A stretch of DNA of 57,255 nt from a bacterium. GTDB taxonomy: Bacteria; Zixibacteria; MSB-5A5; WJJR01. A model generated the notes under the pieces. The model searched no databases. It saw nothing but the letters and a program-made list of their open reading frames with translations, and had not been told where the DNA came from. The stretch spans positions 1-57,255 of the forward strand of contig JAKAKI010000068.1 of the NCBI GenBank assembly GCA_021813505.1, in the 5' to 3' direction. Shown here one piece after another: positions 1 through 57,255 of the stretch. The translations under genes and the position numbers were made by a program. Each line of letters opens with the position of its first letter. The first letter of the stretch is position 1.

Positions 1-51
1 GTGCGGCTTGATCGCCTCCCACTGCCGATCGGTCAATCTCTGCCACGCCAT
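1..51 (-). CDS. IS5-like transposase, N-terminal fragment cut by window edge
   Basis: The minus strand from position 51 reads MAWQRLTDRQWEAIKPH and runs off the left edge. The LTDRQWEAIKPH start is characteristic of the IS402-like helix-turn-helix N-terminal domain of IS5-family transposases (established knowledge). A purine-rich ribosome site (AAGGGGGGC) lies just upstream of the ATG. Only 17 residues are visible, so catalytic DDE residues cannot be checked, and the terminal inverted repeat cannot be fixed; by usual IS5 geometry the element end should lie near 60-115, inside or next to the adjoining lipoprotein gene. Confidence 0.7.
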   Translation of the reverse strand, partial: MAWQRLTDRQWEAIKPH

Positions 52-82
52 GGTGCCCCCCTTTGGCTTGACCACTAACTTG

Positions 83-316
83 TTACACGATGAACGACTT
101 GAAAAGCATTTTTGGGATAGGTTCTATGTATCTCCAGACAGTATCGGCCTCAATTGGGTCCCCGTATTCTAAAGTTTGCACGCCGCAGTAGGTCCACTGA
201 TTCCCCAAGGCCAGGGGATAGGAGAAGGATTTCGATTTGGAATCGACGGACTTGCTGCAGCCGGAAAAAAGGCCACATAATGCGGCGACTGTAACCAATA
301 CGCGCAATGATTTCAT
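83..316 (-). CDS. Short lipoprotein, probably truncated by the adjacent IS
   Basis: 77 residues with a lipoprotein signal peptide: basic MKSLR start, hydrophobic stretch, and lipobox LFSGC, so Cys20 would be lipidated. The mature part holds FSYPLALGNQWTY, a motif that opens many longer secreted proteins of unknown function. The start has a very strong ribosome site (GGAGGTGAC directly before the ATG at 316). The reading frame stops about 30 bases from the transposase start, and its last residues (MLFKSFIV) are unlike the preceding sequence, so the tail may be encoded by the IS end. Most likely the 5' stub of a longer gene; whether it is still made is unknown. Confidence 0.5.
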   Translation of the reverse strand: MKSLRVLVTVAALCGLFSGCSKSVDSKSKSFSYPLALGNQWTYCGVQTLEYGDPIEADTVWRYIEPIPKMLFKSFIV

Positions 317-381
317 GTCACCTCCTCAGAAACCGTTATCGCACCACGTATGGGTCAGTAGTTCTTCAACACCCTTGCATC

Positions 382-449
382 GTCATTCCCGCGGAAGCGG
401 GAATCCAGGGACACACCGACGACTGGATTCCCGCTTCCGCGGGAATGAC
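382..449. repeat. REP-like palindrome, family A (perfect 27-bp arms)
   Basis: Positions 382-408 and 423-449 are perfect 27-base inverted repeats around a 14-base loop. The core of each arm is itself palindromic (TTCCCGCGGAAGCGGGAA). Same family as 463-530, 1921-1989 and 40075-40101. Confidence 0.9.
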
Positions 450-462
450 ATCAGGTGACATC

Positions 463-530
463 GTCACCCCCGCGAAGGCGGGGGTCCAATCGGAGCTTGG
501 AGCACTGGATTCCCGCTCTTAAGGGAATGA
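463..530. repeat. REP-like palindrome, family A, degenerate copy
   Basis: Left arm 463-489 has CCCCCGCGAAGGCGGGGG at its centre; right arm 505-530 keeps CTGGATTCCCGCT then TTAAGGGAATGA. Arms are diverged from each other but each matches family A, and the unit follows the perfect copy at 382-449 by 13 bases. Confidence 0.75.
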
Positions 531-761
531 AGATAGATGCACCTTGGCTCATCTTGATTTGTCCGCTCTTTGAATACGCGGTTCCAGGACCATAATACCG
601 ATCTGCCGACTGAATATTCCCGAATTTAGTGCGGAATGGAGTAGTTTTCTAGTAGCCCAAAGATGGCATGCTGATTTCCAGCCTGCCAGGATTGATAACT
701 GATGATGTATAAGAACGTTAACTCAATCTACGTACTGGAGCGCAAGACGCGAGCCTGGTGA

Positions 762-1790
762 CTAAGTCCACACCCCCGCAATCGCCTGCCCGCATTCCGG
801 GCATGTCCCATCACTCACGAGATTCTCGAGGACACGGTAGCCGATGCGATGAATCAGGCGTTCGTCGCAGGAAGGGCAATACGTGGATTCTCCATCGTCG
901 CCAGGGACATTGCCGCTGTAGACAAACTGCAAGCCAACGTCGAGGCCGATCTTACGGGCGCGTCTCAGCGTCTCGACCGACGTGCGCGGCAGATCGGTCA
1001 TCTTATAGTCGGGGTGAAATGCAGAGACATGCCAGGGAGTCTCCAATCCGAGGCTCGCTACAAACTCCGCGATCTTTGTTAGCTCTTCGTTCGAATCGTT
1101 CTGAGTTGGTATCACAAGCGTCGTGATCTCAAGCCAGAAGCCGAGTTGTTTGATCAGCTTCATCGCCTCGAGAACCGGCTCAAGCCGCGCGCCCATGATC
1201 TTGCGGTAATGCTCGGGATTGAACGACTTGAGGTCCACGTTGTAGGCGTGAACGTACGGCCGGATAGCCCGTACCGGCTCTTCACAAATGAATCCGTTGG
1301 AGACAAACACGCCACGGATTCCTTCTTCGGATGCGAGTTTGGCGCAGTCGTAGGCGTATTCGTAGAAGATTGTGGGTTCCGAGTAAGTGAATGCGATGGT
1401 CTCCGCACCGGTCTGCTTGGCCATCGCCACAACTTCGCCCGGTGTCACCGCCCGTCCGAACTGTTCGCGGTTCTTCCCCTTGCTCGCCTGCGAAATATCG
1501 TAGTTCTGGCAGAAGGCGCATTTGAAATTGCAGCCGACTGTGGCAATCGATAGCGAGCGGCTTCCCGGCAGAAAGTGAAAGAGGGGCTTCTTCTCGATCG
1601 GGTCGACATTGACGGCGGCGGCGAGGCCGTAGATCAGCGTGTCGAGTTGTCCGCCGTTGTTCTTGCGCACTCCGCACACGCCGTAGAGTCCATTGCCAAT
1701 GTGGCACAGATGCGGGCACAAAGTGCACACGACCGCCTCGGAGGCGCGCGGTTCCCAGAACATCGCTTTGGTGGCAGCAGATTCGGTCAT
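762..1790 (-). CDS. amrS: AmmeMemoRadiSam system radical SAM enzyme
   Basis: 342 residues, usual length for the family. The radical-SAM cluster motif CNFKCAFC is at Cys87, Cys91 and Cys94, following an N-terminal cysteine segment (CTLCPHLC, about residues 22-29) and preceding the TIM-barrel body (FTYSEPTIFYEY, DLKSFN). The C-terminus carries a zinc-ribbon-like CPSC...CPEC pair. These features match AmrS, the partner of AMMECR1 (AmrA) and Memo (AmrB); the reaction of this system is not well established. No amrA or amrB gene is in the window. The gene stands alone, with gene-free intervals of 445 and 260 bases on its two sides, each holding REP-like repeats. Confidence 0.9.
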   Translation of the reverse strand: MTESAATKAMFWEPRASEAVVCTLCPHLCHIGNGLYGVCGVRKNNGGQLDTLIYGLAAAVNVDPIEKKPLFHFLPGSRSLSIATVGCNFKCAFCQNYDISQASKGKNREQFGRAVTPGEVVAMAKQTGAETIAFTYSEPTIFYEYAYDCAKLASEEGIRGVFVSNGFICEEPVRAIRPYVHAYNVDLKSFNPEHYRKIMGARLEPVLEAMKLIKQLGFWLEITTLVIPTQNDSNEELTKIAEFVASLGLETPWHVSAFHPDYKMTDLPRTSVETLRRARKIGLDVGLQFVYSGNVPGDDGESTYCPSCDERLIHRIGYRVLENLVSDGTCPECGQAIAGVWT

Positions 1791-1920
1791 AGCTGAGCGG
1801 TCCTTTAAGCCTCACACTTAAACGCGATTTGCATGCATTGGTTGGCGCGGGATTGTCAGTCTCTTGGAACCTCTAACACATTGAGTGCCCACGCGGGCGG
1901 GCGCGTGTGATCCCTGCACC

Positions 1921-1989
1921 GTCATTCCCGCGAAAGCGGGAATCCAGTCTTACTCTCACACACTGGATTCCCGCTTTCGCGGGAATGAC
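1921..1989. repeat. REP-like palindrome, family A (perfect 27-bp arms)
   Basis: Arms 1921-1947 and 1963-1989 are perfect inverted repeats with a 15-base loop; core TTCCCGCGAAAGCGGGAA. Lies in the 260-base gap between amrS and the glycerophosphodiesterase gene. Confidence 0.9.
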
Positions 1990-2050
1990 GAATTGGTGGC
2001 TCGATGATGGCAGGCGAACTTTCATTCTATTGAAAACTTTGAGTGGTCGG

Positions 2051-2803
2051 TTAACCCTCATTTGGATCTACCCTCGACAGATTTATTTCATCGACCGTCT
2101 GTCTGGCCAGTGCCGGATCATTCGTGATGATCGAATTGACCCCAAGCCACGACAGCATCGAAATGCGCGCTGGATCATCCACGGTCCAAACGGCGATCTC
2201 GATCCCGGCGGATTTCGCCGCCGTGATCAGGCTGGGAGTAATCCAACGTTGATGCAGATGGAGTGCCGTCATCTCCCCCTCCGTCGCCGAGCGAACCAGC
2301 CATCCGGACAGCAGTTTCTGCATTACTTTCCAGTGTGGCGCATTGACAATGAGTGCGCGCGGCCATTCCGGGCGCAGCCCACGAAGCTCCCTCAACACCG
2401 AACGATTGAACGACGAAAGGATCATCCGCGGCGGAGCGTGTTGCGCCAATGCACTGGCGAGTTCAGGTATGCCATCGGTGTCCTTGATATCAAACACGAG
2501 CGAGACTGGTTGCGATTTGGCCCACTCCAAAAACTCGGCCAGTGTCGGGATACGCTCTTTTCCGGAGCCGATTGGCAACTGGATGATCTCCGCAAGGGTC
2601 AGGCGTGAAAGACGCATGGGGACGCCGCCGACCAGGGCATCCGGGTTGTGATGTACCACCCACTGCCGGTCGGCGCTCAAGCGCAGATCAAACTCGATGC
2701 CGTCGGCGCGATCGGCGACTGCCTGCCGGAATGCCGCCATCGTGTTTTCGAGGGAGGTTGCGGACGATCCACGGTGGGCGATGATTTTAGGTTTGGTTGA
2801 CAT
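2051..2803 (-). CDS. Glycerophosphodiester phosphodiesterase (GDPD family)
   Basis: 250 residues, the normal size of a cytoplasmic UgpQ-type enzyme, with no signal peptide. Family signatures are intact: HRG at His10-Gly12, SLENT with Glu19, EFDLRLSAD with Glu37 and Asp39, and VVHHN with the catalytic His near 51-52. The family hydrolyses glycerophosphodiesters from phospholipid turnover to glycerol 3-phosphate and an alcohol. Flanked on both sides by repeat-filled gaps; no transporter for glycerophosphodiesters is adjacent, so the substrate is unproven. Confidence 0.92.
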   Translation of the reverse strand: MSTKPKIIAHRGSSATSLENTMAAFRQAVADRADGIEFDLRLSADRQWVVHHNPDALVGGVPMRLSRLTLAEIIQLPIGSGKERIPTLAEFLEWAKSQPVSLVFDIKDTDGIPELASALAQHAPPRMILSSFNRSVLRELRGLRPEWPRALIVNAPHWKVMQKLLSGWLVRSATEGEMTALHLHQRWITPSLITAAKSAGIEIAVWTVDDPARISMLSWLGVNSIITNDPALARQTVDEINLSRVDPNEG

Positions 2804-2860
2804 TCAATTCACTCATGCTCGATCAAGTCGCGCAAGTACCAGTTTCACAAGTTGGCGACG

Positions 2861-2929
2861 GGGAGGGCGAGGCTCCCGCCGAGCCTCTTCGCGCACCAAA
2901 ACATGGCTCGGCGGGAGCCTCGCCCTCCC
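2861..2929. repeat. Dispersed palindrome, family B (perfect 25-bp arms)
   Basis: 2861-2885 and 2905-2929 are exact 25-base inverted repeats around a 19-base loop. The arm core is GGCTCGGCGGGAGCCTCGCC. A single right arm of the same family recurs at 48034-48058. Repeats whose translations read GGSLALP or EGEAPAEP are common in bacterial intergenic DNA, which fits this one. Confidence 0.85.
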
Positions 2930-2947
2930 TCGAGCCATTCACTTTGA

Positions 2948-3769
2948 CTATTCGAATCCGAATCCTCGCTTGTCGAGGAACGGTCGCAATTTGCGCCGCT
3001 GCGCCGCGGGGTCGATCCAGCGGCGTGCCGAGTGTTCAATCCAGCCGTACGCTCCCTCGGGTGTGACGTCCCGCCAATTCTCCACTCGTTTGGACAGATC
3101 GATGCGACGCCCATCATAAATGCCGGTCGCCTTCATTGTGGTATCATAGGCAGCATGGGGCGATTGCCACAGGGATGCATCGTACTGTTCATGATGAATG
3201 ACGGCAGTGAGTGGCAATCGCGGCCTGAGTGTCACCTTTTGATCAGTTCGAGGATGCCCCAGGGTCATGCCGAAGACAACGAACACGAGCGGCGGCAATT
3301 GGAGCAGTTGGGAAATCTCTTCGGGGTGATTGCGTGCGGCACCGATCATACATCCGCCCAGGCCGATCGCCTCGGCCGCCGCCAGTGCGGTCTGGCCAAA
3401 GATGGTGGCATCAGTCACGGCAACCAGGAAATATTCGATGAATTGGGCGCTGAAGTCATATCCGGAGGCTTCGCAGAGGACCTTCGCCCGATTGAGATCG
3501 GCGCAGAAGGCGAGAAAGACGGGACAGTCGGCGACCTGCGCCTGCCCTCCGCACAACGGCGAAAGCTGCTTTTTACGCTCGGAATCACGCACGACAATCA
3601 CCGAGTACGATTGAAGATTCGAGGAGGTCGAGGCCCGCTGGGCGGTCGCGATGATCATCTCCAGTTGTTCGTCGCTCACTGGTTCGTGCGTGAACTGACG
3701 AACCGAGCGATGTGACCGCAGTTTGTCGAGCGCCGCCGGAAATTCTCTTGCTCGTGTCGTCTCGTTCAT
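2948..3769 (-). CDS. Nitroreductase family FMN oxidoreductase (NfsA-like)
   Basis: 273 residues. The N-terminal SHRSVRQFTHEPV followed by RASTSSNLQSYS is the FMN-binding signature of NfsA/FRP-type nitroreductases, and the GLGGCMIGAARN segment and FGMTLGHP fit the same subfamily. Such enzymes transfer electrons from NAD(P)H to nitroaromatics, quinones or flavins in the cytoplasm. The C-terminal 50 residues (WRDVTPEGAYGW onward) are the longer tail typical of the NfsA branch. It follows the DinB gene by 23 bases on the same strand, so the two are probably cotranscribed. The physiological acceptor cannot be told from sequence. Confidence 0.88.
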   Translation of the reverse strand: MNETTRAREFPAALDKLRSHRSVRQFTHEPVSDEQLEMIIATAQRASTSSNLQSYSVIVVRDSERKKQLSPLCGGQAQVADCPVFLAFCADLNRAKVLCEASGYDFSAQFIEYFLVAVTDATIFGQTALAAAEAIGLGGCMIGAARNHPEEISQLLQLPPLVFVVFGMTLGHPRTDQKVTLRPRLPLTAVIHHEQYDASLWQSPHAAYDTTMKATGIYDGRRIDLSKRVENWRDVTPEGAYGWIEHSARRWIDPAAQRRKLRPFLDKRGFGFE

Positions 3770-3792
3770 TCAAAACCTCGAATCGGCTACGC

Positions 3793-4320
3793 TCAGAATG
3801 GAAGCAGCCGTTTCATCACAGCGATCTGTCCGCGATGATGCGCCTCGTGTTCGGCGAGATGATACAGAATCCAGCGAATCGTGTAGCTGTGCACCGGCGG
3901 TGAGGAACCACTCTGATCCGGGGAGATGATCTCGCGATCAAGGTCGGCATCGGTCAGTGTCGCCAATCCCGTTTTGATCTCTGCACGAACCGCATCCAGC
4001 TTGGCCAGGTAGAAATCGAGCGGCTCACCGGAGACCTGCGGTTTACCGACACGAATCGGAAACGCGATTTCCCACTCTGGTCCCATGGGACGTTTGAAGA
4101 TATCCTCAAAGATCCACGACCACTCGACCGCGGCAATGTGCAACAACAGCGTCCCGATCGACTCCACTTTGAGATTGGGATGCCACGACAACTGCGATGG
4201 CGTCAGGTCTCTGGTGTATCGCTTTGTGTCTTCCCGGATATCCTCCAATTGGGCGAGAAGAAAACCAATCTGCGGCGGATACCCCGGAGCAGGCTTGATG
4301 TCAATGTTTGAACGGCTCAT
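3793..4320 (-). CDS. DinB family protein
   Basis: 175 residues forming the four-helix DinB/YfiT-like fold. The expected metal triad is visible: His61 in LLLHIAAVEWSW and the HxxxH pair His158/His162 in EHEAHHRG. The family includes thiol-dependent transferases (bacillithiol, mycothiol) and many proteins of unknown function; nothing here fixes the substrate. Lies between a PfpI-type gene (40 bases upstream) and the nitroreductase, all on the minus strand, a grouping that hints at thiol or redox stress handling. Confidence 0.85.
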   Translation of the reverse strand: MSRSNIDIKPAPGYPPQIGFLLAQLEDIREDTKRYTRDLTPSQLSWHPNLKVESIGTLLLHIAAVEWSWIFEDIFKRPMGPEWEIAFPIRVGKPQVSGEPLDFYLAKLDAVRAEIKTGLATLTDADLDREIISPDQSGSSPPVHSYTIRWILYHLAEHEAHHRGQIAVMKRLLPF

Positions 4321-4360
4321 TCGATGTGCATCCTTGGGGAGTGAGATTCACAAAACGGGG

Positions 4361-4882
4361 TTACAGTTCGAGTGCCGCAAGCAAGGCCCGCATGAATGCC
4401 GGCAGGTCATCCGGCGTACGCGATGTAATCAAGTTGCCGTCAATAACACATTCTTCGTCGACCCAATTAGCGCCGGCGGCAATCAGATCATCCTTGATGG
4501 CAACAAACGAGGTCGCCCGCCTGCCCCGGCAAATATCCGCGGAAACCAAGACCCATCCGGCATGGCAGATAGCGGCAACCGGTTTCCCGGAGCCATTCAC
4601 CTGGCGCACTAGATCGATGACAGCGGGGTACCGGCGCAAGTGATCGGGCGCCCAGCCGCCGGGAATCACGATCGCGTCCAGCTCCTGCGCGTTCACCGAA
4701 TCGGCAGGCCGGTCGACTGCGACCGGGTAATCATTCTTGCTTCTGTAGGTTGTCGCCGATCCAGTGCCGATTACGATCGGACGATGTCCCGCTTCGCGCA
4801 GGCGATACAGCGGGTACCATACTTCCAACGTCTGGTAGTCCTGCTCCGCGAGGATCCCTACGATTTTGGCCTGACTGTTCAT
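4361..4882 (-). CDS. DJ-1/PfpI family protein (type 1 glutamine amidotransferase-like)
   Basis: 173 residues from the ATG at 4882, chosen because AAGGAG lies five bases upstream; an in-frame ATG at 4897 has no such site. The nucleophile elbow AAICHAGW places the reactive Cys at residue 106, with GGWAPDHLRR before it and the HRP/LEVWYP segments of the fold. PfpI-type members are reported as proteases, glyoxalases or deglycases, so activity is uncertain. It begins 29 bases after serA and is probably in the same transcript. Confidence 0.88.
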   Translation of the reverse strand: MNSQAKIVGILAEQDYQTLEVWYPLYRLREAGHRPIVIGTGSATTYRSKNDYPVAVDRPADSVNAQELDAIVIPGGWAPDHLRRYPAVIDLVRQVNGSGKPVAAICHAGWVLVSADICRGRRATSFVAIKDDLIAAGANWVDEECVIDGNLITSRTPDDLPAFMRALLAALEL

Positions 4883-4911
4883 ATCTCCTTGTTCCATTCA
4901 AATCGTGACCA

Positions 4912-6510
4912 TCAGGCCTTCGCCGAGTCTCTCCAATTGACCTCGGTGATCCGGCCCATGTTGGGAAGTTTGCTCAACTCCTGAAGAACCGGATTCGGCA
5001 CAGGCTCATCAACCGTGACGATTCCCAATGCCGTGCCGCCCGGTTGCCGCCGCCCCTGCACCCATGAGGCGATGTTGATGCTCGCGTGTCCGAGGACCGC
5101 GCCCACCGCGCCAATGACACCTGGACGATCACGATTGGTGAAGATCAAGACCCTTCCAGTGGGGGCGATGTCGATCGCAAATTCATCGATCTGCCGGATC
5201 CGTGGCATGGCATTGTTGTCGACAATGCCTGCAACGCTTCGCCTGGTTGCTCCGAATGCGCCTTCGAGGGAGATCGATGCATTTCGGCTCGCCTGGCTCG
5301 TTTGATCGATGACCGGCACCCGGATGTGCCGTTCATCGGCGATCTGCAGCGCATTGACCAGCGTCACCTGGCTGTCTGTTTCCAGGGTGAGGAATCCTTT
5401 GAGTGCCGCCGCCACAATCAGCTTGGCTTCCCCCGCGGTTTGCGCGCCGAGCTCCAGGGTCAGGGAACTGCAAGGTCCATCTTCAAGCCCGCGCAACAGC
5501 AGGCCGAGCTGCTCGGCGAGATGAACGTATGGCAGCAAGCGTGGCAGATCGGAGGCATCGTGCAGTGGCAGATTGACGGCATTGCGGAAGATGCCGCTGG
5601 TCAGGGCGTCGCGAACAGCCTCGGCAATCTCAATCGCCACCTTGGCCTGGCTCTCGGCGGTTGATGCGCCCAGATGCGGAGTCACGATCACATTGTCCAT
5701 GCCGGCAAACCAGTGGTCGGCCGGCGGCTCGGTCTCGAAGACATCGAGGCCACAACCACCCAGCGGTCCACTCACCAGGGCCTCGTGCAAGTCCTTCTCC
5801 ACGACGATTCCTCCGCGGGACGCGTTGATCAACAGCGCCCCCGGTTTCATCGCGCGAAGTTGTACTGCGCCGAGCAGGCCGCGCGTCTTGTCATTCAATG
5901 GCAAATGGAGGCTGACGACATCGGCCGTCTTGAGAAGTTCGGGAAGTGTCGATAGTCTGATTTTGGCCGCCTCGGCAGCAGCCTCAGAGACGAATGGGTC
6001 ATAGGCGACCACGGTCATGCCGAATGCCGCCGCCCGCTTGGCGACCTCATGCCCAATCCGCCCAAAGCCCACCAAGCCGAGTGTCTTTCCCGAGAGTTCA
6101 TGCCCGGCAAACGCGCTCTTTTCCCAGCGCCCCTCTTTGGTGGAACGGTCCGCAGCGACCAGCTTGCGGGTCAGTGCCAGCATCATCGCCATCGTGAGCT
6201 CGGCCACCGCGATGGAGTTGGCCGCGGGTGTGTTGAGAACGGCGATACCGCGTGCGGTTGCGGCCGCCAGGTCGACATTCTCGACACCGACGCCGGCCCG
6301 GCCGATCAGCTTCAATCGCTTCGCCGCCGCGATCACAGCGGCGTCGATTGTGCTGTCGGAGCGAATGATAACGGCATCCACGCCGGCGATGGCCTCGCGG
6401 AGTTCGGCACCCTTCAAGCCGGGACGGAAATCGACTGTGATTCCCGGCGTGTTATTGAGGATCGCGACACCCTCTGGCGATAATCGGGTCGGTATCAGTA
6501 CTTCAGCCAT
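4912..6510 (-). CDS. serA: D-3-phosphoglycerate dehydrogenase
   Basis: 532 residues, the long SerA form. Order: substrate-binding half-domain, Rossmann NAD domain (LVGFGRIGHEVAKRAAAFG), catalytic elements NASRGGIVVE, DVFETEPP and VTPHLGAST, an intervening allosteric substrate-binding domain (about 320-450), and a C-terminal ACT domain (NRDRPGVIGAVGAVLGHASIN) expected to sense serine. It catalyses the first step of phosphorylated serine synthesis, 3-phosphoglycerate to 3-phosphohydroxypyruvate. Only 9 bases separate it from the aminotransferase gene upstream, which should do the next step. Confidence 0.95.
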   Translation of the reverse strand: MAEVLIPTRLSPEGVAILNNTPGITVDFRPGLKGAELREAIAGVDAVIIRSDSTIDAAVIAAAKRLKLIGRAGVGVENVDLAAATARGIAVLNTPAANSIAVAELTMAMMLALTRKLVAADRSTKEGRWEKSAFAGHELSGKTLGLVGFGRIGHEVAKRAAAFGMTVVAYDPFVSEAAAEAAKIRLSTLPELLKTADVVSLHLPLNDKTRGLLGAVQLRAMKPGALLINASRGGIVVEKDLHEALVSGPLGGCGLDVFETEPPADHWFAGMDNVIVTPHLGASTAESQAKVAIEIAEAVRDALTSGIFRNAVNLPLHDASDLPRLLPYVHLAEQLGLLLRGLEDGPCSSLTLELGAQTAGEAKLIVAAALKGFLTLETDSQVTLVNALQIADERHIRVPVIDQTSQASRNASISLEGAFGATRRSVAGIVDNNAMPRIRQIDEFAIDIAPTGRVLIFTNRDRPGVIGAVGAVLGHASINIASWVQGRRQPGGTALGIVTVDEPVPNPVLQELSKLPNMGRITEVNWRDSAKA

Positions 6511-6519
6511 CGTTGACTC

Positions 6520-7632
6520 TCAGATCGTGGCGGGGATACCAATGAAGCGGTCGATCTCCCGCAGGAGGTTTTCGATTTGGGTGACCTGTGTTTCGCCGAC
6601 GTGGCCGATCCGGAATGTCGTCGGCTTGAGTTTGCCGTACCCGGAGGCGATCACCATGTTCATAGGCGCGAGATGTTTGTTCAACGCCGGGACATCGAGG
6701 TTACGCGTGTTGGTCACGGCCGTCACCGCGGGTGCACGGTGCGGCGACTCGGCGAAACAGGCGAAGCGTTCGGTTGCCCATGCTTGCGACAACTCGGCCA
6801 TTCGGCGATGGCGCGCCCAGCGTTTCTCCAGCCCCTCAGCCTCAATGCGCTCCAGCTGATGACTGAGTCCATAGAGATGCGGGATCGATGGCGTGGTGGG
6901 GGTCTGTGACTTCAGTCCGTATTCTTCGAAGACGACGAAATCAAAGTAATACCCACGATGCGGGATGGAACGGGCGCGTTTAAGCGCCTTGTCCGAGAGC
7001 GAAAATACGGCGAATCCGGGGGGAAGCGCGAGTCCCTTTTGGACCGATGCGAAACACACATCCACACCCCACTCATCCACCAGCACCGGCGCGGCGCCCA
7101 GCGAGCTGACCGTATCAAGACAAAAGACAACGTCGGGGAAATCACGCATGACCGCGGCGAATTCGGCGAGCGGATTCAGCACCGACGTAGAGGTTTCGGA
7201 ATGCACCATGCACACCGTGTCGTATTCGCCGGTGGCCAGCGCCTTGCGCAACTCATCCGGACGATTGGCGCATCCCCATTCGGCGGCGATGGCGTCTGCC
7301 TCCTTGCCGCATGCCAGAGTAATCTTGTGCCATTGTTCCGAGAACGCACCGCAGGTCAGGTGCAGAGATTTCTTCCCGACGCAATTTCGCGCGCAGGCTT
7401 CCATCAATCCGATGGCTGATGATGTCGAGAAGAAGACTCGGTTCGATGTTCGCATCAGTTGCTGCAACTTCGGCCGGAGCGACTCGAACAGCTGCGAGAA
7501 TTCCTTGCCGCGATGGTTAATCGGCGGATGCGCCATGGCCTGGCGGACCGAACTCTCGACATTCACTGGTCCCGGAATGAACATCCACATATCATGGTCA
7601 CTATCAATCACGAAGCAATTCCTTCCGGTCAT
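6520..7632 (-). CDS. Class V aminotransferase, probable phosphoserine aminotransferase
   Basis: 370 residues of the PLP fold-type I class V family (alanine-glyoxylate/serine-pyruvate branch). The N-terminal FIPGPVNVESSVRQAM and NHRGKEF bind substrate phosphate/carboxylate in this branch, DTVSSLG holds the PLP-pairing Asp, and SVQKGLALPPG holds the Schiff-base Lys. Directly upstream of serA (9-base gap), it most likely converts phosphohydroxypyruvate to phosphoserine, replacing the classical SerC; this role is inferred from context. No phosphoserine phosphatase is in the window. The start is uncertain: Met15 and Met17 (MWMFIPGPV) are alternatives because the ribosome site before 7632 is weak. 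Confidence 0.88.
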   Translation of the reverse strand: MTGRNCFVIDSDHDMWMFIPGPVNVESSVRQAMAHPPINHRGKEFSQLFESLRPKLQQLMRTSNRVFFSTSSAIGLMEACARNCVGKKSLHLTCGAFSEQWHKITLACGKEADAIAAEWGCANRPDELRKALATGEYDTVCMVHSETSTSVLNPLAEFAAVMRDFPDVVFCLDTVSSLGAAPVLVDEWGVDVCFASVQKGLALPPGFAVFSLSDKALKRARSIPHRGYYFDFVVFEEYGLKSQTPTTPSIPHLYGLSHQLERIEAEGLEKRWARHRRMAELSQAWATERFACFAESPHRAPAVTAVTNTRNLDVPALNKHLAPMNMVIASGYGKLKPTTFRIGHVGETQVTQIENLLREIDRFIGIPATI

Positions 7633-8176
7633 CCAGTTGGCTCACTCTGTCGGCGCTGAACACCATCTGTGAAGTGTCGCAGGCCGCCGCACCCAAGACA
7701 CGGCCAACCAAGACCAAATGGAAAAGGCTGGTCAAGTAGGATTTTGGCAGGGTTCGGGGTCGAGGTTGAAGTTTTTGTTCAACTTTTTGGGCAGCAACGA
7801 AGTAGATAATAATAGAGGGGGGCTGTCCTCAGGTCAGGTATGAACTTTCCGTTCAGGTCTCTGACCAGCGCGGTTCAGCCCAAGGGCATAGCTGTGGTTG
7901 CGGGTCGGCGTTTGAGATCTGGACGGGAGGGATTTCGTTTCCAATGCGCCTCATAACCTATTGAGGACTTTACGGTAAGCCATCGCGGATTTTTTTAACA
8001 TCCGCCGGGAAGAATGTGTTTTTTCCTTGACATTCACAATCAATTTGTTCTAAGATCGTTAGAGGCCGTAATTTCGGAGCCATGAGCACATTTCATATGC
8101 CACTTCAATTTCTACCCGATAGGTACCTCACAAGCGACCGGGGGGGTAACCCGGCTCATGTCCAAGGAGGCGGGCG
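7633..8176. other. Divergent intergenic region with hairpins
   Basis: No gene seen. It holds an AT-rich hairpin with a T-run (7765-7770/7778-7783, T5 after it), a small hairpin at 7949-7966, and a 19-base segment at 7877-7895 that recurs with 16 of 19 matches at 8548-8566 before ppdK. The promoter of the following gene is given separately. It separates the minus-strand serine genes from the plus-strand ppdK region. Confidence 0.5.
8027..8056 (+). promoter_or_regulatory. Sigma-70-like promoter for the 8177 gene
   Basis: TTGACA at 8027-8032 and TAAGAT at 8051-8056 with an 18-base spacer. Transcription would start near 8063, giving a leader of about 110 bases before the GTG at 8177. Confidence 0.6.
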
Positions 8177-8530
8177 GTGAATACGAAAGGGTCAGATTCA
8201 GCCGCACCAAAAGTTGCGAAGAAAGCCGTTGAGCAAAAGGCCGTTAAGATCGCTGTCGTCACCAACAGCGCCAAGCCGCAAGATCATCCTGGCCAGTCTC
8301 CAAAGCCTTTGATTTCCAAGGACCTAAAGGCCGCCAAGGGTGCCCAGAAGAAAGCGCCCAAGATCGAGCCGGTCGTAGTCAAGCACACAGGGTTATCTCC
8401 TGACGAGCCGCCGAGACGATCGATCTTCAAGAGCACGTTCAACACCCATGACATCATGCATGCCCCAGTCGAAAAGACAATCCAGATGCTGGATAAGATC
8501 CTGGCTGGCGAGCGGCTTTTCACGATGTGA
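8177..8530 (+). CDS. Lysine-rich small protein of unknown function
   Basis: 117 residues, GTG start with AAGGAGG six bases upstream (8164-8170). The first 80 residues are low-complexity and rich in Lys, Ala and Pro (PKVAKKAVEQKAVK, AAKGAQKKAPK), likely disordered; the last 35 (RRSIFKSTFNTHDIMHAP onward) look folded and acidic-basic mixed, ending DKILAGERLFTM. I do not recognise the family. It sits just upstream of ppdK, whose extra N-terminus has a similar composition; the two may be cotranscribed. No signal peptide. Confidence 0.65.
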   Translation: MNTKGSDSAAPKVAKKAVEQKAVKIAVVTNSAKPQDHPGQSPKPLISKDLKAAKGAQKKAPKIEPVVVKHTGLSPDEPPRRSIFKSTFNTHDIMHAPVEKTIQMLDKILAGERLFTM

Positions 8531-8547
8531 TGGTGAAATAGGGAACG

Positions 8548-8742
8548 AGCCCAAGGCAATAGCCGTATGATATTTCTTCAGGCGCTGCGGTGCCTGAGCC
8601 GTGAAAACCCCTTGCCAGACGAAGGGTTACGGCGTAGATTCCAGTCAGCGGTCGCCGGTTGGCGCCGTTAGTCTTTTGTGTGACAATAAGTTAACATCTG
8701 CCGCCGTGGACGCCACCGGCAACAAAACGCTCCCTTAGGGAG
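8548..8742 (+). promoter_or_regulatory. Structured leader before ppdK, including a hairpin over its ribosome site
   Basis: Several helices can be drawn: AGGC/GCCT at 8580-8583/8592-8595, then a long hairpin with GCCGT 8598-8602 pairing ACGGC 8629-8633 and AACC(C)CTT pairing AAGGGTT inside it. Immediately before the gene, CTCCC 8730-8734 pairs GGGAG 8738-8742 and covers the AGGGAGG ribosome site of ppdK. I could not match it to a known riboswitch class. A regulatory role is inference from the structure and position. Confidence 0.4.
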
Positions 8743-8747
8743 GTTGA

Positions 8748-11675
8748 ATGAACAAGAAATCAAAGACCGGATCACCGCGACTCAAAGCAAGCCGCCCCAA
8801 GGCGGGAGAGCCGTCGAACAAGAAAGCGAAAGCCGCCTCCGTGAAGGCAAAGTCCTCTTCGCCGAGCTCGACCATTGAAAAACTACTGGCCCCTCCTATC
8901 GCATCCGGCCCCGTGGGAAATCCCAAACCCCGGCCCAGTGTCCGTGTTTCGATCCCCTCGCCCGAAGAGGGTGGTCCGAAGCCCGGCGAGCAGTGGCTCT
9001 ACTCGTTTGTGCCCGGTGGCGCCGAAGGCGATTCCACGATGCGTGATCTGCTTGGCGGCAAGGGCGCCGGCCTGGCGGGGATGGCGAAAGCCGGGATTCC
9101 GGTTCCTCCCGGATTCACGATCACCACGGCTGTCTGCAATCTATTCTATGAAAACCGCATGCACCTGCCGCGCTCGTTCAAGCCCATTCTCAAAGAGTAC
9201 ATGGAGCGAATCGAGCAGGCGATGGGCCGCAAGTTCGGCCACGGCGACAAGCCGCTTCTGGTTTCCGTCCGCTCCGGCGCCAAGTTCTCCATGCCCGGCA
9301 TGATGGACACGATTCTGAATCTCGGGTTAAACGAGAAGACGTTGCAGGGACTGATCGAGGAGACCGACAATCCGCGTTTTGCCTACGACAGCTACCGGCG
9401 TTTCATCCAAATGTTCAGCAATGTCGTGTTGGGGATCGACAAGGATGTGTTCGAGGAGGTCATCGCCGAACGCAAGAAGACGCGGCATGTCAAGAAAGAC
9501 GGATCATTGTCGGTCGATGATCTCAAGGATATTGCCAATGCCTACAAGAAGATCGTCAAGCAGCACATCCGGGAGCCCTTCCCGGACGATCCGTGGACAC
9601 AACTGATGATGGCGATCGAGGCGGTCTTCAAATCGTGGAACAACCCGCGCGCGATCGCCTATCGCAAGATGAACAGCATCCCGTCGGATCTCGGGACCGC
9701 CGTCAATGTTCAGGCCATGGTCTTCGGCAATACCGGCGAAGAATCGGCGACCGGTGTGGGATTCACCCGGAACCCCTCGACCGGGCAGAAGGAATTCTAC
9801 GGGGAGTTCCTGACCAACGCGCAAGGCGAGGATGTTGTGGCCGGGATCCGCACCCCACGGCCCTTGTCCGAGTTGTCCGATTTGATGCCTCAGGCATACA
9901 AGCAGCTGAAGGAGATCACAACAAGACTGGAGCAGCATTACCGTGATATCCAGGATTTTGAGTTCACGATCCAGGACGGCAATCTGTTCATGCTCCAGAC
10001 ACGGACCGGCAAGCGTACCGCGATGGCGGCGGTGAAGATCGCTGTCGACATGGTCAAAGAGGGATTGATCACCAAGAACGAGGCACTCCTTCGCATAAAG
10101 CCCGAGGATCTGGATCAACTCCTGCACCCGCGAATCGACCCCAATGCCGCGGTCACGCCGATCGCAAAGGGGCTGGCCGCCTCGCCGGGAGCCGCCTGCG
10201 GCAAGGTTGTTTTCACGTCGGAAGATGCCGTGGCCATGGCCGCCAAAGGCGAGCGGGTGATCCTTGTGCGCACCGAGACCAACCCGGATGATATACAGGG
10301 GATGGGCGCCGCCGTCGGGATTCTGACGACCCGGGGGGGCATGACCTCGCATGCAGCGGTGGTGGCGCGAGGTATGGGGAAATGCTGTGTGGCGGGCGCC
10401 GAGTCGGTGCGGGTGAATGAAGAGCGAAAGACATTCACCGTCGGCCCGACGATCATTCGCGAGAAGCAGATCATCACGCTCAACGGCTCGACCGGTGAAG
10501 TGATCCAGGGCGAAGTTCCGACTATCGAACCGGAATTGTCCGGCGAATTCGCCACACTGATGTCCTGGGCGGACAACCTTCGCAAGTTGGGTGTTCGCAC
10601 GAACGCCGATACTCCCGAAGATGCCGAGCGCGCCGTGAAATTCGGCGCCGAGGGCATCGGCCTCTGCCGGACCGAGCACATGTTCTTTGCGCACGATCGC
10701 TTGCCGCATGTGCAGCGAATGATTCTGGCCGACTCCGCCGAGGAGCGTCAGTTGGCGCTGAACAAACTGCTGCCGTTCCAACGGGCGGACTTCAAAGGAA
10801 TCCTTCGTGCGATGGCCGGCAAGCCGGTCACGATCCGGACACTCGATCCGCCGCTTCACGAGTTCCTTCCCAGCCGCAAGGAAATCACCGAAGAGATTGC
10901 GGCCGCCAAGGCCAAAGTCGATACCGTGTCGTACGAGGAGTCGCTCCAGCTTCAGGCGCAGATCGCGGACAAGGAACGGATCCTGCAGCGACTGAGCGAA
11001 CTAGCGGAAGTCAACCCGATGCTCGGACATCGCGGATGCCGTCTGGGAATCACATTCCCGGACATCACCGAGATGCAAGCGAAAGCCATTTTCATGGCGG
11101 CCTGCGATTTGGCCAAGGATGGAATCGAAGTCTTCCCAGAGGTCATGATCCCGCTGGTGGGCACGCTGGCCGAGTTGAAAAACCAGAAGGACATTGTCGA
11201 TCGTGTCGCCGAAGAAATCTTCAAGAAACGCAAATTGCGCGTGAAGTATCTCGTGGGTACGATGATTGAAGTGCCCCGGGCGGCGCTCATGGCCGATTCG
11301 ATTGCCGAGGCCGCCGAGTTCTTCAGCTTTGGCACCAATGATCTGACGCAGATGACGATGGGATTCTCGCGCGACGACGCCGCCAAGTTCCTGGTGCCCT
11401 ACGTCGAAAAAGGGATTCTCCCGGCCGATCCGTTTGTGACCCTGGACATCGAGGGTGTGGGCCAACTGGTGGAGATGGCGGTGGCCAAGGGCCGCCAGAC
11501 CAACCCCAAGCTCAAAATCGGGATCTGCGGGGAACACGGTGGCGATCCGCGCACGATCGCATTCTGCAATCGGATGGGACTCAACTATGTGAGTTGCTCC
11601 CCGTATCGCGTGCCGATCGCGCGTTTGGCGGCGGCGCAGTCGATCATCGGCGATGTATCGGACGCGCAGAAGTAG
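8748..11675 (+). CDS. ppdK: Pyruvate, phosphate dikinase
   Basis: 975 residues; typical bacterial enzymes are about 875-910, and the excess is an N-terminal tail of about 75 residues rich in Lys, Ser, Ala and Pro. After it come the ATP-grasp domain (LLGGKGAGLAGMAKAGIPVPPGF), the swivelling phosphohistidine domain (GGMTSHAAV, His535) and the PEP/pyruvate TIM barrel (CRTEHMFF, MIEVPRA, FGTNDLTQ, ICGEHGGDP). It interconverts pyruvate, ATP and phosphate with PEP, AMP and pyrophosphate, working in gluconeogenic or glycolytic direction. Start ATG has AGGGAGG five bases upstream. The Rex repressor gene follows at about 170 bases, so redox control of central carbon flow is plausible. Confidence 0.95.
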   Translation: MNKKSKTGSPRLKASRPKAGEPSNKKAKAASVKAKSSSPSSTIEKLLAPPIASGPVGNPKPRPSVRVSIPSPEEGGPKPGEQWLYSFVPGGAEGDSTMRDLLGGKGAGLAGMAKAGIPVPPGFTITTAVCNLFYENRMHLPRSFKPILKEYMERIEQAMGRKFGHGDKPLLVSVRSGAKFSMPGMMDTILNLGLNEKTLQGLIEETDNPRFAYDSYRRFIQMFSNVVLGIDKDVFEEVIAERKKTRHVKKDGSLSVDDLKDIANAYKKIVKQHIREPFPDDPWTQLMMAIEAVFKSWNNPRAIAYRKMNSIPSDLGTAVNVQAMVFGNTGEESATGVGFTRNPSTGQKEFYGEFLTNAQGEDVVAGIRTPRPLSELSDLMPQAYKQLKEITTRLEQHYRDIQDFEFTIQDGNLFMLQTRTGKRTAMAAVKIAVDMVKEGLITKNEALLRIKPEDLDQLLHPRIDPNAAVTPIAKGLAASPGAACGKVVFTSEDAVAMAAKGERVILVRTETNPDDIQGMGAAVGILTTRGGMTSHAAVVARGMGKCCVAGAESVRVNEERKTFTVGPTIIREKQIITLNGSTGEVIQGEVPTIEPELSGEFATLMSWADNLRKLGVRTNADTPEDAERAVKFGAEGIGLCRTEHMFFAHDRLPHVQRMILADSAEERQLALNKLLPFQRADFKGILRAMAGKPVTIRTLDPPLHEFLPSRKEITEEIAAAKAKVDTVSYEESLQLQAQIADKERILQRLSELAEVNPMLGHRGCRLGITFPDITEMQAKAIFMAACDLAKDGIEVFPEVMIPLVGTLAELKNQKDIVDRVAEEIFKKRKLRVKYLVGTMIEVPRAALMADSIAEAAEFFSFGTNDLTQMTMGFSRDDAAKFLVPYVEKGILPADPFVTLDIEGVGQLVEMAVAKGRQTNPKLKIGICGEHGGDPRTIAFCNRMGLNYVSCSPYRVPIARLAAAQSIIGDVSDAQK

Positions 11676-11810
11676 ATAAAGCCATCGCCGCTCCTATCGG
11701 CGCGGGAGCGCGAGGGTGTTTCGCCAATGCGGGACGGTCACGGCTGATTTGAGACTGAGGATTGGTTCGACTCTACGCATAAGTGCCATGCGGGCGAGGT
11801 TCAACGCTGT

Positions 11811-11839
11811 TTGACATCCGGGCAGAGTTCTGTTATTAT
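11811..11839 (+). promoter_or_regulatory. rex promoter
   Basis: TTGACA at 11811-11816, 17-base spacer, TATTAT at 11834-11839. Predicted start of transcription is near 11846, which coincides with an in-frame ATG and with the Rex operator, arguing that this ATG is not the translation start. Confidence 0.8.
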
Positions 11840-11857
11840 TAGTGAATGAATTCACGA
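11840..11857. promoter_or_regulatory. Rex operator overlapping its own promoter start site
   Basis: TAGTGAATGAATTCACGA. Against the established Rex consensus TTGTGAA-N4-TTCACAA it matches 12 of 14 specified positions and is symmetric over GTGAA-TGAA-TTCAC. Placed directly after the -10 box, it would block transcription, giving NADH-relieved autorepression. Confidence 0.8.
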
Positions 11858-11890
11858 CAGACCAAACCGGCCCCCAATGGAGATCGTCCG

Positions 11891-12547
11891 GTGACGATTC
11901 GCCGCCGCATCTCGGAATCGACCATCCATCGCCTCTCCTTGTACTATCGCCTTCTTGCGGCCCTGGAAGGTGAGGGCTATCACACGGTCAGTTCCAAGGA
12001 TCTCGCGCATCGCGAGAAACTGACGCCGGCGCAGGTGCGCAAGGACTTGTCTTTCTTCGGTTCGTTCGGGACCCGCGGGTTGGGATATCCCACCAAAGAA
12101 CTCAAAGCGCGCATTGCCAATATTCTCGGAATCGACCGCCAGTGGAATGTGGGACTGGTCGGAGCCGGGAACATCGGCTCGGCGCTGGTCTCCTACAAGG
12201 AATTCCAGAAACAGGGATTCATGATCAAAGCGATCTTTGATAATGATCAGCGCAAAATCGGCTCGAACCATAAAGGCATCGTCATTTCCGATATGAACGA
12301 TATGGCCGCCGAGGTTAAGAAGAAGAAGCTTGAAATCATTGTGATCGCGGTCCCGGCCTCGGTCGCCCAGAAGGTCTGCGATCTGGCCGTCACGGCCGGG
12401 ATCAAGGCTATTCTGAACTTCGCACCGGTGAATCTCAAAGTCCCCAAAGAAGTCCTGCTCCGCACCGAGAATATGGCGATGGAAATCGAGTTTCTCTCGT
12501 TCTTCCTGACCAATCGCCTCCAACTCGACAACATCGAACGAACCTGA
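11891..12547 (+). CDS. rex: Redox-sensing transcriptional repressor Rex
   Basis: 218 residues from the GTG at 11891. I prefer this start over the in-frame ATG at 11846 because GGAG lies eight bases upstream, the protein then opens as Rex proteins usually do (TIRRRISESTIHRLSLYYR), and the ATG lies at the transcription start inside the operator. Domains: winged helix (about 1-75, with LTPAQVRKDLSFFGSFGTRG as recognition region) and Rossmann NAD(H) domain (GLVGAGNIGSALVSY), ending in a swapped helix. Rex represses fermentative and respiratory genes at low NADH/NAD ratios. The adjacent operator indicates autoregulation; no second good site was found in the window. Confidence 0.95.
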   Translation: MTIRRRISESTIHRLSLYYRLLAALEGEGYHTVSSKDLAHREKLTPAQVRKDLSFFGSFGTRGLGYPTKELKARIANILGIDRQWNVGLVGAGNIGSALVSYKEFQKQGFMIKAIFDNDQRKIGSNHKGIVISDMNDMAAEVKKKKLEIIVIAVPASVAQKVCDLAVTAGIKAILNFAPVNLKVPKEVLLRTENMAMEIEFLSFFLTNRLQLDNIERT

Positions 12548-12583
12548 GACCGGAGTGCCCTCTATCCGTCCCCAAACTCGCTG

Positions 12584-12611
12584 TTGACAAGGTGATGTGC
12601 AGGTGTATCTT
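12584..12611 (+). promoter_or_regulatory. Promoter for the 12631 gene
   Basis: TTGACA at 12584-12589 and TATCTT at 12606-12611, spacer 16. An in-frame ATG at 12592 lies between the two boxes and so cannot be the start of translation from this promoter. Confidence 0.6.
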
Positions 12612-12630
12612 TCCCTTGGGGGAAGTGTTG

Positions 12631-13059
12631 ATGTCTTCCAAGGCCTTACGAACTGTTATTCTGGTCATCCTGGTCGCGGCCGCCTGCGCCATCCTCGCAC
12701 AGGCCTTGATGGCCGACGAGTTCGAGATCAACTGCGACCTGACGGGCTCGCTGCTCTACCAAGGCAAGCCGGCCGCCGTGGGAACTCCACTTCAAGCCTA
12801 TTCCGGCTCGGTCCTCCTGGCAGACACGACGGTGCGGGAGGCGGGGCACTACGCGATTTCAATCCCTCACGACAATCCGGTCACACCGGCCGTGGATGGC
12901 TGGCTCGATGGAGTCGACATCAACATCCACATCGACGGCCATTCGGCCCAACCCACGATCAGGCCCATGGAAGGGTCGGTTCACCAGGACCTTTCGGTCC
13001 TCATGATTTCCGACGTCCGTAAGTCGACCTGGGGCAAGATCAAAGCACTGTTCCGCTAG
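12631..13059 (+). CDS. Small secreted protein of unknown function
   Basis: 142 residues from the ATG at 12631, which has GGGGGAAG five bases upstream. Signal peptide: SSKALRT then a long hydrophobic run (VILVILVAAACAILAQALMA), cleaved near residue 27. The mature part (FEINCDLTGSLLYQGKPAAVG, REAGHYAISIPHDN, DGVDINIHIDG) reads as a small beta-sandwich, like a carboxypeptidase regulatory or transthyretin-like domain; that is inference. It has its own promoter and lies between rex and the next secreted operon, same strand. Confidence 0.7.
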   Translation: MSSKALRTVILVILVAAACAILAQALMADEFEINCDLTGSLLYQGKPAAVGTPLQAYSGSVLLADTTVREAGHYAISIPHDNPVTPAVDGWLDGVDINIHIDGHSAQPTIRPMEGSVHQDLSVLMISDVRKSTWGKIKALFR

Positions 13060-13229
13060 CGGTTCTTCCTCATTGTGACTCAGGGACCGTCGAGAGGCAG
13101 CGTCGTTTCTGCGCTCGGGGCTGGTGAAGGCGATGCTGAACAACCGCCGGTACTGCGGCTTTTGGTTCGATTAGCCGGATGTGCGAAGCTGTGTGAGTTT
13201 TAACCACGGACGGGGACTGCTGCTATTTA

Positions 13230-14159
13230 ATGAGGAGAATGCTGATGCTGCAATCGTGTGAAGATTCGCCGAGAACGGCAACCATCGGGGTTGCCCGAGC
13301 CGGGTGGCGGACAATAATCCTGGCCCTGCTCGCGGGGTGGTCGCCGCTCATCGCCATCGCGGCAGAGACTCCAGCCGCACGTCCGCGATTTTCGGATTAC
13401 AGCTTTGATTTCTCACTTGTCGAAGACACGGTAATTCCCGAGCAACAGGTGTGGCTACGGATCGCCCAGGCGAACATCACCGACCACGAGGTGCCAAAGC
13501 TGGACCTGACCCCCGGCGGCTACGTCTACTCAGTCTGGTTGGTCGACAGCGCTGGCGTGCCCTTGCCCGTCGGAATGCCACACTTCGATGGCGGGGAGTT
13601 GTTTCACGGGACCCTGAGCCCCAGGGAAACCGAATCCTCCTACATGAGTTTGGGTCCCAACATCTGGTTCTTCGCGCCAGAGAGCCTGCGAGCGGCACTG
13701 GTCGGACACACTTGGGGGGTTGCCGTCCGGTTTTCCACCTACATCTTCGGTGAGGCTGATTCGCTCGCAATGAAGCGTTCCCCGCTGCCACTCACTGTAG
13801 TTGATGCTGCCGGGGATGAATTGGAGGCGACTGTTCTCCTGAAGCATGCCCTAGCTGCCATACACGCCGGAACACCCGAGGAATGGCGAGCACCATGCCG
13901 CGAACTACTTCAGCGGTTCCCCAATTCGCGGCTGGTAGATGAGGCATTGCACGTGCTCCATTTTGGGGCGAAGCCGTCGGATCAATTGGAAATAGCCCGC
14001 GATCAGGTGCGAATGAACCCCGGGGCGCCGCAATTGATCAATTGGTTGGCCGAGATCAGGGATCAGCTCGGAGTGGCCGTGTACAACGACTTCCTGAGGG
14101 ACCTGGCCAGGGACCATCCGAAGGCGGCAGCACTGGAAGTGCTGAAGGAGGCGAGATGA
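13230..14159 (+). CDS. Secreted protein of unknown function, operon gene 1
   Basis: Up to 309 residues. Starts at 13230 or, better matching a GAGGAG ribosome site, at the ATG at 13245. A basic segment followed by TIILALLAGWSPLIAIAA is a signal peptide or anchor. The middle (residues 50-190) looks beta-rich with no catalytic motif; the last 100 residues are helical and repeat-like (LLQRFPNSRLVDEALHVLHFG, DLARDHPKAAALEVL), resembling tetratricopeptide-type helices. Not recognised. Its stop overlaps the next gene (ATGA), so the three genes 13230-16875 form one translation-coupled operon. Confidence 0.75.
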   Translation: MRRMLMLQSCEDSPRTATIGVARAGWRTIILALLAGWSPLIAIAAETPAARPRFSDYSFDFSLVEDTVIPEQQVWLRIAQANITDHEVPKLDLTPGGYVYSVWLVDSAGVPLPVGMPHFDGGELFHGTLSPRETESSYMSLGPNIWFFAPESLRAALVGHTWGVAVRFSTYIFGEADSLAMKRSPLPLTVVDAAGDELEATVLLKHALAAIHAGTPEEWRAPCRELLQRFPNSRLVDEALHVLHFGAKPSDQLEIARDQVRMNPGAPQLINWLAEIRDQLGVAVYNDFLRDLARDHPKAAALEVLKEAR

Positions 14160-14788
14160 TACAGACTGAGGTACGGACGGTCGTTGCCCTTTCGGTCATG
14201 CTCTCGGCTTTGACTCCTGTGGCGGGGCTCTGCCAATTCACGGGTGATCGGGGACGGTCGGTCCAGCAACTGCCCATGGTGATGGAATCGTTGATTCCTG
14301 ACATCCTCTCCCGGGGTATCCAATCCGAATCGCGCCCTCTGCTTCGGCGCGCGTTTGCCGACACGGTTATCATCGATGGAATCGCGATAGAAAGAGAGTA
14401 CGCGATTGACAGGGTCCTCGAAGCGCTTGCCCGTGAGCGCCAGCCCGGGCACAAGATCATATTGTCAATTGTCCCCGAGGGACACGTCGGTAGTGAGCGG
14501 CAACTTCTCCTGTTTTCCGTCGGTGACAGCGCTCCTTTGTCGCACCAAAGCGCCAAAGGATCAGTATCACCAAAGCTTGGACAGCTCAGTTCGAGCGCCA
14601 ATCACAAGCCCGGAAGCTACAAGTTCTCAGGCGATGCCGCCTTACCCCCTTCGGCTGAAACGCAGATTATGCCCGCCTCGGCACCGTCAGTCACCCAGAT
14701 GGGTGTGGTGACGCTCGAGGGCAGGGCGCGTGACCGAGTATCTCGTGTTACGCGCATATCATTTGGAAACGCGGCTGAGGGACGGTGA
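14156..14788 (+). CDS. Secreted protein of unknown function, operon gene 2
   Basis: 210 residues from the ATG at 14156, which overlaps the previous stop and has AAGGAGG four bases upstream. Signal peptide TVVALSVMLSALTPVAGLC, possibly a lipoprotein Cys though the lipobox is poor. Middle region (LIPDILSRGIQSESRPLLRRAF, IDGIAIEREYAIDRVLEALA) is helical; the C-terminal third is Ser/Pro-rich and likely flexible. No family recognised. Overlaps the following gene, so stoichiometric expression with its neighbours is likely. Confidence 0.7.
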   Translation: MIQTEVRTVVALSVMLSALTPVAGLCQFTGDRGRSVQQLPMVMESLIPDILSRGIQSESRPLLRRAFADTVIIDGIAIEREYAIDRVLEALARERQPGHKIILSIVPEGHVGSERQLLLFSVGDSAPLSHQSAKGSVSPKLGQLSSSANHKPGSYKFSGDAALPPSAETQIMPASAPSVTQMGVVTLEGRARDRVSRVTRISFGNAAEGR

Positions 14789-16875
14789 TCATGCCCCTCT
14801 ACAAACGATGCCAGATCGCACCGATGCTCGCTGTTTTCCTGGTGTCCGTCCCAATCGCCTACGTGGCTTTCGCAGGTTCCAATCGGATTGGGACGACGAA
14901 TCCGGACAAGGCGTTGGTTCACCGGAATCTTGCGGAAGATCCGTACGTCCCCAGATTGACATTGGCGGCAACACGGGCGAATTACGATAGGGATCTATTT
15001 GGCAATGTGCGGGGATCAATGCAGGTGTTCTACCAGCATTCTGTCGGCACACCACTCAAACAGACATCGATAACTCTCGACCACTGGTGGAACCGCATTG
15101 TCCACACTCAGAACTTCGAAACCGTAGCGGCCTGGGGAAACAGCGACCCAAACCCTCGGTTAAATCTGAGAATCCCATTGGCGATAGTGGCAAACACGGG
15201 ATACTGGATTGTGCAAAACGATCGGGTCAGCGTTTTCATCGCCGAGATGGGCCCCCCGCGAATACTGCGCGCTTTCTATGATTTTGGCGCGCAGAACATG
15301 AATTTCTCAGAGTCGCTTTCGGTAGCGGGGGATTCTCTGGAGTTTCCTCGTGATGTTGACCTCGCCGATAACGGCACGCCGGGGTATGTATATGACGACA
15401 CTCTCTGGGTGCTCGACGACGACCCTATGGCCCCGCGGCTTGTCGGCTATCTCTCAGAATGGCATGGGCCGGCAAAGGCAGCCACCATCATGATTCCCTA
15501 TGGCAGCGGCCCCGGTCAGATAAACTATCTCAGGAACTTTGCCATGGGCAGAGATCTTTCCGGTGCCAATACCAAGGAAGTCTACCTAACCGACGGCGCG
15601 GGCAAGATCGTTCAGTTTCGCATCAGCGGCGGCGCCTTGGTCTACGAGAACGAGTATCTGTTCGGCTGGTCCGGTGGCCAGCAGCAGGAAATCGCTGACC
15701 CTTTGGATATTGCAGTCGACAGTTACGGACAAGTTTACATTGCAGTTCAGGGACCTTCTTCGCGGATATACAAATTCACTCCCGACCTGCAATTGCTGGA
15801 TGTCTTCAATCGTGAGGGGAAGGGGCCCGATGAGATTTGGAGACCCCGGTGCCTTATGAATTCGCGCCCGACCGCCGGTTACGCCGGGTTCGACAATCTG
15901 CTGGTGACTGAGGATTGGTCGACCGAGACCGGCGGCCAGCGCTACGCCATCGGTGTCAAGGATTCGCTCGTCGCCAGAGTCGCGGCCCCCCATTACTCCG
16001 AGGTGACTTATCATGCCACTGATCCGCACAATTTAACCCTTCAGGTTGACCGGTGGTCAGGGTCGGCTTGGCTGCTCTACGCCACCGATTCGCTCGGCTA
16101 CAAGTGGTCCGGACAGACCCACGTGCGTTGGGATCTGCCGCACTCCGCATGGGGAATCAACCGATCCTACCGTTTTCGGCACGTCTCAACGTCGACCTAT
16201 GACCCGTTTCAATCAGGTCAACTCCCGTTTGCCGATACGATTGAGTATGTTGTGACCATGGGCAATGAGAGACCACGAATCATCACCCCCATTGTGGTGG
16301 ATGGGTTGAATGGCGGCTGTATGGTGAGATCATTTGGGGATCACACCGCTTGGGTTGAAGTCGTCGATGACGCCCCTCTGCTAACTTACGACTGGAGTGA
16401 AATAACCGGACAGGCGCAGTTCTATGATTCCAGCTCGCAATCTTGGGTGTCGCAGCTTTCGGGCAGTCAGAGTTCGGTTGCTGTGTGTGTTCCGGGGAGT
16501 GTGGGGGCACTTGAGGCCTTGCCGCCGTACGTGAGCCTCAAAGTCATCGTAACGGACTTGAACTCAAGTGCCGTCAGCGTTGTCAGTAGCTACGGCACGT
16601 GTGATCCGGATCTTGGCAACTGCGATTGCACCACGCCATGCTTTTGTCCCTTGCAGGGCGACCCCAACGGGGACGGTGCCCTCGATGTGTTCGACACTGT
16701 CCTGCTGATCGAAATCGTTTTCAGCGGCGAGGCGCCTGCGCCCCCGAGTCCGTTATGCCCCACGAGCCGGGAGGACGTGAACAACGACCTTACAGTAGAC
16801 GTGTTCGACCTGATATATCTCATTGATTATGTCTTTTCTGGTGGTCCGCCGCCGGCTGACCCTTGCGGCCTCTAA
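14785..16875 (+). CDS. Secreted beta-propeller-like protein with C-terminal dockerin-like repeats, operon gene 3
   Basis: 696 residues (GTG 14785; an ATG at 14791 is an alternative). Signal peptide MLAVFLVSVPIAYVAFAG. Residues about 180-360 resemble NHL/propeller blades (DPLDIAVDSYGQVYIAVQGPSS, RIYKFTPDLQLLDVFNREGKG). After a Cys-rich linker (CDPDLGNCDCTTPCFCPLQ) come two dockerin-like calcium loops, GDPNGDGALDVFD and DVNNDLTVDVFD, each followed by a helix and FSGxxP. In cellulosome systems dockerins bind cohesins; in lineages without cellulosomes such C-termini are common on extracellular proteins and their partner is unknown. No cohesin is visible in the window. Confidence 0.8.
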   Translation: MIMPLYKRCQIAPMLAVFLVSVPIAYVAFAGSNRIGTTNPDKALVHRNLAEDPYVPRLTLAATRANYDRDLFGNVRGSMQVFYQHSVGTPLKQTSITLDHWWNRIVHTQNFETVAAWGNSDPNPRLNLRIPLAIVANTGYWIVQNDRVSVFIAEMGPPRILRAFYDFGAQNMNFSESLSVAGDSLEFPRDVDLADNGTPGYVYDDTLWVLDDDPMAPRLVGYLSEWHGPAKAATIMIPYGSGPGQINYLRNFAMGRDLSGANTKEVYLTDGAGKIVQFRISGGALVYENEYLFGWSGGQQQEIADPLDIAVDSYGQVYIAVQGPSSRIYKFTPDLQLLDVFNREGKGPDEIWRPRCLMNSRPTAGYAGFDNLLVTEDWSTETGGQRYAIGVKDSLVARVAAPHYSEVTYHATDPHNLTLQVDRWSGSAWLLYATDSLGYKWSGQTHVRWDLPHSAWGINRSYRFRHVSTSTYDPFQSGQLPFADTIEYVVTMGNERPRIITPIVVDGLNGGCMVRSFGDHTAWVEVVDDAPLLTYDWSEITGQAQFYDSSSQSWVSQLSGSQSSVAVCVPGSVGALEALPPYVSLKVIVTDLNSSAVSVVSSYGTCDPDLGNCDCTTPCFCPLQGDPNGDGALDVFDTVLLIEIVFSGEAPAPPSPLCPTSREDVNNDLTVDVFDLIYLIDYVFSGGPPPADPCGL

Positions 16876-17271
16876 CGGGTTGCTGAAAGAGCCGATTCTG
16901 CCTCACTTCAAACCCCGGCCGCTTTCTGGTGGTGTGAGGGCTTTCCTTGTTCATCAAAAGTGAAGATTTCTCGCTTCCCGCCCCGGAATGGCAGCGCTGA
17001 CCCTCGCAGTATCCAGGGGTCAGTCGGGGCTCTCACGGGGGCACCGCCTTCTTGGCGCGGGGGGTGGATTCGGTCCATGGTCGGAGCGTCTTCGGGGTCA
17101 ACCGGAGGTGGGCTCTCCCAGCAGTTCATCGGCGACGCATTCCGGTTCGCGCGTCCGCCAGATTCCCATAGCCTGCCCCCATTCTGAACCGTATATTCAG
17201 AGTGTGTGCCGCGGTGCCGGCCCGTACGCGGGACCGCGATGGCAAGAACATTGATGCGGCAGGGGAATTAG
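16876..17271. other. Intergenic region with one hairpin
   Basis: No credible gene. A 7-bp hairpin is formed by CTGACCC 16997-17003 and GGGTCAG 17017-17023 with no T-run. The rest looks like degraded non-coding sequence; the promoter for the STAS gene should be near its right end but I see no clear boxes. Confidence 0.4.
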
Positions 17272-17625
17272 ATGAAACTCAGCTTCCATGAGAAGAACGG
17301 AGTGGTGATTCTGGAACCGCGCGGCAAGATCATGGGCGGCCCGGATGCCACAGTCCTGCACGACAAGCTCCACGACCTGATCGCAGAAAAGAAGCTCAAG
17401 GTCGTCATCGACTTATCGGAAGTGGACTGGATGAACTCGACCGGGCTGGGGATTCTGATTTCCGGTCTGACCACGTTGCGCAACAACCAGGGTGATTTGA
17501 AGCTGGCGAGCGTGACCGAGAAGATCCAGAGTCTTCTGACCATCACCAAGCTGGTCACCGTATTTGAAGCATACGACTCGGTAGATGAGGCCATAACCAG
17601 TTTCGGCGCCGCGGCGCGCGCCTAG
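17272..17625 (+). CDS. STAS-domain anti-sigma factor antagonist
   Basis: 117 residues, a single STAS domain like SpoIIAA/RsbV. The phosphorylatable serine is Ser56 in VDWMNSTGLGIL, within the conserved DxSxVxxxDSxGLG-type region. Unphosphorylated antagonists bind an RsbW-type kinase and free its sigma factor or other target. The kinase gene follows 39 bases downstream and a SpoIIE-type phosphatase after that, giving a complete partner-switching set apart from the target. Confidence 0.92.
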   Translation: MKLSFHEKNGVVILEPRGKIMGGPDATVLHDKLHDLIAEKKLKVVIDLSEVDWMNSTGLGILISGLTTLRNNQGDLKLASVTEKIQSLLTITKLVTVFEAYDSVDEAITSFGAAARA

Positions 17626-17664
17626 GGCGCAGTCAGGGCCGTAACCCATTTCCCTCATCTCCCA

Positions 17665-18096
17665 ATGAGCGGTACCTCGCGTGACAGCATCGAGTTGGTG
17701 ATCCCCAGTGATCCGGGGCGCATCTCCGAGGCAGATGATTTTCTGGAGACCGCCCTGCGTTCGCGTGGCGTGCCCGACGCCATTGTGTCGGACATGGCCA
17801 TCGCCGCCACCGAGCTGGTCAATAACGCAATCGTTCACGGCAACAAGCGCGATGCGACCAAGACGGTCATCCTGAGTCTTCAGATCACAGACAGCGAAGT
17901 CGTCATTCGGGTCGTTGACCAAGGAGAGGGATTCGACCCCGGCCAGGTGCCCGATCCCCTCGCGCAGGAAAACCTGCTGAGGGAAGTTGGCCGGGGGATT
18001 TTCATTGCGCGGTCGCTGATGGACGATGTCCGGTACGAGCGCAACCCCGGGGGAGGCATGGTCGTAATTGTTCGGAAGAGCTTGAACCCCGCATGA
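17665..18096 (+). CDS. RsbW-like anti-sigma factor / serine kinase
   Basis: 143 residues with the GHKL ATPase fold: N-box ATELVNNAIVHGNK, G1 DQGEGFDP and G2 GRGIFIARSLMDDV. This is the size of stand-alone RsbW/SpoIIAB proteins, which phosphorylate the STAS partner and sequester a sigma factor. No sigma factor gene lies in the window, so the target is unknown. Cytoplasmic. Confidence 0.92.
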   Translation: MSGTSRDSIELVIPSDPGRISEADDFLETALRSRGVPDAIVSDMAIAATELVNNAIVHGNKRDATKTVILSLQITDSEVVIRVVDQGEGFDPGQVPDPLAQENLLREVGRGIFIARSLMDDVRYERNPGGGMVVIVRKSLNPA

Positions 18097-18127
18097 GGGT
18101 TGAGCCGCTGCCGGCTGCATCGCGGGG

Positions 18128-20398
18128 GTGCAGTGGGTGAACTGGCTGATCGTCATAGCAGTCTTCTATTTCCTCCTGGGGGCCATTCTTTGGCTTCTGG
18201 GCAGTGTTATTATCCGGGAAAATGCGAAGAACCGTGTCAACCGGGTGACCGGTTTGATGTTGTTCTTCGCCGGTCTGGGGCCGCTGTTTGCGGCCATCGG
18301 CTATGCGATTCTGCCGCCCGGCGGGGCACCGGGCCAGACGCCGCTGCCGGTGTATTACAATCTGTTTTACCTATGGGAATTGTTCTTCCCGCAGCTTCTG
18401 TTCTTTTCGTTTGTCTTCCCGGTTGAGCACCGCTGGGTGGCGCAGTTCCGCCGGACGAAGTACCTGATCTTCACGCCCCACATCTTCCATCTGTTGTTGG
18501 TGACGCTGATGACGCGCCCCAATCTCGGTGGACTGGCCATTCAAACTGACTCTCCGCTGCTTCAGGGACTGCTGACGCCGCTCAATTTCGTTCTGAACTC
18601 GTTCGGGTTTCTGCTCTCGATTCTCTTCGAATTTCACCTGAAGTTCTTTTCCCTGATTAATCTGCTCTACATCGCGGTGGCGATCTGGTCGCTGCGACAG
18701 GGTTACAAGCGCATCACCAATGTCCGCTTGAAAAGCCAGGGGCGGTTTATCCTTGGCGGGATTCTCTCCGCGGTTGGTTTGTACACCGTGGCATTCATCC
18801 TGCCGGCGCTGGGGATCTTCCCATTGGCCGAACCCCTGCGCATTGCGCTGGCGATTCTGGCGCTCCTGACCGGCTCGATCGGGATCGCCTGGGCCATCGT
18901 CCGCTACCAGTTCCTCGATGTCCGTTTGATCGTGCGGCAGTCGCTCGTCTTCTCCACGTCCTCGGCGCTGCTCGTCGGTGTTTACCTGCTGCTGATCACG
19001 CAGGTGTCCGCCTTCATCAAGGACGTCCTCGAAATCCAGACGCCGTTGATCGACGTCGCCTTCATTGTCTTGGTTCTATTGTTCTTCCAGCCCGTGAAGC
19101 ACCGGACCGACGAACTGATTCAACGCCTGTTCTTGCGCGACAAGGCCGATCCCCGCGCGATCTTGGAGTCGTTTTCTCGTGAAATCGCCTCGTTGTTCGA
19201 CATGGATGATCTCAAGAAGAGGATGATTGGAATCCTCACAGAGCAGCTCTTCATCGAACGTGCCTTCTTCGCAACGCGCGACGAGACGAGTAAGGGATAC
19301 GTTCTCGAACTCAAGGGCCTTTCCGATGAATTGTTCAGTGGGGATGATCCGTTTTTCGTTATGGCGCGGGAGCGGGGCCGGCCGGTGGCGTTCGAGGAGT
19401 TTGTCCTGGATCGCCCGCTCACGCCGGCGACCGAAGTGCTCTCTCGCTGGGGATGCCGGCTCGTTGTGCCCATCATCGACCGTGGTGAGCTGACCGCTCT
19501 TCTCCTTCTGGGGGAGAAGGTTTCCGGTTACCGCTACGGCGTGGAAGATTTCCATCTGCTGGCCACGCTGGCCAACCAGCTTGCTGTGGCGCTGACCAAC
19601 GCCGTGCTCTACCGCGAAGCACTGGAAAAGCAGAAGATGGAGGAGGAGCTCAACGTCGCCCGGCAGATTCAGTTGCAGTTGCTCCCGAGCGTTCTTCCCA
19701 TGGGTGAAAGCTATCGCGTCGCCGCTTTTGCCCATCCATCGCGGCAGGTCGGTGGCGACTACTACGATTTCTTCGATTTGCCCGAGGGGCAACTGGGGAT
19801 TGTCATCGCCGATGTGTCCGGCAAAGGGATGGGTGCCGCGCTTTTGGTTTCCCAGTTGCAGGCGTTTCTGAAAGCCGGTGTGCGCAGCCGTCTTCCCATT
19901 CCCAACGTCATGGCGAACACGAATCTTCTAGTGCATGAGTCCACTTCGTCCGAACGGTTTGCGACCCTGGTCTATGCGGAGCTTGACCCGGCTTCGCGCA
20001 GGCTTTCATACTCGAATGCCGGGCACAACCACCCCATCCTGATCCGCCGGGATGGGCAATGCGAGCTTCTGGACTGTGGCGGCCTCGTGTTGGGCGTCAT
20101 GCCCTCGGCGTGCTACGACATGAACCACGTGACCTTGGAAATGGAGGACTTGCTCCTCTTCTACACCGATGGTCTCTCCGAACTGCAGAGTCCCGAAGAA
20201 GAGGAGTACGGCGAGGCGCGCCTGATTCGATTCCTGAAGGAAAACCGGCATTTGGATCCCGAGGAATTGAAGAACCGGCTGGTACGAGAAGTCACTCGAT
20301 TCGCCCTCGGTGCCATCGGTTTCGATGACTTAACCATGGTGATTCTGAAGATGTGCGACGGCCGAACCACCATGCTCTCGTCGGATATGTCGTCTTGA
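18128..20398 (+). CDS. Membrane GAF-SpoIIE protein phosphatase (RsbU-like)
   Basis: 756 residues, GTG start. Residues 1-330 contain about eight hydrophobic helices; about 345-495 form a GAF domain (LVVPIIDRGELTALLLLGEKVSGYRYGVEDFHLL); a short coiled coil (LEKQKMEEELNVARQIQLQLLP) leads to the PP2C SpoIIE domain (QVGGDYYDFFDL, IADVSGKGMGAALLVS, YTDGLSEL, GFDDLTMV) with metal-binding Asp residues intact. It should dephosphorylate the STAS protein encoded upstream in response to a membrane or ligand signal. The input ligand is not evident. Confidence 0.92.
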   Translation: MQWVNWLIVIAVFYFLLGAILWLLGSVIIRENAKNRVNRVTGLMLFFAGLGPLFAAIGYAILPPGGAPGQTPLPVYYNLFYLWELFFPQLLFFSFVFPVEHRWVAQFRRTKYLIFTPHIFHLLLVTLMTRPNLGGLAIQTDSPLLQGLLTPLNFVLNSFGFLLSILFEFHLKFFSLINLLYIAVAIWSLRQGYKRITNVRLKSQGRFILGGILSAVGLYTVAFILPALGIFPLAEPLRIALAILALLTGSIGIAWAIVRYQFLDVRLIVRQSLVFSTSSALLVGVYLLLITQVSAFIKDVLEIQTPLIDVAFIVLVLLFFQPVKHRTDELIQRLFLRDKADPRAILESFSREIASLFDMDDLKKRMIGILTEQLFIERAFFATRDETSKGYVLELKGLSDELFSGDDPFFVMARERGRPVAFEEFVLDRPLTPATEVLSRWGCRLVVPIIDRGELTALLLLGEKVSGYRYGVEDFHLLATLANQLAVALTNAVLYREALEKQKMEEELNVARQIQLQLLPSVLPMGESYRVAAFAHPSRQVGGDYYDFFDLPEGQLGIVIADVSGKGMGAALLVSQLQAFLKAGVRSRLPIPNVMANTNLLVHESTSSERFATLVYAELDPASRRLSYSNAGHNHPILIRRDGQCELLDCGGLVLGVMPSACYDMNHVTLEMEDLLLFYTDGLSELQSPEEEEYGEARLIRFLKENRHLDPEELKNRLVREVTRFALGAIGFDDLTMVILKMCDGRTTMLSSDMSS

Positions 20399-20469
20399 CG
20401 TGCTATCCCTAACTGAGGCGATTTTTGAAGATGTCCAATGCAGGCCTGAGGCTTATAATGTGATAGAAG

Positions 20470-20491
20470 GCCACGTGATCGGGGACGTGGC
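20470..20491 (+). promoter_or_regulatory. Hairpin in the leader of the Nudix gene
   Basis: GCCACGT 20470-20476 pairs perfectly with ACGTGGC 20485-20491. A TATAAT box lies at 20454-20459 without a clear -35. The hairpin is about 20 bases before the start codon and lacks a T-run. Confidence 0.4.
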
Positions 20492-20510
20492 TGTGCCGGT
20501 GGAATAGCCG

Positions 20511-21041
20511 ATGACGGACGATATCAAGCTGGGAAACTTTCGGTTTTGCCCATTGTGCAGCGCCAAGCTCGTTGTCCGGGCGGAGAGTCTTCGTGAGCGG
20601 CTCACCTGTCCCGCCTGTGGATACATCTACTACCACAACCCGGTCCCGGCGGCGGGTGGGGTCATTCTCCGCGACGGGCGGGTCTGTTTAGTCCGGCGCT
20701 CAATCGAGCCGCGCAAGGGTGACTGGACATTGCCGGCGGGCTTTGTCGAGTATGACGAGAGCGCGGAGCAATGCGCAGTGCGCGAAGTGGCCGAGGAGAC
20801 GGGGCTTGCGATTGAAATCGCCGCCGTGCATGGTGTCTACGCGGGGTTCGATGATCCCCGGCAACGGGTTGTGCTGGTGTTGTACCGCACGCGGGAGACT
20901 GAAACCCGGACGCCGATCGCAGGTGATGATGCCGATGACGTGGGCTTCTTCGCACCGGATCATTTGCCGCCCAATATCGCGTTCCGGGCACACCGGCAGG
21001 CACTCAGAGATCTTTTTGCACATGAGCGGGTATCGCCGTGA
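20511..21041 (+). CDS. Nudix hydrolase with N-terminal zinc ribbon
   Basis: 176 residues. An N-terminal zinc ribbon (FCPLC at about 13-17, CPAC at about 35-38) is followed by a full Nudix box, GFVEYDESAEQCAVREVAEE then TGL, fitting GX5EX7REUXEEXGU. Zinc-ribbon Nudix proteins include NADH pyrophosphatases and ADP-ribose or nucleotide-sugar pyrophosphatases; the NudC SQPWPFPxS motif is absent, so the substrate is open. It overlaps the following outer-membrane gene by 4 bases. Confidence 0.9.
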   Translation: MTDDIKLGNFRFCPLCSAKLVVRAESLRERLTCPACGYIYYHNPVPAAGGVILRDGRVCLVRRSIEPRKGDWTLPAGFVEYDESAEQCAVREVAEETGLAIEIAAVHGVYAGFDDPRQRVVLVLYRTRETETRTPIAGDDADDVGFFAPDHLPPNIAFRAHRQALRDLFAHERVSP

Positions 21042-22828
21042 GCTTGATGAGACGGGAAGACCAGGAAAACGCGACTTCGGCGCCGCCAGCCTTTCGGGAA
21101 CGAAACGGGCGTGAAAGCGCGCGCGCGGGAGGCCGTGGTCCTGGGATTACGTCGAAGTGCTTCATTTGCACCGCCCTCGTCGTGTTGATCCTCGTTGTAT
21201 CAGCCAATGCGCAAACATCGCGCACGCTCGGTATCCTGACCGCCGACCGGGAGTTTGTCGATTGGCGCGGGACTGGCGGCGATACGCTGCGCGGGAGGCA
21301 CGATTCCTCCGAGGAACTTACCAAGACACTTCACGCCTTCAAGACGGTTTGGGCACCCGATGGGCTTCACACATCCGGCAAGCTGATTCCGCCCACCTCT
21401 CTGACGATGAAGGTAACGGCAGTGACCACGACGCGCGCTGAGGTTGTCTTCGCTGAGGCTGATTCGACCTCCATGCCTGAGGATTTGCTTTGGTCATCGG
21501 GACAGATGGCCACTGTGGCGGCCGGTGATGTGTGGCTGGGCAGCGTGGTGGTGTTTGACGCGGGCGCTACGATTCTGGGCGAGGTGACCGGTGACGTCAT
21601 AGCAATCGGCGGTGATCTGTCGATTGGTGAGGCGGCAACGGTGCGCGGCGACGTGATTTTGGCCGGTGGCACTTTGCGCCAAAGCGGCGATGCCAAGATC
21701 TACGGGCGGGTCTTTTCCCCTGGCGGACATCGGCGGCCCAGATTGACACTCACGCGGGCGTGGGAATTCGAGGATGGCCGGTTCAAATGGGCACCGACTG
21801 TTTCGTACGATCGGGTGGATGGGCTGCGTCCCGGCGCACGTTTGGGATTCCAGCGCAGTCCCTTTACCCCCCGGTTGGAAATCTGGAGTGGCTATGGTTT
21901 CGCCTCCAAGCGGTGGCAGTTCCGGGTGGAGTTGCGGCAGCGGCTTCTGAAGAGCGCTGATCTTGAGGCGGCGGGGTCGATTTTCCGGCTGACCTCGACC
22001 GAGGATGACAGCGTTGTATCGGGGACGGAGAACACAATCTTCGCTGCGCTGACTGGCACGGATTATCGTGATTATTTCGGCGCCGACGGCGGCGAACTGG
22101 CGGTCACGTACAAATACCGCGAACGCAGCGTGCTCACCGTCCGTTACCGGAACATCGACTACCGGCGACTTATGGCGCACCGCGAGCTGTGGCACTTGTT
22201 CCGTGCCGATCATGACTTCCGCCCCAATTTCTCCACTCTGCCGGTGGATTCTGATTCATTGGAGCCCCATGGTCGCGCATCTTCAGCGATAATTGAACTG
22301 GGAATGGTGCCACGTGAACGGAGCGGCACGCTTGTCGGGCTCAATGGGCAGGCGTCGCTGCGGCTGGAAGTTGCCGGTGGTTTGCTCGGTGGGCGTTATG
22401 ATTATCAGCGCTTCATCGCCGATGTATCCGGCTGGTGGGACTCAGGGCGCTGGCATCATGTGCGGCTGCGTGGCCTCTACGGAATTGCCCGCCACGAACT
22501 TCCGCCGAACAAGCTCTTCTATCTGGGCGGGCTGGGAACACTCCCTGGGTATTCTCAGAAATCGCTGCCGGGCGAAGAGGTCTTCCTAGGGCAGGCCGAG
22601 TATCAATTCAACTACTGGAAGAGCAAGCTCGGCGATGCCGCCTTTGTTCTTTTCACTGATGTTGGACGTGCCGCCTCCACCGACCGCTTCTGGCACCTCA
22701 GCGGGGTTAAGGCCGATATAGGCATCGGGATGCAGTTTGCCGGCGCCGTCCGGCTGGATGTCGCGAAGGGCCTCGATGATACCAAGCGCGACATACGTGT
22801 GAGTCTGCGGCTCGCGAGCCTGCTGTAA
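21038..22828 (+). CDS. Bactofilin-like / Omp85-type beta-barrel fusion (paralog 1)
   Basis: Up to 596 residues, GTG start overlapping the Nudix stop. A signal peptide follows a polar leader of about 45 residues (CFICTALVVLILVVSANAQ). Residues about 155-230 are a beta-helical bactofilin-like stretch of short repeats (VFDAGATILGEVTGDVIAIG, GDLSIGEAATVRGDVIL, GDAKIYGRVFS). The remainder is rich in alternating aromatic strands and ends with an Omp85-like terminal barrel (LFYLGGLGTLPGYSQ near the VRGY position, then FLGQAEYQFNYW and FTDVGRAAS). Same architecture as 48183-49730. Expected in the outer membrane with the beta-helix in the periplasm; role unknown. Confidence 0.75.
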   Translation: MSLMRREDQENATSAPPAFRERNGRESARAGGRGPGITSKCFICTALVVLILVVSANAQTSRTLGILTADREFVDWRGTGGDTLRGRHDSSEELTKTLHAFKTVWAPDGLHTSGKLIPPTSLTMKVTAVTTTRAEVVFAEADSTSMPEDLLWSSGQMATVAAGDVWLGSVVVFDAGATILGEVTGDVIAIGGDLSIGEAATVRGDVILAGGTLRQSGDAKIYGRVFSPGGHRRPRLTLTRAWEFEDGRFKWAPTVSYDRVDGLRPGARLGFQRSPFTPRLEIWSGYGFASKRWQFRVELRQRLLKSADLEAAGSIFRLTSTEDDSVVSGTENTIFAALTGTDYRDYFGADGGELAVTYKYRERSVLTVRYRNIDYRRLMAHRELWHLFRADHDFRPNFSTLPVDSDSLEPHGRASSAIIELGMVPRERSGTLVGLNGQASLRLEVAGGLLGGRYDYQRFIADVSGWWDSGRWHHVRLRGLYGIARHELPPNKLFYLGGLGTLPGYSQKSLPGEEVFLGQAEYQFNYWKSKLGDAAFVLFTDVGRAASTDRFWHLSGVKADIGIGMQFAGAVRLDVAKGLDDTKRDIRVSLRLASLL

Positions 22829-22934
22829 CACCCCACACTTCAAGCTCTTAAGTCAGTTGCTGACCCTCACTTGGTGCGGCACGTGCCATACTCTGCCAGG
22901 TGGTTTCTGCCAAACTGGTCGTGTTCAGGTCCAT

Positions 22935-22955
22935 GGGGATAAGTGCCTTATCCCC
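22935..22955. promoter_or_regulatory. Strong hairpin between two operons
   Basis: GGGGATAAG 22935-22943 and CTTATCCCC 22947-22955 form a perfect 9-bp stem with a 3-base loop. No T-run follows on the plus strand, so it could be a Rho-assisted end of the upstream transcript or an operator for the histidine kinase gene. Confidence 0.5.
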
Positions 22956-23054
22956 AGCCTCTTGCTGACACAAGTCGCTTAAGTATTTACCTGCCCTGAC
23001 GATAACAGAACAGAGGTGCAAGTGGCGAAGCTGTAACCTGTTGAGGAAACACAC

Positions 23055-24845
23055 ATGGCAGATGTAAAAGAAAAGACCGGGAAGATCAGGACGACCGCCG
23101 CGGGAATTCGGCCGGCCCGTCCGACCAGTGCGAATCGCGAAGCAACAGGGCAACGGGAATCGATCTTTGATCGCATGGGAGATTCCGGTTCGGCGACCGT
23201 CGCCACCAATCCGGAGGTCACGACGGGCGACCGCTCAGTACGCGCCCGCGACCTCGAGGCGGTGCTGGATATCTCGAAAGCCATCAACTCAACATTGGTG
23301 CTCGATGAAATCCTGCAGCGCGTGATGCGCCATGCCATTGATCTTCTGCACGCCGAACGCGGTTTCCTGATGCTCCTGGATGACAAGGGGCATCTGCAGT
23401 TCCGTACGGCCCACAACATCCGCAAAGAGGCGCTGGACACCGAGGAGGACTTCCGGATTTCGCGCTCGATTGCCGACCGGGTCGCCGCCCGCGGGGAGTC
23501 CGAGTACACCTCCAATGCGCAGGAAGACCCGCGCTACGCCCACCAGAAATCTGTCGCCGAACTCAATTTGCGCTTCATCATCTGCGTTCCGTTGAAAGTC
23601 AAAGACAAGGTCCTGGGTGTCTGCTATCTGGACAACCAGTCACGTGCCGGCCTGTTCGGAAAGAGCGATCTCCGCCTGTTTGAGCTCTTCGCTGAGCAAG
23701 CGGCCATCGCCATCGAGAACGCCAAACTCTATGAGCGTCTTCTGGCGCTCAAGCGTTACAACGAAAACGTTGTGAACAAGAGCCCCGTGGGTATTTGCGT
23801 CGTCGATGGTGATCTTCGGGTCTTGACATTCAACGACGCCGCCGAGCGCATCCTTCATGCCCCGCATGATACGTGGGATGCGAAGTCACTGGTCGAAGAG
23901 CACATGCCGCTTTTGGACATCATTCCCTCCGGGGACCGGCTCTGGTGGCAGCGGGCGCTCAACGAGGTCATCGAGCGCCAGAAACCGCTGGTGAAGGACA
24001 AGTATTTCGTCACCATCGGCGGCAGCGAGATGGTGCTCTCGATCAAGATCTCGCCCCTCAACGGCGTCAAAGGTGAGCGCCCGAATATCATCGTGGTGGC
24101 GGAGGACATCACCGAGAAGATGATCCTCGAGAAGTATGTGATCCTCTCCGAGAAGATGGTGGCCAAAGGTGAAATGGCGGCTGCCATCGGGCATGAGATC
24201 AACAATCATCTGGAAATTCTCACCGCACATGCCGAGTTGCTGCCGCTGCACATCAAGAACAACCGGATGGAAAAAATCCCCGATAGCTGCGGCAAGATTC
24301 TCGATTCCATCGACCGGATGACCCGGTTCACCCGCGGTCTGATGGACTATTCGCAAGTCGATACGGATCTGGTCGAATACAATCTCCGCGATCTTGTTGA
24401 AGAGCACCTCTTCACGATCCGGCCGCTCCGCCGGTTCGGAACGGTTCACTTTCAGACCGAGCTCACCACGGAAGTGCCGCCGGTCAAGCTCGACGTGGGG
24501 CAGATTCAGTCTGTACTGCTCAACTTGTACAACAATGCCATCGACGCCTGCAAGGAGGGGGAGGCGCCGCGAATCGATATCGCGGTCACCCACCGTGCCG
24601 AGGAGCAGATGGTCGAACTGCGCGTCACCGATTATGGCACCGGGATTTCACCCGATTCGCTGCCGCGCATGTTTGAACCTCACTACACGACCAAGAAAGG
24701 CGGGCATGGCCTCGGATTGGCCAATTGCCGGACGATTGTTCAGAATCACGGCGGGACAATTACGGTCGACAGTGAATTTGGCGTGAGCACGACGTTCACG
24801 GTCCGCTTGCCGGCGCGTCCCGCGTACTCGTCGTTCGAGAGTTGA
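23055..24845 (+). CDS. Soluble GAF-PAS sensor histidine kinase
   Basis: 596 residues with no membrane segment. A flexible N-terminus (about 1-55) is followed by GAF (about 60-225, ending LFELFAEQAAIAIENAKLYERL), PAS (about 235-365, SPVGICVVDGDLRVLTFNDAAERIL), a HisKA helix pair with His380 in AAIGHEINNHLE, and HATPase (N-box NLYNNAIDAC, G1 DYGTGIS, F-box FEPHYTTK, G2 GGHGLGLANC). Ribosome site GAGGAAAC precedes the ATG. No response regulator is adjacent; instead the next gene is a Ser/Thr kinase, so signal output is unclear. Confidence 0.92.
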   Translation: MADVKEKTGKIRTTAAGIRPARPTSANREATGQRESIFDRMGDSGSATVATNPEVTTGDRSVRARDLEAVLDISKAINSTLVLDEILQRVMRHAIDLLHAERGFLMLLDDKGHLQFRTAHNIRKEALDTEEDFRISRSIADRVAARGESEYTSNAQEDPRYAHQKSVAELNLRFIICVPLKVKDKVLGVCYLDNQSRAGLFGKSDLRLFELFAEQAAIAIENAKLYERLLALKRYNENVVNKSPVGICVVDGDLRVLTFNDAAERILHAPHDTWDAKSLVEEHMPLLDIIPSGDRLWWQRALNEVIERQKPLVKDKYFVTIGGSEMVLSIKISPLNGVKGERPNIIVVAEDITEKMILEKYVILSEKMVAKGEMAAAIGHEINNHLEILTAHAELLPLHIKNNRMEKIPDSCGKILDSIDRMTRFTRGLMDYSQVDTDLVEYNLRDLVEEHLFTIRPLRRFGTVHFQTELTTEVPPVKLDVGQIQSVLLNLYNNAIDACKEGEAPRIDIAVTHRAEEQMVELRVTDYGTGISPDSLPRMFEPHYTTKKGGHGLGLANCRTIVQNHGGTITVDSEFGVSTTFTVRLPARPAYSSFES

Positions 24846-24904
24846 AACTCTCATTCGATCTACTTGCAGCCGTGAGCGCGTCATCGGAAGGCCGCGCAGG
24901 CGCC

Positions 24905-27900
24905 ATGAATTCCCAAACGGTCCAAATCGGACGGTTCACCGGAATCCCGGTCGCGGAGGGCGGATTTGCCACTGTGTATCGGGCGTTCGATGATCTGCGC
25001 GGCGTTTCCGTTGCCATGAAACTCGCGCATCCGGATGCGGATGACGCAACAATTGCGTCACTACATCACGAATTCAAACTACTAGGGGAATTCGACTATA
25101 TGCAAGTGCCGCGTGCACTTGAATTCGAGTGGGATCATCGCCGGCCATGTTTGATCACAGATTGGATTGATGGCCCTGAGATTTGGGATCGTTCGCATAC
25201 AAACTCGGTAGAACTCTTTGTGACCTCTCTGCGACAAATCGCCCGTGCATTGACTTTTGTTCACCACCGCGGCTGGGTGCATGGAGATCTCAAACCCGGA
25301 AATTTCCGCTGGGGCGCACCGCGTGCGACAAGTTGTCGGTCAGCTTCTGCCAATGAGGCAGACAGTATCCTCTATCTGCTGGATTTCGGATTGGCGCGGC
25401 CGGTCGGTGATACAGATCGTCCGCGCGGTGCAGGTACGGTTGGATATTACGCGCCCGAGTTTCTGCAGCGGATTCCGGCGGATGGCCGTGCCGATTGGTA
25501 CTCAATCGGGGCGATGCTGTACGAATGGGTTTACGGCCGCCGTCCATTTCAAGCAGAGAATCCTGCGGATGAAATCGCTGGACACTTGGAACAATCACCG
25601 AATTTGGATATGCCATTCGTTCGCTCCGCACCTGAGTGGACTCGTGATGCCATCGCTCGATTGCTTCAGAAGTCACCGGAACAGCGTGGAGACGACGTCT
25701 ACGACTTGCTGGGTTGGCTCGGGCAATTCGATAGTGAATTGTGTCCGGAAGTCATTCTGAATGAGCAGGCGTCGGCGCATTTGAGCAGTGAGTGGCGGCA
25801 GACGGAGGAGCACGATCACGCACTCATCGCGCAGATTGTTGATGACTCGATGATTCACCGGAAGGCGCGGTGGACAATCAGGGCAGACCATGTTGACACA
25901 GACCGGATTGCAAGAGGCATCACAAATGCGGTGCTCGAAAAGATACCGGGCAGCCGGGTCACTTTGGGACAATTGAACACGGCTCCCATTACTTCGGAGG
26001 CAGCCCAGAGTGATATCCAGCAGTTGCGGATTTGCGTCGAAGAGTCGAACGGCGGTCAGGATATCTCGACTGTCGAGTTTGCTCCATTTGCCAACTTGGC
26101 GACTTCGGAATCCGGCCCTTCAGAGGCCGCCTCAGTTTGTTCCATAACACTCCTGCCATGGGGCCTTGAACTAATCAAAGATCGCCTGTCTGGATTGACA
26201 CGAGATGATGCCTTTGTGGCAGCCTCGGCGCCCACGATTCTCCGTGCGACCGGCGGTGTGCCCGCCGCGGTCTTTGACTTTCTGACACGCGTTGTCACGA
26301 CGGGGATGCTGAAGCGGTCTGCCGAAGGATGGCAACTGGATGATTCCGCGATCAGGAATTGGCAAACCTCACCCGAAACGGGCAGAGTCTACAATGAGTA
26401 TCTCGGATCGCTGACCGCAGATGAACGGCGCCTGTGCGATGTTCTTTCCGTGGGCAGAGGTCTGATTCAGTTCTCGCATCTCAGAGAAATAGCGGGACTG
26501 GCTGAGGGAAGATTCGATGTCGCGTTTGGGAGACTAGCCGCCAAAGGAGTGCTGGTTCACGAGTCGCATGACGCGGCTGGCGGCAGTTCGCTGATTGAAT
26601 TGCGACTGAACGGATTGGCGGACGTATGGCGTGCGCAGCTCCCCGAAACTTACCGACGCTCAATTGCTGCCAGCGTTGCCGAACGGCTGAGGAGCATAGG
26701 CGCTGATCGGGATCGCCGGACATTCGAAGTGCTCGCCGAGTGCTACGCTGACTCGGCCCAGTGGGAGCAATGCGTCGAATACTCGGTCGCCGCCGCGCAT
26801 GCCAACATCAAGATCGAAGATCACACCGGGGCCTGGCAGTACATCGGGCTCGCCGAGTCCGCGGCCGGGAATATCTCCGATCAGCGCTCAAACGCCTACT
26901 GGCGGGGACGGGCTCTGATGGTGCGGGGCGACTATCAAAAGAGCGTTGGGCAAATCGACGATGCCCGCCACGTCTACCGCGAAATACTGGCATTGGGACG
27001 TCACCACAAAGACTACCTGTTGCTTGCGGAAACTCTGAAGGATTTGGGGGATCTATACCGGATAACGCGGCAGTTCGAGAAGGGCGTTCGGGTATTGCGA
27101 CGGGCGCGGCAGATGTGGGAGACTCTGGGAAATCCGGAGGAGGCTGCCCGCACCCTCATCAATTTGGGGAATATGTTCTGGATCGCTTCGGATCGCCTCC
27201 AGGCACGGCGGCACTACGAACAAGCACTGGAACTCGCGCGGGCTCTGCAGGCGGACGAACTGGTCGCTTTGATTCTGTCGAACCTTGGCGTGGCTTACAA
27301 GGGCGACCGTGATTACAATCGCGCCGAGGCATTCTATCGTGAATCGCTGGCCATCAAAGAGGCGATGAATTCCCTCTCCGGGGCGGCTCTCACTCTCAAT
27401 AATCTGGGAGTGATTGCATTTGATCAGGGGCGATTGACTGAGGCTGCGCAGTATTTCGAACGGGCCGCCCAGATCAACGCTCGGATGGGAGCGGCAGGAG
27501 ACCTCTTGGGCAATCGCGGGATGCTGATTCACATTGCACTAGAACGAGGGGACCTCCGAACCGTCATCAATGGATCGCTGGAAGCGCTGGCGGATGCAGA
27601 AACACTCGGCGATGCCGCCACTAGTGCGGAATTGCGCGGATTGCTCGCGGAGGCCTATCTTCGAGCCGGAGACTTCCAGCTGTCCTGGACCTATCTGGAG
27701 GAGGCGCGCGACCAGGCCGCCGGACAAAGAAACGACGAGCTTACGGCTCATCTTGGCCTGGTGGCCGCGGTCCGGTATTGGCACTTGGGCCAAGGCGACC
27801 AGGCACTGATGATGCTGGACGAAATCGAACAATATCTGGCCCGTTCGGAATTTCCACACCTCCTAATGGATTCACTTTCACTGCGGATGAGGGCCGCAGT

Positions 27901-28423
27901 CGCCTACGGAAATACCGAACTGATCGAGAGACTTTGGGAGCAGGGACTTCAGTTTGCCACCTCAGTAGGGGCTGGTCACAAACTTGCGCAGTTGGCGTTC
28001 GCCAGACTGCCGGAGAATCCTGACAAGGGATTTCCGGGCGAGGCACACCATCTGGTGTATGACCTACTTCTCAATGACGATGGCTACTATTGGTCCGCGG
28101 CCTTCAAGATGTGGGAGGCACGCAGGTTCGTCGCCGAGGGGAACCTGCCGGCCGCCAGACAGATCGCAGCCGATGCGGTGGCCCGCCTCCGCAAGGATGG
28201 TAACTGGGAGACGCTGTGGAAGGTTTTGACTGTGATGGGCAGGATTGAATTTCAATGTGCTGACTACGGTCCCGCGTTGACCGCGTTCGACGAGGCATCT
28301 CGAATACTGGAGGCAATCTGCAATACCATCGCTGATCCCGCGTGCCGGGCCTCCTATCGTTCGCATCCACTGGCCACCCAGTTATTGCAGGCAAAAGAAC
28401 AGATTCTGGAACTGACCAGGTAA
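24905..28423 (+). CDS. Ser/Thr protein kinase with degenerate central region and C-terminal TPR array
   Basis: 1172 residues from the ATG at 24905; a TTG at 24842 overlapping the previous stop would add 21. Kinase domain (about 5-270): glycine loop AEGGFATVYRA, beta3 Lys in VAMKLA, catalytic HGDLKPGN (Gly replaces the Arg of HRD), DFGLARP and YYAPEF. Residues 290-560 correspond in position to the AAA ATPase of PknK/MalT-like regulators, ending in a winged-helix-like ILRATGGVPAAVFDF, but no Walker A GxxxxGK[ST] exists. Residues about 600-1170 are TPRs (NLGNMFWIASDRLQARRHYE, LSNLGVAYKGDRDYNRAEAF, LNNLGVIAFDQGRLTEAAQY). Likely a cytoplasmic signalling scaffold linked to the histidine kinase before it. 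Confidence 0.88.
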   Translation: MNSQTVQIGRFTGIPVAEGGFATVYRAFDDLRGVSVAMKLAHPDADDATIASLHHEFKLLGEFDYMQVPRALEFEWDHRRPCLITDWIDGPEIWDRSHTNSVELFVTSLRQIARALTFVHHRGWVHGDLKPGNFRWGAPRATSCRSASANEADSILYLLDFGLARPVGDTDRPRGAGTVGYYAPEFLQRIPADGRADWYSIGAMLYEWVYGRRPFQAENPADEIAGHLEQSPNLDMPFVRSAPEWTRDAIARLLQKSPEQRGDDVYDLLGWLGQFDSELCPEVILNEQASAHLSSEWRQTEEHDHALIAQIVDDSMIHRKARWTIRADHVDTDRIARGITNAVLEKIPGSRVTLGQLNTAPITSEAAQSDIQQLRICVEESNGGQDISTVEFAPFANLATSESGPSEAASVCSITLLPWGLELIKDRLSGLTRDDAFVAASAPTILRATGGVPAAVFDFLTRVVTTGMLKRSAEGWQLDDSAIRNWQTSPETGRVYNEYLGSLTADERRLCDVLSVGRGLIQFSHLREIAGLAEGRFDVAFGRLAAKGVLVHESHDAAGGSSLIELRLNGLADVWRAQLPETYRRSIAASVAERLRSIGADRDRRTFEVLAECYADSAQWEQCVEYSVAAAHANIKIEDHTGAWQYIGLAESAAGNISDQRSNAYWRGRALMVRGDYQKSVGQIDDARHVYREILALGRHHKDYLLLAETLKDLGDLYRITRQFEKGVRVLRRARQMWETLGNPEEAARTLINLGNMFWIASDRLQARRHYEQALELARALQADELVALILSNLGVAYKGDRDYNRAEAFYRESLAIKEAMNSLSGAALTLNNLGVIAFDQGRLTEAAQYFERAAQINARMGAAGDLLGNRGMLIHIALERGDLRTVINGSLEALADAETLGDAATSAELRGLLAEAYLRAGDFQLSWTYLEEARDQAAGQRNDELTAHLGLVAAVRYWHLGQGDQALMMLDEIEQYLARSEFPHLLMDSLSLRMRAAVAYGNTELIERLWEQGLQFATSVGAGHKLAQLAFARLPENPDKGFPGEAHHLVYDLLLNDDGYYWSAAFKMWEARRFVAEGNLPAARQIAADAVARLRKDGNWETLWKVLTVMGRIEFQCADYGPALTAFDEASRILEAICNTIADPACRASYRSHPLATQLLQAKEQILELTR

Positions 28424-28450
28424 CGGGAACATGAAATGCCCAGAACCGTC

Positions 28451-28486
28451 AAAAAAAGGCCGGCCGCCGTTGGAACACGGCGGCCG
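28451..28486 (-). terminator. Rho-independent terminator for the 25-residue ORF
   Basis: On the minus strand a 10-bp stem (28486-28477 with 28470-28461, core GGCCGCCGT/ACGGCGGCC) with a 6-base loop is followed three bases later by seven T residues (28457-28451). It lies about 20 bases after the stop of the small ORF at 28509. Confidence 0.8.
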
Positions 28487-28508
28487 CCAGTGACAGATGG
28501 AAGTTGGC

Positions 28509-28586
28509 TCAACCACCACCGACCTGTGAACCAATCGGAGCGATGATCTCTTCGAGCAACTCAACCTCCAAGGTGTAGATCTCCAT
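28509..28586 (-). CDS. 25-residue peptide, candidate RiPP-like precursor
   Basis: Begins MEIYTLEVELLEE and ends IGSQVGGG. A very strong ribosome site (GGGAGGTGAG) lies before the ATG at 28586, and a good terminator follows, so the ORF is bracketed as an expressed unit. The acidic amphipathic first half resembles a leader peptide and the Gly-rich end a core or cleavage region, but no Cys, Ser/Thr cluster or known RiPP motif is present. About 440 bases upstream on the same strand ends a PqqD/M50/HlyD gene, the kind of protein found in peptide maturation clusters. Function is inferred from context only; a regulatory leader peptide is the main alternative. Confidence 0.55.
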   Translation of the reverse strand: MEIYTLEVELLEEIIAPIGSQVGGG

Positions 28587-28625
28587 CAACTCACCTCCCT
28601 TCTCCGGGTTAAAAGGCGGTTGACT

Positions 28626-28655
28626 GGGCCGGGCACCACCCCGGCCCGTTTTTTT
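28626..28655 (+). terminator. Rho-independent terminator for the kinase transcript
   Basis: GGGCCGGG 28626-28633 pairs with CCCGGCCC 28640-28647 (6-base loop), followed by G and seven T. It is 200 bases past the kinase stop, so the kinase mRNA 3' end is antisense to the whole 25-residue ORF. Confidence 0.8.
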
Positions 28656-28854
28656 ATAGGCATGTAAGTTTGAGTAGTCATTATCCCCGGTCCATGAGGA
28701 TGCGAATCTCACCATTCACAAATACACTCCTGTCAGATCCACCTGTCTGACCGGTCCTATGTGCGGCTTCCCGCATGTTTGTAGCAGGTAATGTTGGGCT
28801 AAACAACAGTATCCGCGCTGATCGCGAATCGCTGTCGGCCCGATTAGCCACTGT

Positions 28855-28883
28855 TATTATGTGCGACAAAATTAGTTTTGTCA
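28855..28883 (-). promoter_or_regulatory. Minus-strand promoter upstream of the 25-residue ORF
   Basis: Reading minus: TTGACA (28883-28878), 17-base spacer, CATAAT (28860-28855). Start expected near 28848, giving a leader of about 260 bases. The spacer contains GACAAAA-CTAA-TTTTGTC, a 7-bp inverted repeat that could be an operator or hairpin. A second, weaker TATAAA box is at 28658-28653. Confidence 0.6.
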
Positions 28884-29009
28884 AGAGGAAGATTGATCGT
28901 CCGGGTCAGGAAGGCCTTCAAAATCGGTTTCCACTACAACGGGTTGTTGTTTGAGCGTGCCAGCATACAAAATGAGAGGGATGAGAGCCCTGGCGGAGGC
29001 AGCAGCCAC
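28881..29009 (-). CDS. 42-residue small protein coupled to the M50/HlyD gene
   Basis: GTG start at 29009 with GGGAGG nine bases upstream; that ribosome site overlaps the stop codon of the M50/HlyD gene, so translation is probably coupled. The first half is hydrophobic (ARALIPLILYAG), the second acidic (VETDFEGLPDPDDQSSS). Not recognised. It could be a second peptide substrate, a small membrane partner, or spurious; the tight spacing and strong ribosome site argue for a real gene. Confidence 0.5.
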   Translation of the reverse strand: MAAASARALIPLILYAGTLKQQPVVVETDFEGLPDPDDQSSS

Positions 29010-29023
29010 TATGACAGACCTCC

Positions 29024-31336
29024 CTACCACCATGACCAGAACTCCACACGGATAAAGTGGACTGCCCGCCGGGTGATGATGGTTAAAAGCGAGCTCCTGC
29101 CGCAGGAAATTTTGGAATACCCCGACATTCCCGGCTTGAGAGTCAGCGAGGGATTCTCGATTTCGGTCAGCACCCTGAATTCGTGGTCGCCGCTGGTGGT
29201 GTCAGCGTTCGAGGCCACGTAGGTGACGTGCCCCCGAAACTCATCAAAAGGCAGGGCACGAACCTTCAACGAGACCGGGAAGCCAGCCTGAACATCGGCG
29301 ATATCGTTTTCCTCAACAGCCAGTTGGACACGGACAGGATCGAGCTTCGAGATTTCCGCCAGGACCCCGCTACGATCGACCCGGGTAGCGATTCCGTCGA
29401 TGGGTGAACGGAGGGTTGACGCCTCGATTTGTGACCGCAGGAAATCGATCTTGGAGTCTAATCCTGTGATTTGAGCCTCTTTGATCGCCAGTTCTTCTGC
29501 CTTTGGTTTGGAGATCAGAAACGCCAGGGCACTTTGCTTCCCCTCGAGTTTGGCCTGAAGGACCGACTGGTCGGTCTTGATCGCTTCATACGCATCCTTG
29601 GCGATCAGGCTGCGTTGGATCAATTGCTCCGAGCGCTGAACCTCCAGCCGCTTGTTGTCCAATTGAGCCCTGATCTCGGAGATTTCTGCCCGCAAGCCCT
29701 TTACCTGGTCCTCTTTGGGACCGGAGAGGAGCAGATTGCGCTCGGCCGTGATCCGATCTCGTTGCGACTGGGCGTCTGCCAGATCCGCCTGGTAGCGGTT
29801 GCAGGAAAGAACCAGGAGCGTGTCGCCGGCCTTGACCGTGGCGCCCTCCCGAACATGGAGCGAGTACTTGACCGCCGAAAACTCCGCCGATCCGGCCTGG
29901 AGGACCGATTTCTCCCTCCGCTCGGTCTGTGCGATGAAGAGCTCCGTTTCAACCGCGTCGCGGGAGAGCGAGGAGACGGTATAACGGGCCGAGGGGTCCA
30001 CCCGGCAGACCGATCCGACATGCCGCTCGACTTTGATAACCGCAAGCAGGATGACCAGGATTACCAGGCCGCCCCAGAATATGGCTGGTTTCCGCCAGCG
30101 GCCCCTTGCACTACCGGCCTCGGAGCCGCCTGCCTCGGTCGTTTTCGATCGTTCGGATGTCTCGGACCTCGATCCAATTGCCATTGCCAGGATCAACCCC
30201 ACGACGAGCACATCACCGGCCATACCCCAGTGCTCGTTAACGAGTCTGACCAGGTGGTACAGAATCCATCCAAGTAGCACACCTGTGTAGATCAAGGCTC
30301 CCACACCGTACCAGCGGAATACCCGCCGCAGCCGGGGCGTCAAGTCCCGCGACGCACGGAGCCGTCCCGCCACCCATTCCCCCAGAATGTCCCGCCAGTA
30401 TGCCATCGCCTTGGATCGTAAGTTGGGAATCTGCAGCCAATCGGCAAGGATGAAGTAGCCATCCAGACGAATCATCGGATTGAGGTTGAACAGGAAAAGC
30501 CCCAAAGACAGGGCGGTCGAAACATAGAGGAAGCTGGCCGGCAGTGTCCCCGGGGCGGCAACGCGCCACAACAGAATCAGAATCGCGGTCAACAGGCCCT
30601 GGAAGAACAGGCCCGCAAATCCAACGAAGACCCGCGAACTCCGTTTGGGCAGCATGTACGAATCGGAGAGGTTGCAGTAGAAGCAGGGCTGGAAATACAG
30701 CAGGAGGAAGCCCATCTCCTTGACAGAGCCGCCATGGTACTTGAGCGTGAGCGCGTGCCCGAATTCATGTACCAGTCCCACCACGAGAATGGACACGAAC
30801 AAGACCGGAATCGAGGAAAGACGCCAAAGGTGGGCGATTGAGGCGCCACCGAGGCCTTGCTCACCCACTGCGATCAGGACAGCCAGAAGCATCAGTGCCA
30901 GCGCCGCCCCGATTCCAGCCGGGGAAAAGAGAAACCGAATGCGCGGCAGCCAGCGAGACAGCCAGGGATCGGGGTTAAACGCTTTCAGGCGGATCGTGCC
31001 GATGGAACGGCGATGCCCGGCCGTCGACATGCGCCGCAGGTGTGGCAGTTCACGCTCGAGTGCGGTCCCCTCGAAGAAGAGAAGGCGCTCCATCCGGGCG
31101 TAGAAAGCTGCGGCTGCCCCGGCGCTAATCGCAATTCCGAAGCGTTCACTGGTCAACGCTGCCGCAGTATCCGGCGAGGTCTCCCCATCGGCGCGCGTGA
31201 GCAGGTAGTATTCCGGCGCGCGCAGGCGGAAGAAGCGATTTGTCAGCGGGTCTTTGACAGTATACACCGGATGATCGCCCTCTGCTGCGGAGGTGACGAT
31301 CAGGTCCGATCTCAATTTGGGAAACGATTCGCTCAT
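29024..31336 (-). CDS. PqqD-like / M50 metalloprotease / HlyD fusion membrane protein
   Basis: 770 residues from the ATG at 31336 (a TTG at 31369 lacks a ribosome site). Domains: N-terminal PqqD-like winged helix (about 10-95, VYTVKDPLTNRFFRLRAPEY); membrane domain with zinc motif HEFGH (His190, Glu191, His194) and the third-ligand motif LDGYF (Asp292), as in site-2 proteases and YydH-type peptide proteases; a last membrane helix (GGLVILVILLAVIKV); and a periplasmic HlyD adaptor with a long coiled coil, lipoyl half-motifs (VREGATVKAGDTLLVL, IDGIATRVDRSGVLAEI) and beta-barrel. The design suggests peptide recognition, cleavage and hand-off for export. It follows moeA by 72 bases; no modifying enzyme or outer-membrane channel is adjacent. 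Confidence 0.85.
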   Translation of the reverse strand: MSESFPKLRSDLIVTSAAEGDHPVYTVKDPLTNRFFRLRAPEYYLLTRADGETSPDTAAALTSERFGIAISAGAAAAFYARMERLLFFEGTALERELPHLRRMSTAGHRRSIGTIRLKAFNPDPWLSRWLPRIRFLFSPAGIGAALALMLLAVLIAVGEQGLGGASIAHLWRLSSIPVLFVSILVVGLVHEFGHALTLKYHGGSVKEMGFLLLYFQPCFYCNLSDSYMLPKRSSRVFVGFAGLFFQGLLTAILILLWRVAAPGTLPASFLYVSTALSLGLFLFNLNPMIRLDGYFILADWLQIPNLRSKAMAYWRDILGEWVAGRLRASRDLTPRLRRVFRWYGVGALIYTGVLLGWILYHLVRLVNEHWGMAGDVLVVGLILAMAIGSRSETSERSKTTEAGGSEAGSARGRWRKPAIFWGGLVILVILLAVIKVERHVGSVCRVDPSARYTVSSLSRDAVETELFIAQTERREKSVLQAGSAEFSAVKYSLHVREGATVKAGDTLLVLSCNRYQADLADAQSQRDRITAERNLLLSGPKEDQVKGLRAEISEIRAQLDNKRLEVQRSEQLIQRSLIAKDAYEAIKTDQSVLQAKLEGKQSALAFLISKPKAEELAIKEAQITGLDSKIDFLRSQIEASTLRSPIDGIATRVDRSGVLAEISKLDPVRVQLAVEENDIADVQAGFPVSLKVRALPFDEFRGHVTYVASNADTTSGDHEFRVLTEIENPSLTLKPGMSGYSKISCGRSSLLTIITRRAVHFIRVEFWSWW

Positions 31337-31441
31337 CGGGCCGTTCCGGCCACGGCTACGCGTTGCCAAGAGAATATGAGTGAATCCCCGAAGGAAGGGG
31401 AGTCCAAAATGGGTTTCCGGGAGGTTGCGGTGTACTCTGAG

Positions 31442-32668
31442 CTACATAGATCGCGGCATGAACAGCACTTTGGCGCCCTTGACAGCGGCGGGGGAGGCGG
31501 GGGATAGAACCAGGTAGCCATCGGCGTCAGTCATCGATTGGATATTGGAAGACTGCTGCGACTTCGCTGGAGAGACTTCCCAATGACCATCTTTCTCCAC
31601 GGCGATAGCTCTGGGGAATTCCCAATCGCGTGACTTGCGGGGGAACGATTTGATGACGGTCGCGGTCCATAGGGGGGAGTCGACGCGCGCTGCCCCGGCC
31701 AGCCTTCGCAGGGCTGGGCGAATGATGAGATCAAAAACCAGCATGGCCGACACCGGATTGCCCGGGAGTCCGAAAAATGGCGTCCGTCCAACCCGCCCGA
31801 AGGCCTGTGGCTTTCCCGGTTTCATTGGCAGACGGTACAGATCGACCTGCCCCCGCCGGGCAAAGAGGAGCTTGACCACGTCGCGGTCTCCGGCTGATAC
31901 CCCGCCGGAGGTGATGATGAAATCGGCTTGCTGCCTTAGCTCAGTCAGCTTCCGCCACAGTTCTTCCACGTCATCACCGACATGTCCACCATCAACAGGT
32001 TCACACCCCGCCGACTCCACCAAGCCGAGCAGGGCATATCGGTTGGAATCCGGGATGTGGCCATAGGGCCGCTTCTTCCCGACGGCTCCCAGTTCATCGC
32101 CAGTTGAGATCAAACCCACCTGCGGCCGACGGTAGACTTGCACACGAGGGCGGTCGAGATAGGCGAGCATCGCCATTTCTGCCGGTCCAATCACGCTACC
32201 GGGTGTCAGGATCAGTTGGCCGGTACTGAACTCCGAGCCGGCGAGACGAACATCCTTGTACTTCTCAATGAGATTGAAAATCAAGACCGCGTGAGCGCTG
32301 GACTTTGTGTCCTCCAGTCGCACGACACAATCGGCTCCCTTTGGGAGCGGAGCTCCCGTCATGATCCTTGCGGCTTCATTGGCGGCAAGCGCCCGGCGCA
32401 TGCGCTGGCCCGCGCCGATTTCCCCGACGACGAGCAGCCTTACTGGCAGTTCGCGTGTTGCATTCCGGACGCTACGATGGTTGAGCGCAAACCCATCCAT
32501 CATCGAACAGTTCATCTGGGGCGACGGATGAGCCGCTCTTACTGCTTCGCCAAGAATCCGGCTACGGGCCTTTTCGATGGGAATGACCTCAAAGCCGACG
32601 GGCTTGACGGCGTCCAGCACGCGCCGTCGCATCGTCATGGGGCTAATCCTGTGAGTCCGGAAAGTCAT
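31442..32668 (-). CDS. moeA: Molybdopterin molybdenumtransferase
   Basis: 408 residues, normal for MoeA. Signatures: SMMDGFALN near the N-terminus, ADCVVRLEDT, STGDELG, SGGVSAGDRDVV and LPGNPVSAM. It inserts molybdate into adenylated molybdopterin. The ATG overlaps the mobA stop (ATGA). The set mobA-moeA covers late cofactor steps; moaA-E and moeB are not in the window. Confidence 0.93.
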   Translation of the reverse strand: MTFRTHRISPMTMRRRVLDAVKPVGFEVIPIEKARSRILGEAVRAAHPSPQMNCSMMDGFALNHRSVRNATRELPVRLLVVGEIGAGQRMRRALAANEAARIMTGAPLPKGADCVVRLEDTKSSAHAVLIFNLIEKYKDVRLAGSEFSTGQLILTPGSVIGPAEMAMLAYLDRPRVQVYRRPQVGLISTGDELGAVGKKRPYGHIPDSNRYALLGLVESAGCEPVDGGHVGDDVEELWRKLTELRQQADFIITSGGVSAGDRDVVKLLFARRGQVDLYRLPMKPGKPQAFGRVGRTPFFGLPGNPVSAMLVFDLIIRPALRRLAGAARVDSPLWTATVIKSFPRKSRDWEFPRAIAVEKDGHWEVSPAKSQQSSNIQSMTDADGYLVLSPASPAAVKGAKVLFMPRSM

Positions 32669-33291
32669 GCGGCGGGATTGGCTTGCTGGCGCAAAAGTTC
32701 GTCGGCGCGGGCCCGGTCGTCTGGGGTATTCACATTGAACTGGCTTTGCCGCTTCGGATCCACTGTCTCGTACTCTTCATCGCTTAAGACGTGTGACGCC
32801 ATTCGATTGAAAAGCACATGCGTGCGCAGTTCACCTTCGGCCAGCATTGCGCGCGCCACCGGTGCACAGCCGGAGTGATAATACCCCACCAGCGGTTCCA
32901 AAAACAGCTTGGTCCGGCCGCATACGGCCAAGTGACCGGGAGCCTTAAGTAATAGAAGCCGGAGCAACTCCGGACGGACCAACGGATAGTCAGCCGCCAC
33001 CACGAGGTGATGAAACTTTCCCGACTTCTCAAGCCCAGTGGCGAGTCCTCCCAATGGTCCGAAGCCGGGAGGCGAATCTGCCACCAGCGCCAGCGGTGCT
33101 TCCACCTCGAGTCCGGGAATTGCCCCGACCAGGATGATCCTGTCAACGACCGGGCGAAGTGCATCGGCCACCCACTGCCACATCGGTCGGCCCGCCAGAG
33201 AGAGGGTCGCTTTATCAAGACCCATCCGCGTGGAACGGCCTCCGGTCAGGATGATTCCGGCGACGTCGGATTGATTCATGCCAGAGGTCAT
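32665..33291 (-). CDS. mobA: Molybdenum cofactor guanylyltransferase
   Basis: 208 residues with the nucleotidyltransferase signature ILTGGRSTRMGLDKATL and ADYPLVRPELL. MobA attaches GMP to the molybdenum cofactor to give the guanine dinucleotide form used by DMSO-reductase-family enzymes. ATGA overlaps link it to the nitrilase gene before and moeA after it. Confidence 0.92.
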   Translation of the reverse strand: MTSGMNQSDVAGIILTGGRSTRMGLDKATLSLAGRPMWQWVADALRPVVDRIILVGAIPGLEVEAPLALVADSPPGFGPLGGLATGLEKSGKFHHLVVAADYPLVRPELLRLLLLKAPGHLAVCGRTKLFLEPLVGYYHSGCAPVARAMLAEGELRTHVLFNRMASHVLSDEEYETVDPKRQSQFNVNTPDDRARADELLRQQANPAA

Positions 33292-34103
33292 CCGGAAGCG
33301 TGCTGTGTGATTTCCGGCACCACAGGAACGGGGGGAGAGTCCAGCGCCTCGCGGGACATCATCTGCCGGAATTCCCGGATCTCGGCAATATCCAGATACT
33401 CAAAAAGGATCTGCTTCTTGTCTTCTTCGTTTGGTGGCACCCGTTGCAGGATGCCCCAGGGGGCGTAGATGCCCGAGCGGCCCTGGAGCCGTCCGCCGAA
33501 AATGGTCCCAACGCCGCAGGTCTTGACCACGAACGCCATGGCCCTCTGTGCGCCCGACACGAAGATGCTGACGTCCCGCCGGTCCTTCTCGAAGACCGTA
33601 TCGCCTTCTCGATAGGGCGAGACGGTCGGAACGACAATCACGTCCGCGGCCATTTCGGCCATCCCGGCAAATGAGTCCGGCTGCAAGACATCGGCGCAGA
33701 TGAGCACGCCGAGACGGACGCCCTCGACCTCGAAGATCTTGAATTCTGTGCCGGGGATGATGCCACGTGTCTCTTCGCGTCCGTAGGGGTTCTTTTTCTG
33801 ATACGACCCGATTTCCACACCGCGGTTGAAGACGGTGGCGATATTGGCGTAGCCACCATCGACCGGATGCGCCATTGTCCCGCCGATCACGACGCAGGAC
33901 AAATCGCGTGACAATCGTGCGAGAGTCTCGATTTGCTCTCCAATCCTGCCATCGCCGTCGGCATAGTGCTGGTCGGTCGGGCGCACAAAGAAGTACTCTG
34001 GCAGGCAAACGAAATCGGGCCGGTGCCGGATCAAGTGAAGCCGGTCGTCCAGCGTGATTTCGCCCCCGAGAGGGAATTGCAATGCTGCGACGGAGATCAT
34101 CAT
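33288..34103 (-). CDS. Carbon-nitrogen hydrolase (nitrilase superfamily)
   Basis: 271 residues. The Glu-Lys-Cys triad is visible: Glu in CLPEYFF, Lys in SYQKKNPYGREE, Cys in GVLICADV. Members hydrolyse amides or nitriles. First gene of an ATGA-coupled operon with mobA and moeA, an unusual partner for cofactor genes; the substrate cannot be assigned. The likely -10 TATAAA lies about 35 bases upstream on the minus strand. Confidence 0.88.
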   Translation of the reverse strand: MMISVAALQFPLGGEITLDDRLHLIRHRPDFVCLPEYFFVRPTDQHYADGDGRIGEQIETLARLSRDLSCVVIGGTMAHPVDGGYANIATVFNRGVEIGSYQKKNPYGREETRGIIPGTEFKIFEVEGVRLGVLICADVLQPDSFAGMAEMAADVIVVPTVSPYREGDTVFEKDRRDVSIFVSGAQRAMAFVVKTCGVGTIFGGRLQGRSGIYAPWGILQRVPPNEEDKKQILFEYLDIAEIREFRQMMSREALDSPPVPVVPEITQHASG

Positions 34104-34276
34104 AAGCCGTTACCCAACGAGACTGAATTCTTTATACGATCCTACGCACAGGTTGAGATGAAGTTACAGCGGCAATCCGAAATAGAAGTGGCAGGCGAGA
34201 GGCTACCGGCCGGGAAGTCCAGTCACAACAAGGAGTTTAGGCCTTCGCGGAATCGCGGCGATGGGTCCCAGCGGCA

Positions 34277-34304
34277 GGAGGGGCAGGTCTCAACCCGCCC
34301 CTCC
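34277..34304. repeat. Intergenic hairpin
   Basis: GGAGGGGC 34277-34284 pairs with GCCCCTCC 34297-34304 (12-base loop). It lies just past the stop of the isopropylmalate-dehydrogenase-like gene (minus), so it may end that transcript, although no T-run follows. Confidence 0.5.
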
Positions 34305-34318
34305 GACCGGAGAGACTC

Positions 34319-35392
34319 TCATGTGTTCCGGGAGATTTCCTTACAAACCATGTCGCCCACCTGCTGAGTGGACAGGCCGGAATCGGCGCCCACCGACGCA
34401 ATGGCCCGCGTCACCAGCAGATTGGCTACGGCATCTTCGATCCGTTTGGCAGACGCCGGATGGCCGATGTGATCGAGCATCATGGCCCCGGCCATGATCG
34501 CGCCCAGAGGATTCGCGACGTTCTTGCCACGATATTTTGGGGCTGAGCCGTGGATCGGTTCGAACATCGAAACCTGTCCGGGATGGATATTCCCCGACGC
34601 GGCGATCCCCATGCCGCCTTGGACCATCGCACCCAGATCGGTCAGAATGTCGCCGAAGATGTTGGACACCACAACCACGTCGAACCACTCCGGATTCTTC
34701 ACCATCCACATGCACGCGGCGTCGATATAGGCATGGTCGCGCTCGACATCGGGATACTCGGCGCCAACCTCGGCGAATGTCCGGGTCCAAATGTCCATGG
34801 CCCGGATCGCATTGGCCTTGTCGACCAATGTCACCTTCTTGCGGCCATTGCGTTTCCGCGCTACCTCGAACGCGTAGCGCACGGCGCGCTCGCATCCCTT
34901 GCGGGTGAAGATCATGTCGGCGATTGCCACCTCGTCGGGTGTGCCCTTCTTGAGAATCCCTCCGATCCCGGCGTAAAGGTCTTCCGTATTCTCGCGGATG
35001 ACCACGATGTCGATGTCTTTCGGGGTCTTTCCCTTCAGAGGGCAGAGATGTTCGGCGAACAGCTTGATCGGGCGCAAGTTCACATAAAGATCAAAGCCGA
35101 ATCGCATCCCCATGATAATCGGACGTTCAACCAATCCCGGTTCGACGCGCGGATCGCCGATCGCGCCCAGAAGCACGGCATCCTTGCGCCGGACGTCCTC
35201 CAGCACGGCGTCCGGAAATAGCTCACCGGTTTCCAGATAATGGTCGGTGCCATGGGGGTAGTGGGCGAAGTGCAGTTGGAATTTGTCGGCCCTGGAGACC
35301 GTTTCTAGAACCTTGACCGCTTCGGCGGTCACTTCGGGGCCGATTCCATCGCCGCCGATTACACCGATCTGATGAGAGTTCTTTGGCATCAC
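34319..35392 (-). CDS. Isocitrate/isopropylmalate dehydrogenase family protein
   Basis: 357 residues with the beta-decarboxylating dehydrogenase pattern: IGVIGGDGIGPEVTAEAV, the VVIRENTEDLYAG substrate loop, the metal-binding signature NIFGDILTDLGAMVQGGMG, and EPIHGSAPKYRGKNVANP for NAD. The ENTEDLYAG loop, rather than RELTGGIYFG of LeuB, points to the tartrate/isocitrate-like or homoisocitrate branch rather than leucine synthesis. No leuA, leuC or leuD is nearby. Substrate therefore uncertain. Confidence 0.85.
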   Translation of the reverse strand: MMPKNSHQIGVIGGDGIGPEVTAEAVKVLETVSRADKFQLHFAHYPHGTDHYLETGELFPDAVLEDVRRKDAVLLGAIGDPRVEPGLVERPIIMGMRFGFDLYVNLRPIKLFAEHLCPLKGKTPKDIDIVVIRENTEDLYAGIGGILKKGTPDEVAIADMIFTRKGCERAVRYAFEVARKRNGRKKVTLVDKANAIRAMDIWTRTFAEVGAEYPDVERDHAYIDAACMWMVKNPEWFDVVVVSNIFGDILTDLGAMVQGGMGIAASGNIHPGQVSMFEPIHGSAPKYRGKNVANPLGAIMAGAMMLDHIGHPASAKRIEDAVANLLVTRAIASVGADSGLSTQQVGDMVCKEISRNT

Positions 35393-35517
35393 TGTTCCTC
35401 ATGCGAAACGGGGTTCCCGGCCCGAATCGATCCGCCGAATAACGCAGATTCGGCGGCCCAATGCAACAGGCGGAGTCAGGTTTTCGTTTGGCGGCGTGAG
35501 ATCGCCTTGGACGTGCG

Positions 35518-38500
35518 TTACCTGGGAGGGGGATTCGCGCGGGGTTGACCGCCAGCGTTGTCCGGCCCGAACAACCGGTTGATCATCGCCGCCAACTCGG
35601 CTACAGACGGAGCGGCAGAGGGCTCGCTGGTCCTCTTCGCGATCAAGTCGATCACACCCAGGATGTCGGTGTCGTCAGATGGATGCTCCGCAGTGGACAT
35701 TGAGGGAACGTACGGTATCGCACCAATATCATTGCGTGAACCATCGGGATCGTTATACCTGGGATCGGGGTCGCCAGCGTCGATGCAGGGGGAAGTGGGG
35801 AGAAGGGAGTAGTTGTGTTTGCTCGAATCCGCGAATTGGGCGTATTGGGTGATCGTGCCTTGGCCCATGCTCCCGTTGCTAACGTTCCCGAAGAGGCAGT
35901 TGTACGCTGCGACAATCCCCCCCTGTTGCGCGTTTATAGCGCCGGCTTTAGAGAAAAACACAATGTTATTCCTGACCCAAACCGTATCCGGGGAACCCGA
36001 AGAACTGTATACAAGCACTCCACTCCAAGTTGTCACCGATATCGTATTGTTGAGGATCGCCGCCGTCGTAGAAAAGCAGCGGATATCTCCGATTCCAAGA
36101 TTGTCATAGAGGACGTTGAATGAAATAGTGTCACTATGGCAGGATTCCAATTGGATTCCGCCCGCGTAGTCACGCCCTTTGTTGCCGTGGATCATATTGC
36201 CGAGGATGAGCGCGCCGGTCGTATTCCTAAGCCTGATGCCGCCGGCCTCATAATAATATCCCGTCGCAGTGTTCCCGGTTATCACATTTGAGATGATTGA
36301 AGGAGACGATCCATCCGCGACGATGGCGGTCACTCTTGCACCCGTAATGGTGAATCCGGCGAGCGTCGCTCCCCGCGGTTCACTGTGGTTGAATGAAACG
36401 ATCGGCTGCATGCTATCCGCTGGATGGAGGATGGTCGCGTTCGCGCCCTGCGAACTCGCTACAATGACTCGCTTGCCAAGGAAGTCGATGTTTTCTCTAT
36501 AGCTTCCGGCGGCGACTAATACTGTATCCCCATTCCCGGCCCCACGGATACCCGCTTGAATCGTTGGCTGATCACCGGGCACGTGGATGGCGCCCGAACC
36601 TTGAGTGAAGAAGGTGCTCGGGGGCGACCAGTCGGAGTACTCGTATCCGTCGAACGCACGTGCCCGCCACCAATACTGACGCCTATTCTCCAAGTCAGGT
36701 ATTGGTCCCGTCCAAGTGCTTGTCGGCTGCTCGGCGACGCTGTTGGCAACGTAGATCGCATTCGTCATCGCCGAATCCGAGCTGACCGCGAAATCGTATT
36801 TCAGGCGGTCTCCCTGGGCATCAGTTGAATTGCTGACTGCCAATTGCGTCGTGCCTGCGTTAAGGAGGCTCGACCCGGAGGGGAAAAGGAGCGCGGGAGC
36901 AGACGGGCGTGCGTTGTTACGGAAGAACGATTGGAACCAGGAACCCCAGTTGACTCCATCATTGACCCGCACGCGGTACCGACACTCAATGCCGTCGGCG
37001 AGCGGTAACCCGTTGTACACGACTTCCGTATCGCTGGAAGTAATACCTCCGGAGCTCCAGTAGGACGCAGAATCCCAGTCGGGATCATTGCCGACCTGAA
37101 TCTCAAATGCGATCTGTGAGGTCCCAGCAGCGCCACGAAATCCCCATCGGAACCTCGGCGTGGGATTCACCACACGAAGTCGGTTCTCTCCCTCGATGGC
37201 CAGGCCCGTGGGCCGTGGCTGGCTGGACTTATCAAGCGGGTAGGCTCCGATGTCGGCGACCGTTCCGTCGGGGTCGAGATATGATGAATCGGGATCACCG
37301 TTGTCGATGCACAGGGACATTGTGCTAAGTCGGTAATCACCTCCAGGATCGTTTATGTATAGCGGATCAAAGGATATGTCGTGCTTCCCGGGCGTCGATC
37401 CGTATGGGTAGTTGTCCTTGTTGTTCCACACATCGTTGTAATCAAGCTTTCCAGTCAGAGCACTGAAGTATGGACAAGCGACACCTTGCACGATGGAATT
37501 TGTAACGATATTGTTCTTGATTGTTGCCTGACCGTGTAGATCGAAGATCGCGTATGAATTGCGATCAAATGTATTGCCGGAAATCTCGGCCGCTCCATTC
37601 TTGATATCGATGGCGATCTTGCCGGGATTGTCGGCGAAGAGATTGCGGGTGATTGTCATTTGGGGAGTCTCGCCGACAATAATTGCTCCGGATCCGTGAC
37701 AACTTGTGAACACGTTTTCTCGGATCATGGGTTCCGCGTTGTTGACCACTCGGATGACCCTTGTGGTCCCTCCCCCTTCAATTCTAAAACGCGCAAGGGT
37801 CGTTCCATTAACCTCCCCAGACTCAATTCTCACTAAAGTGATGCTGGTGTCCTGAGGCCGAAGCACTGGTTTATTGGACTCGACTTCACCCAGGACAACC
37901 AACTGCTTTCCGGCAAAATCAATGTTCTCCACGTATGTTCCGGGACTGACGAGGACCGTGTCCCCATGCTGGGCTGAGTTGATGGCAGATTGGATTGTCG
38001 GGCGGTCGCCAGGCACCCTGATCGTAATTGGCAACGGTCTTGAAAGGACCGCGGGCTTGATACGATAAACCTCGATACTCTCACCAGATTTGAAAACGAG
38101 ATCGCGATGGTTGTGATCCATTAAGTACGCCGTCAGGAACTCCCCGGCACGAGGCAACTGAACCCTGCCCAATAGGTTAGCGTTCGGAATGGAGATGACA
38201 TAGGCCAGCCCCGTGTCCGCGGCGACGATCATAACCTCCGGCGAGCCGACATCGACACGCGTCAATCCACCTCTGGAGAAGTACGGCTGCAAGTTCAGTT
38301 CGACCGCCGAGTCTCTGCTCTGTCTATCCACAGAGTGAGTGACGAGCCTCCAGCGAGTGTGGGAATAGGTTGGCTGGTACGGCCAGACATTGTCAACGTA
38401 GGCAATTTCCAAGCTGGAGTCCGTGCTGTGATGCCATAGGCCCACGCCAATCAGATACTCGCCCACTACGGGCTGCGGGCCATAGAAATCCGGCGCCCCA

Positions 38501-39963
38501 ACGCTCCACAGCCACCGAAGAGGCTGGACCCCGGCAGCACCTTGCGGTATTGCATTCAAGCGGTATTTGGAGTAGAACATGTATGTCGGGAGGCAATGGA
38601 ACCCCATTTTCATCTCGCTTGAACTCGAGAGCGAAGGCAGGAGGACAGTGGCAACTGTCCCATTCGTGATGATCTGTTGTGAACTATGCGAACTGTTTGG
38701 TGTGACGGAGTTGTCTCCCACGCGTTCCATCGTATTGGTCGAACCGTCGATCCCAACAACCCAAGTATCGGACCATCCTCCAGTCTGATGGTAAGTGCAA
38801 TCGCCCATGGGATCCGTGTATTCTCTATCGTACCCATTGCCGATCAGGTAGCAAAGCTGCCAGCCATTTGGATTAGAGGGCAGCCACTGGAATTGCCTTG
38901 CCGGCGGCGGAAGAGTCGCCACGGAATCCCAACCCGACCTGGTGGGGTTCAGGACCAGAACCCGACCAGAATCGGTTAAGAGTACTGGCTCCAGACCTCC
39001 GGCCCCGGGCCGGAGGGAGTAGCTCTTGATGCCGGCAATGGCGGCGGGCAATCCGATTTCGCCGCCCGAACTCGGGTCCCAGATTTCCAGTCTTGGCGGT
39101 CGGCCAAAGGGCGTCACGCGATAGAGAACTTCCGCAAGCCCATCCCCGTCCATGTCCTCCGCCCGGAGCTGGTCAATCGCTCCGGAACTCTTGAATGACG
39201 CGATCAAGTCTGCCTGGAAGCTTACTCCCTGGATCGTATCAGGAGGGTAGTACACAGGTTCACTGATTACCAACACCACGACTCCCGAGTCTGCCAGAAC
39301 ACCGTCTGAGGCGATGAAGGTCAGTGTGAACCGTCCTGCCTGGTCAGAGGTGGGAGTGATCGAGAATGTCCCGTAACCGGAGCCTCGATCAGTGAACGAC
39401 GAGTTTGCCGGGAGGGAGTCGACGAAGAGGGCAGGAATCGTCCCGTCAGAATCTGTCGCGGACACATTAAAGGACGTGGGATTGCCAACCTCGATGGACG
39501 TCTCTGGAAGCAGGCTCCGCAGAACCGGAGCATGTCGCGTGCCTGGGCCTTCCGTGATGATCAACCAGACCGCCGTCGTGTCTGCGAGCCGGCCATCCGA
39601 TGCCACAAAATAGAGCATGCTCTTGCCAACCTGGCTGAGGGTCGGGATAAAGCCCAACTCTGCTGTTCCATCCCCGCGATCTACGAACCATGCCCCCTCC
39701 GGGATCGGGTATGCCGTGATCGATGGAATCGAGCCGTCGGAATCCTCGGCCTTGACAATGATCGAGCACCACTTTCCGGTTTCTCCATTAACAGAGGAGG
39801 GAGCGAGTGTGAACTGCGGTGGCAGATTGATCCATATGCGCACCGATTTTCGACGCCCGGCGGCCTCGGAGGAGCTTAGGCCCACCAGCAAAGAAAACGC
39901 GACAACGCCAATTGCGATGGCAATCAGCGCCCAACCCAGTTCACTTCTTGATCGTTTGCCCAA
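35518..39963 (-). CDS. Large secreted cadherin-like / FG-GAP / twin beta-helix protein
   Basis: 1481 residues, TTG start (39963) with GAGGGG upstream at short spacing. Signal segment LIAIAIGVVAFSLLVGLSSSEAA. Then two cadherin/Ig-like domains (PPQFTLAPSSVNGETG; APVLRSLLPETSIEVGNPTS), an FG-GAP region (RAEDMDGDGLAEVLYRV), and two right-handed beta-helices with matching openings, VPGDRPTIQSAINSAQHGDT and VPGDQPTIQAGIRGAGNGDT, separated by a fibronectin-like part (QIAFEIQVGNDPDWDSASYW). It ends VAELAAMINRLFGPDN without a recognisable T9SS or dockerin signal. Probably surface-displayed or released; ligand unknown. Confidence 0.82.
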   Translation of the reverse strand: MGKRSRSELGWALIAIAIGVVAFSLLVGLSSSEAAGRRKSVRIWINLPPQFTLAPSSVNGETGKWCSIIVKAEDSDGSIPSITAYPIPEGAWFVDRGDGTAELGFIPTLSQVGKSMLYFVASDGRLADTTAVWLIITEGPGTRHAPVLRSLLPETSIEVGNPTSFNVSATDSDGTIPALFVDSLPANSSFTDRGSGYGTFSITPTSDQAGRFTLTFIASDGVLADSGVVVLVISEPVYYPPDTIQGVSFQADLIASFKSSGAIDQLRAEDMDGDGLAEVLYRVTPFGRPPRLEIWDPSSGGEIGLPAAIAGIKSYSLRPGAGGLEPVLLTDSGRVLVLNPTRSGWDSVATLPPPARQFQWLPSNPNGWQLCYLIGNGYDREYTDPMGDCTYHQTGGWSDTWVVGIDGSTNTMERVGDNSVTPNSSHSSQQIITNGTVATVLLPSLSSSSEMKMGFHCLPTYMFYSKYRLNAIPQGAAGVQPLRWLWSVGAPDFYGPQPVVGEYLIGVGLWHHSTDSSLEIAYVDNVWPYQPTYSHTRWRLVTHSVDRQSRDSAVELNLQPYFSRGGLTRVDVGSPEVMIVAADTGLAYVISIPNANLLGRVQLPRAGEFLTAYLMDHNHRDLVFKSGESIEVYRIKPAVLSRPLPITIRVPGDRPTIQSAINSAQHGDTVLVSPGTYVENIDFAGKQLVVLGEVESNKPVLRPQDTSITLVRIESGEVNGTTLARFRIEGGGTTRVIRVVNNAEPMIRENVFTSCHGSGAIIVGETPQMTITRNLFADNPGKIAIDIKNGAAEISGNTFDRNSYAIFDLHGQATIKNNIVTNSIVQGVACPYFSALTGKLDYNDVWNNKDNYPYGSTPGKHDISFDPLYINDPGGDYRLSTMSLCIDNGDPDSSYLDPDGTVADIGAYPLDKSSQPRPTGLAIEGENRLRVVNPTPRFRWGFRGAAGTSQIAFEIQVGNDPDWDSASYWSSGGITSSDTEVVYNGLPLADGIECRYRVRVNDGVNWGSWFQSFFRNNARPSAPALLFPSGSSLLNAGTTQLAVSNSTDAQGDRLKYDFAVSSDSAMTNAIYVANSVAEQPTSTWTGPIPDLENRRQYWWRARAFDGYEYSDWSPPSTFFTQGSGAIHVPGDQPTIQAGIRGAGNGDTVLVAAGSYRENIDFLGKRVIVASSQGANATILHPADSMQPIVSFNHSEPRGATLAGFTITGARVTAIVADGSSPSIISNVITGNTATGYYYEAGGIRLRNTTGALILGNMIHGNKGRDYAGGIQLESCHSDTISFNVLYDNLGIGDIRCFSTTAAILNNTISVTTWSGVLVYSSSGSPDTVWVRNNIVFFSKAGAINAQQGGIVAAYNCLFGNVSNGSMGQGTITQYAQFADSSKHNYSLLPTSPCIDAGDPDPRYNDPDGSRNDIGAIPYVPSMSTAEHPSDDTDILGVIDLIAKRTSEPSAAPSVAELAAMINRLFGPDNAGGQPRANPPPR

Positions 39964-40278
39964 ATCCCCTCACGCCACTTGAGATTACCTCAGTGATCGT
40001 CCACACTCCAAACGGTGGGGCTGCAACCATTAATTAACTATGGAGTCTGTTTTTCGCAACCTGAAATTTCGCAACTGGATTCCCGCTTTCGCGGGAATGA
40101 CATCTCCAACCATTGTCAAGTCCGCGAAAGCGGGGGCGGGGCCGCCGTCGGCACCATGGATCTTGCATTTGGGGGAATTGACTTTGGTGTATTGAGGGGG
40201 CTTGAACCCTCAATGCCGGTTGCGAGTTGGGCGGAATTCCTGCTTGGCCGGTGCGCTTTGACTCGCTAACTTCGCCGC
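39964..40278. other. Divergent intergenic region with a REP-like arm
   Basis: No gene. 40075-40101 is a single family A arm (core TTCCCGCTTTCGCGGGAA), followed at 40121-40140 by a degraded second arm (TCCGCGAAAGCGGGGGCGGG). Promoters for both flanking genes should be here but no clear boxes were found. Confidence 0.5.
40075..40101. repeat. REP-like palindrome arm, family A
   Basis: Identical in sequence to the right arm at 1963-1989 over 27 bases. Its partner arm is degraded. Confidence 0.85.
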
Positions 40279-42789
40279 ATGGCCAAGAAGATTGAACCAC
40301 CAAAGAAGGGACAGGGGCAGGCTCATAAGACGCAGAGCGGCATGCCCAAGTCCGGCGGATCGTTTGCCGAAATGATCCTGGCCCACCCGGTTCGCTGGGC
40401 AATTATCGCGTACGCGCTTTTCACGGTGATCTTCTTCATCGTCCCGATCTTCTCGCCGGGGAAGATGATCTATGGCTCGGACACCATGTCGGCCGGCGTC
40501 TTCTTCCGCTCGTTCTATGCCGATTTCTGGCGGACGAACTTCCGGGTGCCGTTGTGGGACCCGTACATCCACGGCGGCCTGCCCTTTGTCGACGCGATGC
40601 ACGGCGACATCTTCTATCCCGCCGCGATTCTCCAGATCATTCTGCCGGTCACTTACGCGATCGGCCTGAAACTGATCTTGCACGTCTTCCTGGCCGGCGT
40701 CTTCATGTTTTTGTTCCTGCGAACCATCGGCCGCAGCGATCAGACATCATTCATCGGCGGAGCCCTTTACATGTTCGCTCCGTGTCTGGTCTCACTTTTC
40801 TATCCGGGGCATGACGGCAAAATCTACGTCATGGCTCTGACGCCGCTGGCTTTTCTGCTGGTGCATCGAGGGGTTGTTACCCGGCGCTTGGCGCCGTTTC
40901 TCTGGTTTGGACTCGTCTACGCGCTCATGATTCTAACCGCGCACGTGCAGATGGCATACTACGCGTCGTGGGGATTGGGGCTGTATTTTCTATTCCTGCT
41001 CTGGGAACAGCACCGTTTCGACTTCTCGAAGATTCTGACTCCGATTCTGTTTTTTGTCGTGGCGGTTGTGCTGGCAATGGGAGCATCGTCCATCCAATGG
41101 CTGGCGCCGTATCAGTACCTCGCCAAGTACTCGCAACGCATTCAGCACAATGAGAACCGTGGTGGCTTCGACTGGGCCAGTTCCTGGTCGATGCACTCGG
41201 AGGAACTTCTCTCCGAGGTCAATCCCTCGTTCCCAGGGGAGGATCTCGGCGACCGTCCGTCGACCTACTGGGGGCAGAATTTCTTCAAGCTGAACTCGGA
41301 AGCGGTCGGTGTCATGGCGCTGGCGCTGGCGATTGTGGCGGTCGTGGCCGTGCGTGGACCGTCGATGTGGTTTTTTGCCGGATTATCGTTGCTAGCGTTG
41401 CTCCACGCGCTGGGAGCGACCACGCCCGTCTTCAAGCTGTTCTTCTATTTCGTGCCGATGGTGAAGAAATTCCGGGCGCCTTCGATGATCAACTTCCTCT
41501 TTGCCCTCAGTTGGATTGTGATGGCCACACGGGCAATTGAGGTGCTTTTGACGCAGCCCAAGGCGCACAACCACACTTCGCGTCGAGGGGCCATCGACCC
41601 GCTCCGGCTGCTCATGATCATCGCCATGGCGTACTCGGTGATCACGCTCATCGCACTGGTGACAGGCAGTTCGCTTCTGACTGGGTGGGCATCACTGGTC
41701 GGCAATCCATTGACTGGAAACAAGGCGACTGCGGTTCAGGCCAATGCCGGGCCGATGCGTGTCGGGTTCTTAATCGGGACGATTGTCCTATGGGGATTGG
41801 TGGGGATATTTCAGGCGCGGCGCAAGGGCAGTCTGGGAATGGGCGGCGCGACCGCGGGGTTGCTGGCTCTGGCGGTGCTGCCCAACTGGCAATACGATGC
41901 CCGATTCGTGATGACTGTGGACCCGCGCAGCTCCTACGGCGAACGTACGATTCTGGGTGCCATTAAACAGCAGGCCGGGCCGGCTCCCTACCGCGTGCTG
42001 AATCTTCCCAAGACGCTTGATGACAACTACCTTGCGATGCACGGGATCGAGGAAGTTTCGCCGTCGCAGATGCACGGGAACCATCTTCTAACTTACGACA
42101 ATTTCGTCGGCCGCCATGATCCCAAGCCGGCACTTCTGACCGATCGTGCGACGATGGACCTTTTGAATGTCATGCTCTTGGTTTCACCCCAGCCGATCAA
42201 CCAGGATGGACTACAGGTCGCGGCGCAGGCCGATGGGTTGTATCTGATCAAGAACACCAGCGCGCTGCCCCGTGCGGCGGTGTTTTACCAGTACGAGGTG
42301 ATTACCGATTCGAATGCGACTTTGACGCGTCTCCGTGATCCCAAGTTCCCCTATCGCAGCCGGCTAATTCTAGACCAGGCGATGGCGGACCTCCCGCCGA
42401 CAGAACCCGATGGGGCGATCACCCAGATCACTCCCGCCAGGGTCACTGACTGGCAGGTCGATAAGTTCGTCGTCGAATGCAGTGCGGAGCGCGACGGCAT
42501 CCTCTGGCTTTCCGAAAACTACTATCCCGCCTGGACCGCAGTCGATGAAGCCGGGCAAAAGCTGCCGATCTACCGCGCCGATTACACGTTCCGTGCCGTT
42601 CCAGTAAAACAGGGCGCACACAAGATCACATTCGAGTTCCACTCGGCGACATTCTCGACCAGCATCTGGCTGTCGCTCGTGTGTGTTGTGATTCTCGCAG
42701 GCGGGGCCGTGATGGCGGGACGGCGGACAGAGCCGGATGGATCGAAGCGCTATGCTCTCAAGCGTACGTCGGGAGCCGCTCAGGAGTAG
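40279..42789 (+). CDS. YfhO-family polytopic membrane protein
   Basis: 836 residues. A Lys-rich cytoplasmic N-terminus (about 40 residues) precedes at least ten hydrophobic helices, a periplasmic segment with WDPYIHGGLPFVDAMHGDIFYP after the first helix (a motif typical of GT-C-like lipid-linked sugar transferases), and a soluble C-terminal domain of about 250 residues (ILWLSENYYPAWTAVDEAG, VPVKQGAHKITFEF). YfhO-type proteins are implicated in glycosylation of cell-surface polymers. It is monocistronic here and no other glycosylation gene is adjacent. Confidence 0.85.
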   Translation: MAKKIEPPKKGQGQAHKTQSGMPKSGGSFAEMILAHPVRWAIIAYALFTVIFFIVPIFSPGKMIYGSDTMSAGVFFRSFYADFWRTNFRVPLWDPYIHGGLPFVDAMHGDIFYPAAILQIILPVTYAIGLKLILHVFLAGVFMFLFLRTIGRSDQTSFIGGALYMFAPCLVSLFYPGHDGKIYVMALTPLAFLLVHRGVVTRRLAPFLWFGLVYALMILTAHVQMAYYASWGLGLYFLFLLWEQHRFDFSKILTPILFFVVAVVLAMGASSIQWLAPYQYLAKYSQRIQHNENRGGFDWASSWSMHSEELLSEVNPSFPGEDLGDRPSTYWGQNFFKLNSEAVGVMALALAIVAVVAVRGPSMWFFAGLSLLALLHALGATTPVFKLFFYFVPMVKKFRAPSMINFLFALSWIVMATRAIEVLLTQPKAHNHTSRRGAIDPLRLLMIIAMAYSVITLIALVTGSSLLTGWASLVGNPLTGNKATAVQANAGPMRVGFLIGTIVLWGLVGIFQARRKGSLGMGGATAGLLALAVLPNWQYDARFVMTVDPRSSYGERTILGAIKQQAGPAPYRVLNLPKTLDDNYLAMHGIEEVSPSQMHGNHLLTYDNFVGRHDPKPALLTDRATMDLLNVMLLVSPQPINQDGLQVAAQADGLYLIKNTSALPRAAVFYQYEVITDSNATLTRLRDPKFPYRSRLILDQAMADLPPTEPDGAITQITPARVTDWQVDKFVVECSAERDGILWLSENYYPAWTAVDEAGQKLPIYRADYTFRAVPVKQGAHKITFEFHSATFSTSIWLSLVCVVILAGGAVMAGRRTEPDGSKRYALKRTSGAAQE

Positions 42790-42835
42790 CTACGAATCAG
42801 GATCTCAACCGGGTCGCGGTGATTCATTAGTCATA

Positions 42836-42853
42836 CGTACGAACGTTCGTACG
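42836..42853. promoter_or_regulatory. 18-bp perfect palindrome, probable repressor operator
   Basis: CGTACGAACGTTCGTACG is a perfect palindrome about 95 bases before the thiolase start. Size and ACGAACGTTCGT core resemble TetR-family operators controlling acyl-CoA metabolism. No such regulator gene lies in the window. Confidence 0.6.
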
Positions 42854-42947
42854 CATCCGCCGTTTTTGCCACGCGCGCTTTGATTTCGCTTGAATCATAA
42901 CAGCTTGCCCCCCGAGTTTGTGAGTCTACGCTCGGGAGGAGGAAGAT

Positions 42948-44348
42948 ATGATTGAATTTCACCCCGGTAATCTGCGCATACCCAAATGGACGCGGCCGGT
43001 GTACATGGTCGCTGCGGGGATGAGTGATTTCCGTAAACGGTATCCGGAGAAGAAGCTCGAAGAGCTGTGCATGATGGCGTTCCGGATGATGCTCGAAGAG
43101 AACGACCTGAAGGTCGATCCACTGGAGGCCAAGGGGCACATCAATTTCGCCTGCTACGGCGAATTCGCCGACCATTTCCAGGATCAGCTTCTGTGCGAGG
43201 CCAAGGTGCACGATTACATCGGCCTCGACCCGCTGGGCAATGTTGGTATCAAGACCGGCGGCGCCACCGGCGGTTCGACCTTGCTGATGGGCGCGACCAC
43301 CATCGCCAGCGGCCTGTCCGACTGCACCCTCGTCCTCGGCTGGGAACGCATGGACGAGGTCAAGACGTGGACGGGCAACTACTACATCGCGACGGCGGCC
43401 TGCAAGGATTTCGAGACGCGGCTCGCGCGCAACTATGCCAGTTACTATGCGCCGATGGCACGGCGATTCCAGGAGATGTACAATGTCGACGAACGTGTTC
43501 GCGCGGCGATCGCGGTCAAGAACCGCGGCTACGCGTGCAACTCGCCCTATGCCCATCAGGCCGGCAAGCACACGGTCGATGAGGTGCTCAACGGCGCCAT
43601 CGTGTCCGATCCCCTGCGCTTTCTCGAATGCTGTGCGATGAGCGTCGGCTCGGCCTGCGTGCTCTTGTGCTCTGAAGAGCTGGCGCACAAGTTCACCGAC
43701 AAGCCGGTGAAACTGTACATCGCGGGCGGATCGCACACGCTACGGACCGGCGACCGCCGTCCGATGCGCATTCCTCTCCTTCCCAATGAGACCGAGGAAG
43801 GATACAAGAAGCTGTACGCCGAAATGGCCAAGCAGGATGGCCGCTGGCCCGGCTTTGAGAGTTTTGGGGCCACCCGCATAGCGGCGTACCTGGCGTACCG
43901 CATGGCCGGAGTGAAAGTCCCGATCGAGGATGTGGACTTAGTCGAGACACATGATGCCTTCACGATCTCCGATCTGCAGACTTACGGTGACATCGGTCTG
44001 ACGCTCTACGGCGAGGAACAGGAATACGTCCGTTCCGGCGAGTGCTACCTGAAGAATCCGAATACCGGGAAGCAGGGAAAGTGCCCGGCCAATCTCTCGG
44101 GTGGCCTCCTGGGAACGATGCATGCCGTGGGCGCCACCGGGATCTTCCAGGCCGATGAAGTCATGTGGCAATTGCAGGGCAAGTACGACAAGTTCCACGG
44201 CGATCCGAAGCTGTGGGAGCGCTATGGAAAGAAGAAGCCGGCAGACTGGGAGAGTCTGCAGGTTGCAAATCCGCGCCGCGGGGTGGCCATTTCGCACGCC
44301 GGAGTTGGCAGTCACGTGACCTGTGCGGTTATGGAAAAGGCCTGGTAG
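42948..44348 (+). CDS. Thiolase-fold acyl-CoA protein lacking the usual nucleophilic Cys
   Basis: 466 residues of the SCP-x/archaeal thiolase type. In active relatives the nucleophile sits in N-x-C-A-S/T-G; here the matching stretch is IKTGGATGGSTLL, with Gly in place of Cys. The C-terminal GGLLGTMHAVGATG keeps the His, and VGSHVTCAV near the end keeps a Cys at about the place of the second conserved Cys. Ribosome site GGGAGGAGG precedes the ATG. It is followed by a DUF35 protein, the standard mate of this thiolase class. It may catalyse an unusual C-C cleavage/condensation or be non-catalytic; the substrate is unknown. Confidence 0.85.
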   Translation: MIEFHPGNLRIPKWTRPVYMVAAGMSDFRKRYPEKKLEELCMMAFRMMLEENDLKVDPLEAKGHINFACYGEFADHFQDQLLCEAKVHDYIGLDPLGNVGIKTGGATGGSTLLMGATTIASGLSDCTLVLGWERMDEVKTWTGNYYIATAACKDFETRLARNYASYYAPMARRFQEMYNVDERVRAAIAVKNRGYACNSPYAHQAGKHTVDEVLNGAIVSDPLRFLECCAMSVGSACVLLCSEELAHKFTDKPVKLYIAGGSHTLRTGDRRPMRIPLLPNETEEGYKKLYAEMAKQDGRWPGFESFGATRIAAYLAYRMAGVKVPIEDVDLVETHDAFTISDLQTYGDIGLTLYGEEQEYVRSGECYLKNPNTGKQGKCPANLSGGLLGTMHAVGATGIFQADEVMWQLQGKYDKFHGDPKLWERYGKKKPADWESLQVANPRRGVAISHAGVGSHVTCAVMEKAW

Positions 44349-44358
44349 GAGGTGCATG

Positions 44359-44871
44359 ATGAGCGACAAAGTTACTTTGAAAACCAAGCCGTCCAAGATC
44401 GACGTGGTCGGCGATTCGTGGGTTCTGCACTTCCCGCGCTTCGGCGAAGAGGGGACTCACTTTCATACGTACGGCCTGCTGACCCCGTACTTCAAGGGTC
44501 TCACCGAGGGGAAGCTGCGCGGCACCAAATGCGTGAATCCCAAGTGCCCGATCTACAAGGGCAAAGGCGAGTTGTGGATTCCCCCGCGCGCCGACTGCCC
44601 CGATTGCCATCAGCCCATGGTTTGGGAGGACGTGAAGGACCCGAAAGGGTACATCTACGCATATACCCATGTGGAACGCGGCGGCGCGGGTCTTGAGATC
44701 GAGTGCCCGTACTACCAGATCGATGTCAAGATGGAAGGTGTCGGCACGATCGTGAAGGGCTACCTCGCCGATCGCAAGAAGATTAAGATCGGCGACAAAG
44801 TGCGCGCGAAATTCCTCACGGGCAAGGATGCGACGAACACCTGTTTGGATATCTACTGGGAACTGACCTAG
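44359..44871 (+). CDS. DUF35 zinc-ribbon OB-fold protein, thiolase partner
   Basis: 170 residues from the second ATG (44359), six bases after AGGAGG; an ATG at 44356 is nearly equivalent. A rubredoxin-like zinc ribbon (CVNPKC at about 55-60, CPDC at about 79-82) precedes an OB-fold (VGTIVKGYLADRKKIKIGDKVRAKF). In archaeal acetoacetyl-CoA thiolase/HMG-CoA synthase and similar complexes DUF35 subunits bind the CoA moiety and channel intermediates between enzymes. It lies 10 bases after the thiolase gene, same operon. Confidence 0.88.
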   Translation: MSDKVTLKTKPSKIDVVGDSWVLHFPRFGEEGTHFHTYGLLTPYFKGLTEGKLRGTKCVNPKCPIYKGKGELWIPPRADCPDCHQPMVWEDVKDPKGYIYAYTHVERGGAGLEIECPYYQIDVKMEGVGTIVKGYLADRKKIKIGDKVRAKFLTGKDATNTCLDIYWELT

Positions 44872-45422
44872 TCTGTATCTGCACCAAGGTATGGCGGACA
44901 AGGGGCTTTTGGCCCCTTGTTTGTTTATGGATACTTGTGGTTCGAGTGTTCTCGCGCGTGGGATCGCCCTCACCCCCGACCCCTCTCCCGGAGGGAGAGG
45001 GGAGACAAACTCAGAACTCACAACCGTTTCACGCCACGGTAGCTTGCCACCAGACGGAGAGGGGAGAAAAACCCTCAGGACTCACAATTTCGACATCTCG
45101 CGGGAGCTCCCCTAAGTCGGAGAGAGGAGAAGAACTCTCACAACTCACAACCTTGACACTTCACGGCAGCTTGCCCCCTCTCCCTCTGGGAGAGGGTTGG
45201 GGTGAGGGCGTCTCCGCGCGCGAAGTGCCCCGGAATCCCACAATCGGCAAACTTCTTACATTGGTGGGGTTCTTCACGGCAGGGTGGCGTCGTTCCCGAC
45301 GTAAGCGAATGCGCCCTTCGGGCGCACGCGGCCGAGGGCGGTCGCGCCACATTGGGGCTCTCACAGATTCTGGCCCTTCCGCCCGTGTTGTATCCGCCCC
45401 CCGCGAGCGTTATTTTGTTTTA
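44872..45422. other. Intergenic region dominated by a MITE-like element
   Basis: No gene; open frames here read through repeat DNA. 44965-45210 is the element described separately. The remaining 45211-45422 is unremarkable apart from a small inverted segment (GGGCGCA near 45310-45330). No preQ1 riboswitch was recognised before queE. Confidence 0.5.
44965..45210. repeat. MITE-like element, family C, with internal tandem copies
   Basis: Ends are inverted: it opens CGCCCTCACCCC and closes GGGGTGAGGGCG, and each end carries its own inner palindrome (CTCTCCCGGAGGGAGAG and CTCTCCCTCTGGGAGAG). Between them the segment GGAGAGGGGAGA...ACTCACAA recurs three times, beginning at 44994, 45056 and 45119, a degenerate tandem array with a 62-63-base period. 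Related element at 53649-53768. Confidence 0.8.
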
Positions 45423-46079
45423 ATGGCCGTGTCCGAACCATCGCTCGTCGTGAATGAAGTGTATGCTAGTATCCAGGGCGAGTCGTCGTATGCCGGGTTG
45501 CCGTGCGTGTTCGTCCGGCTCACCGGATGCAATCTGCGCTGCACCTATTGCGACACGGCGTACGCGTTCTACGACGGTGAGCGGCGAACGGTCGCGAGTG
45601 TGGTCGAACTGGTCCGCGGCTATGGCATTTCGCTTGTCGAGATCACCGGCGGTGAACCATTGGTGCAGAAGGATTGCGTGGTACTGGCGCAGCAGCTTCT
45701 GGATCTGGGATTCAACGTGCTGATCGAGACCGCCGGAGCCTTGCCGATCGATGTGCTCCCGGCGGGTATCATCCGCATCATGGACATCAAGTGCCCGTCA
45801 TCAGGTGAGTCGGATAAGATGGACTGGAGCAACATCGGCCATCTGACAGCGCGCGATGAAGTCAAATTCGTGATTGGGAATCGCGAAGATTACGATTGGG
45901 CGCGTGGCGTGATTGCCAAGCACGCGCTCCACGAAAAATGCGCGGTTCTCATCTCGACGGTCTTTGGTGCGGTCCCTTCGAAGGACGTTGTCGAATGGAT
46001 GCTCGAAGACCGGTTGCCAGCACGGTTTCAATTGCAGCTTCACAAGTACATATGGGATCCCAAGGAGCGCGGCGTATGA
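45423..46079 (+). CDS. queE: 7-carboxy-7-deazaguanine synthase
   Basis: 218 residues from the ATG at 45423. Radical-SAM cluster CNLRCTYC at Cys36, Cys40 and Cys43, preceded by SIQGESSYAGLPCVFVRL, which is typical of QueE, and ITGGEPL in the SAM site. It converts 6-carboxy-tetrahydropterin to 7-carboxy-7-deazaguanine. The stop overlaps the queC start. Confidence 0.95.
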   Translation: MAVSEPSLVVNEVYASIQGESSYAGLPCVFVRLTGCNLRCTYCDTAYAFYDGERRTVASVVELVRGYGISLVEITGGEPLVQKDCVVLAQQLLDLGFNVLIETAGALPIDVLPAGIIRIMDIKCPSSGESDKMDWSNIGHLTARDEVKFVIGNREDYDWARGVIAKHALHEKCAVLISTVFGAVPSKDVVEWMLEDRLPARFQLQLHKYIWDPKERGV

Positions 46080-46786
46080 CTTCCAAACGCCGGGGCGTCG
46101 TGCTGCTGAGCGGTGGGCTCGACTCTGCGGTCGTGCTGGCTTTGGCCCGCAGCGAGGGGTACGCCATGTATGCACTCACGATCGACTACGGCCAGCGACA
46201 CCGGCAGGAGCTCACGGCGGCGCGGCGAATCGCCGACACACTTCACGCTGCTAAACACATTGTCGTCAGCCTCGATTTGCGTCAGTGGGGAGGTTCGGCT
46301 CTCACAGGCGCGGACACGATTCCGATCAACAGAGATCCGGCCGAAATGGGCGCGGACATCCCGATCACCTACGTTCCCGGCCGCAACACGATCTTCCTGT
46401 CAACGGCAATGGCATGGGCCGAGACCCTCGGTACGGGAGATGTGTTCATTGGAGCGCACGTCCTGGATTATTCCGGATATCCCGATTGCCGGCCAGACTA
46501 CTTTCAGGCATTCGAACGGATGGCCGATCTTGCCACGAGAACCGGCGTCGAAGGGCAGACGCGATTTTCGATTCATGCGCCGCTGCTCAAGATGAACAAG
46601 ACCGAAATCGTGCGTACCGGCGCCCGGCTCCATGTGCCCTTTGAGCTCACGTCCAGTTGCTACCAGCCAACTGAGGATCTTCAGGCGTGCGGCGTGTGCG
46701 ATTCCTGCATCCTGCGATTGCGTGCATTTGCCGAGGTTGGCGTTCACGATCCGATTTCGTACGTCGGCGGGACATCATATCCATGA
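46076..46786 (+). CDS. queC: 7-cyano-7-deazaguanine synthase
   Basis: 236 residues from the ATG at 46076 (ATGA overlap with queE, AAGGAG eight bases upstream). PP-loop LLSGGLDSAVVLALA binds ATP; the C-terminal CGVCDSC with an earlier Cys (SSCYQPTEDLQAC) forms the zinc site. It makes preQ0 from 7-carboxy-7-deazaguanine, ATP and ammonia. Confidence 0.96.
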   Translation: MTSKRRGVVLLSGGLDSAVVLALARSEGYAMYALTIDYGQRHRQELTAARRIADTLHAAKHIVVSLDLRQWGGSALTGADTIPINRDPAEMGADIPITYVPGRNTIFLSTAMAWAETLGTGDVFIGAHVLDYSGYPDCRPDYFQAFERMADLATRTGVEGQTRFSIHAPLLKMNKTEIVRTGARLHVPFELTSSCYQPTEDLQACGVCDSCILRLRAFAEVGVHDPISYVGGTSYP

Positions 46787-47478
46787 AGATTTCCCTGTTT
46801 CGGGACCTGACATTTGAGGCCGCCCATCGCAATACGGCGATGGATGCAAGGCCGGAATGTCAGCGCCTTCATGGGCACTCATACCGCGCGCGCATCTGGG
46901 TGCAAGGGGTGGTCGATCCGAAGCTCGGGTGGCTTCGTGATTTCGCGGAAGTCAAACGCGCGTGCGAACCAACGATCGACCTGCTCGATCATCGGCTGCT
47001 CAACGACGTTGACGGAATTCGCGATGCATCAATTCCCGATGTGGCCCGTTGGTTGAGCGATCGCTTGCGGCAGGACACCCCCGGCATTGAACGTTGTGTA
47101 CTCGAGACTGTGGGGGCTTCGCGATTTGAGCCGATCGTAATGGAATCGAGCGGGCAGATTCCGCGGATCGGATTCTGGTTTGCGGCGGCACACCTTTTAC
47201 CGATGCTTCCCGAAACGCACAAATGCCGGCGGCTTCATGGGCACAGTTTCCGCGTTGAGGTTGCCGCCCCCAAGGCCGGACACGTGATTCCGCATTTGCA
47301 GAGGCTGCATGCGCGCCTCGATCATCAGTATATGAACGAGGTGAAGGGGCTGGAGAATCCCACATCGGAGAATCTGGCATTTTGGATTTGGAACGAACTA
47401 TCGGCAGTGAATGCGCCTCCGGCCGAGGTGACCATTCAGGAAACTTGCACAACCGGATGCGCGTATAGAGGCGAGTAG
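46783..47478 (+). CDS. queD: Tandem-domain 6-carboxytetrahydropterin synthase (QueD-QueD)
   Basis: 231 residues, about twice the usual 120, because two complete domains are fused. Domain 1: zinc ligands His15, His30, His32, Cys26, Asp69-His70 and Glu108. Domain 2: His137, His152, His154, Cys148, Asp180-His181 and Glu220. Domain 2 also keeps NPTSENLA, whereas domain 1 has ASIPDVARWL there. The enzyme makes 6-carboxytetrahydropterin from dihydroneopterin triphosphate. ATGA overlap with queC. Both active sites look chemically intact; domain 1 may have diverged in substrate or be structural. Confidence 0.93.
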   Translation: MKISLFRDLTFEAAHRNTAMDARPECQRLHGHSYRARIWVQGVVDPKLGWLRDFAEVKRACEPTIDLLDHRLLNDVDGIRDASIPDVARWLSDRLRQDTPGIERCVLETVGASRFEPIVMESSGQIPRIGFWFAAAHLLPMLPETHKCRRLHGHSFRVEVAAPKAGHVIPHLQRLHARLDHQYMNEVKGLENPTSENLAFWIWNELSAVNAPPAEVTIQETCTTGCAYRGE

Positions 47479-47530
47479 GGCAATCCTGGTTCCGGCGCCC
47501 GACCACTGATCAAGACTCAGGAGATGCGAA

Positions 47531-47968
47531 ATGGCGAAGTCCCCCACGAAGAAGACCAAGATACAGGGATCGTCGAAGGGAACCGGACTAACGGAACTAG
47601 GGCACGGCCCCTCGCGTCCCAAGCGGCAGTTGGAGGCATTCCCCAACGCGCACCCGGAACGCGACACGACCGTGACCTTCCATTGCCAGGAGTTTACTTG
47701 TGTCTGTCCGATTACCGGACAGCCGGATTTTGGTGAGTTGGAAATCAGCTACATTCCCGACAAGCTGGTACTCGAAAGCAAGTCCCTGAAGCTCTATTTG
47801 TGGACATATCGCGAGGTGGGGATCTTCCACGAGGACGTGGTCAATGAGCTCCTGGATGCCCTTTACGATTTCCTCCAGCCGCGATGGATCGGGATCACCG
47901 GATCATTTAATGTTCGAGGTGGAATTGGAATCGAGGTCACCTCGGAGCGCGAGAAGCCATTGGCTTAA
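47531..47968 (+). CDS. queF: preQ0 reductase
   Basis: 145 residues, the short type I QueF. Nucleophile Cys59 in CVCPITGQPDF; ESKSLKLYLWTYREVGIFHED is the conserved substrate/NADPH region. It reduces preQ0 to preQ1, completing the pathway queE-queC-queD-queF. The Lys-rich first 20 residues are an unusual extra tail. 52 bases after queD. Confidence 0.95.
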   Translation: MAKSPTKKTKIQGSSKGTGLTELGHGPSRPKRQLEAFPNAHPERDTTVTFHCQEFTCVCPITGQPDFGELEISYIPDKLVLESKSLKLYLWTYREVGIFHEDVVNELLDALYDFLQPRWIGITGSFNVRGGIGIEVTSEREKPLA

Positions 47969-48033
47969 CGGACTATCCTGGGAGTGCGATCCGCCGCGGC
48001 GGACTGCCGAACAACTCTCTCTCGCGGAATCAT

Positions 48034-48058
48034 GGCTCGGCGGGAGCCTCGCCCTCCC
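48034..48058. repeat. Dispersed palindrome, family B, single arm
   Basis: Identical to the right arm at 2905-2929 over 25 bases. The upstream partner arm (about 47980-48010) is diverged. Lies between queF and the next gene. Confidence 0.8.
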
Positions 48059-48182
48059 AGAACTGAACAGCGCCATTCAATTTGCCAAGTCTGATGCCAC
48101 CGAGTCGGGATTCGTGTGTATACATGGCAGGACGCCGCATCCTGGACCTGCGGTGTGCCGAGCGGAGGGTTTTCTGCACTTT

Positions 48183-49730
48183 GTGAAGCGTTTGCTGCCT
48201 CGATTTGCAGCGCTGACCGCGCTGTTGGCATTGGTGCTGGCCGCATCGGTGTGCCATGCCGCTTCTACGAGAATCTCACCCAAGCAACTGACACAACTCC
48301 TGCGGGATTCCTCCCGCGCCGTGCATCGGGGCGACTACTCACTGACTGCAGGGAAGATTGCCGAGTCGTCGCTCGTCATTGTACAGGGCAGTCTCGATGT
48401 GGCGTCGGGGATCGTCCTGAAAGGTGAGGTCTGGATCATCAATGGCGATCTCATTCTGGCAGGTGATTCACATGTCGAGGGACGTGTCAATATCGTGGAT
48501 GGCGGCCTCTATCAGTCGCAGGGCTCGAGCATTACCGGCCGGATCGAGCACTACCACTGTTCCTGCAAGCTCGATGCCGACGAATTCAACAAGTCCGGAC
48601 GAATGGCATTTCGCAAGACAGCCGACCCTAAATCCCTCGATCCCCGCATTGAGGCCGGCTCAGAAAGCACGAACCGGGTCGACTATGAGACTGTGTTTCT
48701 CGGATTGGGCCGGGGGAATCCCGACAACCCGCGGCCGCATTGGCGGGGACATGCGCATCTGCTGATTCCGCTTCGCGAGAATACACGGGGCTTCCTGGGA
48801 CTCGATCTGGAATTGAATATCCCCATCAGCGGCAGAGCGGTTGGATTACAGATCCAGGGATTCAAGAAGACCGTAACGAATGATTCCTGGCAGTACCCAG
48901 TTTCCGAGAATGGTGCTGCGCTTCTTCTGTCCCACTCCGATTTTCTGGATTACTACGAGCGCTCGGGCGGACGTGCCGGAATGGTCATCGATCCAGGACA
49001 CTCGCTGTCGTTTGCCGGCGGAATCTATCTGGACCATTCGCAATCGCTCCGGACCGTCAGCGTGTCCTCCCTCGCCAATAACGGCCGTCCCCTTCGCGAC
49101 AATCCACCTGTCGATCGGGGAGAGATCCTTGGCCTGGACTTGTCGGCGACCTACGACACGCGCGATGATCCAGTCCGTCCGGCGTCGGCTTGGTACCTTC
49201 AAACGTCTGTGGATGCCGGCTTCAGGGCTGGACCCGGTGATTTTGGATTCACTACACTGACTTTGGAAGCGTGCCGGTACAACCGCCTCTGGCGGAAGAT
49301 CAATCTGGATTTGCGCGCGCGGGTCTTCACTGGCTGGCGTGATCTTCCGGCCCAGCGATTGCAGTCGCTCAATGGCTATGGTGGGGTGCGCGGTCTGCAT
49401 GATATCCCGTTTCCGGATCGGCGGGGTGACCGCATGGCGTTAGCATCGGCGGAGTTGCGAATACCGTTGCCGCAGCTCCCTGTCTTCAAGATTCTGTACA
49501 CACGCTGGGATCTGCTCGTCTTCGCCGACGCTGGACTTCTGCGGATGGATGGTGGCGCAGCGGCTCCCTTCCGTTTTCTCAACGTACCAAAGAGCGAATG
49601 GGGGAAGTCGATCGGAATCGGTGTCTCCGGCGAGGCGTTCCTTCCGTACCTGGGATTCTATGTGGCTCAGGATGTGACCCGATTGAACAAACGCCCGCGT
49701 TTCATTGTGCGAGCGGCGCGCTCCTTCTAG
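48183..49730 (+). CDS. Bactofilin-like / Omp85-type beta-barrel fusion (paralog 2)
   Basis: 515 residues from the GTG at 48183, chosen because the signal peptide begins there (KRLLPRFAALTALLALVLAA). Beta-helical bactofilin-like part about 45-120 (LVIVQGSLDVASGIVLKGEV, WIINGDLILAGDSHVEGRVN), then a barrel with an Omp85-type VRG turn (GYGGVRGLHDIPFPDRRGDR, ALASAELRIPL) and terminal Phe. Same layout as 21038-22828. The ABC transporter gene follows 24 bases downstream. Outer membrane; role unknown. The true start could be slightly upstream, as the ribosome site (GGAGGG) is 13 bases away. Confidence 0.78.
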   Translation: MKRLLPRFAALTALLALVLAASVCHAASTRISPKQLTQLLRDSSRAVHRGDYSLTAGKIAESSLVIVQGSLDVASGIVLKGEVWIINGDLILAGDSHVEGRVNIVDGGLYQSQGSSITGRIEHYHCSCKLDADEFNKSGRMAFRKTADPKSLDPRIEAGSESTNRVDYETVFLGLGRGNPDNPRPHWRGHAHLLIPLRENTRGFLGLDLELNIPISGRAVGLQIQGFKKTVTNDSWQYPVSENGAALLLSHSDFLDYYERSGGRAGMVIDPGHSLSFAGGIYLDHSQSLRTVSVSSLANNGRPLRDNPPVDRGEILGLDLSATYDTRDDPVRPASAWYLQTSVDAGFRAGPGDFGFTTLTLEACRYNRLWRKINLDLRARVFTGWRDLPAQRLQSLNGYGGVRGLHDIPFPDRRGDRMALASAELRIPLPQLPVFKILYTRWDLLVFADAGLLRMDGGAAAPFRFLNVPKSEWGKSIGIGVSGEAFLPYLGFYVAQDVTRLNKRPRFIVRAARSF

Positions 49731-49754
49731 CTGGATTTGTTGAAAGCCTGATCA

Positions 49755-50675
49755 ATGCCTCCAATTCTCGAAATTAACCGGCTCCAAAAACACTACGGCA
49801 GGTTTGAAGCACTGCGAGGGGTCGACTTGATGCTGAGTGGACCGGGAGTCTACGGCTTTCTGGGTCCCAATGGAGCGGGGAAGACGACTACGATCAAGCT
49901 TATCGCCGGGCTTCTCAATCCCACTGCTGGGTCGGTGAAGATCGATGGGATCGATATCGCGGCTGATCCCGTGGACGCACGCCGGCCGCTGGGCATCATG
50001 ATGGAGACACCGGCCTTCTATAACCAACTGACGGGCCGGGAGAACCTTCAGCTATTCGCCCGCCTGGGGGGCATTGGCGACAGTTCATCGATTGAGCAAT
50101 TGCTCGCACGCGTCGGACTCACGAACAAAGCCAATGAACGCGTGTCATCCTATTCACGTGGCATGCGGCAACGGTTGGGGCTGGCGGCGGCGCTGCTCGG
50201 TGACCCGAGGCTGGTCATTCTCGACGAACCGATGAATGGCCTCGATCCGTCCGGAATCGTGGAAATGCGGGAGTGGCTCGCACAGATGGCCCGACAGGAG
50301 GGGCGGGCGGTTTTGATGTCGAGCCATCAGATGGGTGAAATGGAACGCATTTGCGACAGTTTCACCATCATCAACCGGGGCGCGGTTGTTGCATCGGGTG
50401 CGGCTGCCGACCTGACGCAATCCCGAGCGACTGTCTCCCTGCGGGTATCGGATTCGGAAACAGCAGCGAACGTGCTGCGGTCGATGCCCGGGATCTCATT
50501 GGTCGAGATCGTTGGTTCGGATCAGCTCCGCGCGGAATCGGCGGAGTGCTCGACCGGGGAGATTAATCGGTTCCTCGTGAACCACAACATCGACGTACTT
50601 GAGATCACTACATCAACTGAGTCGCTCGAAGAGATCTTCTTCCGCCTGGTTGGGAGGGATTCCAATGTGGCGTGA
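49755..50675 (+). CDS. ABC transporter ATP-binding protein
   Basis: 306 residues. Walker A GPNGAGKTT, Q-loop METPAFYNQLTG, signature SYSRGMRQR, Walker B LVILDEP, H-loop SSHQ. The C-terminal extension of about 80 residues is usual for CcmA/NatA-type exporters. Overlaps the permease gene. The ABC-2-like partner suggests export of a lipid, polymer or drug. Confidence 0.93.
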   Translation: MPPILEINRLQKHYGRFEALRGVDLMLSGPGVYGFLGPNGAGKTTTIKLIAGLLNPTAGSVKIDGIDIAADPVDARRPLGIMMETPAFYNQLTGRENLQLFARLGGIGDSSSIEQLLARVGLTNKANERVSSYSRGMRQRLGLAAALLGDPRLVILDEPMNGLDPSGIVEMREWLAQMARQEGRAVLMSSHQMGEMERICDSFTIINRGAVVASGAAADLTQSRATVSLRVSDSETAANVLRSMPGISLVEIVGSDQLRAESAECSTGEINRFLVNHNIDVLEITTSTESLEEIFFRLVGRDSNVA

Positions 50676-51474
50676 AGTGTCTCGCGTGATGATTGCCGAA
50701 TCGCTTCGGCTCCGGCGATCGCGCGCCCTGGTAGCCGGGCTGGTCACCTACCTCGCGGTGGTCGCGATGTTTTATCTCACCTACCACTTGCTGGTTCGCC
50801 GATCGTTCACGGGGATTCCGACGGGATTCTACCTGAGTGGTTCCGTTCTCTCGGCGGCGGTTACGTCGCTGGAGTTCGCGATGACATTGATTGTGGCCTT
50901 CTCGGTGGCGCGTGAATTTTCCGCGGGTACCATCCAGCAAGTCTGGGTGAGGCCGCTTTCGCGAATGAGCTGGCTTTCGGGCAAATTGCTGACAAATGTG
51001 GTTGTTCTCAAAATATGGTGGGTTCTGACGCTTGTGCTCGTACTCCTGGTCGCCGGCGTCCAGTTGGGATTCTCCGATTTGATGGAGAAGGATTATCTGA
51101 TTCACAGCGCCGGCTCGATGTGGTGGGCACTTTTGCTGACAGTCGCGCTGACAACACTTGCACTCGTAGCCGAGATCGGAATTGTGGCGGTGTGCGCTCT
51201 GATTATGGGCAATCCGGGAGGAACGATTGCCGTCGCCGTGATTGCGAGGTTCATCCTGCAACTGGCGAGCAACTGGGATTTGCTCCGGCCACTGGTATTG
51301 CCGACCTACGTCTCGGCGCCGTTGGGGCAGTTCATTGCGATGGCCAAGGGGTTGCCGCTACCCGACGGTTGGGGGCATTTGACGCGCACTTGCCTGATCG
51401 GATCGCTGGCGTGGATTCTCGCGGGGTGGTTGTGGGCATCGTGGATCGTGAAACGCAAAGAGGTGCTGAATTGA
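50665..51474 (+). CDS. ABC-2-type permease
   Basis: 269 residues from the ATG at 50665 (GGGAGGG upstream, overlapping the ATPase stop). Six hydrophobic helices, with VAREFSAGTIQQVWVRPLSR, the coupling segment seen in ABC-2 permeases, after the second. Partner of the preceding ATPase. Overlaps the next gene by TTGA. Confidence 0.88.
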   Translation: MWREVSRVMIAESLRLRRSRALVAGLVTYLAVVAMFYLTYHLLVRRSFTGIPTGFYLSGSVLSAAVTSLEFAMTLIVAFSVAREFSAGTIQQVWVRPLSRMSWLSGKLLTNVVVLKIWWVLTLVLVLLVAGVQLGFSDLMEKDYLIHSAGSMWWALLLTVALTTLALVAEIGIVAVCALIMGNPGGTIAVAVIARFILQLASNWDLLRPLVLPTYVSAPLGQFIAMAKGLPLPDGWGHLTRTCLIGSLAWILAGWLWASWIVKRKEVLN

Positions 51475-53072
51475 GTAATGGAGCGGACGGTTCGACGCGT
51501 GGTTGGCAGTTATGGACACGATTGATGGGCTGGGTGAAGATGCCCGCGATCCCCTCTGTTGTGGTTTCGTTGTACGTTGGCCTTCTTCTGATGACACAGA
51601 TCTCCAGTGCCGCCCCAAAGCCGGAGGATTTTTCACTTTCCAAACTCGGTGTGGCGGGAGAGATCCTCGGATTGATTCCTGCCGATCTGGACGGCGACTC
51701 GCTCGTCGACATCGTCATTGTTCACAAGAAGGGTCTGCCCCCACAGGAATCGCGCTGGGTGTCCGTGTTCTGGCAGAGCGCAAGCGGGACATTTGGCACG
51801 GCGCCTGACCAATCCTGGCAGCTTGATTCAGTCGCCACGGTCCTTGATGTTGGCAGTGTTGATTCCGGCCGTGGACTGCAGATTTGCTATCTGACGCCAA
51901 CCGGAGTCTGGTACTACAAGATATCAGACCACCGTTTTGAAGAGACCGGTACGGAGTTGTTTCCATGTGCCGCCTTGACCGTGTTCCCGTCCAAGAGCCA
52001 GGTGCCGGCTGTCAACTTTGTGAGGGATTGGGATGGCAAGCCGGGTGACGAGGTTGCGGTGCCGGGATTCGAAGGCTTGGGCATCTATCAACGGGATGCG
52101 AATGGAAAGTTCCGCAAGCAATCTGCCCTCCATGTCGAACTCCACACCCGGCTTCGCGAAGCATCTCAAGGAACGGAGCGCGACCGCGTCAGCGGGATTC
52201 GGGCAACATTTGAATTCCCCGATTTGACGGTGGCCGACTGCAACGGGGACGGGCGCACCGACATCGTTACCACCGACGAAGACGCGCTGCAAGTCTTCCT
52301 CCAGTCCCCTGATGGCTCGTTCGCATCGGAGCCGGCGGCCAAGGTGGATTTCGATGTGCGCACGCAGGAAGAGAAGCAGGATGGGAATACCGAACTGCGC
52401 ACCATGGTGGCCGATCTTAATCAGGACGGATTCGCTGATGCCGTCGTGACTAAGATGACGGCGAAGGGACTGTCCAGCTTCCGCAGTGTGATTAGTCTGT
52501 ACTGGGGCCGGGCGCTTGGTTACCCAACCGTACCGGATCAGGTGATTGTCTCCGAAGGGTCGGCGTCGGCCGAGGTGACCATTCGTGATGTCAATGGCGA
52601 TGGCAAGCTCGACTTGGTCATGCCGTCGATGCACATCTCGATTGCCGCGATCATTCGCATCCTGATCACCCGCAATGTGCCGGTCACCTACAACATATTC
52701 CTTTGCCACGATGGCCCCAGATATTCCGACCGCCCAGACTTCGAGAAGGACGTGAGTTACAAGATCGACTTCTCAGGGGAATCCGATACTCAGGCGATGA
52801 CGCTGGACGGTGATCTTAACAGGGACAAGGTCAGGGATTTCGTACTGGCGTCTGACGATGAGGAATTGTCCGTTTACCTGGGCATCCGGGATGATTCCGA
52901 ACGGCTATTTGCCAAGAAGCCGGTATCGAAAATCACCGCCGACGCTTTCGGCGATTTGACTGCGGCCGACCTCAACAACGATGGCTACTCCGATATGCTC
53001 CTGCGCTATCCGAACACGAAAGATCGCAAAGGCTTCGTCGAAGTCTTGATGAACCGGCGGACGATCAGATAG
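51471..53072 (+). CDS. Secreted FG-GAP/VCBS repeat protein
   Basis: 533 residues from the TTG at 51471, overlapping the permease stop, with AGAGGT upstream. Signal peptide VVVSLYVGLLLMTQISSA. At least six calcium-type propeller loops: DLDGDSLVDIVIV, DCNGDGRTDIVTT, DLNQDGFADAVV, DVNGDGKLDLVM, DLNRDKVRDFVL, DLNNDGYSDMLL, implying a seven-bladed-type beta-propeller. Its coupling to an ABC permease is unusual and suggests the transporter and surface protein work together. Its end overlaps the convergent hemerythrin gene by 8 bases. Confidence 0.85.
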   Translation: MSNGADGSTRGWQLWTRLMGWVKMPAIPSVVVSLYVGLLLMTQISSAAPKPEDFSLSKLGVAGEILGLIPADLDGDSLVDIVIVHKKGLPPQESRWVSVFWQSASGTFGTAPDQSWQLDSVATVLDVGSVDSGRGLQICYLTPTGVWYYKISDHRFEETGTELFPCAALTVFPSKSQVPAVNFVRDWDGKPGDEVAVPGFEGLGIYQRDANGKFRKQSALHVELHTRLREASQGTERDRVSGIRATFEFPDLTVADCNGDGRTDIVTTDEDALQVFLQSPDGSFASEPAAKVDFDVRTQEEKQDGNTELRTMVADLNQDGFADAVVTKMTAKGLSSFRSVISLYWGRALGYPTVPDQVIVSEGSASAEVTIRDVNGDGKLDLVMPSMHISIAAIIRILITRNVPVTYNIFLCHDGPRYSDRPDFEKDVSYKIDFSGESDTQAMTLDGDLNRDKVRDFVLASDDEELSVYLGIRDDSERLFAKKPVSKITADAFGDLTAADLNNDGYSDMLLRYPNTKDRKGFVEVLMNRRTIR

Positions 53073-53547
53073 AGACGCGCAATCTTGAAAGCATCTTCCG
53101 GCGCTCTGCCGCAGCCGTGCCGCCATCCAGGAGCGGATAGAGGAAGTTCTTCTCGCGCATATCGTGGTGTTCCAGCAGTTTCTTGAATTCGTATTCCCGC
53201 TCGAGGATCACAATGATCCGGTGCGCTCCCGGCTCTGGCATCCCCTTTACTTCGTTGAGCAGGCCGGAGATTTCAGCCAGGAACGCCCGGATTTTCCTGT
53301 GCTCGGCCAGAAAGAGATCAACCGTGCCACCCCGGGGAATCGTCACTCGCTTTTGATAGAGCGGGAGAAGAAGTTGCTCCTCGTCATCCGCGTGTACGAT
53401 CAGCGCCGCCATAAACTCCGCCCAGTCACTCACAGCCTTCCCGATCGCGCCGCTGACGAGTTTGGCCTGATGCCGTGCCAACAAGTCGTTAAGCTCGTGA
53501 TGTAATCCCAATAGGGACAGGAATGTCGGTTCGGGCTGAGTCATCAT
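53065..53547 (-). CDS. Hemerythrin-like HHE domain protein
   Basis: 160 residues from the ATG at 53547 (or 53544); longer frames start inside the repeat at 53649-53768. Metal-ligand pattern of HHE domains: GLHHELND, HADDEEQLLLPLY, EHRKIRAFL, LEHHDMREKNFLYPLLD. Such proteins bind di-iron and sense or carry oxygen, NO or iron. Beyond the repeat upstream (divergent) lies an Nramp metal transporter. Confidence 0.88.
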   Translation of the reverse strand: MMTQPEPTFLSLLGLHHELNDLLARHQAKLVSGAIGKAVSDWAEFMAALIVHADDEEQLLLPLYQKRVTIPRGGTVDLFLAEHRKIRAFLAEISGLLNEVKGMPEPGAHRIIVILEREYEFKKLLEHHDMREKNFLYPLLDGGTAAAERRKMLSRLRVSI

Positions 53548-53648
53548 CGGAACTACGATGTCATAGCCCGCGGGTGAGCGCAACTGGATTCGAAGGCTGT
53601 CGCACGTTGGTGAGGATTTGTGAGGCATGATGCGGACGCGCGCGGCTG

Positions 53649-53768
53649 CGCCCTCACCCCAACCCTCTCCCAGAGGGAGAGGGGGCTGCCTGCCGAAAAG
53701 CGAATGAGCCACAAAAAGGAGAGTTTTTCTCCCCTCTCCCTCCGGGAGAGGGGTCGGGGGTGAGGGCG
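53649..53768. repeat. MITE-like element, family C
   Basis: 120 bases, opening CGCCCTCACCCCAACCCTC and closing GGGTCGGGGGTGAGGGCG, each arm with an inner palindrome (CTCTCCCAGAGGGAGAG; CTCTCCCTCCGGGAGAG). Same ends as 44965-45210 but without the tandem array. Confidence 0.82.
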
Positions 53769-53868
53769 ATTCGGTGCAGCACGCGCCCTAGACCCCACCT
53801 TTCTAGTTGCGTTTAAGGCGCAGTTCGCCATTTTCCGGCCGGCAGGAACCAGATGATTGGCAGTTTCG

Positions 53869-55242
53869 ATGACCACGGACTCAGAATCAACGCCAAAACA
53901 ACCGGGTGCCAGGACACACGGCTGGCGTCGCGCCCCTGGCTCTCCATCAATGCCTGAGGTTCACTCCTCGATTCCCGTGTCTCTCACCGCCTCGTTTTGG
54001 CGCCGTCTCTGGGCGTTCACCGGACCGGGACTGATGGTTGCGGTCGGCTATATGGATCCGGGGAATTGGGCAACCGATCTGGCCGGTGGGGCCCGATACG
54101 GCTACACCCTGCTCTCCGTCGTCTTGCTCTCGAATTTGGCGGCTATTCTGCTTCAGCATCTTGCCCTGAAACTCGGAATCGTTTCCGGACGGGATCTGGC
54201 GCAGGCCTGCCGGGACCATTATTCACGCCCGGTGTCGATGTTTCTTTGGGTGCTGTGTGAGATCGCGATTGTTGCCTGTGATCTGGCCGAGGTCATCGGA
54301 TCGGCGATTGCCCTGAACTTGTTGTTCGGACTCCCGTTGGTTGCCGGCGTGGTGATCACGGCGTCCGATGTGCTGATTGTCCTGTTGCTTCAGTATCGAG
54401 GCTTCCGCTACGTGGAATCCCTCGTGGCCGGGCTGATCGCGGTGATCGGCGGGTGCTTCGTCTATGAACTGATCGTGTCCAATCCGTCCATTGCCGGCAT
54501 CTTTGGAGGATTGCTTCCCAGCCCGCAGATCGTCGTCAATCCGGGGATGCTCTACATTGCCATCGGGATCCTGGGGGCAACGGTCATGCCTCACAATCTC
54601 TACCTCCATTCGAGTATAGTGCAGACGCGCGCCTACCCGCGGAGCGACGCCGGCAAGGGGATGGCGATCCGTTTTGCGACGATCGATTCGACAGTCTCGC
54701 TGCTGTTCGCCTTCTTTATCAATGCCGCGATACTCATTCTGAGCGCGGCGGCCTTCCACGGCACTGGCAATGAAGCGGTTGCCGATATCGGCGATGCTTA
54801 CCGGCTTCTCACACCAATCTTGGGGGCGTCGCTGGCCAGCGTGCTCTTTGCCGTGGCCCTGCTCGCATCCGGGCAGAATTCGACTCTGACGGGAACGATG
54901 GCCGGCCAGATCGTCATGGAGGGTTTTCTCGATATTCGTATACGGCCATGGGCGCGCCGGCTGCTGACCCGTCTTCTGGCCATTGTTCCGGCGGCGCTCG
55001 TCGCCGGTTTCGCTGGGGAGCGCGGAATCGGTGAACTGCTTGTGTTGAGCCAGGTGGTCCTGTCGCTCCAGCTCAGTTTTGCCGTCTGGCCGCTCGTGAA
55101 ATTCACCTGCGACAAATCCAAGATGGGGCAGTTTGTCAACTCACGGATTCTTTCGGTAGTAGCGTGGGTGGTTACCATTGTCATAGTCGGACTCAACGTA
55201 TACCTGTTGGGGCAGACAGTCACAGGATGGCTCGCAGGGTAG
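53869..55242 (+). CDS. Nramp-family divalent metal transporter
   Basis: 457 residues from the ATG at 53869 (a TTG at 53857 or ATG at 53950 are possible). Eleven or so membrane helices; metal-site motifs DPGN (helix 1, [11 protein letters not shown]) and MPHN (helix 6, [14 protein letters not shown]) are intact, with the helix 1 neighbourhood matching MntH. It should import Mn2+ or Fe2+ with protons. A UspA protein follows 22 bases later, probably cotranscribed. Confidence 0.92.
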
Positions 55243-55264
55243 AGGGCGAACCGGACAGGAGCCG

Positions 55265-55678
55265 ATGTATCAGCGCATACTCATACCACTCGAAAACACG
55301 CAGACCGACGAAGCGATTCTGGTGCACATTCGTCCGCTCGCGCGTTTGACGCAAGCCCACCTGACTCTGATTCACGTGGCGGACGGATTTCTCGCGCGCA
55401 ATCAGCAGCGCTTCGGCGAATCCGACGAAATGCGGCGTGACCGTGCCTACCTTGACCGGCGCGAAAGTGAGTTGCGCGCCGATGGCTTCGCTGTCGAATC
55501 GATCCTCGCCACCGGGAATCCCGCCGAGGAAGTCCTGGCGGCCGCCGAACGCGGCCAGTGTGATTTGATCGCGATGGCCACCCATGGCCACCGATTCCTC
55601 AATGATCTGATTCGCGGCAGCGTTGCGTCCGATGTACACCACCGGGCGCGCATCCCGGTATTGCTTGTTCGCGCTTAG
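55265..55678 (+). CDS. Universal stress protein (UspA family)
   Basis: 137 residues. N-terminal RILIPLENTQTDEA, central TLIHVADGF, and the C-terminal ATHGHRFLNDLIRGSVASDV with the G-2x-G-9x-G(S) type ATP-binding arrangement, then PVLLVRA. Probably a regulator or ligand sensor tied to the metal transporter before it. Confidence 0.92.
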   Translation: MYQRILIPLENTQTDEAILVHIRPLARLTQAHLTLIHVADGFLARNQQRFGESDEMRRDRAYLDRRESELRADGFAVESILATGNPAEEVLAAAERGQCDLIAMATHGHRFLNDLIRGSVASDVHHRARIPVLLVRA

Positions 55679-55768
55679 ATCTTCCGATTCGAGCGGGAAG
55701 TCCCTGTTGCTCGAATGCCGCCGTACTGTTATCTTCGCCCTACTCTAGAGATATTTCGGGAAGCCGTG

Positions 55769-56902
55769 ATGACTATCATCGCCGTTCTCAATTCACGCCA
55801 GAGCAAGACACCCATCTGCCAGGATGAGTGGATCATCAACACAACGGCCGCTGTTGTCGAAGCTGTCGAGGCCGACCAATGGGAAATCATCTCCAGTGTG
55901 GGGATGTTCACCTGGGACTTTGTAACCTGGGTTGCGGCGGCCCACAAGCCCAGACTCCATTTGGTGGTCCCGCGCGTCAAGGGAACTGACGGCCGTGAAA
56001 TCATACAGGCGATCGAGGCGGACTTTGGGTTGGCACCCGAGCGGGTGGACTGGCGTTTCATCGACGTAGAAGCCACCAACGTGGAGACGAAGAAATGGTG
56101 GCCACTTCGTGATTCAATGGTCGTCGACCTCGCGAATATCATCCGGCCGGTGAGCCTCCGGCGGGGAGGCAATTGGGATGAGATCCTCTATAGGAGTCCC
56201 ACGCCGTTGCGGATCGATCACCGGTTTGAAGTCAGTGTACACGACCCGGAATCGCATCATCTTCGCATGCTGGTGGATTCACCGGCGCTAACTCCGCCAA
56301 TCCAGGATTGGGGAGGCGACTGGCTGATCCATTGGACACGCACCTGCCATGGACCGTGGCCGGGGGAGACGAAGGCGCAATTCTTCGAGTGTTTCTCGGA
56401 GTGGTGCCCCGAGTACTGCCACTCCGCGTACAAGACGCTGCTTCACATTCTCCAGGAGAAACGCATCAGGGCATCCGCTAAGAAGATCGGTGACAAGCGC
56501 GCGGTCGTCGCATTCACCGACCTGTCCCCAGTGGCCTCGCTGGAGCTGATGCGCTGGCGGCCGCGCTGGACCAATTGGGCGTTCGAGCCGTACGGCATCG
56601 CCATCCACCGCGACCTGGCGGCCACCCTTGGTATCCGTCCGGTACGCTATGTGCCTGCCGCCGGATGGAAAGCAGTGCCCACGGAGGAGAAGCCGTTTAC
56701 ACACAGTGATGGCAAGACTGATCCGATCTGGCCGATGGAACACGAGTGGCGCTGCCTCGGTGACGTCGATCTTGCGAGCATTCCCCCCGAGGCAATTCGC
56801 ATCATCGTGCGGGAACGAGCGGAGGCTGAGAAGGCGATTAAGCAGTTAGCCGCAGAGGTGTTCACGTTCATGGAGAGGGCTCCGGACGATTTGGATGAGT
56901 AG
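55769..56902 (+). CDS. Two-part protein of unknown function
   Basis: 377 residues from the ATG at 55769 (GTG 55766 possible). The N-terminal half (about 1-140) has a Rossmann-like rhythm (TIIAVLNSRQSK, WEIISSVGMFTWDFVTWVAAA, LHLVVPRVKG) that recalls SLOG/DprA-like nucleotide-binding domains. The C-terminal half (about 230-370) contains HILQEKRIRAS, AVVAFTDLSPVASLELMRW, FEPYGIAIHRDLAATLGIRP and HEWRCLGDVDL, which has the look of DUF2971-type proteins. Both comparisons are from memory and weak. No signal peptide or membrane helix. It stands alone after the UspA gene. Confidence 0.65.
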   Translation: MTIIAVLNSRQSKTPICQDEWIINTTAAVVEAVEADQWEIISSVGMFTWDFVTWVAAAHKPRLHLVVPRVKGTDGREIIQAIEADFGLAPERVDWRFIDVEATNVETKKWWPLRDSMVVDLANIIRPVSLRRGGNWDEILYRSPTPLRIDHRFEVSVHDPESHHLRMLVDSPALTPPIQDWGGDWLIHWTRTCHGPWPGETKAQFFECFSEWCPEYCHSAYKTLLHILQEKRIRASAKKIGDKRAVVAFTDLSPVASLELMRWRPRWTNWAFEPYGIAIHRDLAATLGIRPVRYVPAAGWKAVPTEEKPFTHSDGKTDPIWPMEHEWRCLGDVDLASIPPEAIRIIVRERAEAEKAIKQLAAEVFTFMERAPDDLDE

Positions 56903-57073
56903 CACACTGGGTACCGTCTTAAGACTTCACAAATCGCTTGACTTGTATTTCGTGTACCCCCACCATAGTGATGGTGAGAGTCAGTAGTTGCGCCCGGCGG
57001 GAAGCGGCCTGACACCGGGCATTGAGTCAGCAAGTTAAGCGCGGGTGTTGTCGATTGCCTGCGCGTGCGACGG

Positions 57074-57116
57074 GTGCCGTTTGCGGTTGGGTTACACACC
57101 CATTCGCAGGCGGCAC
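57074..57116. promoter_or_regulatory. Long nested hairpin before the last gene
   Basis: GTGCCG 57074-57079 pairs CGGCAC 57111-57116; TGCG 57082-57085 pairs CGCA 57105-57108; GGGT 57089-57092 pairs ACCC 57098-57101, with symmetric 2x2 and 3x3 internal loops and a 5-base apical loop. It lies about 45 bases before the start codon at 57163. No known RNA class recognised. Confidence 0.5.
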
Positions 57117-57162
57117 GCGTTACTCCAATTCACCGTTGTCGCACCGAGAGGAGGTCGCGTAC

Positions 57163-57255
57163 ATGGGAATTCTCACTGTTCAAGGGTCGCTCCGCGTGGC
57201 ACAATTCTGGCCAAAGGGGGGCGCCGATGCCGACACAGCCACCGTAGAGGTTGTG
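57163..57255 (+). CDS. Start of an unidentified gene, cut by window edge
   Basis: ATG at 57163 with AGGAGG eight bases upstream, open to the window end (31 codons). It begins MGILTVQGSLRVAQFWPKGG then ADADTATVEVV, which is beta-rich; the FWPxGxxDADT pattern is distinctive but I cannot name the family. No signal peptide. Confidence 0.6.
   Translation, partial: MGILTVQGSLRVAQFWPKGGADADTATVEVV

Follow-up and report, generated by a model that had tools for sequence, protein, structure and literature searches.

The described systems closest to the locus reported here are daptide maturation, the epipeptides and SHP/Rgg signalling. Leaders in the daptide pathway carry the motif ELExMEAP and are cut after it, and MpaB, the paired RRE protein, requires L(-7) (PMC10036551, PMC12338566). 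The daptide protease itself (MpaP/DapP, NF041824) carries an N-terminal RRE fused to the M50 protease, and the precursors are short ORFs with an invariant C-terminal Thr. In the epipeptide (YydF) class, encoded by yydFGHIJ, the M50 protease YydH/LiaK is thought to mature a short peptide, and a radical-SAM epimerase and an ABC transporter belong to the system. In SHP/Rgg signalling, a tiny precursor gene adjoins the gene of a TPR-type regulator, a DNA-binding RRNPP protein, and the S2P protease Eep contributes to maturation of an 8-residue peptide (PMC3150281); the mature form, of about 8 residues, is DI[I/L]IIVGG. The papers searched on Zixibacteria RiPPs, PqqD-M50-HlyD proteins, LEPR-XLL and RRE site-2 proteases gave no description of the system considered below.

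The locus (Table 1) was found in a window of 57,255 nucleotides, the whole stretch of DNA that was analysed, belonging to a 3.89-Mb MAG. It holds an RRE-M50-HlyD fusion, a 25-residue peptide gene and a pair of kinase genes, which are proposed, with confidence evenly balanced, to form a module for peptide maturation and, probably, signalling.

Table 1. Coordinates and features of the peptide, fusion and kinase genes
Feature	Position	Strand	Details
GAF-PAS-HisKA-HATPase histidine kinase	23055-24845	+	Overlaps start of Ser/Thr kinase gene; Pfam
Ser/Thr kinase with large TPR region	24842-28423	+	Convergent; HGDLKPGN and DFG motifs; Pfam
Intrinsic terminator-like hairpin 3' of peptide gene	28461-28486	-	Relatives show a similar stem and T run
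25-aa precursor peptide MEIYTLEVELLEEIIAP/IGSQVGGG	28509-28586	-	LExxxAP leader and 8-residue tail; slash, predicted cut
Shine-Dalgarno region AAGGGAGGTGA	28591-28601	-	From sequence; strong Shine-Dalgarno sites across orthologs
GC-rich hairpin in 5' UTR of peptide mRNA	28625-28648	-	Stem region conserved in family genomes
TTGACA-17-CATAAT promoter-like site of peptide gene	28856-28884	-	11/12 consensus matches
RRE(PqqD-like)-M50-HlyD fusion	29024-31336	-	770 aa, single uninterrupted ORF
HlyD adaptor part of fusion	29090-30094	-	Residues 415-749, followed by C-terminal helix 750-769
HEFGH zinc/catalytic motif of fusion	30755-30769	-	Residues 190-194
RRE/PqqD-like domain of fusion	31067-31324	-	Residues 5-90; Pfam on orthologs, predicted fold

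The fusion protein and its nearest relatives

The first-pass annotation had described one polypeptide combining a PqqD-like domain, an intramembrane zinc protease with the motifs HEFGH and LDGYF, and a HlyD adaptor, and this architecture stands: the ORF is intact, Pfam detects Peptidase_M50 and HlyD_D23/HlyD_3, and both protease motifs were located, LDGY at residues 291-294. Pfam PqqD gave no match in the window fusion's own N-terminus and matched 31 of 46 orthologous N-termini (best E-value 9.9e-5), and the domain is assigned from these orthologs and from the modelled fold. Since H190, E191, H194 and D292 are unchanged in 42 orthologs, the protease is presumably active. The fusion of the closest relative is 95% identical to that of the window.

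In AlphaFold models, the N-terminal 120 residues show the b-b-b-a-a-a order of an RRE (pLDDT 79), and the full-length protein has a mean pLDDT of 81 and a pTM of 0.54, so that an RRE/PqqD fold is predicted for the fusion. The top PDB matches of the modelled N-terminus in Foldseek are leader-bound lasso RREs (TbiB1 5v1u/5v1v, and 6jx3), with probabilities of 0.93-1.00 and E-values of 0.013-0.1; a search of PDB sequences by hmmsearch with the N-terminal alignment returned nothing significant. The predicted RRE lies N-terminal to the M50 intramembrane protease, as in the daptide class.

The top NCBIfam match of the fusion is the daptide intramembrane protease NF041824, which at 215.6 bits over residues 8-387 falls below the equivalog cut-off of 300 bits (the daptide_HExxH alignment starts at residue 8), whereas the match to YydH/LiaK NF058609 is weak, at 60.8 bits against a cut-off of 225. 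By sequence comparison the daptide RRE-M50 protease is the closest characterised relative, rather than YydH, the protease type named in the first-pass annotation. Unlike the daptide protease, the fusion has a HlyD part, and the daptide modifying enzymes and ABC exporter were not seen linked to it; unlike the epipeptide class, the locus is without a radical-SAM epimerase or ABC transporter. The reported lack of radical SAM and ABC exporter genes is correct for the locus, the window's radical-SAM genes (762-1790, - strand; 44937-46079, + strand) and ABC ATPase gene (49755-50675, + strand) all being more than 13 kb away. None of them was seen among the fusion's recurrent neighbour clusters, which are partly annotated, and among the identified clusters shared by ortholog loci, where neighbours are also partly annotated, there is no oxidative decarboxylase, aminotransferase, methyltransferase or ABC transporter.

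The 25-residue peptide and its family

The small gene had been credited with its own promoter, a very strong ribosome site and a terminator; the ribosome site is present, and the other two are represented by promoter-like and terminator-like sequences. CTTGAC occurs upstream of the peptide in 6/6 aligned family genomes, and conservation of the 5' UTR is limited to its last part, with the hairpin and the Shine-Dalgarno site. On the + strand the hairpin stem is followed by T7, a run that is not conserved; together they could end kinase transcription that runs antisense to the peptide gene. The sole Rfam match on the UTR is SorX, sub-threshold, at 28591-28652 on the + strand.

A profile built from 33 short ORFs around fusion orthologs, which lie on the same strand, usually a few hundred bases downstream and usually with a strong Shine-Dalgarno site, gave matches in most of 58 class genomes, about 20 of them not seeds, and the family is present in 103 of 132 phylum genomes (Zixibacteria-type MAGs; profile search). 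Members of the family are 22-33 residues long, and five of them scanned with NCBIfam gave no match. The leader consensus is Y-x-L-x-[VI]-E-x-L-E-x-[RK]-[IV]-A-P. With positions numbered back from the predicted cut and 64 distinct peptides compared, L(-7), E(-6) and P(-1) are invariant (64/64), A(-2), E(-9) and L(-12) are each found in 62/64, and R or K stands at -4 in 61/64. Tails are variable, with 6-9 residues in 58/64 peptides (mode 8), often S-x-G-G-Q, and they end mostly in GGQ, GG, D, E or S. In close peptide-gene pairs with several changes, synonymous differences dominate in most (for example, 7 to 0 between G003 and G004); the exceptions, G015-G049 with 0 synonymous to 2 non-synonymous and the G005 pairs with, for example, 3 to 5, carry their changes largely in the tail. 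Conservation of the peptide across the phylum is far beyond chance, and the 25-mer is well supported as a genuine gene.

The second small ORF of the first-pass annotation, of 42 residues (50 from its ATG, 28881-29033) and said to be coupled to the fusion gene, whose end it overlaps, was rejected as a gene. It is missing in orthologs at 52-56% identity, which read TCGTGG at the ATG inside TGGTCATGGTGG, and the two closest genomes differ in it by 3 synonymous and 21 non-synonymous codons. The stretch covers the promoter region of the peptide gene with its TTGACA promoter-like site.

The leaders resemble those of daptides, whose ELExMEAP shares L(-7), E(-6), A(-2) and P(-1) at equal spacing, with R or K rather than M at -4; because of this spacing, the cut is predicted after Ala-Pro. 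As in daptides, precursor ORFs are short, with several per locus in some genomes. In contrast to daptides, the tails are usually of 6-9 residues and are without the invariant C-terminal Thr. Because this Thr, linked modifying enzymes and the epimerase were looked for and not found, the system is classed as RRE-guided peptide maturation of a new sort and as neither daptide nor epipeptide.

The fusion might instead only remove the leader of a peptide whose tail is altered by enzymes with genes outside the locus, yielding a RiPP or a peptide-derived cofactor (compare daptides, PQQ and mycofactocin). RRE domains most often work in RiPP pathways, the nearest sequence match is a daptide protease, phylum-wide conservation suits a cofactor, and Ser and Gly-Gly are frequent in the tail. 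Yet in the loci sampled no recurrent modifying gene was recognised beside the fusion or the unlinked peptide, tails of differing length and sequence share no invariant residue open to modification (only 2/64 contain Cys), and the constant neighbours are kinases, so that such a product appears unlikely and the tail is probably unmodified. That the RRE-M50-HlyD unit makes a short secreted peptide with antimicrobial or toxin-like action is highly improbable: the YydF and daptide analogy and the arrays in two genomes (4 copies in L042, 7 in L045) speak for it, but no linked immunity gene was recognised, the family is conserved phylum-wide, and the tail is very short, Gly-rich and weakly hydrophobic.

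Co-occurrence and the kinase pair

Fusion and peptide occur together in 96 of the 132 phylum genomes and are jointly lacking in 24, with 12 discordant (96/5/7/24; Fisher p = 1.7e-15, with genomes counted as independent despite their kinship), and in the set of 58 genomes the joint absences are spread over several families. The peptide lies 9 kb or less from the fusion in only 59 of the 96 genomes. It is, however, within 9 kb of the GAF-PAS histidine kinase in 79 of the 90 phylum genomes having both, and where peptide and fusion are apart (37 genomes), the histidine kinase is present in 31 and the peptide is beside it in 26. The Ser/Thr kinase-TPR protein is also encoded near the peptide in most genomes examined. 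The convergent kinase pair is the most constant neighbour of the peptide, a connection that the first-pass annotation had not drawn.

Together with the leader motif, these counts argue well for the 25-mer as the likely substrate of the fusion. The earlier proposal that a short peptide is recognised and cleaved is accordingly retained for the 25-mer and not for the 42-residue ORF; of the small ORFs whose conservation beside the fusion had been suggested as a check, the 25-mer is maintained even where unlinked, whereas the other drifts. A role common to peptide and kinases, read from the linkage, is moderately supported, and the Ser/Thr kinase-TPR protein is a probable receptor or effector. Neither kinase has a predicted transmembrane segment, nor a DNA-binding domain in Pfam.

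Further along lie genes for an Omp85-like protein, a SpoIIE-type phosphatase and a Nudix protein, partly syntenic in relatives, as is a ClC-like channel gene. With the channel, the Omp85-like protein and the phosphatase partly syntenic too, peptide, fusion and kinases could simply be old neighbours with no common function, but this is very improbable indeed, given that peptide and fusion are found together also where they are unlinked, that several families lack both, and that motifs of the leader's type accompany RRE-M50 proteins in two further contexts.

SHP/Rgg signalling would by analogy be the nearest working parallel. In both cases a tiny precursor gene adjoins a gene for a TPR protein, an M50 (S2P) protease takes part or would take part in maturation, and the predicted tail is similar in length to the mature SHP peptide. 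Unlike that system, the candidate regulator is a Ser/Thr kinase-TPR protein with a histidine kinase rather than a DNA-binding RRNPP protein, the protease has RRE and HlyD parts, and the envelope is of the Gram-negative type. A signal role of the peptide now seems more likely, because the convergent kinase pair is its most constant neighbour.

Several observations were counted against a signalling module. No linked ABC exporter or oligopeptide importer was seen at the loci, nor were Opp or PptAB-like genes; the kinases lack predicted transmembrane segments; L042 and L045 have the histidine kinase with no Ser/Thr kinase in the stretch read; the peptide is apart from the histidine kinase in 4 of 42 class genomes; and the co-occurrence counts are not phylogenetically independent. 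A single core family conserved phylum-wide is also unusual for a pheromone.

LEPR-type proteins and the proposed mechanism

Distant homologs of the fusion (26-33% identity), on proteobacterial plasmids, adjoin large proteins with N-terminal LEPR-type motifs. LEPR-XLL stands beside fusion homologs in Thalassospira, Pontibrevibacter and Pseudosulfitobacter, and the large neighbours carry LEPRMMFDAA and LEPRYVFDGAA in Niveispirillum and Azospirillum and LEARLMFDAA in Eleftheria. The motif is absent from the annotated start of the Alisedimentitalea giant protein, and several other distant homologs were unannotated or had no giant gene in the part read. These LEPR-XLL/DUF4347 giant proteins of Pseudomonadota resemble the present case in their linkage to a homologous PqqD-M50-HlyD fusion and in an N-terminal [LIM]E[PA]R motif (e.g., LHVEPIEPRILLSAD) similar to LTVEVLEARIAP; LxVExLExRI of the peptides bears a striking similarity to LHVEPIEPRI of the Thalassospira protein. 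They differ in that the motif there is borne by proteins of thousands of residues and here by a 25-mer, and in that the loci there include another HlyD and frequently TolC or SecA/helicase-like genes. From such sequence likeness and linkage, what RRE-M50-HlyD proteins recognise may be an N-terminal motif of LE-x-R type, carried by giant proteins in Pseudomonadota and by a free 25-mer here.

The same likeness allows the peptide to be read as a regulatory pseudo-substrate that stays inside and controls the fusion, which would export other cargo with a LEPR-like motif. The distant homologs next to giant proteins suggest that the fusion may belong to a protein export machine, and the 25-mer is barely more than the motif. 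Such a function is nonetheless distinctly unlikely, as LEPR-8K (NF012209) had no match in the window's own genome or in the five scanned peptides and one match over cut-off among the 58 class genomes, the strong peptide-profile matches in the phylum are short ORFs, and linkage of the peptide to the kinases is more constant than to the fusion.

In the preferred maturation and signalling module, the 25-mer precursor would be expressed from its own promoter and its leader, YxLxVExLExRIAP, bound by the cytosolic RRE of the fusion. The M50 domain would then cut after Ala-Pro, releasing a tail usually of 6-9 residues (here IGSQVGGG) that would require no modification, and the HlyD part would help it across the envelope, toward the periplasm, a route of export that is plausible. 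The mature peptide, as a putative signal, would act in a pathway with the Ser/Thr kinase-TPR and GAF-PAS histidine kinase pair. Because these kinases have no predicted transmembrane segment, sensing of an exported peptide would need re-import or another receptor, and they may respond directly or indirectly, with the peptide re-imported (as in SHP/Rgg/Eep) or sensed by an indirect path.

A wider and more tentative proposal is that phylum-wide signalling depends on an RRE-guided, HlyD-bearing site-2 protease which cuts unmodified micropeptides that the kinase pair reads, and that the same machine reads LEPR-XLL in other phyla. Pheromone-type peptide signalling is established mainly in Gram-positive bacteria. 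An RRE working without a modifying enzyme would broaden the known uses of RREs. Through the link to LEPR proteins, the LEPR-XLL motif, so far unexplained, acquires a testable function as a recognition tag for the RRE and, if true, reading of LEPR-XLL by an RRE-M50-HlyD machine would explain an orphan motif on giant secreted proteins. If a conserved micropeptide, served by a dedicated RRE-protease and a pair of kinases, were shared across an uncultivated phylum, this would amount to a new signalling logic.

The hairpin in the 5' UTR of the peptide gene

A hairpin (28625-28648) that is terminator-like on the + strand lies in the 5' UTR of the gene for the 25-residue peptide. The transcript of the convergent kinase pair (the Ser/Thr-kinase-TPR protein and the GAF-PAS histidine kinase) would end at this hairpin only after antisense passage through the whole peptide gene. 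In relatives the stem region of the hairpin is kept, and the T run is not.

Genes around the kinase pair and the fusion

A SpoIIE-type phosphatase, whose synteny with the kinase pair is partial, is a possible additional component of the pathway. In about 20 relatives (e.g., L058, L044), the position immediately upstream of the gene for the PqqD-like-M50-HlyD fusion is often taken by a gene whose sequence reads as a CBS-domain chloride channel of the ClC type. The two radical-SAM genes were not recognised among the recurrent neighbours of the fusion in relatives.

Further genes in the window
Feature	Position	Remarks
SpoIIE-type phosphatase	18128-20398	GAF domain and multi-TM N-terminal region
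Omp85-superfamily beta-barrel gene	21038-22828	adjoins the kinase pair repeatedly, in many relatives
Radical-SAM genes (two)	44937-46079; 762-1790	>13 kb from the fusion

Multi-copy peptide loci and giant-protein loci

Two fusion loci labelled Aminicenantes/uncultured (L048, 8300-8680; L049, 7839-8321) encode, on the strand opposite the fusion, three to four peptides that are almost the same (MAKKSTKKVVKLNVERLEKRIAPTRAAIAMG), and the kinase pair is absent from both within the stretch read. Peptide genes also stand in arrays at L042 (8482-9572, 4 genes) and L045 (8456-10162, 7 genes), with leaders alike and tails different; of the kinase pair, only the histidine kinase was found at these loci within the stretch read.

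On Pseudomonadota plasmids (L136, L137, L142-L145, L150), a giant protein, a second HlyD and a PqqD-M50-HlyD fusion are grouped in operon-like fashion, with an MFP, TolC or SecA/helicase-like gene as a variable extra member. These groups look like an undescribed system that exports giant proteins with N-termini of the LEPR type.
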